NCBI GenBank assembly: GCA_021797495.1
Contig: JAJZZO010000013.1
Location: 1-32,507, forward strand
DNA length: 32,507 bases
Source: Microcaldota archaeon
GTDB taxonomy: Archaea > Micrarchaeota > Micrarchaeia > Micrarchaeales > Micrarchaeaceae
Direction: 5' to 3'
Shown here: positions 1 to 32,507 of the stretch, piece after piece
How the letters are laid out: every line of letters begins with the position of its first letter
Numbering within the stretch: position 1 is the first letter of the stretch
Notes under the pieces: model-generated
Databases searched by the model: none
The model's input: the letters and a program-made list of their open reading frames with translations, nothing else
Told to the model about the DNA's origin: nothing
Program-made: the position numbers and the translations under genes

Positions 1-15
1 TGAAAATGGCTGGCA

Positions 16-32
16 AAAATTCTGCGAATTTT
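16..32 (+). other. perfect 7-bp hairpin directly upstream of the tRNA-Glu body
   Basis: AAAATTC (16-22) and GAATTTT (26-32) are exact reverse complements around a TGC loop. C14 can also pair with G35 and G12 with C37, leaving small unpaired A loops. The element sits where the 5' acceptor strand should be. It could be the distal part of a tRNA intron or a leader of a tRNA half. It does not fold into a textbook bulge-helix-bulge within the visible bases. Confidence 0.5.
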
Positions 33-35
33 AAG

Positions 36-103
36 TCGTCTAGTCCGGTCAAGGACGCAGGCCTCTCAAGTCTGAAACTCGGGTTCAAATCCCGGCGGGA
101 GCA
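36..103 (+). tRNA. tRNA-Glu (CUC), body from position 8 to 73; 5' acceptor strand absent
   Basis: D arm, anticodon arm, T arm, 3' acceptor strand and discriminator A of a tRNA are all present. The D stem GUCU pairs with GGAC. The anticodon stem CAGGC/GUCUG encloses the loop CUCUCAA, so the anticodon is CUC (Glu). The T stem is UCGGG/CCCGG, the 3' acceptor strand is CGGGAGC, and no CCA is encoded. The matching 5' strand should read GCUCCCG just before base 36, but bases 29-35 read TTTTAAG and only the last G fits. Bases 1-35 instead hold a perfect 7-bp hairpin (16-22 with 26-32). The 5' acceptor may be encoded upstream of the window behind an intron near position 6/8. It may be a separate split-tRNA half, or this may be a truncated copy such as an attachment-site remnant. 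The Glu identity is firm; the gene architecture is unresolved. Confidence 0.8.
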
Positions 104-152
104 TTTGAGATTTTCGACGGCAGACTCGGGTTCGGATAAGTTAGAGGCAAGC

Positions 153-734
153 TTATATGTACCGGCCAATCACGTAAATTACGAATATTGTTATCAAAAC
201 GGAAATTGCAAGCGCAGATACTACTTGTTTAATGTCGTGAGCCCCGACCTTTATTCTGGAGTATCCGACAATTAGCGAAAGTGCCAGCATGCCGATGAAT
301 GCATAAGAACCATATGCATATAACAAAGCAACAGAAGGCCCGCTTATGCCCCAAGTATGTATGCTTACCTTTGTTAGATATTTAGTTATCAATGCCGCTA
401 TTATGGTATTGATTACGTATGCGAGCATAAGTACTCTGAATATGAAAGGCGAAGCGGTTACTTCAAGTAAAACAAACCCGATTATATAAGCAGATATTGA
501 GATTATAAACAGCGGAAGCCTTTTTTCTTTATCAGCTACGTAAAATCCGGCGTTTGAAGTTTTGGCATATACGAGTAGGGCACATGTCTGAATCAGGGAT
601 GAGAAGGTTATCGCTATCGCTACCGATAGTATTGTGCCGCCTCTTATGTATAATAACAAAAACCAGTAAGCTGGCGATATCTGCGGCGCGAATATAAGCG
701 AGAGAAAGTCATATATGCCAAAGTGGGATTTCAT
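153..734 (-). CDS. PAP2-superfamily-like integral membrane protein with degraded active site
   Basis: A 193-residue, very hydrophobic protein with about five to six membrane segments. The order of recognisable elements follows the PAP2 (phosphatidic-acid phosphatase 2) variant seen in many prokaryotes. A KEKRLP segment (about 69-74) stands for the KxxxxxxRP motif, WGISGPS (about 128-134) for the W-x-ISGH motif, and SRIKVGAH (159-166) for the SRxxxxxH motif. The histidine of SGH is proline here (SGP), and the acidic residue after the last histidine is Gln. The usual lipid-phosphatase chemistry is therefore doubtful. I chose ATG at 734 rather than a TTG 15 nt upstream because a TTTATATA-type box at 755-762 lies 25 nt away, which fits a leaderless mRNA. 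Family assignment is by motif pattern only; a lipid or isoprenoid-related role is an inference. Confidence 0.55.
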   Translation of the reverse strand: MKSHFGIYDFLSLIFAPQISPAYWFLLLYIRGGTILSVAIAITFSSLIQTCALLVYAKTSNAGFYVADKEKRLPLFIISISAYIIGFVLLEVTASPFIFRVLMLAYVINTIIAALITKYLTKVSIHTWGISGPSVALLYAYGSYAFIGMLALSLIVGYSRIKVGAHDIKQVVSALAISVLITIFVIYVIGRYI

Positions 735-754
735 AACAGTATATTTCAAATAAA

Positions 755-762
755 TTTATATA
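755..762 (-). promoter_or_regulatory. TATA box for the PAP2-like gene
   Basis: On the minus strand the bases read TATATAAA. The centre is about 25 nt upstream of the ATG at 734, so the transcript would start at or next to the start codon. Confidence 0.45.
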
Positions 763-891
763 CTGATTTCATTACTTACAAACCTGCATTCAGAGAGCAG
801 ATGCAGAATGAGCTTGCATACAGGAAAAGGCATGACAGGATAACAAAAAGGCATAACATATTAATTTTTCCGGGTAATACTTCACTGCGAA

Positions 892-963
892 GGGCCCGTA
901 GTCGATTGGTAAGACGTTCCCCTCACACGGGAAAGACACGGAGTTCGATTCTCCGCGGGCCCA
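892..963 (+). tRNA. tRNA-Val (CAC)
   Basis: A complete 72-nt cloverleaf without intron. The acceptor GGGCCCG (892-898) pairs perfectly with CGGGCCC (956-962), followed by discriminator A. The anticodon stem TTCCC/GGGAA encloses the loop CTCACAC, giving anticodon CAC at 924-926. The T stem CGGAG/CTCCG encloses TTCGATT. CCA is not encoded. An AT-rich box (about 857-866) lies some 30 nt upstream and can serve as the TATA element. Confidence 0.95.
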
Positions 964-1005
964 AATTGAATACGATTTTTTAGAGGAGTTTGAGGATAAT
1001 TCCAG

Positions 1006-1272
1006 CTATTTAATATTGTCCAACGTTGCCAAAAGTTCACTTGTTGGGATAACACCAACTATGTCCTGTTTCTTTATTAGCTTGTCATTAGGCCAGATTT
1101 TGCAATGTTTATACAATGCAACAGCAAAATATGGCGCATCGTTCTTAGTTGGTGACGCCATTTCTGCATCTTTTTCGAATTTGTTTAATTCAGCAGCAGT
1201 AACTATTTCAATATTGGCTGCTGATATCGACCCCATGGAAAGCTCAGCGACATAGCTTTCGTCCCCTCTCAC
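1006..1272 (-). pseudogene. C-terminal fragment of a PIN-domain protein
   Basis: 88 codons from a GTG. The segment SPTKNDAPYFAVALYKHC, followed by IWPNDK and then TSELLATL, is the C-terminal half of a PIN-domain (VapC-like ribonuclease) fold. It holds the acidic NDAPY and NDK residues that help bind the metal. The N-terminal strand with the invariant Asp (usually VxDTNxL) and the following helices are missing. The upstream bases to 1440 on this strand contain stops and no such motif. PIN proteins normally have about 130-150 residues, so roughly the first 50-60 are lost. It is probably an inactive relic, and no antitoxin partner is visible next to it. Confidence 0.55.
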
Positions 1273-1442
1273 AAAATGAAATCTCTCACTTGCAAACAGT
1301 TAAAACAACCGAAAATACTTTTTTTACTACATTATAACCAAAAAGGCAAAAAGCATTAAATATCATTACGAGGGTATTATATTATTTAGTGACATTCGTA
1401 TTTTGATGCTCTACTAAGACATTAAGATATTATAGTGGTCAT

Positions 1443-3128
1443 ATGACTAAGTATGTTTTAGTGTCGGATTCGAGCCTTACCGCAAACTACAGGCAATTCC
1501 CCCTTCTTGAATTTCTTCCGAGCGCACCTGTGCAGGCAGTCCCTAATTCAGTATATTATTTCTTGAAGGGGAAGTCGTACAAGCCGGATCGCGATGGTCG
1601 ATCCACAGTTACAACTTACGCGCTAAGGAAGCTTGAAGCTGCCCTACTACAAAGATACCCAAGAAAAGACGTTGTCGTAGCGCATGAAGACCAGCTTAGC
1701 AAATTCATAAGAGGCGACACAGAGATCATAGCAGTGAACACGATGGACCCGTTAGGGTTGGGTCCGCTCACAATGTCTTATTTCGCCCTTATGGGCGCTG
1801 ACAAAGGTGCCTGGGTGACAAAAGAGTGGCATAGGTTGATTGAGAAGATAAACATAGCTAGGAAAGGTACGAATGCAAAGCTGGTAGTAGGCGGGCCTGG
1901 TGTGTGGGAGCTAACGATACATCCAGAAGAATTGGAATCCGCTAACATAGATTACGCATTCCAGGGTGAATCGGAAGACATATTGTGCGACCTATTCGAA
2001 CAGATAAGCGCTGGGAACATAGACAAAAACATGTTTTTTGAAGGTTATACGACAATCGATGATGATTTCCACAGAAGTTATGTAAGCAATCCCAAGTTTC
2101 TGTCAAGGAACAGAAGCATAGGCACTTCAGTACCGCTCGAGAAGATACCATTGATACAAGGCCCAGCGCATTCAGGTATGGTCGAGATAATGCGGGGGTG
2201 CGGTATAGGATGCGACTTCTGTGAGGTAACACTCAGACCGCTTCGCTACTACAGTTATGATTCGATACGCAAGGAGATAGAAGTCAACGTCAAAATGGGT
2301 GGATATGATAACGCGTGGCTGCACACAGATGAATTCTTCGGATTCAGGCACACGAATGCCAGGTTTGAACCTAACGAGGAGGCGCTGCTAGAATTAGCTA
2401 CTACGGTAATGTCGATCTCAGGGATAAAACACATGAATCCGACACATGCTAGGATATCTCCTGCAACGGCATACCCTGAGATGATAGAAAAACTGTCAAT
2501 TATAATGAGAGCTGGACCGTCAAACTGGATAGGTGTGCAGGTAGGTGTGGAAACCGGAAGTGATTCCCTTGCCAAAAAACATATGCCAAACAAGACACTG
2601 CCGCTTCATATAGGCCCAGACGGAAGCTGGAACGAGATAGTATGGACAGGCACGAGAAATCTTAACAAGTATTTCTGGAGACCGGCTTTCACAATACAAT
2701 CGGGGCAAAAAGATGAGACCCCCGAAGATAACTGGGACACAGTAGCGCTTATAAACAAAATGGGCAACTCTTACATAGACGGAAGACCGTTCGAATTCAC
2801 TGTTACTCCGATGCAAAACGTCCCGCTCGGCCTAATAAAAAGTAAGGGTTTCTCAACAGATATGCTCACCGAATCACAACTCGCAATGTACTACGCAAGT
2901 TATAGGCACTTATACAAGATAGCGGTCAGAAACGCAAGAAGAGAGGGTAAGGGCAATCTTGGCGTGAAAGTTGGAACCTCGTTTATAATAGCACTTGGTG
3001 GGTGGGCAATGATGAAGTTCGTGGAGAGGATAGCAAAGAAGGGAGGGGTAGATTTAGAGAAAGCCAAAACTTACGGCATCTCATCAACAACGTCGCGCAT
3101 TGAAAGCATAACGCAGTTCAACAAATGA
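1443..3128 (+). CDS. B12-binding-type radical SAM protein, function unknown
   Basis: 561 residues. The N-terminal part (about 70-190) has the layout of a cobalamin-binding-like domain common in this radical SAM class: NTMDPLGLGPLT, then KLVVGGPGVWE near 146-156, then a GESED segment near 175. The radical SAM core follows, with RGCGIGCDFC placing Cys253, Cys257 and Cys260 in the CxxxCxxC arrangement that binds the 4Fe-4S cluster. The 5'-deoxyadenosyl radical chemistry is known for the family, but the substrate is not evident. The canonical DxHxxG cobalamin motif is not seen, so cobalamin binding itself is uncertain. The gene stands alone on the plus strand, with ATG after a weak GTGGT. Its stop codon overlaps a 14-bp palindrome at 3127-3140. 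Confidence 0.75.
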   Translation: MTKYVLVSDSSLTANYRQFPLLEFLPSAPVQAVPNSVYYFLKGKSYKPDRDGRSTVTTYALRKLEAALLQRYPRKDVVVAHEDQLSKFIRGDTEIIAVNTMDPLGLGPLTMSYFALMGADKGAWVTKEWHRLIEKINIARKGTNAKLVVGGPGVWELTIHPEELESANIDYAFQGESEDILCDLFEQISAGNIDKNMFFEGYTTIDDDFHRSYVSNPKFLSRNRSIGTSVPLEKIPLIQGPAHSGMVEIMRGCGIGCDFCEVTLRPLRYYSYDSIRKEIEVNVKMGGYDNAWLHTDEFFGFRHTNARFEPNEEALLELATTVMSISGIKHMNPTHARISPATAYPEMIEKLSIIMRAGPSNWIGVQVGVETGSDSLAKKHMPNKTLPLHIGPDGSWNEIVWTGTRNLNKYFWRPAFTIQSGQKDETPEDNWDTVALINKMGNSYIDGRPFEFTVTPMQNVPLGLIKSKGFSTDMLTESQLAMYYASYRHLYKIAVRNARREGKGNLGVKVGTSFIIALGGWAMMKFVERIAKKGGVDLEKAKTYGISSTTSRIESITQFNK

Positions 3129-3140
3129 ACGTATACGTTC
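3127..3140. repeat. 14-bp perfect palindrome at the 3' end of the radical SAM gene
   Basis: GAACGTATACGTTC equals its own reverse complement and begins inside the stop codon TGA (3126-3128). It lies in the 107-nt convergent gap before the dCTP deaminase 3' end. It could be an operator or part of a transcript end. No T-run follows it, so it is not a clear terminator. Confidence 0.4.
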
Positions 3141-3235
3141 AAGCGTTGAGGAATTGCACACGATACTTGTAATAAGAGTTTTAAATTATTAGAACCTGCA
3201 ACTGCCTGAACAAAGCGTCAAGCTTAGTACAAAGG

Positions 3236-3751
3236 TCATGGGTGTTCCTGGTTAGAGTATGCACCAGAGTACTTCTTCGCTCCTTTTACTTCCTCGAGTA
3301 TTATCTGGCATATCCTTATTCCTGGAATCAGCCTTAGTTTTACTTTCGATAAATTCGCTATTTCAAGCACCACCTTGCCGCTGCTGCCAGGTTGGACGAA
3401 GCCGCTGCTCACGTGAACAAGTAGCCCTATCCTTGCGAATCTTGACCTACCCTCTATCCTGCCGGAAACATTAACAGGGAGCGTTATCTTTTCCAAGGTT
3501 ATCCCGTTTATAAACTGCCCTGGCATAAGGACTATTCCGTCAGGCTCCGCCTTGACAATGCTGCTTATTGATTGATATTTATTGTTTTCCGAAACGTCAA
3601 TGATACCGTCATGTTTTTTGAATATGCGAAATTCATCGCCCAAACGCAGATCTATAGAACCTGATCCTATCTGCGAGATGTCGAATGGAGTTATAACCAA
3701 TTTTTTGGTTTTTATGAGCGTTAGGATATTCGATTTGGCTAAAACAGACAT
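3236..3751 (-). CDS. dcd: dCTP deaminase
   Basis: 171 residues. The central block reads IEGRSRFARIGLLVHVSSGF, then VQPGSSGKVVLEIAN, then LIPGIRICQIIL. This matches dCTP deaminases of the dUTPase superfamily: the GRSxxAR nucleotide-binding loop, and the Glu of VLEI as general base. The enzyme deaminates dCTP to dUTP (or dUMP in bifunctional forms) in thymidylate precursor synthesis and acts as a trimer in the cytosol. The more usual IDPG/DxG segment reads VQPG here, and I cannot tell mono- from bifunctional activity. ATG at 3751 follows GGTG with 8-nt spacing and lies 9 nt after the coiled-coil gene, so it is probably the last gene of a three-gene operon. Confidence 0.9.
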   Translation of the reverse strand: MSVLAKSNILTLIKTKKLVITPFDISQIGSGSIDLRLGDEFRIFKKHDGIIDVSENNKYQSISSIVKAEPDGIVLMPGQFINGITLEKITLPVNVSGRIEGRSRFARIGLLVHVSSGFVQPGSSGKVVLEIANLSKVKLRLIPGIRICQIILEEVKGAKKYSGAYSNQEHP

Positions 3752-3760
3752 TAATACACC

Positions 3761-4981
3761 TTATTCTGTAACGCGAACATTTACGCCATAATACTGCATG
3801 AACATATGCATCAAGGTGTTCTTGGCATCTTCTATCTGCATTTTTATCTCACCCTGCCGCTCTATCATTGAACTGCGACGTTTAGATTCGGATTCAATAT
3901 TATTTACCTTTTTTCTGGCATCATAGAGCTTGTTGCTGTATTCCCTGGCCTGTTGCTCCAGAGCGTATTTTTGTTCCATTATGGACTTCGCTTCAGAGAT
4001 TGCGGAACCTATACCTGCACTGATTGCATCGTCTATTTGTTCGATTATTTGAGCAGCATTATCGATCATTATAGTATTGTCCTTTATTTTTGAGCGCATT
4101 GCCTCAAGCATGCTTATGAAGTTCGAATATGCAATTTGGTCAGAAAGCTCTGTCATTGGTGAGGATATTTGCTTCGCAAGGCTTTCTCCACTGGTTTTTG
4201 AATGGTCGTACTTCCTGGCTGCGCGCTCGAGTGGCTTCAGCACTAGTTCTACCTCGGACTTTATCGTATGGTAATTCTTTTCCAATCCTTCTATTTTATT
4301 GTTTATTTCCTTCATCTCTTTTTCGATAGTATCCCTTTCAATCTCTGCATCAGAGTCCACAGGTGCAGGATTGTAATTACCGTCTATGTACGCTGCAGTG
4401 TTGTGAAGTTCGGCCTTCAATCCCATCATCTTGCTTATTTCGTCCCTAAGCGCCATGTATGACTTGAAACTGTCCTCGCCCTTGCCGAGTTCGTACTCTA
4501 GATCCTTGAGCGCCTTTTCTATTGCCGAAAAAGGTTTTTTGAAAAGGTGCATTTCATCGGAATAGCCCATGACTACTCCCTTGAAATTTGCATTTACCGA
4601 AAGCACTTTCGAGACAAAATCTGCATAAAGCCTTTGCACTGCCCTTAAATCTTCATACCTTGTTTCGAACTTTACGGCTTCTATGCTTTCATTAAGCGAA
4701 AGCACTGAAGCGGAAAGCGACTCTATATATTTGGGCTTTTGCGTCTTTATGAAGCTTGTGCTCATTCTTCCGGCAAACTCTTCATCGGGATCTTTTTCTA
4801 TCTTAGAAAAGCTCGATATGGCTGCATTAAAGCTTTCCAACGATGTTGAAAGCCTGCCAAGTATCGGCGAGCATCTGTTGATTACCTGAAGCGAAGCCTC
4901 GTCGAACATTTTTTTAAGATAGCCTTCGCAGGAATCTAGAGGAAGTTCGACTTGTTTCGGTTTTCTGTTGAAAAGAGACAT
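3761..4981 (-). CDS. long coiled-coil protein of unknown function
   Basis: 406 residues, almost entirely predicted helix with heptad-like Leu/Ile/Glu/Lys patterns. There are no Cys clusters, signal peptide or membrane segment. The strongest coiled-coil stretches are about 210-260 and 320-395. A proline-containing break (NYNPAPVDSD) near 200 separates two helical halves. I do not recognise the family. ATG at 4981 starts 2 nt after the stop of the ABM gene; a TTG two codons further upstream is possible but less likely. The tight spacing with the ABM monooxygenase upstream and dcd downstream suggests one transcript. A structural or scaffold role is only a guess. Confidence 0.7.
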   Translation of the reverse strand: MSLFNRKPKQVELPLDSCEGYLKKMFDEASLQVINRCSPILGRLSTSLESFNAAISSFSKIEKDPDEEFAGRMSTSFIKTQKPKYIESLSASVLSLNESIEAVKFETRYEDLRAVQRLYADFVSKVLSVNANFKGVVMGYSDEMHLFKKPFSAIEKALKDLEYELGKGEDSFKSYMALRDEISKMMGLKAELHNTAAYIDGNYNPAPVDSDAEIERDTIEKEMKEINNKIEGLEKNYHTIKSEVELVLKPLERAARKYDHSKTSGESLAKQISSPMTELSDQIAYSNFISMLEAMRSKIKDNTIMIDNAAQIIEQIDDAISAGIGSAISEAKSIMEQKYALEQQAREYSNKLYDARKKVNNIESESKRRSSMIERQGEIKMQIEDAKNTLMHMFMQYYGVNVRVTE

Positions 4982-4983
4982 GT

Positions 4984-5283
4984 TCAATGACCTGGATTCT
5001 CAGATTCGTAAAATACTCTGTGCCTTGGCTGGCCCTCGACTATATCCCTTGCGGATGCTGTAACTCCGTGGAATGCCTCGCTCCTTACAAAATTGGTGAA
5101 ACTCTCGATGCTGTCCCATTCGCTGTATATCATGTATTCCCTTGGGTTGCTGACCTCTTTATAGAGCTTGGCGAGCCTGAAGCCGCTGCCTTTCGACAGG
5201 TATTCAACAACATCCCTGAACTTGGATTCGAACTCGCTTTCGTGGCCCTCCTTGATTTTATAGTATAGCCCGACATTTATCAT
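4984..5283 (-). CDS. ABM-domain (antibiotic biosynthesis monooxygenase-like) small protein
   Basis: 99 residues. The pattern is N-terminal NVGLYYKIKEGHESEFESKF, then a central MIYSEWDSIESFTNF, and a C-terminal RHRVFYE strand. It is that of the dimeric ferredoxin-like ABM fold, which includes YgiN-type quinol monooxygenases and IsdG-type haem oxygenases. The Trp in SEWDS is the family's typical core residue. The actual substrate cannot be read from the sequence. ATG at 5283 follows a good GGTGG Shine-Dalgarno. It is the first gene of the minus-strand run with the coiled-coil protein and dcd. Confidence 0.75.
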   Translation of the reverse strand: MINVGLYYKIKEGHESEFESKFRDVVEYLSKGSGFRLAKLYKEVSNPREYMIYSEWDSIESFTNFVRSEAFHGVTASARDIVEGQPRHRVFYESENPGH

Positions 5284-5402
5284 TTTACCACCTAAACCAG
5301 TTTCACATTTAACGCTTAAAAGGATTAGCTGGTTATTTGGCTTTTGGAGAGCAACAAAAGGATTAAATTGTTACCTCATTAAATAGATATGCTTTTTAAG
5401 CT

Positions 5403-5475
5403 GCGATCGTAGTCTAGCCTGGTAGGACATTGCCTTGCCAAGGCAGTAACCCGGGTTCAAATCCCGGCGGTCGCA
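5403..5475 (+). tRNA. tRNA-Gly (GCC)
   Basis: A complete 73-nt cloverleaf. The acceptor GCGATCG (5403-5409) pairs with CGGTCGC (5468-5474) with one T-G wobble; the discriminator is A. The anticodon stem TTGCC/GGCAG encloses TTGCCAA, giving anticodon GCC. The T arm is CCGGG-TTCAAAT-CCCGG. No intron and no encoded CCA. A TTAAATAGATA box (about 5380-5390) lies just upstream. The next coding region starts only 15 nt after the tRNA, so the two may share a transcript. Confidence 0.95.
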
Positions 5476-5490
5476 CCTTTCGGTAATTTA

Positions 5491-6111
5491 ATGGATGAGA
5501 TAGAGTTCAACGACGGGAGCATAGAAGCAGGTTTCAAAAAACTGGCCAAGGTCGAAATAGGCTATGAGGAACTGCAGCTTACCGATTCCGAGCGTAGAGT
5601 ATTGGAGCTTTTGGGCAAAGCCTCAAGGGTTTTGGATTACGTTTTCATGGAGCAGATATGCCCGGCAATACCGCCGCTAGTAGAAGCTTTGAAAAGCAAC
5701 GGTGGCGAAGAGAATAGAAAAAGATTGGCATACCTTATGTTCAACAAATCCCCATTCGATGCGTTGGACGGGCTCAAGCCGTTCGTAAAAGGAAATGGCA
5801 TCTGCAGGGATATAGCAGTATACCCAGAGGGGATAACCGCTGAAGAGCTTGAGAGCGCTATAAAAAATGGTGAGATAAGCGCAGATGATGCTAAGAGCTA
5901 TTATACCGCAATAAGGAGGGAAAACGGCATGCTCGGACTCGTGAAAGGACTTAACGATATAGAGGCATCTGGCGATTATGAAAGGGCAAAAAGGCTTACG
6001 GAAAAATATTGCCATATTACAGAGGAACTCGAAGCCGCGTATAAGTCAATAAGTAATTTGCCTGTTGAGATAATGCTTGCAGCGAATTCGGGTAACGCCA
6101 ATGAACAATAG
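5491..6111 (+). CDS. stand-alone protein resembling the N-terminal lobe of M49 (dipeptidyl-peptidase III-like) proteins
   Basis: 206 residues, soluble, largely helical. Several blocks resemble the N-terminal lobe of bacterial M49-type proteins: LTDSERRVLELLGKASRVLD followed by FMEQ, then FNKSPFDALDGLKPFV, then YPEGITAEELE, then YYTAIRRENG. In M49 enzymes the zinc site (HExxGH and EExRAD) lies in the following domain. That domain is entirely absent, and the gene ends normally with TAG at 6111. Peptidase activity is therefore unlikely. It may be a substrate-binding or regulatory homologue, or the remnant of a larger gene. The next gene starts inside its last codons (11-nt overlap), which points to co-translation with the deaminase. 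The homology is pattern-based from memory; confidence is moderate. Confidence 0.5.
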   Translation: MDEIEFNDGSIEAGFKKLAKVEIGYEELQLTDSERRVLELLGKASRVLDYVFMEQICPAIPPLVEALKSNGGEENRKRLAYLMFNKSPFDALDGLKPFVKGNGICRDIAVYPEGITAEELESAIKNGEISADDAKSYYTAIRRENGMLGLVKGLNDIEASGDYERAKRLTEKYCHITEELEAAYKSISNLPVEIMLAANSGNANEQ

Positions 6112-7366
6112 TTTGGCCATAAAGGGAGCAGGTATACTGCTTGGCAACGGCAGCGTAAAAAATACGGACATACTCATAGAAGACGGTGTGATATCTAGGA
6201 TTGGAAAAATAGGTAAAAGAGCAGACAAGATAATAGACGGCAAACATGAAGGCTTGATCGCGATACCCGGGTTAATAAATACGCATGCACACATCGCAAT
6301 GGCACCTCTGAAAGGAATGGTAGACGGAACGGATCTTATGGATTTCCTGAAAACCACATCTGATTTTGACGCAAGGAATAGCAAAAGCATGGTTTATGAC
6401 TCAGCAATAGTTGGAATGGCGGAAATGATAAGGAATGGCATAACGGATTTTGTTGATTTTTATTATAGCGAAGATGTCGTAGCTAAGGCAGTGGATGATC
6501 TAAATTATCAGGGAAACCTTGCTTGGGTGGTTCTGGACAAGGACAAGACAACGCAAGATGGAGACCCTATCTCCAATGCCGAAAACTTCATAAAACACAA
6601 CAAGGTAAAAAGCGTAAAGCCCATGGTGGCGATCCAAGGCGTTTATGCGGCATCTAAAGAAACGATGGAAGCAGCTTATGAAATTGCGAAAAAACACGGT
6701 ACCAAGGTCACGATGCATATAGCGGAAACAGAATATGAGGTAAAAGAACACAAGAAGAAACACGGACTGAGACCGGTAGAGTGGATGCATAAGAACGGAT
6801 TCGTAAACAAGAATCTGCTTGCTGTACACTGTGTTTGGCTTGACAAAAATGAAATCGCGATGATTTCAAACGCTGGCGCAGTGTCATATAACCCGACCAG
6901 CAACATGAAGCTTGGTTCTGGAATCGCACCGATAACGGAGATGATGGATTCTGGGGCATCCATAACGCTTGGAACCGATAGCGTAGCGAGCAATAACTCA
7001 TTGGACATAATTTCCGAAATGAAATACGGCTCTTTGCTCCAAGCAGTAAGACTTGGCAACCCGAAAGCGATATTGCCGAAACAGGCGTTTTCCTTTGCGA
7101 CTTATAATGCCGCGCAATTCCTGCATCATGGCAAAAGTTACGGGTTGAAAGAGGGGGCAAAAGCGGATATAACTCTCATAAAAAATGGTATAGGTGCAGG
7201 GCGTTCCAATGCAATAAACGCACTCGTTTATTCCTCAAGTCCCGCTAACATTGTCGGGACGATAGTCAACGGTAAGGTGCTTTACTACAAAGGATTCGCA
7301 CCTAAAATCTTGGAGAAGGTAACAACATCGCTTAAAAGATTGGAAAAACGCGAGCGAAGCAGTTGA
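6101..7366 (+). CDS. amidohydrolase, 5'-methylthioadenosine/S-adenosylhomocysteine (or 5'-deoxyadenosine) deaminase type
   Basis: 421 residues. Metal-dependent amidohydrolase (TIM barrel) with all expected ligands: GLINTHAH gives His62 and His64, MHIAET gives His206 and catalytic Glu209, AVHCVWL gives His243, and TLGTDSVASNN gives Asp293. An N-terminal and C-terminal beta-sandwich flanks the barrel, as usual. The arrangement matches archaeal MtaD/DadD enzymes. These deaminate MTA, SAH or 5'-deoxyadenosine, by-products of SAM and radical SAM chemistry, to the inosine forms. ATG at 6101 overlaps the previous stop by 11 nt; a TTG at 6077 is a weaker alternative. The exact substrate is not decided by sequence. 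A radical SAM gene in the same window makes a salvage role plausible. Confidence 0.85.
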   Translation: MNNSLAIKGAGILLGNGSVKNTDILIEDGVISRIGKIGKRADKIIDGKHEGLIAIPGLINTHAHIAMAPLKGMVDGTDLMDFLKTTSDFDARNSKSMVYDSAIVGMAEMIRNGITDFVDFYYSEDVVAKAVDDLNYQGNLAWVVLDKDKTTQDGDPISNAENFIKHNKVKSVKPMVAIQGVYAASKETMEAAYEIAKKHGTKVTMHIAETEYEVKEHKKKHGLRPVEWMHKNGFVNKNLLAVHCVWLDKNEIAMISNAGAVSYNPTSNMKLGSGIAPITEMMDSGASITLGTDSVASNNSLDIISEMKYGSLLQAVRLGNPKAILPKQAFSFATYNAAQFLHHGKSYGLKEGAKADITLIKNGIGAGRSNAINALVYSSSPANIVGTIVNGKVLYYKGFAPKILEKVTTSLKRLEKRERSS

Positions 7367-7385
7367 GCTAAACCTGCAAAAGTAA

Positions 7386-7393
7386 TTTATATA
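7386..7393 (+). promoter_or_regulatory. TATA box for tRNA-Met
   Basis: An exact TTTATATA with its centre 37 nt upstream of the first tRNA base, leaving a short leader to be removed by RNase P. Confidence 0.55.
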
Positions 7394-7426
7394 TTGTTTA
7401 GCCATTTATTGTGCTTTTATTTTTAT

Positions 7427-7543
7427 GGCGGAGTAGCTCAGCCTGGTTAGAGCGCTAGACTCATATGCATAGCATTATGAGTGATGAGCTTTTTGCGATG
7501 ACGAGAAATCTAGAGGCCGTGGGTTCAAACCCCACCCCCGCCA
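7427..7543 (+). tRNA. tRNA-Met (CAU), probably elongator, with 42-nt intron
   Basis: Exon 1 is 7427-7465 and exon 2 is 7508-7543. The anticodon stem CTAGA/TCTAG and loop CTCATA|A place the intron (7466-7507) at the canonical 37/38 site, within one or two bases. The acceptor GGCGGAG pairs with CCCCGCC except for an A6-C67 mismatch. The T arm is GTGGG-TTCAAAC-CCCAC and the discriminator is A. The anticodon stem lacks the GGG/CCC pairs of initiator tRNA, so elongator Met is favoured; an Ile2 tRNA (lysidine/agmatidine type) is not excluded. The intron contains ATGAG twice (7477-7481, 7484-7488), each complementary to the anticodon-loop CTCAT. The 3' splice site sits in an AAA bulge. Confidence 0.9.
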
Positions 7544-7552
7544 AAACCATTT

Positions 7553-7732
7553 TTATTGCTTGAGGGCTTCCTTCCTTGACTTTGCCTCTATGCTCTGCCG
7601 TGCTACCACCATATTGCATGAATTATGTTCCTTGTCCCATGCTTCGCATTTTTTGGCAAGTTCCTCGGACTCGTAGTGAAGCAAGCAGCGTTCGCAGATG
7701 TATGCACCGAATTTGTTGTCAAATACCACCAT
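7553..7732 (-). CDS. small zinc-finger-like protein (59 aa)
   Basis: 59 residues from ATG at 7732 to TAA at 7553. Cys13 and Cys16 (ICERC) form one knuckle; Cys29 (AKKCEAWDKEH) and Cys39 (NSCN) come later. The pattern C-x2-C, then a KCExWxxxHxSCN segment, recurs in small archaeal proteins of unknown function and probably binds a metal. It starts 8 nt after the stop of the 71-residue gene, so the two are likely co-transcribed. No function can be named. Confidence 0.65.
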   Translation of the reverse strand: MVVFDNKFGAYICERCLLHYESEELAKKCEAWDKEHNSCNMVVARQSIEAKSRKEALKQ

Positions 7733-7740
7733 TTTTACAC

Positions 7741-7956
7741 CTATAACGGAAAGTCAGCAGGCAATCTTGACTTTATTGCCGCGTATTCTTTAGAATTCTC
7801 GTATGTTGCTTTGATTTTATCTAGCATCGATAATACTTCAGATTCGGAAAGCCCCCTGGCACGTGCTACCATACGTACAGTATTCTTGAAGTCCCCATGG
7901 CACGTATTGTAGCAGTTTGCCATACCTTCAATTAGCTCTTTTTCGGCATCTTCCAT
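7741..7956 (-). CDS. small conserved-looking helical protein (71 aa)
   Basis: 71 residues, acidic N-terminal helix. NCYNTCHGD holds two cysteines, followed by a helix-turn-helix-like stretch (FKNTVRMVARARGLSESEV) and a C-terminal RLPADFPL. I do not recognise a named family. ATG at 7956 is preceded by GTGAG and lies 14 nt after the 3' end of the RNase P RNA on the same strand. It is followed by the 59-residue zinc-finger-like gene. The three may be one transcript, with the RNase P RNA as the leading part. Confidence 0.6.
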   Translation of the reverse strand: MEDAEKELIEGMANCYNTCHGDFKNTVRMVARARGLSESEVLSMLDKIKATYENSKEYAAIKSRLPADFPL

Positions 7957-7970
7957 TAGCTCACGTTTAT

Positions 7971-8202
7971 GGCGGCGAGCCGTAGCCCCCTTTCTGTTTT
8001 AGGCAGCATTTGACTGAGCGGCTCAAAGGCCTTGCATACTCACGGCATTTGCATCGGCGCGTTTCATCGGCATCACTGCGCTCGGAGTGTCATCGCTTTA
8101 TGCAGTGCAGCCGTACGTTTCTATTCCGAATAGGGCCTTAAGCCCTTTAATGCTCTGTATGAGGGGAGCTTCCTCCTTTCGGTAAGCTGCCCGCCCGCCG
8201 CC
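7971..8202 (-). ncRNA. rnpB: RNase P RNA, compact archaeal form
   Basis: About 232 nt on the minus strand. P1 is a 10-bp helix joining the ends: GGCGGCGGGC (8202-8193) with GCTCGCCGCC (7980-7971). P2 is GGCAGC (8191-8186) with GCTGCC (8007-8002). The first conserved region reads GGAGGAAGCTCCCC and the last reads ACAGAAAGGGGGCTACGG. Together they form P4: AGC-U-CCCCU (8170-8162) with AGGGGGCU (7991-7984), leaving the universally conserved bulged U (base 8167). A segment CTCAGTCAAATGCTGCC before the last region matches the archaeal consensus. The interior between the P4 strands is only about 170 nt and P3 is reduced to a tiny CC-GAAA-GG loop, so the RNA is shorter than usual archaeal type A molecules (about 300 nt). 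It processes tRNA 5' ends. Confidence 0.85.
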
Positions 8203-8253
8203 ACTGTAATATAAATAAGCGTTCAATTAATAAATCCTTTTCTCCGGGATCTC

Positions 8254-8619
8254 TCACGTCGTAGTTGTTACGTGCGTTATGGAGTTAGACGGCACTATGG
8301 CGCTCGTGCTTCCGGCGAAGAAGCCGTAGATGTCAGACAGGAACTTTAGGCTATACCCTATGCTGAACGAACCGGTCTTGAAGAAGTAATAAGTCGTAGA
8401 TAATAGTATTAGCAGTATAATAACAACAAAAAGCCCCGCTATTGCGTACTTAAAGAACTTATAAAACAGGAATATGCATATGATTATCAGCACTATTCCA
8501 ACTATTGCACGAAATGCCAACGGCACTGCTGTTGTCTGGTTCGCAACGCTGGAATTTATCAGCGAAGAAAAGACCAAAGCCAGCATCGCAAAACTTGCAA
8601 AAGTGCTTTTATAGTTCAT
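8254..8619 (-). CDS. small secreted/membrane protein with signal peptide and two membrane helices
   Basis: 121 residues. An N-terminal signal-like segment (basic start, hydrophobic 7-22, small residues near 23-26) is followed by hydrophobic helices at about 36-54 and 58-78. A C-terminal Ser/Thr-rich tail ends in VTTTT. No known domain is recognised. ATG at 8619 lies 12 nt after the histone stop, preceded by a GCGGT, so it is likely co-transcribed with the histone gene. The tail could lie outside the cell. Codon use looks like that of its neighbours. Confidence 0.6.
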   Translation of the reverse strand: MNYKSTFASFAMLALVFSSLINSSVANQTTAVPLAFRAIVGIVLIIICIFLFYKFFKYAIAGLFVVIILLILLSTTYYFFKTGSFSIGYSLKFLSDIYGFFAGSTSAIVPSNSITHVTTTT

Positions 8620-8631
8620 TTATACCGCTAT

Positions 8632-8829
8632 TTATTGGAACGCAAGCTTTATATCTGATTCCTCAACCGTCTTTCGCTTTGCATGGCTGCACAACTTGAC
8701 AGATTTTTGAGCAACCCCAAAAGCAAACTTATTTAGCGAATCCTGGAACGATTGCGCCGCTGCATCGCTTACACGTTTTGCACCAGCATCCTTGAGCATT
8801 TTCTTGATAATAGACTTTGATATGTACAC
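8632..8829 (-). CDS. archaeal histone
   Basis: 65 residues in one histone fold. The N-terminal helix with KDAGAKRVSDAA, the long central helix, and the C-terminal HAKRKTVEESDIKLAF match archaeal histones of the HMf type (KDAGAERVSD and HAGRKTIKAEDI). These wrap DNA as dimers and longer assemblies. The protein ends right after the last helix and lacks the basic C-terminal residues of HMf. The start is GTG at 8829 with GGTG seven bases ahead; the first ATG would remove the N-terminal helix and is not favoured. Cys47 in the central helix is unusual but not disruptive. Confidence 0.9.
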   Translation of the reverse strand: MYISKSIIKKMLKDAGAKRVSDAAAQSFQDSLNKFAFGVAQKSVKLCSHAKRKTVEESDIKLAFQ

Positions 8830-8878
8830 TTAGACACCGTATTTATACATTTCATGCTACCCTTTATAAAATTGACGT

Positions 8879-9457
8879 TTATTCCTTAAATACGATATCG
8901 AACCGTGGACTAAATTCCCCGTTGAGTATCGAAAGCAATACCAGATCCTGCGGGCCTGATTTGGTTATGGCGGCATTCCTGAGTACGCCTTCTTTTTTCA
9001 TGCCGAGGGATTCCATCAACATTAACGATTTCTCGTTGCTTTTTAGAGCAGTGGCAAAGACCCTCTGCATCTCGAGCTTTTTGAAGCAGAAACCCAGAAG
9101 CAGAAGAAGCGCAGCCCTTGTGTAGCCATGACCCCTGTAACGTTTTCCTGTCCAAAACCCCATCTCGGCGTTCTTAGCATATGTGTTAAGGTTCCTTATC
9201 CCAGCCATCCCAACTGGAGAATCTATGTCTTTAGGTATAACCTCGAAGTTGTATCCCATCCCCAATTCATACGATGATATTGCAGAATCTATGGCGTTTA
9301 TAGCATCCTGCTCGGTGTATGGGTATGGGAATTCTCCTACGGATCCAACATTTTCCGCTATGTCTTCCGAGTTTGCGAGTTCCGCCATTATGTGCGCATC
9401 CTCATATCGCGGGAGAGTGAGCGCCATTGCAAGCTTTTCTGATATTATTGAAAACAT
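8879..9457 (-). CDS. GNAT N-acetyltransferase, RimJ/RimL type
   Basis: 192 residues from ATG at 9457, which has GGTG at optimal spacing and a TATA-like AT-rich box about 35 nt upstream. An in-frame ATG at 9484 has no Shine-Dalgarno. The fold is that of RimJ/RimL acetyltransferases: SEKLAMALTLPRYEDA at the N-terminus, a central EMGFWTGKRYRGHGYTRAAL acetyl-CoA pyrophosphate loop (RGHGY), and NEKSLMLMESLGMKKEGVLR. Such enzymes acetylate N-terminal or side-chain amines, often of ribosomal proteins. The substrate is unknown here. It is divergently transcribed from the MFS-PhoU gene. Confidence 0.85.
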   Translation of the reverse strand: MFSIISEKLAMALTLPRYEDAHIMAELANSEDIAENVGSVGEFPYPYTEQDAINAIDSAISSYELGMGYNFEVIPKDIDSPVGMAGIRNLNTYAKNAEMGFWTGKRYRGHGYTRAALLLLLGFCFKKLEMQRVFATALKSNEKSLMLMESLGMKKEGVLRNAAITKSGPQDLVLLSILNGEFSPRFDIVFKE

Positions 9458-9538
9458 CCCTGCACCGTATTTAAACCTTGACATGAAAGATTAAAATATC
9501 CAACTACCAAGTTGTTAACATCTAGGGTTTTTGATTCC

Positions 9539-11500
9539 ATGCGTGTTAAAAACGCCGCAGATATGAGCAGTATTGAAGGGGCAAAGCTCAACAGGCAGCA
9601 CATAAGGATAATGCTCATATCTGGAATGAGCTTCTTCACTGACGCATACGACCTTTTTGTTATAGGCGTTGTGCTGCTCATGGTTAGGGGGCTGTTCAAT
9701 CTCAGCACCCTGCAGATAGGAATGCTCGCCAGCGTGGCACTTTTCGGCGCTGCGATAGGCCCGATAATATTCGGGTACATAGGGGACAAGATAGGCAGGA
9801 AGTATACATACTGGATGACTATAACCATACTCATAGTGGGTGCTATAGGCTCTGCGTTCTCTTTCGGGTTCGTAGAGCTATTTTTATGGCGTTTTATTTT
9901 GGGAATAGGCATAGGCGGCGACTACCCGTTGAGCGCGACGATAGTGGCTGAATACGCCAACAAAAATGACAGGGGAAAGCTTGTTTCCTCGACATTCGCA
10001 ATGCAGGGCTTCGGCATAATAGCGGGAGCTGTGCTTGCAGTGGTTTTGCTTACAATACACGTGCCGATACAATCAGCATGGAGGATACTGCTCGGCTTCG
10101 GAGCGGTTCCGACGCTTACAATACTTTATGCAAGAACAAAGCTCGGGGAAACGCCGTGGTATAGCTTATATTCCGCTTCCTCGAAAACAGGGAAGGGCTC
10201 GAAAAGGCATAAGAACTATTCAATATCTCCGAGAGACCTCTGGAACAAGAATTGGAAGTACATAATAGGCACGTCAGTAGCATGGTTTCTTTTGGATGTA
10301 TCGTATTACGGTACCTCGATATTTACCCCATACCTTACAACATTCCTGGGATTTTCTGGGATATACGGACCGACACTGGCTTCAGCACTCATATTGATAA
10401 TAGCAGCAGTACCAGGGTATTGGGTTGCTGTTGCACTGATAGACAAAGAGGGAAGGAAGCCAATCCAAGCGATAGGTTTTCTGATGATGGCAGCTTCGTT
10501 CATAGTGCTGGCTTTGTTCGGAAGCGCATTCCTCGCAATAACTCCGCTCCTGTTCTTTGGAGTATACGGGCTCACATTCTTCTTTTCCAATTACGGTCCA
10601 AATACAACAACCTATGTATATCCGGTAGAGCTTTATCCTACGCAGTACAGGGCTAGAGGGCATGGGATAGCTGCGATGTCAGGAAAGCTCGGCGCTGCAA
10701 TATCTACGTTAGTATTTCCGCTAATAATAGTTGGGCTCGGAAAATATGCGCTGCTCGGAATGCTGGGAATCGTTGCAATCATTGGATTCTTGGTAACCAT
10801 AGTATTGCTTCCAGAGACGAAGCGCAAGTCGCTTCTAGAAACCTCAGGAGAGAACGAGATATTGCTCATAACAAGCAAGCTAGCCAACGAATTCGAGCAG
10901 TTGCTGTCGCACATAGGCAAGGGCTTTTTTTACATGGAAAAAAGATTGAACTCCGAAATAGATAATGCAAAATTTTTCGAGTCGGTGAAAAGGGAGGAAC
11001 ACGAAGCGGATCTGATAGTGCACGACATACTTGATTACATAGCAAATTATGGTGCGAGCAGCATCTCTTACAGGGACGTCTCGCACCTTGCGGAAAGGCT
11101 TGACGACATAATGGACGGGATAGAAGCCATTGGTGCAAGGTTTATGATATATGAGATAGATGAAGTCGAAAAAGAGATGCTTGATATGGAAAACGTTACA
11201 GTAAAATGCTTCGAGATATTGAAAAAGAGTATCGAACTTTTGAACGAAGTAGGTGACACGGACGACGCAGAGGTTATAAGGAACAATGCAATAGAAGCTT
11301 CTAGATACGAGAATGAAGCCGACAACATATTAAGATCATCGCTGCATAGGATAATGCAATGGGACGACGCCAAAAAGATAATAAAATACAAAGAGATTTA
11401 CGAGCATATGGAATCGTTGAGCGATAGGTGCATGGACTCCATAGACGTGATAAACGACGTTGCCATACGTTACAAATATATAACACGCAATAAACATTAG
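9539..11500 (+). CDS. MFS phosphate-type transporter fused to a C-terminal PhoU-like (DUF47) domain
   Basis: 653 residues from ATG at 9539; an upstream TTG at 9512 is less likely. Residues about 20-430 form a 12-helix major facilitator. Its motifs are FFTDAYDLFVIG in the first helix, GYIGDKIGRK in loop 2-3, and GGDYPLSATIVAEYANKNDRG, typical of the phosphate:H+ symporter (Pho84-like) branch. After PETKRKSL, residues about 434-653 are an all-helical PhoU-like/DUF47 domain: KREEHEADLIVHDILDYI, LAERLDDIMDGIEA, RYENEADNILR and HMESLSDRCMDSIDVINDVA, with the repeated E/D pairs that bind metal clusters. The usual arrangement has separate genes for a Pit transporter and a DUF47 regulator. A fused MFS carrier suggests direct gating of uptake. 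The phosphate specificity is inferred. Confidence 0.85.
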   Translation: MRVKNAADMSSIEGAKLNRQHIRIMLISGMSFFTDAYDLFVIGVVLLMVRGLFNLSTLQIGMLASVALFGAAIGPIIFGYIGDKIGRKYTYWMTITILIVGAIGSAFSFGFVELFLWRFILGIGIGGDYPLSATIVAEYANKNDRGKLVSSTFAMQGFGIIAGAVLAVVLLTIHVPIQSAWRILLGFGAVPTLTILYARTKLGETPWYSLYSASSKTGKGSKRHKNYSISPRDLWNKNWKYIIGTSVAWFLLDVSYYGTSIFTPYLTTFLGFSGIYGPTLASALILIIAAVPGYWVAVALIDKEGRKPIQAIGFLMMAASFIVLALFGSAFLAITPLLFFGVYGLTFFFSNYGPNTTTYVYPVELYPTQYRARGHGIAAMSGKLGAAISTLVFPLIIVGLGKYALLGMLGIVAIIGFLVTIVLLPETKRKSLLETSGENEILLITSKLANEFEQLLSHIGKGFFYMEKRLNSEIDNAKFFESVKREEHEADLIVHDILDYIANYGASSISYRDVSHLAERLDDIMDGIEAIGARFMIYEIDEVEKEMLDMENVTVKCFEILKKSIELLNEVGDTDDAEVIRNNAIEASRYENEADNILRSSLHRIMQWDDAKKIIKYKEIYEHMESLSDRCMDSIDVINDVAIRYKYITRNKH

Positions 11501-11512
11501 CGCCAATATGCA

Positions 11513-11683
11513 TCAAGGCAATATTATCGAAAATAGGAACATGAGGAAACCTATCGCCACTAGAATGGAAGTATACACCAGTTTCAAACCTGCATACTTC
11601 GATAGAAGCCCTGCGGCGCAGATGAGCATGAACGCCGAGAAGAATATCGGATATCTATACCTTGACTGTAATATTTTTTTCAT
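11513..11683 (-). CDS. 56-residue two-helix membrane protein at the end of the sdh operon
   Basis: 56 residues from ATG at 11683 to TGA at 11513: a basic start (MKKILQSRYRY), a first hydrophobic helix (about 12-29) with one Cys, a KYAGLK turn, and a second helix (about 36-55). It lies 18 nt after the stop of the membrane-anchor gene, with GGTAA just before its ATG, and is on the same strand as sdhA, sdhB and the anchor. By position and size it could be an extra membrane subunit or assembly factor of the succinate dehydrogenase-like complex. Its sequence has no recognisable family. Its 3' end faces that of the MFS gene 12 nt away. Confidence 0.6.
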   Translation of the reverse strand: MKKILQSRYRYPIFFSAFMLICAAGLLSKYAGLKLVYTSILVAIGFLMFLFSIILP

Positions 11684-11701
11684 CTTTACCACATCATTCG
11701 T

Positions 11702-12418
11702 TCATATATGCGCTATGTGCAGCAGTGTTATGTCAAGAGGTATGCCAGCGGACAATGCCCTTATGTAAAGGTCGACGAACACGAACAGTATCAGGCTTGC
11801 CCATGCGAGCGCTTCGTGATGCTCGTTGAATTTTGACTGTATGTTGAAGAAAGAATTTTTCTGCTTTCCGGCGAACCTGCAGCCGTAGCAGTCCATTCTC
11901 CCACCTGTGAGATGCCTCACGGCATGGCATGAAAACACCCATAATGTTACCATTATGGCGTTTGCCAGAAGTATGAGGCTAGCCAACCTTATTATCAAAC
12001 CTCCGCCGAATGTTATTGAAAGGTAAAAATCATAGAAGAAAAACGGCAGTATTGCAACACCGAAATACATGAAATACCTATGCAGGTTTTCCAGCCTGAA
12101 AAACTTGGTTTCACCCGAATAATCTCTTGTATTGGAATCACCCCTGAAATCCAAAGCGCATGAAACAGGGTGCTTGAATACGTGCCTATGGTAGTCCTTC
12201 CTATATGCGTAGCATGTCAGCCTGAACAGCCCGACAAACGGCAGTATGAGTATTGTCGGGGAGTAGAACGGGTCTATTATGCCGTGGTATGGCTTTACCT
12301 GGAATTCGAGCATCATGAATATAGTGAATGCTATCAGGAATATGAACGAGTAGAAACGCCAGTTTGGCTCAATAAACTCTGAAGGCAGTATGCTTCGCAG
12401 CGATTTGTAGACCCCCAT
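11702..12418 (-). CDS. cytochrome-b-type membrane anchor of a succinate dehydrogenase/fumarate reductase
   Basis: 238 residues with five hydrophobic segments (about 24-40, 52-66, 113-132, 142-162, 203-222). The conserved-looking blocks LTCYAYRKDYHRHVF, YSGETKFFRLENLHRYFMYF, WVFSCHAVRHLTGGRMDCYGC and EHHEALAWASL resemble the anchor protein next to the actinobacterial Rv0247c-Rv0249c type flavoprotein/iron-sulfur pair. Several histidines (LHRY, CHAVRH, EHHEA) can serve as haem ligands, and the CYGC pair is a possible extra metal site. It starts 7 nt after the sdhB stop. It most likely anchors SdhAB and passes electrons to or from quinone. The assignment rests on context plus motif memory. Confidence 0.7.
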   Translation of the reverse strand: MGVYKSLRSILPSEFIEPNWRFYSFIFLIAFTIFMMLEFQVKPYHGIIDPFYSPTILILPFVGLFRLTCYAYRKDYHRHVFKHPVSCALDFRGDSNTRDYSGETKFFRLENLHRYFMYFGVAILPFFFYDFYLSITFGGGLIIRLASLILLANAIMVTLWVFSCHAVRHLTGGRMDCYGCRFAGKQKNSFFNIQSKFNEHHEALAWASLILFVFVDLYIRALSAGIPLDITLLHIAHI

Positions 12419-12425
12419 GTTAACA

Positions 12426-13169
12426 CTATTTCGATTTTTTTGCGAGCTTTTTCAGAAGCATCGATAACGGGTCGTAATAGTTGTCTACGGCCCTTTCTTT
12501 TTCCTGTATTATGGCGTTGTCAGTTATTTTTATATGCTCCGGGCAAACCTCCTGGCAGCACTTTGTGATGTTGCAGAACCCCAAGCCGCCGTCCTTATTC
12601 AAGTACTTTGACCTGTCGATAGTATCCATCGGGTGCATATCCAATGAAGCGGCTTTCACGACGTGCCTTGGGCCGACGTAATCCTTCCTGTGTTCGCGCA
12701 CCACATGGCACACGTCCATGCACAGGAAGCACTCTATGCATGTGCGGAATTCCTTCGTGCGTTCGACATCCATCTGCTGTATTATCCATGGACTCTTAAG
12801 ACCTTCTTTCGGCGTGAATGCAGGGATTTTCCTGTCCGTCTCAAAATTTTCAGATACATCAGTAACAAGATCTTTGACAAGGGGAAATGCTGCCATAGGC
12901 GCCACCTTTATGTTATCCCCTAGTATATCTATACGCGTCTTGCACATCAAAGCGGGCCTGTTGTTTATCTCTGCAGCACAGGAACCACATCTTGCCGCCT
13001 TGCAATTCCACCTTACTGCCAGAGTCGTGTCAATGTTCTCGCTTATATACGTTACCGCATCCAGAACCACCATCCCCTCTTTTACCGGGACTTCGTAATC
13101 CACGAAACGCCCATCTTCTTTTGTGGCAGGGTCCTTCCTGTATACGCTCATTTTTATAGTATCCTTCAT
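12426..13169 (-). CDS. sdhB: succinate dehydrogenase/fumarate reductase iron-sulfur subunit
   Basis: 247 residues from ATG at 13169, which overlaps the sdhA stop in an ATGA. The N-terminal ferredoxin domain binds a 2Fe-2S cluster through Cys56, Cys61, Cys64 and Cys76 (WNCKAARCGSC then ALMC). The C-terminal domain has Cys144/147/150/154 (CIECFLCMDVC) and Cys199/204/205/209 (CNITKCCQEVCP) for the further clusters. The CNITKCC pattern (C-x4-C-C-x3-C) is somewhat unlike the usual CP-x(3-5)-C arrangement, so the third cluster type is uncertain. It links the flavoprotein to the membrane anchor. Longer in-frame upstream sequence to 13268 is only overlap with sdhA. Confidence 0.92.
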   Translation of the reverse strand: MKDTIKMSVYRKDPATKEDGRFVDYEVPVKEGMVVLDAVTYISENIDTTLAVRWNCKAARCGSCAAEINNRPALMCKTRIDILGDNIKVAPMAAFPLVKDLVTDVSENFETDRKIPAFTPKEGLKSPWIIQQMDVERTKEFRTCIECFLCMDVCHVVREHRKDYVGPRHVVKAASLDMHPMDTIDRSKYLNKDGGLGFCNITKCCQEVCPEHIKITDNAIIQEKERAVDNYYDPLSMLLKKLAKKSK

Positions 13170-14893
13170 TGATATACCTCTGGCTTTACAAGTTTCTTTA
13201 ACTCTTCTGGCATCTTCTTTAATGGAGCTGTGCCCAAGGACATATTGCCTTTCGAATCGATATTGCATATTATGTTCTTAAGCCATTCCTTTGATTTTTT
13301 AGGATAATCGCTGCGCGTGTGAGCACCTCTGCTCTCCTTGCGCATTATTGCGCTCCTTACTATTGCTTCCGCGGCTATGAGCATGTTGCCAAGCTCCAAG
13401 CATGCAAGCAGGCCTTTGTTGTATATTAGAGTACCGGAAACTGCAACGCTCTTAGACTGGGCCTTTAGCTCTTCTACGACGCCAAGGGCTTTCTGCAGCG
13501 CCTCCTCGTTCCTTATTATGCCAACATTGTTCGACATGTTTTCCCTGAGCTGTTCTATCAGAACATTTGGGTTTTTTGCGTTTTTCGCACCAGGCTTTAT
13601 GAATGCCTTGATTTCTGTTATGGCTTTCGTCACTTCAGATTCTTTTGGTGCTGCACTGCGTGCATTTTTTACGTATGAACTCGCAGCTTCACCTGTGCGT
13701 TTGCCGAATACAAGTATGTCAGCGAGCGAATTCCCGCCGAGCCTGTTCGCGCCATGCAATCCGGAAGCCACCTCTCCGGCTGAGAATACGCCCTTCACGT
13801 TTGTCGCACCGGTCTCGGCGTCGACTTTTATTCCGCCCATCTGGTAATGGACGGTTGGGCCTACCTCCATTTTCTCTTTTGTAATGTCCACCCCTGCGAA
13901 TTCTTTGAACTGCATGTACATGCCGGGCAGCTTGTTCTTGACGAAAGCCGCACCCTTGTGGCTTATGTCCAAGTATACGCCTCCGTGCTCCGTGCCTCTG
14001 CCGGCTTGTATCTCATAGTATATTGAGCGTGCCACGACATCCCTTGCATCCAGCTCTTTCTTTTCAGGAGAATACCTGAGCATGAAGCGTTCACCCTTTG
14101 TGTTTGTTAGTACGCCGCCTTCGCCGCGCACGCCTTCGGTGACCAAGAGGCCTGCGACCCCGGGAGGATATACCATGCCTGTGGGGTGGAACTGTATCAT
14201 CTCCATGTCCTGCAACTCTACGCCTATCTTATATGCCAGCCCTAGGCCGTCACCGGTGGATTCCCATGAATTTGATGTTATCTTGTAAACCCTGCCTGCA
14301 CCTCCCGTGGATATTATAAGCGCTTTTGCCTTGAATAAGTAGAACTTTCCATCACGCATGGACAAGCCTAGCGCACCTGAAAATGCGCCACCGCTTTTGA
14401 AGAGCTTTGTTATGTATATCTCATCCATTACCTTTACGTCCTTGTGTATTATCTGGTCCTCCAAGGTTCTTATTATTTCAAGGCCAGTCTTGTCGCCCAC
14501 GTGACATAGTCTGCGGTACGTATGCCCGCCGAATGCCCTCTGCATTATTTTACCCTCTTTAGTCCTGTCGAATACGGCGCCGAAGCGCTCGAGTTCGAAC
14601 ACCCTTTCTGGAGCCTCTTTTGCTAGAATCTCGGCCATCCGCCAGTTTGAAAGGTATACGCCCTCCACTATTGTGTCGGAGAAATGCACCTCCCAATTAT
14701 CCTTTGAATCCACATTCCCCACAGAAGCCGCAATACCGCCCTCGGCCATTACGGTATGCGCCTTGCCTAAAACCGATTTTGTAACCATAAGAACGCTTGA
14801 ACCGTTAGACAGAGCTGCAAGAGCAGCACGCATTCCGGCACCTCCTGCGCCAATAATCAATATGTCTGAAGTCACAACTTCATAATCATCCAC
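13166..14893 (-). CDS. sdhA: succinate dehydrogenase/fumarate reductase flavoprotein subunit
   Basis: 575 residues. The FAD site begins with DILIIGAGGAGMRAA. His46 in KAHTVMAEGG stands at the position of the covalent FAD histidine. Active-site elements are FHPTGM (His236), TEGVRGEGG (Glu253), ARDVVAR (Arg284, Arg289) and HYQMGGI. The C-terminal ESRGAHTRSDYP is the usual signature. It oxidises succinate or reduces fumarate; direction cannot be read from sequence. GTG at 14893 is the start, with a TTTATAC-type box about 33 nt upstream shared with the divergent region. The order A-B-anchor-small protein suggests one operon. The neighbouring fumarase and malic enzyme make a C4-acid pathway likely. 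Confidence 0.95.
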   Translation of the reverse strand: MDDYEVVTSDILIIGAGGAGMRAALAALSNGSSVLMVTKSVLGKAHTVMAEGGIAASVGNVDSKDNWEVHFSDTIVEGVYLSNWRMAEILAKEAPERVFELERFGAVFDRTKEGKIMQRAFGGHTYRRLCHVGDKTGLEIIRTLEDQIIHKDVKVMDEIYITKLFKSGGAFSGALGLSMRDGKFYLFKAKALIISTGGAGRVYKITSNSWESTGDGLGLAYKIGVELQDMEMIQFHPTGMVYPPGVAGLLVTEGVRGEGGVLTNTKGERFMLRYSPEKKELDARDVVARSIYYEIQAGRGTEHGGVYLDISHKGAAFVKNKLPGMYMQFKEFAGVDITKEKMEVGPTVHYQMGGIKVDAETGATNVKGVFSAGEVASGLHGANRLGGNSLADILVFGKRTGEAASSYVKNARSAAPKESEVTKAITEIKAFIKPGAKNAKNPNVLIEQLRENMSNNVGIIRNEEALQKALGVVEELKAQSKSVAVSGTLIYNKGLLACLELGNMLIAAEAIVRSAIMRKESRGAHTRSDYPKKSKEWLKNIICNIDSKGNMSLGTAPLKKMPEELKKLVKPEVYQ

Positions 14894-14922
14894 TTAAAGA
14901 CCCCTGTGTACTGATGTAATTA

Positions 14923-14943
14923 CGTATAAATAGATTTAAAAGT
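14923..14943. promoter_or_regulatory. AT-rich divergent promoter region between sdhA and the fumC side
   Basis: The stretch GTATAAATAGATTTAAAAG has box A-like sequence on both strands. TTTATAC on the minus strand lies about 33 nt from the sdhA start; TATAAATA on the plus strand lies about 30 nt from the ATG at 14958. Confidence 0.4.
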
Positions 14944-14957
14944 AGTTGTCAATTCCC

Positions 14958-15083
14958 ATGTATCAAAAATACATCTCAATCTTTAACTATCACTATGATT
15001 ACCATGACTACAGCTATGATAGGACAGCAGATACAAGGAATAGGAGCTTAATTAAGCCAGCCGTGACGGCGCGTGACGGATAA
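14958..15083 (+). CDS. possible 41-residue Tyr/His-rich small protein
   Basis: ATG at 14958 to TAA at 15081-15083. The N-terminal half is strongly aromatic and histidine-rich (ending YHYDYHDYSYD) and the C-terminal half is basic and polar. A TATAAATA box (14925-14932) lies at the distance expected for a leaderless transcript. There is no Shine-Dalgarno and no recognised homologue. It could be a chance open frame in the 253-nt gap between sdhA and fumC, or part of the fumC leader. Confidence 0.25.
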   Translation: MYQKYISIFNYHYDYHDYSYDRTADTRNRSLIKPAVTARDG

Positions 15084-15146
15084 GTATTCGCTGCAAAGGT
15101 TTTTATTGCTGAATTGCGCCGTATCTGTGTTGACTGCGGTGTTTGA

Positions 15147-16544
15147 ATGGCTTATAGGACAGAACACGATGTTTTGGGAAATATAAAAATAAACGCCGAT
15201 GCATATTATGGCTCGGAAACAGAAAGGGCAAGGCAGAACTTTCCCATATCAGGTATACGCGTACAGGATGAATTCATAAGGGCTTATGCTGTTTTGAAAG
15301 CTGCGGCAGCTATGGCCAACATCAAGGCTGGAAAGCTCGACAAAAAAAGGGGCAATGCCATAATAAAAGCCGCCTCTCACATAGCTGATGGTAACCTCAT
15401 GGACCAGTTCGTTTTGGACGTGTTCCAGGCTGGTGCGGGAACCAGCACCAACATGAACCTTAACGAGGTAATTGCGAACAAAGCCATAGAAATGCTCCAT
15501 GGAAAAAAAGGTGATTACAAGCTTGTGCACCCTAATGACCACGTTAACATGTCACAGTCGACAAACGACACATACCATTGCGTGATACGCATATCGTCCT
15601 ATGATTATATAGGCAAATGGCTTATCCCAGCACTGGAAAACCTTGAAAAGAGCTTAGAGGTCAAATCATCTGAATTCAAGGATATATACAAGATAGGAAG
15701 GACGCACCTGCAAGATGCGGTTCCTATGACCTTAGGGCAGGAATTCTCGGGTTACGCGGGATCCGTGCGGCACGTGAAGGATGAACTTAAAAGGGCAATT
15801 GAGTCAATGCTTGAATTGCCCCTTGGCGGCACCGCCATAGGCACGGAGCTCAACACGCCGAAGCATTACAAGGAATACGCAATAAAAGAGCTGGACAGGC
15901 TCACAGGACACAAGTTTTATCTTTCGAAAAACATTTTTGCAGCAATGCAAAGCGAGCATGCCGAGCTCGAGGTGGCAAATGCGCTTGATGATGTGGCGAT
16001 AGCCGTGAATAGGATAGCCAACGACATAAGACTGTTAGGGTCCGGGCCCAGGGCAGGGCTTAATGAGCTAGTGCTTCCAGCCGTGCAGCCGGGCTCTTCG
16101 ATAATGCCGGGAAAGATAAACCCGAGCATGGCAGAAATGCTCAACATGGTTTGCTTCAACGTGATGGGAAGCATGCACGCAGTAAGGGAAGCGGCTAACG
16201 CCGGGCAGCTTGAGCTGAATGTGTTCATGCCGGTCATAGCGTACAACATGCTGTTTTCCGTGAAGATATTATCAAACGGGATAAACGCTTTCAATTCATT
16301 GTGCATCATAGGTATAAAGCCGAACAAGAAAGAGATAAAGCGGAATCTGGAGATGGACACATCGCTGGTAACGGCGTTAAGCCCGTACATAGGCTATTCC
16401 AAGGCGGCAGAGATTGCAGTCAAGGCTTATAACGAGGGAAAAAGCATAAAACAGGTGTGCATGGAGCTTAACATAATGGAAAAGGGCAAGCTGGAGCGTA
16501 TTCTCGATCCCGCAAGGCAGGCAGGGGCAGGTAAAGAAAAATAG
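15147..16544 (+). CDS. fumC: class II fumarate hydratase
   Basis: 465 residues of the fumarase/aspartase superfamily. Motifs in order: GAGTSTNMNLNEVIANKA (97-113), HPNDHVNMSQSTND (128-141), KIGRTHLQDA with catalytic-side His187, and the signature GSSIMPGKINPS (316-327) on the mobile loop. The C-terminal SLVTALSPYIGYSKAAEIAVKA fits fumarase rather than aspartase. However, GGTAIGTELNTP and the GQLELNVFMPVI region are closer to an intermediate form, so aspartase is a minor alternative. It hydrates fumarate to malate in the cytosol. It lies divergent from the sdh operon and 56 nt before malic enzyme on the same strand, so the two probably act together. ATG at 15147 follows GCGGTG. Confidence 0.88.
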   Translation: MAYRTEHDVLGNIKINADAYYGSETERARQNFPISGIRVQDEFIRAYAVLKAAAAMANIKAGKLDKKRGNAIIKAASHIADGNLMDQFVLDVFQAGAGTSTNMNLNEVIANKAIEMLHGKKGDYKLVHPNDHVNMSQSTNDTYHCVIRISSYDYIGKWLIPALENLEKSLEVKSSEFKDIYKIGRTHLQDAVPMTLGQEFSGYAGSVRHVKDELKRAIESMLELPLGGTAIGTELNTPKHYKEYAIKELDRLTGHKFYLSKNIFAAMQSEHAELEVANALDDVAIAVNRIANDIRLLGSGPRAGLNELVLPAVQPGSSIMPGKINPSMAEMLNMVCFNVMGSMHAVREAANAGQLELNVFMPVIAYNMLFSVKILSNGINAFNSLCIIGIKPNKKEIKRNLEMDTSLVTALSPYIGYSKAAEIAVKAYNEGKSIKQVCMELNIMEKGKLERILDPARQAGAGKEK

Positions 16545-16600
16545 TGCAGGGTATTAAAACCTGAAATAAAATACCTTAGAGCATCCGCATAGGTGTCAAA

Positions 16601-17878
16601 ATGCCAACCGATGAAGAAATACTAAAAATTTATGAAGCGTCCAAAGGGACCATAGAAACGGTTCCGAAAGTTAAGGTAGCTAACAAGGAGGATCTTGCGA
16701 TAAGATATACCCCAGGGGTTGCCGCAGTATCTACAGCAATAAAAAACGACAAGTCAAAAGTTTTTGCTTATACGGGGAAATCAAACACTGTTGGCATAAT
16801 AACAGACGGCAGCAGAATCCTTGGCCTCGGGAACATAGGCCCAGAGGCAGGGCTTCCGGTCATGGAGGCCAAAGCGATGCTATTCAAGAAATATGGCGGA
16901 GTGAATGCGATACCAATATGCCTAGACACGCAGGAGGAAGAGGAGATAATTAGGACCGTGAAAAACCTTGCCCCTTCTTTCGGCGGCTTTAATATAGAAG
17001 ACATAGAATCACCAAAATGCTTCAGGATTGTCGATAGGCTTTCGAAAGAACTTGAGATTCCCATACTTCACGACGACCAGCACGGCACCGCGATGGTAAC
17101 GATAGCGGCATTGATTAACGCTATGAAACTTACAGGCAAGGACATAACAAAAGTGAAGATAGTGATAAACGGCGCGGGTGCAGCGGGTCTCGGCATGGTT
17201 AGGCTGCTTAGCTATATGAAAATAAAGAGCGTTTACGTCATAGACAAGAACGGGGTCATATATGACGGCAGGAAAGAAGGCATGAACGAGTTCAAGCAGG
17301 AGATAGCCGCGCTCACAAACCCCGAGAAACTGCAGGGAACGCTTGAAACTGTTGTGGAAAAGGCAGACGTCCTGATAGGCGCTTCGACTGCAGGAGTCTT
17401 TAACAGCGGCCATATACAAAAAATGGCGGATAAACCCATAGTGTTCGCACTGGCCAATCCCATACCTGAAATATCATACAAGGAAGCAAAGGACGCAGGG
17501 GCTTTCATAGTAGCAACAGGCAGATCGGATACGCCTAACCAGGTGAACAATGTCTTGAGCTTCCCCAACATAATGCGCGGACTTTTAGATTCTGGCGCAA
17601 AACGTGTCGACTACGACATGCTGTACGAAGCGGCGAAGGCACTGGCAAAATGTGTAGGCAAGGAGCTCGGACCGGAGCGCATATTGCCAATCCCATATAG
17701 TGCCAAAGATATGATTGCGGTGCTTTCGAATGTCGCGACCGCAATAGCCACAAGCGCTGTAAAGTCCGGAAATTCAAGGCACAGCGAGATAGACTTGACC
17801 ACCATAAAGGCGAACGCCGCGAAGATAATAAAAAGGGAGATAAAGCTAGAAAAGGTAGCGACAAAAGCGCAACAATAA
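16601..17878 (+). CDS. NAD(P)-dependent malic enzyme
   Basis: 425 residues, the short prokaryotic form without a phosphotransacetylase domain. Catalytic Tyr36 is in AIRYTPGVAAVS and Lys91 in PVMEAKAMLFKKYGG. The metal ligands are Glu133-Asp134 (NIEDI) and Asp158-Asp159 (DDQHGTAMV). The Rossmann dinucleotide motif is NGAGAAGLG (190-198), with ALANPIPEI and ATGRSDTPNQVNN downstream. It oxidatively decarboxylates malate to pyruvate and CO2; the cofactor preference is not decided. ATG at 16601 follows AGGTG. Downstream of fumarase, it completes a route from succinate or fumarate to pyruvate. Confidence 0.95.
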   Translation: MPTDEEILKIYEASKGTIETVPKVKVANKEDLAIRYTPGVAAVSTAIKNDKSKVFAYTGKSNTVGIITDGSRILGLGNIGPEAGLPVMEAKAMLFKKYGGVNAIPICLDTQEEEEIIRTVKNLAPSFGGFNIEDIESPKCFRIVDRLSKELEIPILHDDQHGTAMVTIAALINAMKLTGKDITKVKIVINGAGAAGLGMVRLLSYMKIKSVYVIDKNGVIYDGRKEGMNEFKQEIAALTNPEKLQGTLETVVEKADVLIGASTAGVFNSGHIQKMADKPIVFALANPIPEISYKEAKDAGAFIVATGRSDTPNQVNNVLSFPNIMRGLLDSGAKRVDYDMLYEAAKALAKCVGKELGPERILPIPYSAKDMIAVLSNVATAIATSAVKSGNSRHSEIDLTTIKANAAKIIKREIKLEKVATKAQQ

Positions 17879-18013
17879 AAGCGAATTGCTTAATCCATTC
17901 TTACAAGGCGAACAGCGTTACAATCGGCGAATTGGAAAGCAGTAGGCATATGCGGCAAACCATGGCACACAGCAAGCATATTATATTTTTTTATATAACA
18001 ATTAGCGATTCTG

Positions 18014-18580
18014 ATGATAATATGCATAACAGGCATGCCAGGTGCCGGGAAGAGCCTTGTAGGGGATATTCTGGCAAAAAAAGGGTTTAGGGAACTGGAG
18101 ATGAGCGCACAGATAAAGGAAAACATGGCGAAAGAGGGCATAGAGGTAAACAAAGATAGCATAAGGGATTTCTCGTTGAGGAAAAGGAAGGAGTTAGGCA
18201 ATGACATAGTAGCCAGATGGACAATAGAAAAGATAAAATCGCTCCCTAAAAAAGATATATTGGTGGTAGGGCTCAGGAGCGCCGACGAGGCAAAGTATTT
18301 CAAAAAATCCGGGAGCGTAACCATAATATCCGTAGTCGCCCCGAAGATGCTCAGGTTTGAAAGGTTGAAGGACCGCAGACGCGATGACGACCCGGAAGAT
18401 TACACGGACTTCGAAAACCGCGAGAAGAAGGAAAAGCAGTTCGGAATTGCCAGCGCAATGGAGCATGCGGATTATGTGATAAGGAATTCCAGTACCGTAG
18501 AAGAACTAACTACAAAGGTGGAGAAGGTAATAAGAGACATCGAAAGTAAGGAAAAAGCAGTAGCAAAAAAAACGAAATGA
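18014..18580 (+). CDS. UPF0200-type P-loop nucleotide kinase
   Basis: 188 residues. A Walker A loop GMPGAGKS (7-14) is followed by VGDILAKKGF. The lid-like region has LKDRRRDDDPEDYTDFENREKKEKQFGI, with HADYVIRN toward the end. This is the pattern of the archaeal UPF0200 family, distant relatives of dephospho-CoA and adenylate kinases. The substrate is not known. The basic K/A-rich tail (EKAVAKKTK) is an extension. An AT-rich box with ATTATATTT (17979-17987) lies about 30 nt ahead of the ATG, which fits a leaderless transcript. Its 3' end faces the phosphatase gene 4 nt away. Confidence 0.8.
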   Translation: MIICITGMPGAGKSLVGDILAKKGFRELEMSAQIKENMAKEGIEVNKDSIRDFSLRKRKELGNDIVARWTIEKIKSLPKKDILVVGLRSADEAKYFKKSGSVTIISVVAPKMLRFERLKDRRRDDDPEDYTDFENREKKEKQFGIASAMEHADYVIRNSSTVEELTTKVEKVIRDIESKEKAVAKKTK

Positions 18581-18584
18581 GCGT

Positions 18585-19208
18585 TTAGATTAGGTGAGTA
18601 TAGTCGTTGTAAGTTAATAACCTCCAGTTCCCAGATTTGAACAAGAGCTCAGTAATGCCAGTATTTTCGGTATGCAGAAATGATAGCCATGAAGCAAATA
18701 TTTCTGTACTTATCATTTCATTCTTCATAAACAGTATTGTCAAGGCTTTTATGACACCGCTGTGGGTCACGACTATCGCAGAATCCTCCTTTAACGATTC
18801 GACGTATTTTATGAAACCGTTCAGCCTTTTCATAAAGTCGGAATAGTTTTCCTCGTCAGAGTAGTGCCATTCGACATCGTTGTCATGTTTGATGAGTTCG
18901 TCCAACACCTTTGCAATGGATTTGTCGTTAGCGCTTTTCCCGTAGAAAAAAGAGGGCAATTTTTTCTCGTTAAGCATATCTGTTTGCAGTAATTTTGCAT
19001 TAATACTTGCATTTATTATCCCAGCAGTCCTTTTTGCGCGTTGGGTGTTGCTGGATATTATTAAGTCTATTTTCTTGCTAGAGAATCTTTTTGCGACGGC
19101 TTTGGCTTGGCTTATTCCCGATTCGGACAAATCCGCTTCGGAAGCCTGATATACCCCATTCTCGTTCAGCGTGGTCCTTCCGTGGCGCACGAGATAAAGT
19201 CGTTCCAT
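18585..19208 (-). CDS. histidine phosphatase superfamily (phosphoglycerate mutase-like) protein
   Basis: 207 residues. The phosphohistidine motif LVRHGRTTLNENG carries His9. SSNTQRAKRTAGII supplies the second Arg, and the distal VVTHSGVIKAL supplies the second catalytic His (near 148). It matches the small cofactor-dependent phosphatase/PGM clan. Candidates include a 2,3-bisphosphoglycerate-dependent mutase, alpha-ribazole phosphatase or a generic sugar phosphatase; the sequence does not decide. ATG at 19208 follows the agmatinase-family stop by 4 nt, so the two are one operon. Confidence 0.85.
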   Translation of the reverse strand: MERLYLVRHGRTTLNENGVYQASEADLSESGISQAKAVAKRFSSKKIDLIISSNTQRAKRTAGIINASINAKLLQTDMLNEKKLPSFFYGKSANDKSIAKVLDELIKHDNDVEWHYSDEENYSDFMKRLNGFIKYVESLKEDSAIVVTHSGVIKALTILFMKNEMISTEIFASWLSFLHTENTGITELLFKSGNWRLLTYNDYTHLI

Positions 19209-19212
19209 AAGG

Positions 19213-20088
19213 TTACACCTTTTTGCGCGAATACCCTACTATAGAATATGCAAGCTTCGCCGCGAGATAATCTGGGGCTACGATTCCAGGTATCGGCGAC
19301 AATTCGGATATGTCGAAACCAACCAATCTTTTTCCGTGTAACACCAATTTTAATATAGATGTGATCTGATTATAGCGCATGCCGTCGGGCTCAGGTGTGC
19401 CTACGCTCGGCATTTCGGAAGGATCCAGCACATCCAGATCTACAGTAAGGTAAACATTTTTGGAGAGCATATCAGATATGCGTTTGGAAATATCGCTTAT
19501 TTTGCCGCCACGTACGTCGCGCATGTATATTATGCTGTCCTTGTAAAGCCTTGCGCTTTCCGAATCGATGCTTCGAACTCCCACGCTGACGCACTTGGAA
19601 CAGCGCTCCCTTGCCCTTGACATTATGCAGGCATGTGAATACTTGCTGCCCATGAATTCGCCCCTGGAATCCGAGTGGGCGTCGAAATGGAGAACGGAGA
19701 CGTCTTTGTAATGTTCAGACGCTGCGTATATTCCGCCTAGGGCTATGGTGTGCTCTCCCCCAAACAATATCGGGATCTTGCCGTCGTCCATGACTATGCC
19801 TACCTCTTTTGATATCCTCCTTACCATTTTCTCTGGAGAATCTACGTCGGGTTCTATCTCTTCCGTTGTGAATACTCCTGCATCGGAAGGGTTTGAATTA
19901 AGTTCTTCGTCGTAAAGCTCCATGTGCCTGCTCGCTTCTATTATCGCCATAGGGCCCTTCCTAGACCCTGTACCGTAGCTCATGGTAGAATCGTACGGCA
20001 CTGGTATCGCTATGAAATTCGCTTTCTCGTAGCTTTGACCTTCCAAGCCGAAAAGATTAATCGGAGAGGTCGCATTTAATATTCGCAT
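19213..20088 (-). CDS. speB: agmatinase-family ureohydrolase
   Basis: 291 residues. The binuclear Mn site is complete: His113 (GGEHTIALG), Asp136/His138/Asp140 (HFDAHSD), and Asp217/Asp219 (TVDLDVLDP). SHACIM (His152) and SVGTPEPDG line the substrate site as in agmatinases. The expected reaction is agmatine to putrescine plus urea in polyamine synthesis. Formimidoglutamase or guanidinobutyrase activity is possible, since family members are hard to separate by motif. ATG at 20088. It leads a two-gene unit with the histidine phosphatase and diverges from the PH-domain gene across a 192-nt gap. Confidence 0.85.
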   Translation of the reverse strand: MRILNATSPINLFGLEGQSYEKANFIAIPVPYDSTMSYGTGSRKGPMAIIEASRHMELYDEELNSNPSDAGVFTTEEIEPDVDSPEKMVRRISKEVGIVMDDGKIPILFGGEHTIALGGIYAASEHYKDVSVLHFDAHSDSRGEFMGSKYSHACIMSRARERCSKCVSVGVRSIDSESARLYKDSIIYMRDVRGGKISDISKRISDMLSKNVYLTVDLDVLDPSEMPSVGTPEPDGMRYNQITSILKLVLHGKRLVGFDISELSPIPGIVAPDYLAAKLAYSIVGYSRKKV

Positions 20089-20219
20089 ACTTGAATATTC
20101 TGTAGCATTGATTTAAGCTTTTTCGCATTTATCAAAAAGAGTATGGGGATATTGTAAAACGTGCATTGGTTTCGGACATTATGATATGTGATTTTAGGCC
20201 ACGCAAATCATACAAAAAC

Positions 20220-20227
20220 TTTAAATA
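20220..20227 (+). promoter_or_regulatory. TATA box (TTTAAATA) for the PH-domain gene
   Basis: An exact archaeal box A. It predicts a transcript start near 20250, immediately before the hairpin TCCGT (20251-20255)/ACGGA (20261-20265). The right arm of this hairpin overlaps the Shine-Dalgarno GGAGGGG (20263-20269). Confidence 0.55.
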
Positions 20228-20280
20228 TTAGATGCGTTTCAACTATCTAATCCGTCCTTTACGGAGGGGCAATTTAATTT

Positions 20281-21540
20281 ATGTCAAATACGAAGAATAG
20301 CTTGGAAACTGATGTGCCAATGCTACTGCCCGAAGAGTATGTATTGTACGAGACCAAGAGCAGGAAGGGGATTTTCGCTGTAGGTAGAGATAACATAAGA
20401 GTAACAAATAGGAGGCTGCTCATAATTAAGAACAAAGAAGATTACAGGTCACTTTTTTACGACAAGGTAGTGTCGTTGGATGTAAAACGCGGCCTGTTCA
20501 GAAACAAACTAAAAATAAATATGCTTGGCAGTAGCGAACCTGGAGTATTAGGCGTCAGCAGGAGGGATGCACCAAACCTTTTCAGTGTAATAAGCAATAC
20601 GGTGAGCTTGAGCAGCGATTCTCGCCTGGCATATGCCATAGGCACGCTTGATGCAACTCATCTCATAGAAAGGGAACGCGAGATGACTCAGGAAATCGGA
20701 TCAAAGATGATAATGCAACAGTATCTGGCAAATACTGCAGAAACACGGCGCACAAATGTAACATCTATTACAGACTTAGGACTTTACCATAAAGAGCATG
20801 CGATAAGCATGGAAGCAAAAAACAGCGACGGCAAAAAACTTGATGTTAATTTCAACTTTGTCCCAAAGGTAAAGAATATAGTATCGAGCAGGCTGAATTC
20901 CGAAGCATTATACACCCTGGCAAACGGGATGTATTCCGGAAGCGCAATAGTCGCAGGTCTGCTCTATGGCACAGCTAAAAACGCCAGAGCTACACTCTCC
21001 GCAACGATGGCAAGCACGTTGAAGCAAAGCATAAAAGAGGATTATTTGAGGAATGTGCAAGGCTTGAGGTGCGTCGCTCTCAGCAACATACAGCGCATAG
21101 TAGAGCTAGAAGGAGACCCTATGGCATATGCAGACCTCAGGCATTTCGCCGACGTCGCAGTAGACGAATTTACAAGCGACGTTTACCACGATCTGGGTAC
21201 AAGGCTCGCAGGCTTAGACCACTATGAAGAGTTGATAAACAAAACACACGAGGCGGAAGGCCACGTTGTTGAACAGGCGCATGACGTTGAATCGAAGCAT
21301 GTAGTTAACACCGACCCGATGGCAGGGATGCTCAGGACGGCACGTTATGAGCAAACGCTTTTGGGCTCGCCCGAAACAGGAGTAATTACCCATGTAGGGC
21401 AGCAAGTAGGTAACAGCAGTTCCGAAGCAAAACAGAAGTGGAAACCAGAAGAAGAGTTGCTAATATTCAGGCTCCGCGAACATAAGAACAAAAACAGGAA
21501 GAGCTTCGTAGATTTGATAAAGCAAAACCCGTCAAGTTGA
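20281..21540 (+). CDS. protein with N-terminal bacterial-type PH domain, function unknown
   Basis: 419 residues. The first 100 (LLPEEYVLYETKSRKGIF, then RVTNRRLLIIKN, SLFYDKVVSLDVKRGLF and KLKINMLG) fit the bacterial PH-like fold found in YdbT/YvbH-type proteins. The rest is mixed helix/strand with a GSAIVAGLLYGTAKNARATLSATMAS segment (about 220-245) that is small-residue-rich and could touch membrane. A charged C-terminus carries KWKPEEELLIFRLREHKNKNRK. I recognise no catalytic motif. It has its own strong promoter and a purine-rich Shine-Dalgarno 12 nt before the ATG, and is followed by an intrinsic-type terminator, so it is a single-gene unit that is probably well expressed. Confidence 0.6.
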   Translation: MSNTKNSLETDVPMLLPEEYVLYETKSRKGIFAVGRDNIRVTNRRLLIIKNKEDYRSLFYDKVVSLDVKRGLFRNKLKINMLGSSEPGVLGVSRRDAPNLFSVISNTVSLSSDSRLAYAIGTLDATHLIEREREMTQEIGSKMIMQQYLANTAETRRTNVTSITDLGLYHKEHAISMEAKNSDGKKLDVNFNFVPKVKNIVSSRLNSEALYTLANGMYSGSAIVAGLLYGTAKNARATLSATMASTLKQSIKEDYLRNVQGLRCVALSNIQRIVELEGDPMAYADLRHFADVAVDEFTSDVYHDLGTRLAGLDHYEELINKTHEAEGHVVEQAHDVESKHVVNTDPMAGMLRTARYEQTLLGSPETGVITHVGQQVGNSSSEAKQKWKPEEELLIFRLREHKNKNRKSFVDLIKQNPSS

Positions 21541-21545
21541 CTCTC

Positions 21546-21577
21546 TTTGCTGCTTTTGCGGCAGCAAACTATTTTTA
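21546..21577 (+). terminator. hairpin plus T-run terminator after the PH-domain gene
   Basis: TTTGCTGC (21546-21553) pairs perfectly with GCAGCAAA (21561-21568), followed by CTATTTTT. It lies 6 nt after the stop codon and before the valS leader. Confidence 0.65.
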
Positions 21578-21633
21578 ATCTATTTGAAACATATTACATT
21601 ACCGGCATTTATGCCGCGATTTATGGTGATTGA

Positions 21634-24075
21634 TTGGCTTATGATCCGAAAGAAGAAGAGAAATGGAACGATTTTTGGCTTAATGCGGAGATGTTCAATT
21701 TCAACGAGGACGACACGTCGAAGCCGATATTTGTAATAGATACCCCGCCACCCAACACCACGGGAAGCTTGCATATGGGGCAGGCATTCTGGGTCTCATA
21801 CATAGACAGCATAGCCAGATACAGGAGGGCGAAGGGCTACAACGTGCTTTACCCGCAGGGGTGGGACACGCAGGGTTTTCCCACCGAGATAGAAACCGAA
21901 AAGAAGTACGGAAGGAACATGCCGAGGGACGAGTTCTACAACAAATGCGTAGAAGTGGCAAACGCCAACATAAAAGTCTTGAAGGATAGCATGAGGTACC
22001 TCGGAGCTTCTTTCGACGTAAGATACGAATACACCACAATGTCCGAAGATTACAGGAAGAAAGTGCAGGAGTCGCTCATGATAATGTACAATAAAGGCAT
22101 GGTTTACAGGGCAGACCACCCTGTAGAGTGGTGCCCCCACTGCGTTAGTTCAATATCAAGGGAAGAGACAGAGGAAAAACAGAGAGAAACGAAATTAAAC
22201 CATATACGTTTCACATTGGCCGGAAAGGGCGATGACAGCATTATAATAGCGACAACAAGGCCTGAACTGCTGCACGCTTGCGTTGCGATAGCCGTTAACC
22301 CCTCCGATGAAAGGTACAAAAAGCTCGTGGGCCATAAGGCTGAAGTGCCACTGTTCAACAGGGAGATTAAGATTATAGCGGATGAAAGCGTCGAGAAGGA
22401 ATTCGGCACTGGAGCAGAGATGGTTTGCACTTTTGGCGACAAACAGGACGTTAACATGTATTACAAGCACAAGCTGGAGCTTGTGAGGAGCGAGGATCAG
22501 CACGGAAGGCTCATGAATTCCGGGAAGTACGACGGCATGAAAACGGCAGAGGTGAGAGAGGCTATCCTCAAGGACCTTGAAGCCGCGCATACCTTAGAGA
22601 AAGTAGAGGTAATAAACCAGACGGTAAAAGTCCACGACAGATGCGGTACCCCTGTTGAGCTCGTATCGGAAATGCAGTGGTTCCTAAAGACCAAGGACAA
22701 TGCCGAGCACATAAAGAGCATGGCTTCACAGATGCACTGGATACCGGAAAGTTCTGCACAGAGGCTTTACGACTGGGCAAATTTCATAGAGTGGGATTGG
22801 AACATATCCAGGAACAGGATATTCGGCACCCCCATACCTTTCTGGTATTGCAATGATTGCGGGGAGATAATAGCTCCTGAAGAATCAAAATTGCCGGTAA
22901 ATCCAGCCTTGGAAGAACCTCCTGTGAACAAGTGCTCCAAGTGCGGGTCAAAAAACATAGAAGGTGAAAAAAACACCTGCGACGTGTGGGTAGATTCCGG
23001 AATAACGCCCCTAGTTGTGACGGGATGGCCTGAAAACCAGGAATTTTTCAAGTCTGCATTCCCGCCGGCAGTCAGGATACAGGGAACCGACATAATAAGG
23101 ACATGGGCGTTTTACACCATATACAGGACATGGGCGATGACAGGAAGCAAACCTCTTGAAACTATGCTGACGCACGGCATGGTTTTGGGCCCGGACGGAA
23201 GGGAGATGCATAAAAGCCTCGGAAATGGGGTAGACCCACTGGATTTGGCAAAGCAGTACTCCATAGACGCAGTCAGGTTATGGGTCGCGCTGAGCGGCGT
23301 AACATACAAGGACAAGACGTTTTCGCATGAGGACATGAAATACGCAAAGAGCTTCATAGTGAAGGCGTACAATTCGGCAGTTTTTGTCAGGAATGCCATA
23401 GCCGAAAACAAGCTGCCTGAAGAGCCGCCGACCACTGATTTAGGAGTTTTCGACATATGGATATTGAGCAGGCTAAATTCTGTCCTGGAAGAGGTTGATA
23501 GGCATTATTACGAATATGACCTTTACAATGCCACCACGAAACTCGTCAATTTCTTCTGGCATGAATTCTGCGATTATTACATTGAAAACGTAAAGCACAG
23601 GATCTACGACACTAGCAAGAAGGGAGAAGCAGGCAAGATAGCCGCGATATTCACGCTCAGGCACGTGCTTATGGAATCGCTTAAGGCGCTTGCACCGGTT
23701 ATGCCGCATGCCGCGGAGGAGATAAACGCCATGTTCGGCAAAAAGAGCATAATGCTCGAAGAGTTCCCGAAACACGTAAAAGTTGACAAGCCGAACGGCT
23801 ACGTAATAAACGGACTCATATTCGAGAGCGGGGTCGTGTCTACGGATATAGATAGCACCGGCAACCTCCTCAACGACATAATAGCGATTGTGAGGAAACG
23901 CAAGAGCGACTCCAAGCTCGCCCTGAACGCTCCAGCCAAGCTAATAAATATAAATGTTCCTGCCGAATATTATAACGCCGTCCATGCTTCGAGGGACGAG
24001 CTTAAGAGTATCTGCAAAGCGGAGAAGCTTGAAGTCAGAGAGACCAAGGAGTTTTCGGTCGATGTTGAATTCTGA
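21634..24075 (+). CDS. valS: valyl-tRNA synthetase
   Basis: 813 residues. PPPNTTGSLHMGQA (38-51), NVLYPQGWDTQGFPTE, VEWCPHCVSSISREE, the editing-domain TTRPELLHACVAIAV, the zinc knuckles CNDCGE and CSKCGS, CDVWVDSGITPL, and WNISRNRIFGTPIPFWYC identify archaeal ValRS. The first class I signature reads HMGQ (47-50) instead of HxGH, and the second reads EMHKS (524-528) instead of KMSKS. Both are class I catalytic motifs, so these are noteworthy substitutions. Translation must start at the TTG at 21634, because an in-frame TGA lies directly before it; GGTGAT is 4 nt upstream. The protein ends in an anticodon-binding domain and a short C-terminus without the bacterial coiled coil. A CGGCATTTATGCCG palindrome (21603-21616) precedes the gene. 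Confidence 0.93.
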   Translation: MAYDPKEEEKWNDFWLNAEMFNFNEDDTSKPIFVIDTPPPNTTGSLHMGQAFWVSYIDSIARYRRAKGYNVLYPQGWDTQGFPTEIETEKKYGRNMPRDEFYNKCVEVANANIKVLKDSMRYLGASFDVRYEYTTMSEDYRKKVQESLMIMYNKGMVYRADHPVEWCPHCVSSISREETEEKQRETKLNHIRFTLAGKGDDSIIIATTRPELLHACVAIAVNPSDERYKKLVGHKAEVPLFNREIKIIADESVEKEFGTGAEMVCTFGDKQDVNMYYKHKLELVRSEDQHGRLMNSGKYDGMKTAEVREAILKDLEAAHTLEKVEVINQTVKVHDRCGTPVELVSEMQWFLKTKDNAEHIKSMASQMHWIPESSAQRLYDWANFIEWDWNISRNRIFGTPIPFWYCNDCGEIIAPEESKLPVNPALEEPPVNKCSKCGSKNIEGEKNTCDVWVDSGITPLVVTGWPENQEFFKSAFPPAVRIQGTDIIRTWAFYTIYRTWAMTGSKPLETMLTHGMVLGPDGREMHKSLGNGVDPLDLAKQYSIDAVRLWVALSGVTYKDKTFSHEDMKYAKSFIVKAYNSAVFVRNAIAENKLPEEPPTTDLGVFDIWILSRLNSVLEEVDRHYYEYDLYNATTKLVNFFWHEFCDYYIENVKHRIYDTSKKGEAGKIAAIFTLRHVLMESLKALAPVMPHAAEEINAMFGKKSIMLEEFPKHVKVDKPNGYVINGLIFESGVVSTDIDSTGNLLNDIIAIVRKRKSDSKLALNAPAKLININVPAEYYNAVHASRDELKSICKAEKLEVRETKEFSVDVEF

Positions 24076-24152
24076 GAGTTTCAGCAAGCAATAAATATAT
24101 TTACACCCTAATGGCTCTTACGTTTAATGTATAAATTACGCTGAGTGTTGCG

Positions 24153-24620
24153 ATGGCAAGGATGCATACGAAAAAGAGAGGAAAGTCAAAATCAAGGAAG
24201 CCAATACTGGAAAGTGGCGCAAAGATAGAGGGAGCTGAAGAGAACAAGGATGAGATAATAAAGCTCGCGATAGGCTACGCCAAGCAGGGCATGCCTCCGG
24301 CACTCATAGGCGAAAAACTCAAGAAGGAGCACAACGTGCCGTACATAAGGCACATACTCGGCAAGAAGCTGGAGCAGGTGCTCGAGGAGAACGGGATAGA
24401 GGAGAAAATGCCTTACGACCTTCTTGAACTCATGAAAAAGGCAGTCAACCTTAGGAAGCACATGGCAAAGAACAAGCAGGATGTTAACAACAGGATAAGG
24501 CTTGGAAGGATAGAAGCGAAGATATGGAGGCTTACGAAGTATTATATTAGAGAGGGAGTTCTCCCAGAAGGATGGAGGTACAACCCACAGCAGGCGGAAC
24601 TGCTGGTAAAGGGTCACTGA
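24153..24620 (+). CDS. rps15: 30S ribosomal protein S15 (uS15), archaeal type
   Basis: 155 residues. It has the archaeal/eukaryotic N-terminal extension (MARMHTKKRGKSKSRKP) and the helical core ending KDEIIKLAIGYAKQGMPPALIG, then YIRHILGKKL, VNLRKHM, and NKQDVNNRIRLGRIEAKIWRLTKYY, which contacts the 16S rRNA three-way junction. An extra acidic insertion (ILESGAKIEGAEENKDE, about 18-34) stands where other archaea have a short linker with a conserved Trp. An AATAAATATATTTAC box (24090-24103) serves as promoter. The S3Ae gene follows after 9 nt. Confidence 0.96.
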   Translation: MARMHTKKRGKSKSRKPILESGAKIEGAEENKDEIIKLAIGYAKQGMPPALIGEKLKKEHNVPYIRHILGKKLEQVLEENGIEEKMPYDLLELMKKAVNLRKHMAKNKQDVNNRIRLGRIEAKIWRLTKYYIREGVLPEGWRYNPQQAELLVKGH

Positions 24621-24629
24621 GGTATTTTA

Positions 24630-25199
24630 ATGGCACTTCAAAAAACAGTAGATACATGGAAACTGAAGAAATGGTTCACGGTGTATGCACCTAAGGAATT
24701 CAACGAGGCGCAGATAGCCGAAATGCCTGCGAGCGACGAAAGCAACGTGATAGGCAGGAACATAAGGGTAGGACTATCAGTAATAACAAACAACCCCTCC
24801 CACGCTTATACCGAAGTAGTCCTTAAGGTTACCGACGTGAACGGGGAAGCCGCTCATACCAGGATAGTAAGGCTTGAACAGGTATACAGCTACATAAGAT
24901 CTCTTGTAAGGAGGTACAAGAGCGTTAGCGACGGCGTGTTCAACGTCTCTACCAACGACGGCTCGAAGGAGGTAGCGAAAATACTCATAATAACAAGGGG
25001 CAGGACCGCGCACACCAAGCTTGTAGGGATAAGGAAAGAGGCGAAGGTATTCGTGGAAGCTTATTTCAAGGAGAAGAGCCTCAAGGAGGCCATAGACAGC
25101 ATAATAGAGGGCAAATTCCAGGGCGAGCTTGGAGCCAAAGTCGCACATGTTGCGCCCATAAGCAAGATAGAGGTAAAGAAGTTTGAAGTCGTAGGCTGA
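24630..25199 (+). CDS. rps3ae: 30S ribosomal protein S3Ae (eS1)
   Basis: 189 residues. WKLKKWFTVYAPKEFNEAQIAE, NVIGRNIRVGLSVI, HTRIVRLEQVYSYIRSLVRRYKSVSDGVF and a C-terminal beta region are typical of the archaeal/eukaryotic S3Ae family, which sits on the small-subunit platform near the mRNA exit. It is slightly short compared with euryarchaeal versions (about 195-205 residues). ATG at 24630 follows TGAGGT. It is co-transcribed with S15, and a T-rich stretch follows the stop. Confidence 0.95.
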   Translation: MALQKTVDTWKLKKWFTVYAPKEFNEAQIAEMPASDESNVIGRNIRVGLSVITNNPSHAYTEVVLKVTDVNGEAAHTRIVRLEQVYSYIRSLVRRYKSVSDGVFNVSTNDGSKEVAKILIITRGRTAHTKLVGIRKEAKVFVEAYFKEKSLKEAIDSIIEGKFQGELGAKVAHVAPISKIEVKKFEVVG

Positions 25200-25203
25200 T
25201 TTA

Positions 25204-25240
25204 GGCTCTTTTTACTTTTCTTTTTCTTTTCTCATTTTAA
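25204..25240 (+). terminator. T-rich archaeal terminator after the S15-S3Ae pair
   Basis: Five T-runs of 4-5 residues in 37 nt directly after the stop codon of S3Ae. Oligo-T tracts without a hairpin are the usual archaeal termination signal. Confidence 0.55.
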
Positions 25241-25539
25241 AAACCCATACAGAAAGCGGATACGCTGAGCCCTTTTACATGCGTCCATACAGGTTAACAA
25301 AACGTGTTTAAAACCTTGTATCTCATTATATTTTGGATATGAATATTAAGGTGAGAAATATGGGTGGAACCGAAAATTCTCCGTAAATATGAGAGAGAAG
25401 CTGGCTAAGATATTTAGGTGATGAAATGATGGGCGGATATGACGATCATCCATAATGTTATTGGCAGAACTGACGCAGGATTAAAACAGCAATAATCTGT
25501 TTGGCTTGCGTTTATGCTTATGCTTTATATATGTTCTTT
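25241..25539. other. intergenic region without a supported gene
   Basis: With the T-rich terminator, this forms the 340-nt gap between the S3Ae gene and the exporter pair. It has TATA-like elements at about 25325-25333 and 25522-25529 (TTTATATA on the plus strand, directed into the antisense of the exporter gene). A few very short start-to-stop frames (8-10 codons) sit near GGTGA sites. A GTGATGA...CTGA pair at 25420-25471 resembles C/D-box RNA elements but lacks convincing D' and C' boxes. I support no gene here. Confidence 0.4.
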
Positions 25540-25866
25540 CTAGCTGCTGCCTACAAAGACTACTCCTACGGTTATTATTATGACTCCCAGCCATCTTAAC
25601 GGAGGGACGCTTTCAGCCAGAAGAGAAGCGGCCAGTATTACTGCAAATATGTAGCTTAGTCCTCCGACGCTGTACGCCCAGCTCAGGTTCGCCCTCGTAA
25701 GCACATAAAAGTAGATAAGCGTGGATACGAAATAAGCTATAATCCCGAAGCTGATTATGTAGAGCATGTGCGCAGATAAAGCGTACTTGAAAAGCAGCTG
25801 GCCTACCGCACCGAGGAATGTTGACCCAAGGAGCATGGTTATATTTTCGGTTTTTCTGCGTTCCAT
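25540..25866 (-). CDS. small DMT/EmrE-type membrane transporter, partner B
   Basis: About 108 residues from ATG at 25866; an ATG at 25878 inside the upstream gene is possible but the nearer one has TGTGAT as Shine-Dalgarno. Four hydrophobic helices. LGSTFLGAVGQLLFKYAL, then FVSTLIYFYVLTRANLSWAYSVGGLSYIF, then GVIIITVGVVFVG follow the half-size drug/metabolite transporter pattern. A membrane Glu (LLAESVPPLRW) and no EmrE-like Glu in helix 1 (Gln is there) are notable. It overlaps or abuts the other half-size protein upstream, which suggests a heterodimer of the EbrAB type. The substrate is unknown. Confidence 0.75.
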   Translation of the reverse strand: MERRKTENITMLLGSTFLGAVGQLLFKYALSAHMLYIISFGIIAYFVSTLIYFYVLTRANLSWAYSVGGLSYIFAVILAASLLAESVPPLRWLGVIIITVGVVFVGSS

Positions 25867-25870
25867 GCTA

Positions 25871-26236
25871 TCACACATACGATACAGCGATAAGAGTTAT
25901 GCCTGCGAATACCAATGCTATGCCCATTATCCTTTTGACATTGAGAGGCTCCTTCAGGAATTTAGCCGAAAAAAGCGCCACGAATATGAAGCTGCTTGCG
26001 AATATCGGATATACCACGGAGAGCGGCGCCTTGGAAAGCGCATATAGGTATATAACAAGGCTTGCGAAGTAGCTCGCTATGCCCAGCAGTATCTTTTTGT
26101 TGGTGAAGAGCGCCTTTATTATTTGGAATATGCCCATCTTGCCCTTTTCCAGCTCGGATTTGAAAAGTGTTTGAGCAAAAGAGACTATTACCGCAGCAAT
26201 AAGTGTTATAAATATGATTAGATATATTGTAATCAT
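25871..26236 (-). CDS. small DMT/EmrE-type membrane transporter, partner A
   Basis: 121 residues, four membrane helices (about 4-24, 42-62, 67-85, 98-117). IVSFAQTLFKSELEKG, then YFASLVIYLYALSKAPLSVVYPIFASSFIF, KFLKEPLNVKRIMGIALVFAGI match EamA/SMR half-size transporters, including the YP(I) turn in helix 3 and EPLN before helix 4. It is translated first of the two, followed within a few bases by the second half-size gene. The pair likely assembles with opposite topology. ATG at 26236; the divergent small membrane protein gene begins 20 nt away, so the promoters overlap. Confidence 0.78.
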   Translation of the reverse strand: MITIYLIIFITLIAAVIVSFAQTLFKSELEKGKMGIFQIIKALFTNKKILLGIASYFASLVIYLYALSKAPLSVVYPIFASSFIFVALFSAKFLKEPLNVKRIMGIALVFAGITLIAVSYV

Positions 26237-26256
26237 TTAAACCACAAGTTGTTGTG

Positions 26257-26508
26257 ATGGAGAATGCACTTGCTTTTGTAGTTTCCCTAGTAACAGTTAT
26301 AGTGGTAATACTCGCAATATCCATATTTATGCTTTACGGGGCTACAAGTTTATTTTACGCGAGTGCGCTCATATCTATAGCGCTTGGATTTCTGGACGCA
26401 TGGTTCGTTTCCAGGGAGGGCTCTTCAGCAAAGCTGGAGGAACAGCGTAATGCCAGGAAAACCAATGGCAGCACCAGGAAGCGCGTCAGAAAGCGCAAAA
26501 AACTTTGA
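26257..26508 (+). CDS. small membrane protein with basic C-terminal tail
   Basis: 83 residues from ATG at 26257 (a GTG one codon earlier is possible). Two hydrophobic helices (about 5-27 and 30-50) are followed by a positively charged tail (KLEEQRNARKTNG, then RKRVRKRKKL). No domain is recognised. It lies 23 nt before topA on the same strand and is likely in its operon. The tail could contact nucleic acid or lipid head groups, but this is speculation. Confidence 0.55.
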   Translation: MENALAFVVSLVTVIVVILAISIFMLYGATSLFYASALISIALGFLDAWFVSREGSSAKLEEQRNARKTNGSTRKRVRKRKKL

Positions 26509-26531
26509 ACTAAGGAAAAAAGGCCGTTTTT

Positions 26532-28766
26532 ATGGATACACTCATCATAGCGGAAAAGCCAAGCGTAGCATTGAGGATAGCCATAGCTTTGGGCAACGGA
26601 GAGCAGAAGCGCATTGCCACTGGCAAGACAAGCTATTACAAGATAGAAAAAGACGACTCCACGCTTTATATAGCTCCAGCGGTGGGGCACCTGTTTACTA
26701 TAAGGCAAGTCGGGAACAAAAGGGGCTACCCGGTGCTTGACGTGGAATGGGCGCCGTCACATGAGGCCAGCAAGAGCTCGGCTTTCACAAAGCAGTACCT
26801 AAACACGATACAGGAGGTAGCGAAGAAATGCTCCTACTTCATAAACGCGTGCGACTACGACATAGAGGGCACAGTCATAGGCACCAACATAATAAAGGAG
26901 GTCACTAAACAGCCGGTTGAAAAGCTCAGGGCATACGCCAAGAGAATGAAGTATTCCACCACTACGACCAAGGACTTGGTAGACTCTTACAACAACATGT
27001 CGGAGCTCGACCTTGAAAATTATTATGCCGGAGAGGCAAGGCACATGCTCGACTGGATATGGGGCATAAACCTCAGCAGGGCCTTGACGCAGGCCTTGGG
27101 CGGCGCGGGAGGCGGCAAGTGGCTGAGTATAGGAAGAGTCCAAGGGCCCACATTGGCCATACTTGCGAGAAAGGAAAAGGAGATAGCAAGCTTCAAGCCC
27201 GAGCCTTTTTGGAGGATTACCGCGATAATAGATGGCACCGAATTTACCGACACGCGCGGAGACATGAAGGATAAAGCCACTGCGGAAAAAGCTTACGATG
27301 AAAGCGTAAGGAACAAGGAAAAGGCCACAATAAAGGCCATCGCTGCAAAAGAAGAGCCCAGGTGGCCATATCCGCCGTTCGACCTCACGTCACTGCAATT
27401 AGAAGCAAGCAGAGTTTTCAGGTTAGATCCTTCGCTCACGCTGGCGATTGCGCAGAAGCTTTATGAGCGCTCGTATATATCTTATCCGAGAACATCGTCG
27501 CAGAAGCTGCCGTACAGCCTGGGGCTGCCAAGCATAATAAAAGCATTGGGGGAAAACCCTGATTATGCCGAGATATCAAAAAGCCTCGCCGAAGCGAACA
27601 GGTTCAAGCCGTTGGAAGGTAAGAAGAGCGACGAGGCGCATCCTGCCATATTCCCTACGGGAGTGATGCCCAAGGAGATGAGCAAGCAGGAGTCGGACAT
27701 ATACGACCTGATTGCCAGGAGGTTCCTCTCGTGCTTCGCGGAACCTGCAAGCGTTGCAAGGGTCAAGATTAATGCGACCATAGGCGCGGAAGAGTTTTAC
27801 GCCTCCGGTGCGAAGGTTACAAAAAGGGCGTGGCTCGACTACTACAGGTATGCATCCATAGAAGAAAGGGAGGTGGCGGACTTCAAGGAGGGTAACGTGT
27901 ATAACGCAGAGCCCGTGACAATGCAAAGCCTCGAGACCAAACCGCCGAAAAGATATAGCAAGGCCAGCATAATCGCGGAGCTGGAGCGCAAGGGCTTGGG
28001 CACGAAGGCCACGCGGGCAAGCATAGTAGATACGCTGTTCAAGCGCAATTACGTCGAAGGCTCGAGCATAGCGGTCACAAGCTTCGGGATGAGCGTTTAC
28101 AACTCCCTGGAAAAGAACTGCCCTATGATAGTCGACGAAAAGACCACAAAGGAATTGGAAGACGACATGGAAGGCATATCGGAAAGGAAGAAGAGCGAGG
28201 CTGAGGTTCTGGAACACGGCAAAAAAATGCTACTTGACGCCCTGGAAATGTTCAACAAGAACATGCAGCAGGTATCCAATGAGATGAGAAGCAGTTTCAT
28301 GCAGGCGAGCATTCTCGGCAAGTGCCCGAGGTGTGGAGATGGCGACTTGATAATAAGACATTCGAAGATAGGCAAGCAGTTCGTAGCGTGCACTAACTAC
28401 CCGAAATGCACGAATACATATCCCTTAGTGCAGAAGGCGAAGATAGTTACGACGGGCAATATATGCGAATACTGCCACACTCCGATAGTTAAAGTCATAC
28501 GCAAGGGCATGAGGCCTTTCGAGATGGACCTTGACCCAAAATGCCCGAACAGGCCAATCACGTTCAGGAGCAAGGAAGATAGCGGCGCGGCGGATAGCCA
28601 GGAAAAAACCGCACCTGAAGAACCCAAGGCGCAGAAGAAAACGCAGACAAAAACACCGAAGGAGAAAACAGTCAAGAAAAGCGTGAAGCGCACAAAAAAG
28701 GCCGCAGCGAAAAAGGCGCCGAAAAAAAGCAAGGCAAAAACAACAAGTGATAGTGATGAGAATTGA
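26532..28766 (+). CDS. topA: DNA topoisomerase I (type IA), archaeal
   Basis: 744 residues. The Toprim domain has the acidic IAEKPSVA start and CDYDIEGTVIG (107-117). The cleavage domain carries YERSYISYPRTSSQ, with Tyr318 as the DNA-linking tyrosine. KASIIAELERKGLGTKATRASI follows in the strand-passage region. The C-terminal part has a zinc ribbon (CPRCGDGDLIIRH, then CTNYPKC) and a second Cys set (CEYCHTP, then DPKCP). The last about 65 residues are a low-complexity Lys/Ala/Thr/Glu tail resembling histone H1 tails, longer than in most archaeal TopA. The enzyme relaxes negative supercoils. The trmI start lies inside the last codons. Confidence 0.96.
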   Translation: MDTLIIAEKPSVALRIAIALGNGEQKRIATGKTSYYKIEKDDSTLYIAPAVGHLFTIRQVGNKRGYPVLDVEWAPSHEASKSSAFTKQYLNTIQEVAKKCSYFINACDYDIEGTVIGTNIIKEVTKQPVEKLRAYAKRMKYSTTTTKDLVDSYNNMSELDLENYYAGEARHMLDWIWGINLSRALTQALGGAGGGKWLSIGRVQGPTLAILARKEKEIASFKPEPFWRITAIIDGTEFTDTRGDMKDKATAEKAYDESVRNKEKATIKAIAAKEEPRWPYPPFDLTSLQLEASRVFRLDPSLTLAIAQKLYERSYISYPRTSSQKLPYSLGLPSIIKALGENPDYAEISKSLAEANRFKPLEGKKSDEAHPAIFPTGVMPKEMSKQESDIYDLIARRFLSCFAEPASVARVKINATIGAEEFYASGAKVTKRAWLDYYRYASIEEREVADFKEGNVYNAEPVTMQSLETKPPKRYSKASIIAELERKGLGTKATRASIVDTLFKRNYVEGSSIAVTSFGMSVYNSLEKNCPMIVDEKTTKELEDDMEGISERKKSEAEVLEHGKKMLLDALEMFNKNMQQVSNEMRSSFMQASILGKCPRCGDGDLIIRHSKIGKQFVACTNYPKCTNTYPLVQKAKIVTTGNICEYCHTPIVKVIRKGMRPFEMDLDPKCPNRPITFRSKEDSGAADSQEKTAPEEPKAQKKTQTKTPKEKTVKKSVKRTKKAAAKKAPKKSKAKTTSDSDEN

Positions 28767-29361
28767 TCTACCGGAAAATTTTAGAAGACTTAAGCGTGCA
28801 CCGCAGGTCATACTTCCAAAGGACATAGGCATAATAATTGCTTATTCAGGAGTAAACAAAGAGAGCGTATGCGTTGATGCGGGCACTGGCAGCGGATGGC
28901 TTGCAGTAAGCCTGGCGAAGATTGCCAAGAAGGTGATAAGCTATGAGCTCAGGGAAGACTTCATAAAGATAGCCGAGAAGAACAAGGTTATCGCGAACGT
29001 CCCTAACTTAGAGATAAAGCACGGAGACATAACAAGGGACTTGAAGGAGAAGGACGTTGACCTGATAACGCTTGACATGCCGGCATCGGAGAAGGCGATA
29101 CCGAGGGCGAAAAAATCCTTAAAAGAAAACGGGGTAATCGTGGGCTACATGCCTCACATGGAGCAGGTTTTAAAGTTTGCCAACAAATTAGAGAAGAGCG
29201 GTTTCACTGAGCTGAGGACGTACGAATGCATACTTAGGGATATGCTTGTGCGACCCGAGGGGATGAGACCATCGACGAAAGGCGTATGGCATACTGCATA
29301 TCTGGTGTTTGCAAGAAAACCGGCAGCAAAAATCCAGAGCGTTGCGGCAAAAGAGCAATAG
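28756..29361 (+). CDS. trmI: tRNA (adenine-N1)-methyltransferase, TrmI type, lacking the N-terminal domain
   Basis: 201 residues from ATG at 28756, overlapping the topA stop by 11 nt; GTG at 28747 adds three residues. LKRAPQVILPKDIGIIIAYSGV and the SAM loop VDAGTGSGWLAVSLAKI (about 43-59) begin the Rossmann domain. GVIVGYMPHMEQV and RDMLVRPEGMRPSTKGVWHTAYLVFARK are the C-terminal signature of the m1A57/58 tRNA methyltransferases. The catalytic DxP region reads LDMPASEKA. Archaeal TrmI usually has a preceding about 60-residue beta-barrel domain, which is missing here. Upstream bases are topA coding sequence, so it cannot be a mis-called start. The tetramer interface or tRNA grip may differ. 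Confidence 0.85.
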   Translation: MRIDLPENFRRLKRAPQVILPKDIGIIIAYSGVNKESVCVDAGTGSGWLAVSLAKIAKKVISYELREDFIKIAEKNKVIANVPNLEIKHGDITRDLKEKDVDLITLDMPASEKAIPRAKKSLKENGVIVGYMPHMEQVLKFANKLEKSGFTELRTYECILRDMLVRPEGMRPSTKGVWHTAYLVFARKPAAKIQSVAAKEQ

Positions 29362-29450
29362 CTCGTGTTTGATAAGTGGGGTTGAGGCGTATGTTTCCAT
29401 ACGCCCCGGGTGGATGAGAATAGGGTTGTTACAGAATAAGCACATTAGCG
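29350..29450 (-). ncRNA. candidate small non-coding RNA with promoter, GNRA hairpin and terminator-like end
   Basis: On the minus strand an exact TTTATATA (29479-29472) predicts a start near 29448. The transcript would contain a perfect 8-bp stem GGCGTATG/CATACGCC (29405-29398 and 29393-29386) closed by a GAAA tetraloop, a favoured RNA loop. It would end at GAGC-TATT-GCTC followed by TTTT (about 29366-29351), an intrinsic-terminator shape that reaches into the 3' end of trmI. No open frame is present. This could also be only a bidirectional transcript end between the convergent trmI and permease genes. No known RNA family is recognised. Confidence 0.35.
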
Positions 29451-29471
29451 TAGACAATTTACAACCAAACA

Positions 29472-29479
29472 TATATAAA
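29472..29479 (-). promoter_or_regulatory. TTTATATA box in the trmI-permease convergent gap
   Basis: An exact archaeal box A on the minus strand in a gap where no coding gene needs a promoter. It points toward the candidate RNA at 29350-29450. Confidence 0.4.
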
Positions 29480-29534
29480 GCTTTGCTTCAATTCTCGCTT
29501 TTACGGCTTTGCGGATTATGCAGCCATAACACCA

Positions 29535-30899
29535 TCATGTGCTCTTTTGCTGCTGGGGTGCATCGTCTCTCGATGGACCGAATGCCCTTACTGCGCTGTG
29601 GTGCGGCACGTGGATGTGCCTGCGCCATGTTGCCAGTTCGCCGCCGGGCATGTTCCTAAGCACATAATATATGGTACCTATTGCAGCTATTCCGAAAAGG
29701 AATTCGAGGCTTATAATGTCGAGGTATGCCACTATTACCAATATCCCCAGTATGCCAGCGATCGATACAGCAGGTATGTACCTTTTCTCCTGCTGCTGCT
29801 TCTTTTTAAGGTTAAAGTAAAAATATATTGCGGATACGTTTATTATGAGATATGCGCTTAGCACTGCTGCATTCGAAGAATCCACAATAGTGCCGAATGA
29901 TACTACAAGAAGAAAGACTATTGCGAGCGCGGCAGAAACAATTATCGCGTTTACGGGAGTTGAAAACCTGTCTATGTAACCCAGCACCCCAGGAAGCTCG
30001 TGGTCTCTTCCCAAAGCGAAGAACACCCTGGACGTGCCAAGCACACCGGTAAGTATTACGCCTGCAGTCGCAGTTATACCGCCTAGCGCAATTATAGCAT
30101 CGAGTATGCTGTTGTGCATGCTTTTTATCGCAGTAGAAAGCGGTGCTGCGGAACTTGCAAGTGCAGTGTATGGAACCAGACCGACAGCCACAAGAGCGAC
30201 AATGATGTATATCACTGTAGATATTATTATTGAGAGCATTATCGCTTTTGGTATTGTCTTTTCAGGATCCTTGACCTCATCGCTTATGGTAGTCACGCGC
30301 GAGAAGCCCGTGAATGCAAAAAATATTATGGCTGCACCGGCGATCGTTCCGGTGAATCCGTTCGGCATAAAATCGGTGAAGTTTGAAGAGTGAAAGCTTC
30401 CAAATCCGAATGCTATGAATATCAATAGTATAACTATGTTTATCACGACGAAAGCAGATATGGTTTTTGCGGAATTTTTTATTCCAAGTATGTTTATGAT
30501 AGCAAATGCGATTATTGCAGCTATGGCGAAGTATACTGTATTTATGTGCGATGAAAAGAATATGTTCACATAACCGCCCATGCTTAGCGACACGGCGGCA
30601 ATGGCTATTATGTTGCCGAATGTCCATAGCCATCCGCCTATGAATCCGGCAAACGGCCTGAAAGACTCCTTTGCGTATTCGTATACTCCGCCCTCTTTGG
30701 CCACATGACGCGCTATCTCGGCGAAGCTCAAGCCAGTGAGCAGGGCTATTATGGCAGACAGTATTATCGATATTATTATTGACGGGCCTGCGTGTCCTAT
30801 AGCGACGCCGATTATGACGAATATGCCTGCGCCTATTATTGCCCCGAGGTTTATCATTACGGCCTGCAACAGGGTTACGGACCTTGACAACGCATTCAT
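29535..30899 (-). CDS. APC-superfamily amino acid permease
   Basis: 454 residues, 12 membrane helices. Helix 1 carries the glycine-rich substrate-binding signature GAIIGAGIFVIIG. It is followed by LTGLSFAEIARHVAKEGGVYEYAKESF, GGWLWTFGNIIAIAAVSL, IIFFAFTGFSRVTTISDEVKDPEKTIPKAI and LGTSRVFFALGRDHELP, which match amino acid/polyamine/organocation permeases. The substrate (amino acid or polyamine) is not decided. The C-terminal about 35 residues are a His/Arg-rich soluble tail (WRRHIHVPHHSAVRAFG). ATG at 30899 lies 20 nt after the csaA stop, so the two genes may be co-transcribed. Confidence 0.88.
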   Translation of the reverse strand: MNALSRSVTLLQAVMINLGAIIGAGIFVIIGVAIGHAGPSIIISIILSAIIALLTGLSFAEIARHVAKEGGVYEYAKESFRPFAGFIGGWLWTFGNIIAIAAVSLSMGGYVNIFFSSHINTVYFAIAAIIAFAIINILGIKNSAKTISAFVVINIVILLIFIAFGFGSFHSSNFTDFMPNGFTGTIAGAAIIFFAFTGFSRVTTISDEVKDPEKTIPKAIMLSIIISTVIYIIVALVAVGLVPYTALASSAAPLSTAIKSMHNSILDAIIALGGITATAGVILTGVLGTSRVFFALGRDHELPGVLGYIDRFSTPVNAIIVSAALAIVFLLVVSFGTIVDSSNAAVLSAYLIINVSAIYFYFNLKKKQQQEKRYIPAVSIAGILGILVIVAYLDIISLEFLFGIAAIGTIYYVLRNMPGGELATWRRHIHVPHHSAVRAFGPSRDDAPQQQKST

Positions 30900-30919
30900 G
30901 TGACCACAGAGTATATTTA

Positions 30920-31246
30920 CTAGCTTATCCTGCTCCCAATTGGGGCATCGGGATAAACTCCAAGTATCATTACGCCGTTGCTGGTAAGTGCACCTAAGAC
31001 TAACACTTCAGAGATAAAATTTGCAACCTGCTTCGGCTTGAAATTGACGACAGCCACAACCTTGCGGCTTATAAGCTCTTCTTTGCCGTAGTTGGTTATC
31101 TGGGCGGAAGAATGTTTCAACCCTATCCCAGGGCCGAAGTCTATTGTAAGCTTATAAGCTGGTTTCAGAGCTTCGGGAAAATCGTCAACGGCATTTATGA
31201 CTCCTATACGCATATCAACTTTCTCGAAGTCGCTGTATTCTATCAT
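30920..31246 (-). CDS. csaA: CsaA-type tRNA-binding/chaperone-like protein
   Basis: 108 residues from ATG at 31246; an upstream start at 31300 would add an atypical segment. DFEKVDMRIGVINAVDDFPEA, KPAYKLTIDFGPGIGLKHSSAQIT, KVVAVVNFKPKQVANFISEVLVLGA and IGSRIS follow the CsaA/EMAP-II-like OB fold closely. It forms a dimer and binds tRNA in related proteins; a secretion-chaperone role is described for the bacterial protein. It lies upstream of the permease gene on the minus strand. Confidence 0.93.
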   Translation of the reverse strand: MIEYSDFEKVDMRIGVINAVDDFPEALKPAYKLTIDFGPGIGLKHSSAQITNYGKEELISRKVVAVVNFKPKQVANFISEVLVLGALTSNGVMILGVYPDAPIGSRIS

Positions 31247-31423
31247 GATACCACAATACATAGTGCAAGCATTTGAAACGGAAGCGTATATTGAATGCAT
31301 TACAACAGTGCATATTATGCATGTAAAAGATTTAGACTTGCTTATTTAGATTGTGCACCGATGTTTCCGAAAATAGTGGCTGTAATGATTGCCACAAATC
31401 GGTTTTGCAATGCTATACAGAGC

Positions 31424-31591
31424 TTAGCTTAATGGGCTAGTGCACTTTTGCAGTCCTAGCTTATACAAGAAGCTCCCAGTGCATTGAGCATACGCATTGA
31501 CATTAGCTTGATTGTCTTGTAATATTATTATGCCAAGGACTATTATAGCAATAATGATTATTATCCCGACTATTATGATTCCCATTCCCAT
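31424..31591 (-). CDS. 55-residue single-helix membrane protein with two cysteines
   Basis: ATG at 31591 to TAA at 31424-31426. A start rich in Gly, Met and Ile leads into one long hydrophobic helix (about 4-23). A polar stretch follows (LQDNQANVNAYAQ) with Cys37 and Cys50 in the exterior or lumenal part (QCTGSFLYKLGLQKC), which could form a disulfide. A TTTAAATA box (31629-31622 on this strand) and GTGATTGAG before the ATG support expression. An internal ATG two codons later is possible. No family is recognised. Confidence 0.55.
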   Translation of the reverse strand: MGMGIIIVGIIIIIAIIVLGIIILQDNQANVNAYAQCTGSFLYKLGLQKCTSPLS

Positions 31592-31693
31592 CTCAATCAC
31601 GCTATCACTTGTATCTTCAAGTATTTAAAGCTTTATATTTTTTAGTAAAGATGTATTTCTTATAATTACATAAGAGCTTTGCCCCTCTTAAGA

Positions 31694-31779
31694 TGCAGGG
31701 AGAGAGATTTGAACTCTCGAACCCGCTAGGGGAACAGGCCCTGAACCTGTCGCATTTGACCAGGCTTTGCTATCCCTGC
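31694..31779 (-). tRNA. tRNA-Leu (CAG)
   Basis: 86-nt class II tRNA with a long variable arm (around TCCCCTAGCGGG). The acceptor GCAGGGA pairs perfectly with TCCCTGC, with discriminator A at 31694. The anticodon stem ACAGG/CCTGT and loop TTCAGGG place anticodon CAG at 31743-31741. The T stem GAGAG/CTCTC encloses TTCAAAT. No intron, no encoded CCA. A TATA-like TTATATTTT (about 31807-31815) lies some 30 nt upstream on this strand. Confidence 0.95.
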
Positions 31780-31781
31780 AT

Positions 31782-32000
31782 TTAAAGCGTATAGATTAGC
31801 AAACACAAAATATAATTAGCTAACCCTACGCTTTTCTGGACGCAAGGATTATATATCTTGGGATTTTCTATATTGTGCGTGAGTGATGTGTACCAATCAT
31901 TAAAGTCCTTGAAGCTTGCGTAGACGCCATAGCCAGCGCATGCTCTGCTATTTTTAGCTTTTTCAATGCAAATAGCCTTGGCTTTATTGTTGCGGTTAAT
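31782..32000 (-). pseudogene. possible gene remnant without start codon, cut at the tnpB element
   Basis: A 72-codon open frame on the minus strand ending with TAA at 31782-31784, lacking ATG, GTG or TTG near its beginning. The translation has a protein-like composition (AKAICIEKAKNSRACAGYG, then SFKDFNDWYTSLTHN, IENPKIYNP), and its open frame ends exactly where the inverted-repeat structure (31991-32074) begins. It could be the 3' end of a gene disrupted by insertion of the tnpB element, with the 5' portion lost or beyond the window. It overlaps the tRNA-Leu promoter, and a chance open frame is possible. Confidence 0.25.
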
Positions 32001-32074
32001 TTAACAACGCGAGCGGGAAATCCCACACCCTCTTCAGAGGGTTCCCTTTAGGGGTGGGATGAGAGCGAACCGCA
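31991..32074 (+). repeat. three-way-junction inverted-repeat structure before tnpB
   Basis: Outer stem TGCGGTT (31991-31997) with AACCGCA (32068-32074), extended by CGC/GCG (32008-32010/32065-32067). An inner stem ATCCCAC (32020-32026) pairs with GTGGGAT (32054-32060). It contains two side-by-side hairpins: ACCCTC/GAGGGT with loop TTCA (32027-32042), and CCC/GGG with loop TTTA (32044-32053). Nearly every base of the inner part is paired. In IS200/IS605-type elements subterminal hairpins at the left end are bound by the TnpA transposase. Its position 16 nt before tnpB fits a left end, but a structured leader RNA of tnpB is also possible. Confidence 0.6.
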
Positions 32075-32089
32075 GAAAAGTGTATAAAC

Positions 32090-32507
32090 ATGAATGACGA
32101 TATAAAAGGTATGGAATTGACAAGAGCCTACAAATTCCGAATCTATCCAGATACAAAAAGGCAATCGGGGATAGAGGAAAGTCTGATTCTTGCTCAAAGA
32201 TTCTATAACAAACTTCTTGAGAAATCAATTGATTCATATAAGAAAGGAAATTCAAAGATTTCGATGTCGCAATTCAATCAATCCGTAAAGGAAATAATCG
32301 CCGAGAACAAAGATTTTCTCAAACTTTATTCGCAGACGAGATGCGAGATAGAATACAGGCTTCTGAAGGCATACCAAAACTTCTTCAGGAGGATAAGGGA
32401 AAAGAAGAAAGGAAAGAAGATAAAAGTTGGTTTTCCAAGATTCAAATCACAGGATAGATACGATTCACTAACATATCCTCAGGACAACGGTTCATTCAGT
32501 ATAGAAA
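32090..32507 (+). CDS. tnpB: TnpB, IS200/IS605-family RNA-guided nuclease (5' part)
   Basis: 139 codons are open from ATG at 32090 to the window end with no stop. The alternative ATG at 32111 lies right after AAAGGT and would give the usual short N-terminus starting MELTRAYKFRIYPDTKRQ. The N-terminal KFRIYPDTKRQSGIEESLILAQRFYNKLL and the later KKIKVGFPRFKSQDRYDSLTYPQDNGSFSIE are the N-terminal (OrfB_IS605) domain of TnpB, ancestors of Cas12. The RuvC nuclease, the zinc ribbon, the right end and the guide RNA lie beyond the window. No tnpA gene is seen upstream, so this may be a TnpB-only (IS1341-like) element. Confidence 0.88.
   Translation, partial: MNDDIKGMELTRAYKFRIYPDTKRQSGIEESLILAQRFYNKLLEKSIDSYKKGNSKISMSQFNQSVKEIIAENKDFLKLYSQTRCEIEYRLLKAYQNFFRRIREKKKGKKIKVGFPRFKSQDRYDSLTYPQDNGSFSIE

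What the first reader, a model, noticed from the sequence alone, without database searches (positions are those of the whole stretch)
31991..32074. Nearly fully paired three-way junction in front of tnpB
Three stems (7, 6 and 3 bp) meet without gaps inside a further 7-bp outer stem. TnpA sites usually have one imperfect hairpin, so this is more elaborate. It may be a left end, a riboswitch-like leader controlling TnpB, or an RNA related to guide RNAs but located at the 5' side. No tnpA is adjacent, which makes the question of its recogniser interesting.
Basis: partly seen in the sequence, partly recalled or inferred. Interest (0 to 1): 0.6.

Follow-up and report, generated by a model that had tools for sequence, protein, structure and literature searches.

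The report
Left end of an IS605-type transposon

Summary
The inner fork is real: ATCCCAC/GTGGGAT (7 bp), ACCCTC/GAGGGT (6 bp) and CCC/GGG (3 bp), window 32020-32060. The outer 7-bp stem is not part of it. Its 5' arm (31991-31997) lies in host DNA outside the element, and none of about 40 other copies has it. The fork is the left end (LE) of an IS200/IS605-family element that starts at TTAA(C), 32001-32005. In the same genome a 96%-identical LE stands before an intact Y1 transposase gene (tnpA), then tnpB, then the right end. The same forked LE precedes tnpA in several other Micrarchaeota. The window's copy is a tnpB-only derivative, probably moved in trans. Most relatives, and the right end, have a simpler bulged hairpin of the same design, with compensatory base changes; the fork is that hairpin with a side-stem where the bulged purine sits. 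A riboswitch or leader is unlikely: a TATA box sits 28 nt before the homologous tnpB start, so the predicted transcript begins after the structure, and the LE is kept in copies with tnpA instead of tnpB or with no gene. An insertion of the same family splits pyrD; rejoining the flanks restores the reading frame. Ordinary, with a modest structural variant.

The parts
31991..31997 (+).
   Evidence: Outside the TTAA(C) boundary; absent at all other copies
32001..32005 (+). Target/left cleavage motif TTAA(C) and left boundary of the element
   Evidence: TTAAC precedes the LE in nearly all copies, with unrelated flanks before it; pyrD frame is restored when flanks are joined at TTTAA
32013..32019 (+). 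Region 5' of the hairpin foot (GCGGGAA), where family members carry the guide sequence; role inferred
   Evidence: GGAA directly 5' of both the LE and the RE hairpin; guide function not tested
32020..32060 (+). LE hairpin: basal stem 32020-32026/32054-32060, side stem 32027-32032/32037-32042 with TTCA loop, unpaired T32043, apical stem 32044-32046/32051-32053 with TTTA loop
   Evidence: Folds; 18 forked copies; simple form covaries
32065..32073 (+). Small second hairpin GCG-AAC-CGC 3' of the main palindrome
   Evidence: DNA fold; conserved in most complete copies, 79.6% of cells paired; second LE hairpin known in IS608, ISDra2 and IS605 (PMC5934647)
32083..32088 (+). Predicted TATA box (TATAAA) of tnpB, 28 nt before the homologous start
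   Evidence: Same -28 spacing in 8 of 11 tnpB-only copies listed, the window included
32111..32507 (+). tnpB, 5' part (homologous start ATG 32111; the ORF is also open from ATG 32090); continues on contig C5
   Evidence: Pfam OrfB_IS605, Cas12f1-like_TNB, HTH_OrfB_IS605; 127-base exact overlap with C5

Best explanation
The structure is the subterminal left-end palindrome of a tnpB-only (IS1341-type) derivative of an IS200/IS605-family element, in a MAG most like Candidatus Micrarchaeota. As top-strand single-stranded DNA it folds into a hairpin that a Y1/HUH transposase TnpA binds, while the bases 5' of the hairpin foot help place the cut at TTAA(C). Since the window's copy has no tnpA, the transposase probably comes in trans from the full-length relative in the same genome. 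The fork is the family's ordinary bulged hairpin with a roughly 16-nt side-stem grown at the bulge. Shown: shared ends, linkage to tnpA, boundaries, copies at different sites, covariation of the simple hairpin. Inferred: TnpA binding, guide pairing, mobilisation in trans.
For: The same LE is found in this genome at C20 (window), C10 (different flank) and C18, the last followed by Y1_Tnp (E 7e-38; HVH motif and catalytic Y), tnpB and RE. Forked LE before tnpA also in L030, L032/G047, L050 and G022. TTAAC on the left and GTCAC on the right bound full, tnpB-only, gene-less and fused copies. pyrD is split between C1 and C10, with RE and LE at the two breaks; joining the flanks at TTTAA restores one DHODH frame across the junction. 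The simple LE/RE hairpin of the same design shows 21 both-side-changed cells against 7.2 +/- 2.0 in shuffles. IS608 biology: PMC5934647.
Against: No tnpA in the window copy. The forked copies are too alike to show covariation of the side-stem. The right half of the window's element is read from another contig joined by a 127-base overlap. The exact cut is uncertain by one base (TTAA|C or TTAAC|). No binding or transposition data.
Confidence: 0.95

Rival explanations
1. A cis-acting 5' leader (riboswitch- or thermosensor-like) of tnpB mRNA.
For: It lies just upstream of tnpB and folds stably as RNA.
Against: TATAAA sits exactly 28 nt before the homologous tnpB start in most tnpB-only copies, and a TATA box at about -25 to -30 precedes tnpA in close relatives, so the predicted transcripts start after the structure. 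The same LE stands before tnpA or before no gene at all. No Rfam match.
Confidence: 0.03
2. A 5' guide-type RNA related to the omega/reRNA used by TnpB.
For: LE and RE hairpins share design and sequence, and the RE hairpin is part of the reRNA in known systems.
Against: In characterised systems the RNA comes from the 3' end of tnpB plus RE (PMC8612924). This element has its own RE hairpin downstream of tnpB. The LE lies upstream of the promoter.
Confidence: 0.01
3. A chance fold, or part of the tRNA-Leu/host intergenic region, not an element end.
For: The outer stem does use host sequence; the fold z-score alone is modest (about -2 to -3).
Against: Sequence conserved at unrelated sites across genera, nearly always with an element boundary at TTAA(C).
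Confidence: 0.01

Closest known systems
IS608 / IS605 (Helicobacter pylori), ISDra2: IS200/IS605 family
   Same: Y1/HUH TnpA plus TnpB, subterminal hairpin at each end, insertion 3' of a short T/A-rich target, small second hairpin 3' of the LE palindrome (PMC5934647, PMC8612924).
   Different: Target TTAA(C) rather than TTAC or TTGAT; LE palindrome forked by a side-stem in place of a bulged base; the window copy lacks tnpA.
IS1341-type (tnpB-only) elements
   Same: tnpB alone between intact ends, with a cognate tnpA elsewhere in the genome, as in Halanaerobium (PMC7290912).
   Different: No difference of kind found.
PATEs of Haloquadratum (PMC3119063)
   Same: Gene-less LE+RE copies and fused-end copies occur in related genomes.
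   Different: The window copy itself carries tnpB and is not a PATE.
REP sequences / TnpA-REP
   Same: Foot sequence plus a bulged hairpin recognised by a Y1 protein; an unpaired zone matters for recognition in E. coli (PMC8266576).
   Different: No GTAG foot; these are transposon ends with full tnpA-tnpB elements.

Membership tests
IS200/IS605 family | Y1 HUH transposase TnpA in elements with these ends | tested here: met
   Y1_Tnp 129.9 bits, HVH motif and C-terminal Y, directly between this LE and tnpB at C18. Absent from the window copy itself.
IS200/IS605 family | TnpB with OrfB_IS605 and RuvC-type motifs | tested here: met
   PF01385, PF07282, PF12323; GIDLG, VEKLNI and DRDVNAS motifs
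IS200/IS605 family | Subterminal hairpin at both LE and RE | tested here: met
   LE and RE share the bulged hairpin with a TTTA/TTCA loop; covariation 0.322 against 0.122 in shuffles
IS200/IS605 family | Insertion 3' of a short specific target, no target duplication | tested here: inconclusive
   TTAA(C) precedes nearly all copies.
IS200/IS605 family | Guide sequence 5' of the hairpin foot pairs with the cleavage site | not tested
   GGAA is conserved 5' of both hairpins; pairing not examined
IS200/IS605 family | TnpA binds and cuts top-strand ends | not testable with these tools
   Needs biochemistry
IS1341-type (tnpB-only) derivative | tnpB without tnpA between intact LE and RE | tested here: met
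   Window LE + tnpB + RE on C5, no tnpA between; right half joined by assembly overlap
Riboswitch or leader RNA | Structure lies within the transcript of the gene | tested here: not met
   Predicted TATA box lies downstream of the structure; prediction only, no RNA data
Riboswitch or leader RNA | Conserved with the regulated gene | tested here: not met
   Same LE before tnpA, tnpB or no gene

The most novel reading that the evidence does not exclude
A lineage of Micrarchaeota IS605 elements has turned the bulge of its left-end hairpin into a full side-stem. The right end keeps the simple bulged hairpin, and a 91%-identical TnpA serves an element with a simple LE. TnpA may therefore tolerate or exploit a branched LE, for example to tell left from right or to tune trans-mobilisation of tnpB-only copies.
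Probability: 0.3. Interest if true: 0.35.

Novelty: new member of a known kind. Interest (0 to 1): 0.17.

Why it matters
It settles a structure that looked like a regulatory RNA as a transposon DNA end, and it names the likely transposase. The near-identical TnpA proteins with forked or simple left ends are a natural experiment on what IS605 transposases need from the bulge, which is required in the related E. coli REP system.

Tried and rejected
Outer stem as part of the structure: rejected. Rfam match: only the tRNA above threshold. Covariation inside the forked set: uninformative because the copies are too alike; the broader simple LE/RE set gave a clear signal. The other two Y1 genes of the genome (C5:6856, C11:43748) as recogniser: both proteins are clearly different from the C18 TnpA, and their upstream regions lack this LE. 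Empty site at the window locus: relatives keep the tRNA-Leu flank to about 31974 and show no LE there, but diverge too much beyond it to read the exact joint. ORF-spanning test on the other copies: noisy; only pyrD was decisive.

Full report
Observation. One base (T32043) is unpaired at the junction. The outer 7-bp stem is not part of the same object: 22 bases lie between its 5' arm and the fork and 7 on the other side, and the 5' arm (TGCGGTT, 31991-31997) lies upstream of the element boundary. Compared with the flanks of about 40 other copies, none has more than 5 bp there; about 0.6% of arbitrary 22-base stretches of the window would match as well.

What it is. A DNA search of the window's own genome found the sequence again at C10 (99-100%, different flank), at C18 (96%) and as shorter or partial forms at C1, C13, C19 and C11. 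At C18 it stands 120-130 bases before an intact IS200-type Y1 transposase gene, followed by tnpB and, across a 127-base contig overlap to C15, by a right-end hairpin ending in GTCAC. The window's copy has the same left end directly before tnpB; the rest of tnpB and the right end are on C5, joined by an exact 127-base overlap. In Micrarchaeota genomes the forked left end precedes tnpA in L030, L032/G047, L050 and G022, and a simple hairpin precedes a 91%-identical tnpA in L031. Of 60 related genomes, 32 (counting the window's own) have a match to the left end.

Boundaries and mobility. TTAAC (in a few copies a near variant such as TTATC or TTAGC) on the left and GTCAC on the right enclose all classes: tnpA-tnpB, tnpB-only, gene-less copies of about 170-360 bp (nine read in G038), and fused-end copies of about 60-75 bp. 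In this genome pyrD is split between C10 and C1, with an LE and an RE at the two breaks. Joining the flanks at TTTAA restores one dihydroorotate dehydrogenase frame across the junction; joining at TTTAAC shifts the frame by one. The left boundary is thus known to within one base. At the window locus three same-genus relatives keep the tRNA-Leu flank without the element.

Structure. In most relatives, and at the right end, the hairpin is ATCCCAC, a bulged purine, a 3-bp apical stem and a TTTA or TTCA loop. Twenty-one such LE and RE sequences give 21 cells changed on both sides against 7.2 in shuffles, with a covariation score of 0.322 against 0.122. The forked form keeps the basal stem and the apical CCC-TTTA-GGG and carries the side-stem where the bulge is. 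The 18 forked copies are too alike to test the side-stem by covariation. A small second hairpin, GCG-AAC-CGC, follows at 32065-32073, as described for the left ends of IS608, ISDra2 and IS605 (PMC5934647).

Why not a leader RNA. In 8 of 11 tnpB-only copies listed, TATAAA starts exactly 28 nt before the homologous tnpB start used there (window 32083-32088 for ATG 32111), and a TATA box sits at about -25 to -30 before tnpA in the closest relatives. From general knowledge of archaeal promoters this predicts leaderless transcripts that begin after the hairpin. The hairpin is also kept where tnpB is absent.

Mechanism. From established IS608/ISDra2 biology (PMC5934647, PMC8612924), TnpA binds the top-strand hairpin and cuts 3' of the target motif with help of a guide sequence 5' of the hairpin foot. 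The tnpB-only copy would be moved in trans, as proposed for Halanaerobium (PMC7290912). Binding, guide pairing and trans action are inferred here, not shown.

Verdict. This is the left end of a known kind of element. The fork at the bulge is a modest variant; I did not find it described in the papers read, but ISfinder could not be searched, so no claim of novelty is made for it.

Noticed in passing
G000:C10:1-133 and G000:C1:1-160 (L009, L195): pyrD (dihydroorotate dehydrogenase) is split by an insertion of this element family, with tnpB 3' end and RE on C1 and LE on C10; rejoining the flanks restores the frame.
   Followed up: yes
L153-L157, L161, L163, L164 (G038): Multi-copy gene-less elements of up to about 360 bp with forked LE and simple RE (PATE-like); shorter ones in L154 and L159.
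   Followed up: partly
L168, L169, L171, L185-L187, L190: Mini-elements of about 60-75 bp in which the LE 5' half is fused to the RE 3' half (TTAAC...GTCAC), with a single hairpin.
   Followed up: partly
L013 (G000:C13) and L166 (G043:C15): The LE foot and 5' arm run into the same different sequence (CTTTAGACCGACATAATTGATTTCTCC...) in two genomes, suggesting another gene-less element sharing this left end.
   Followed up: no
C20/C5 and C18/C15 contig ends: Contigs break inside copies of this element with exact 127-base overlaps, so the elements fragment the assembly.
   Followed up: partly
G000:C5:6856-7203 and G000:C11:43748-44101: Two further Y1 transposase-like genes with divergent sequence and without this LE upstream.
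   Followed up: partly
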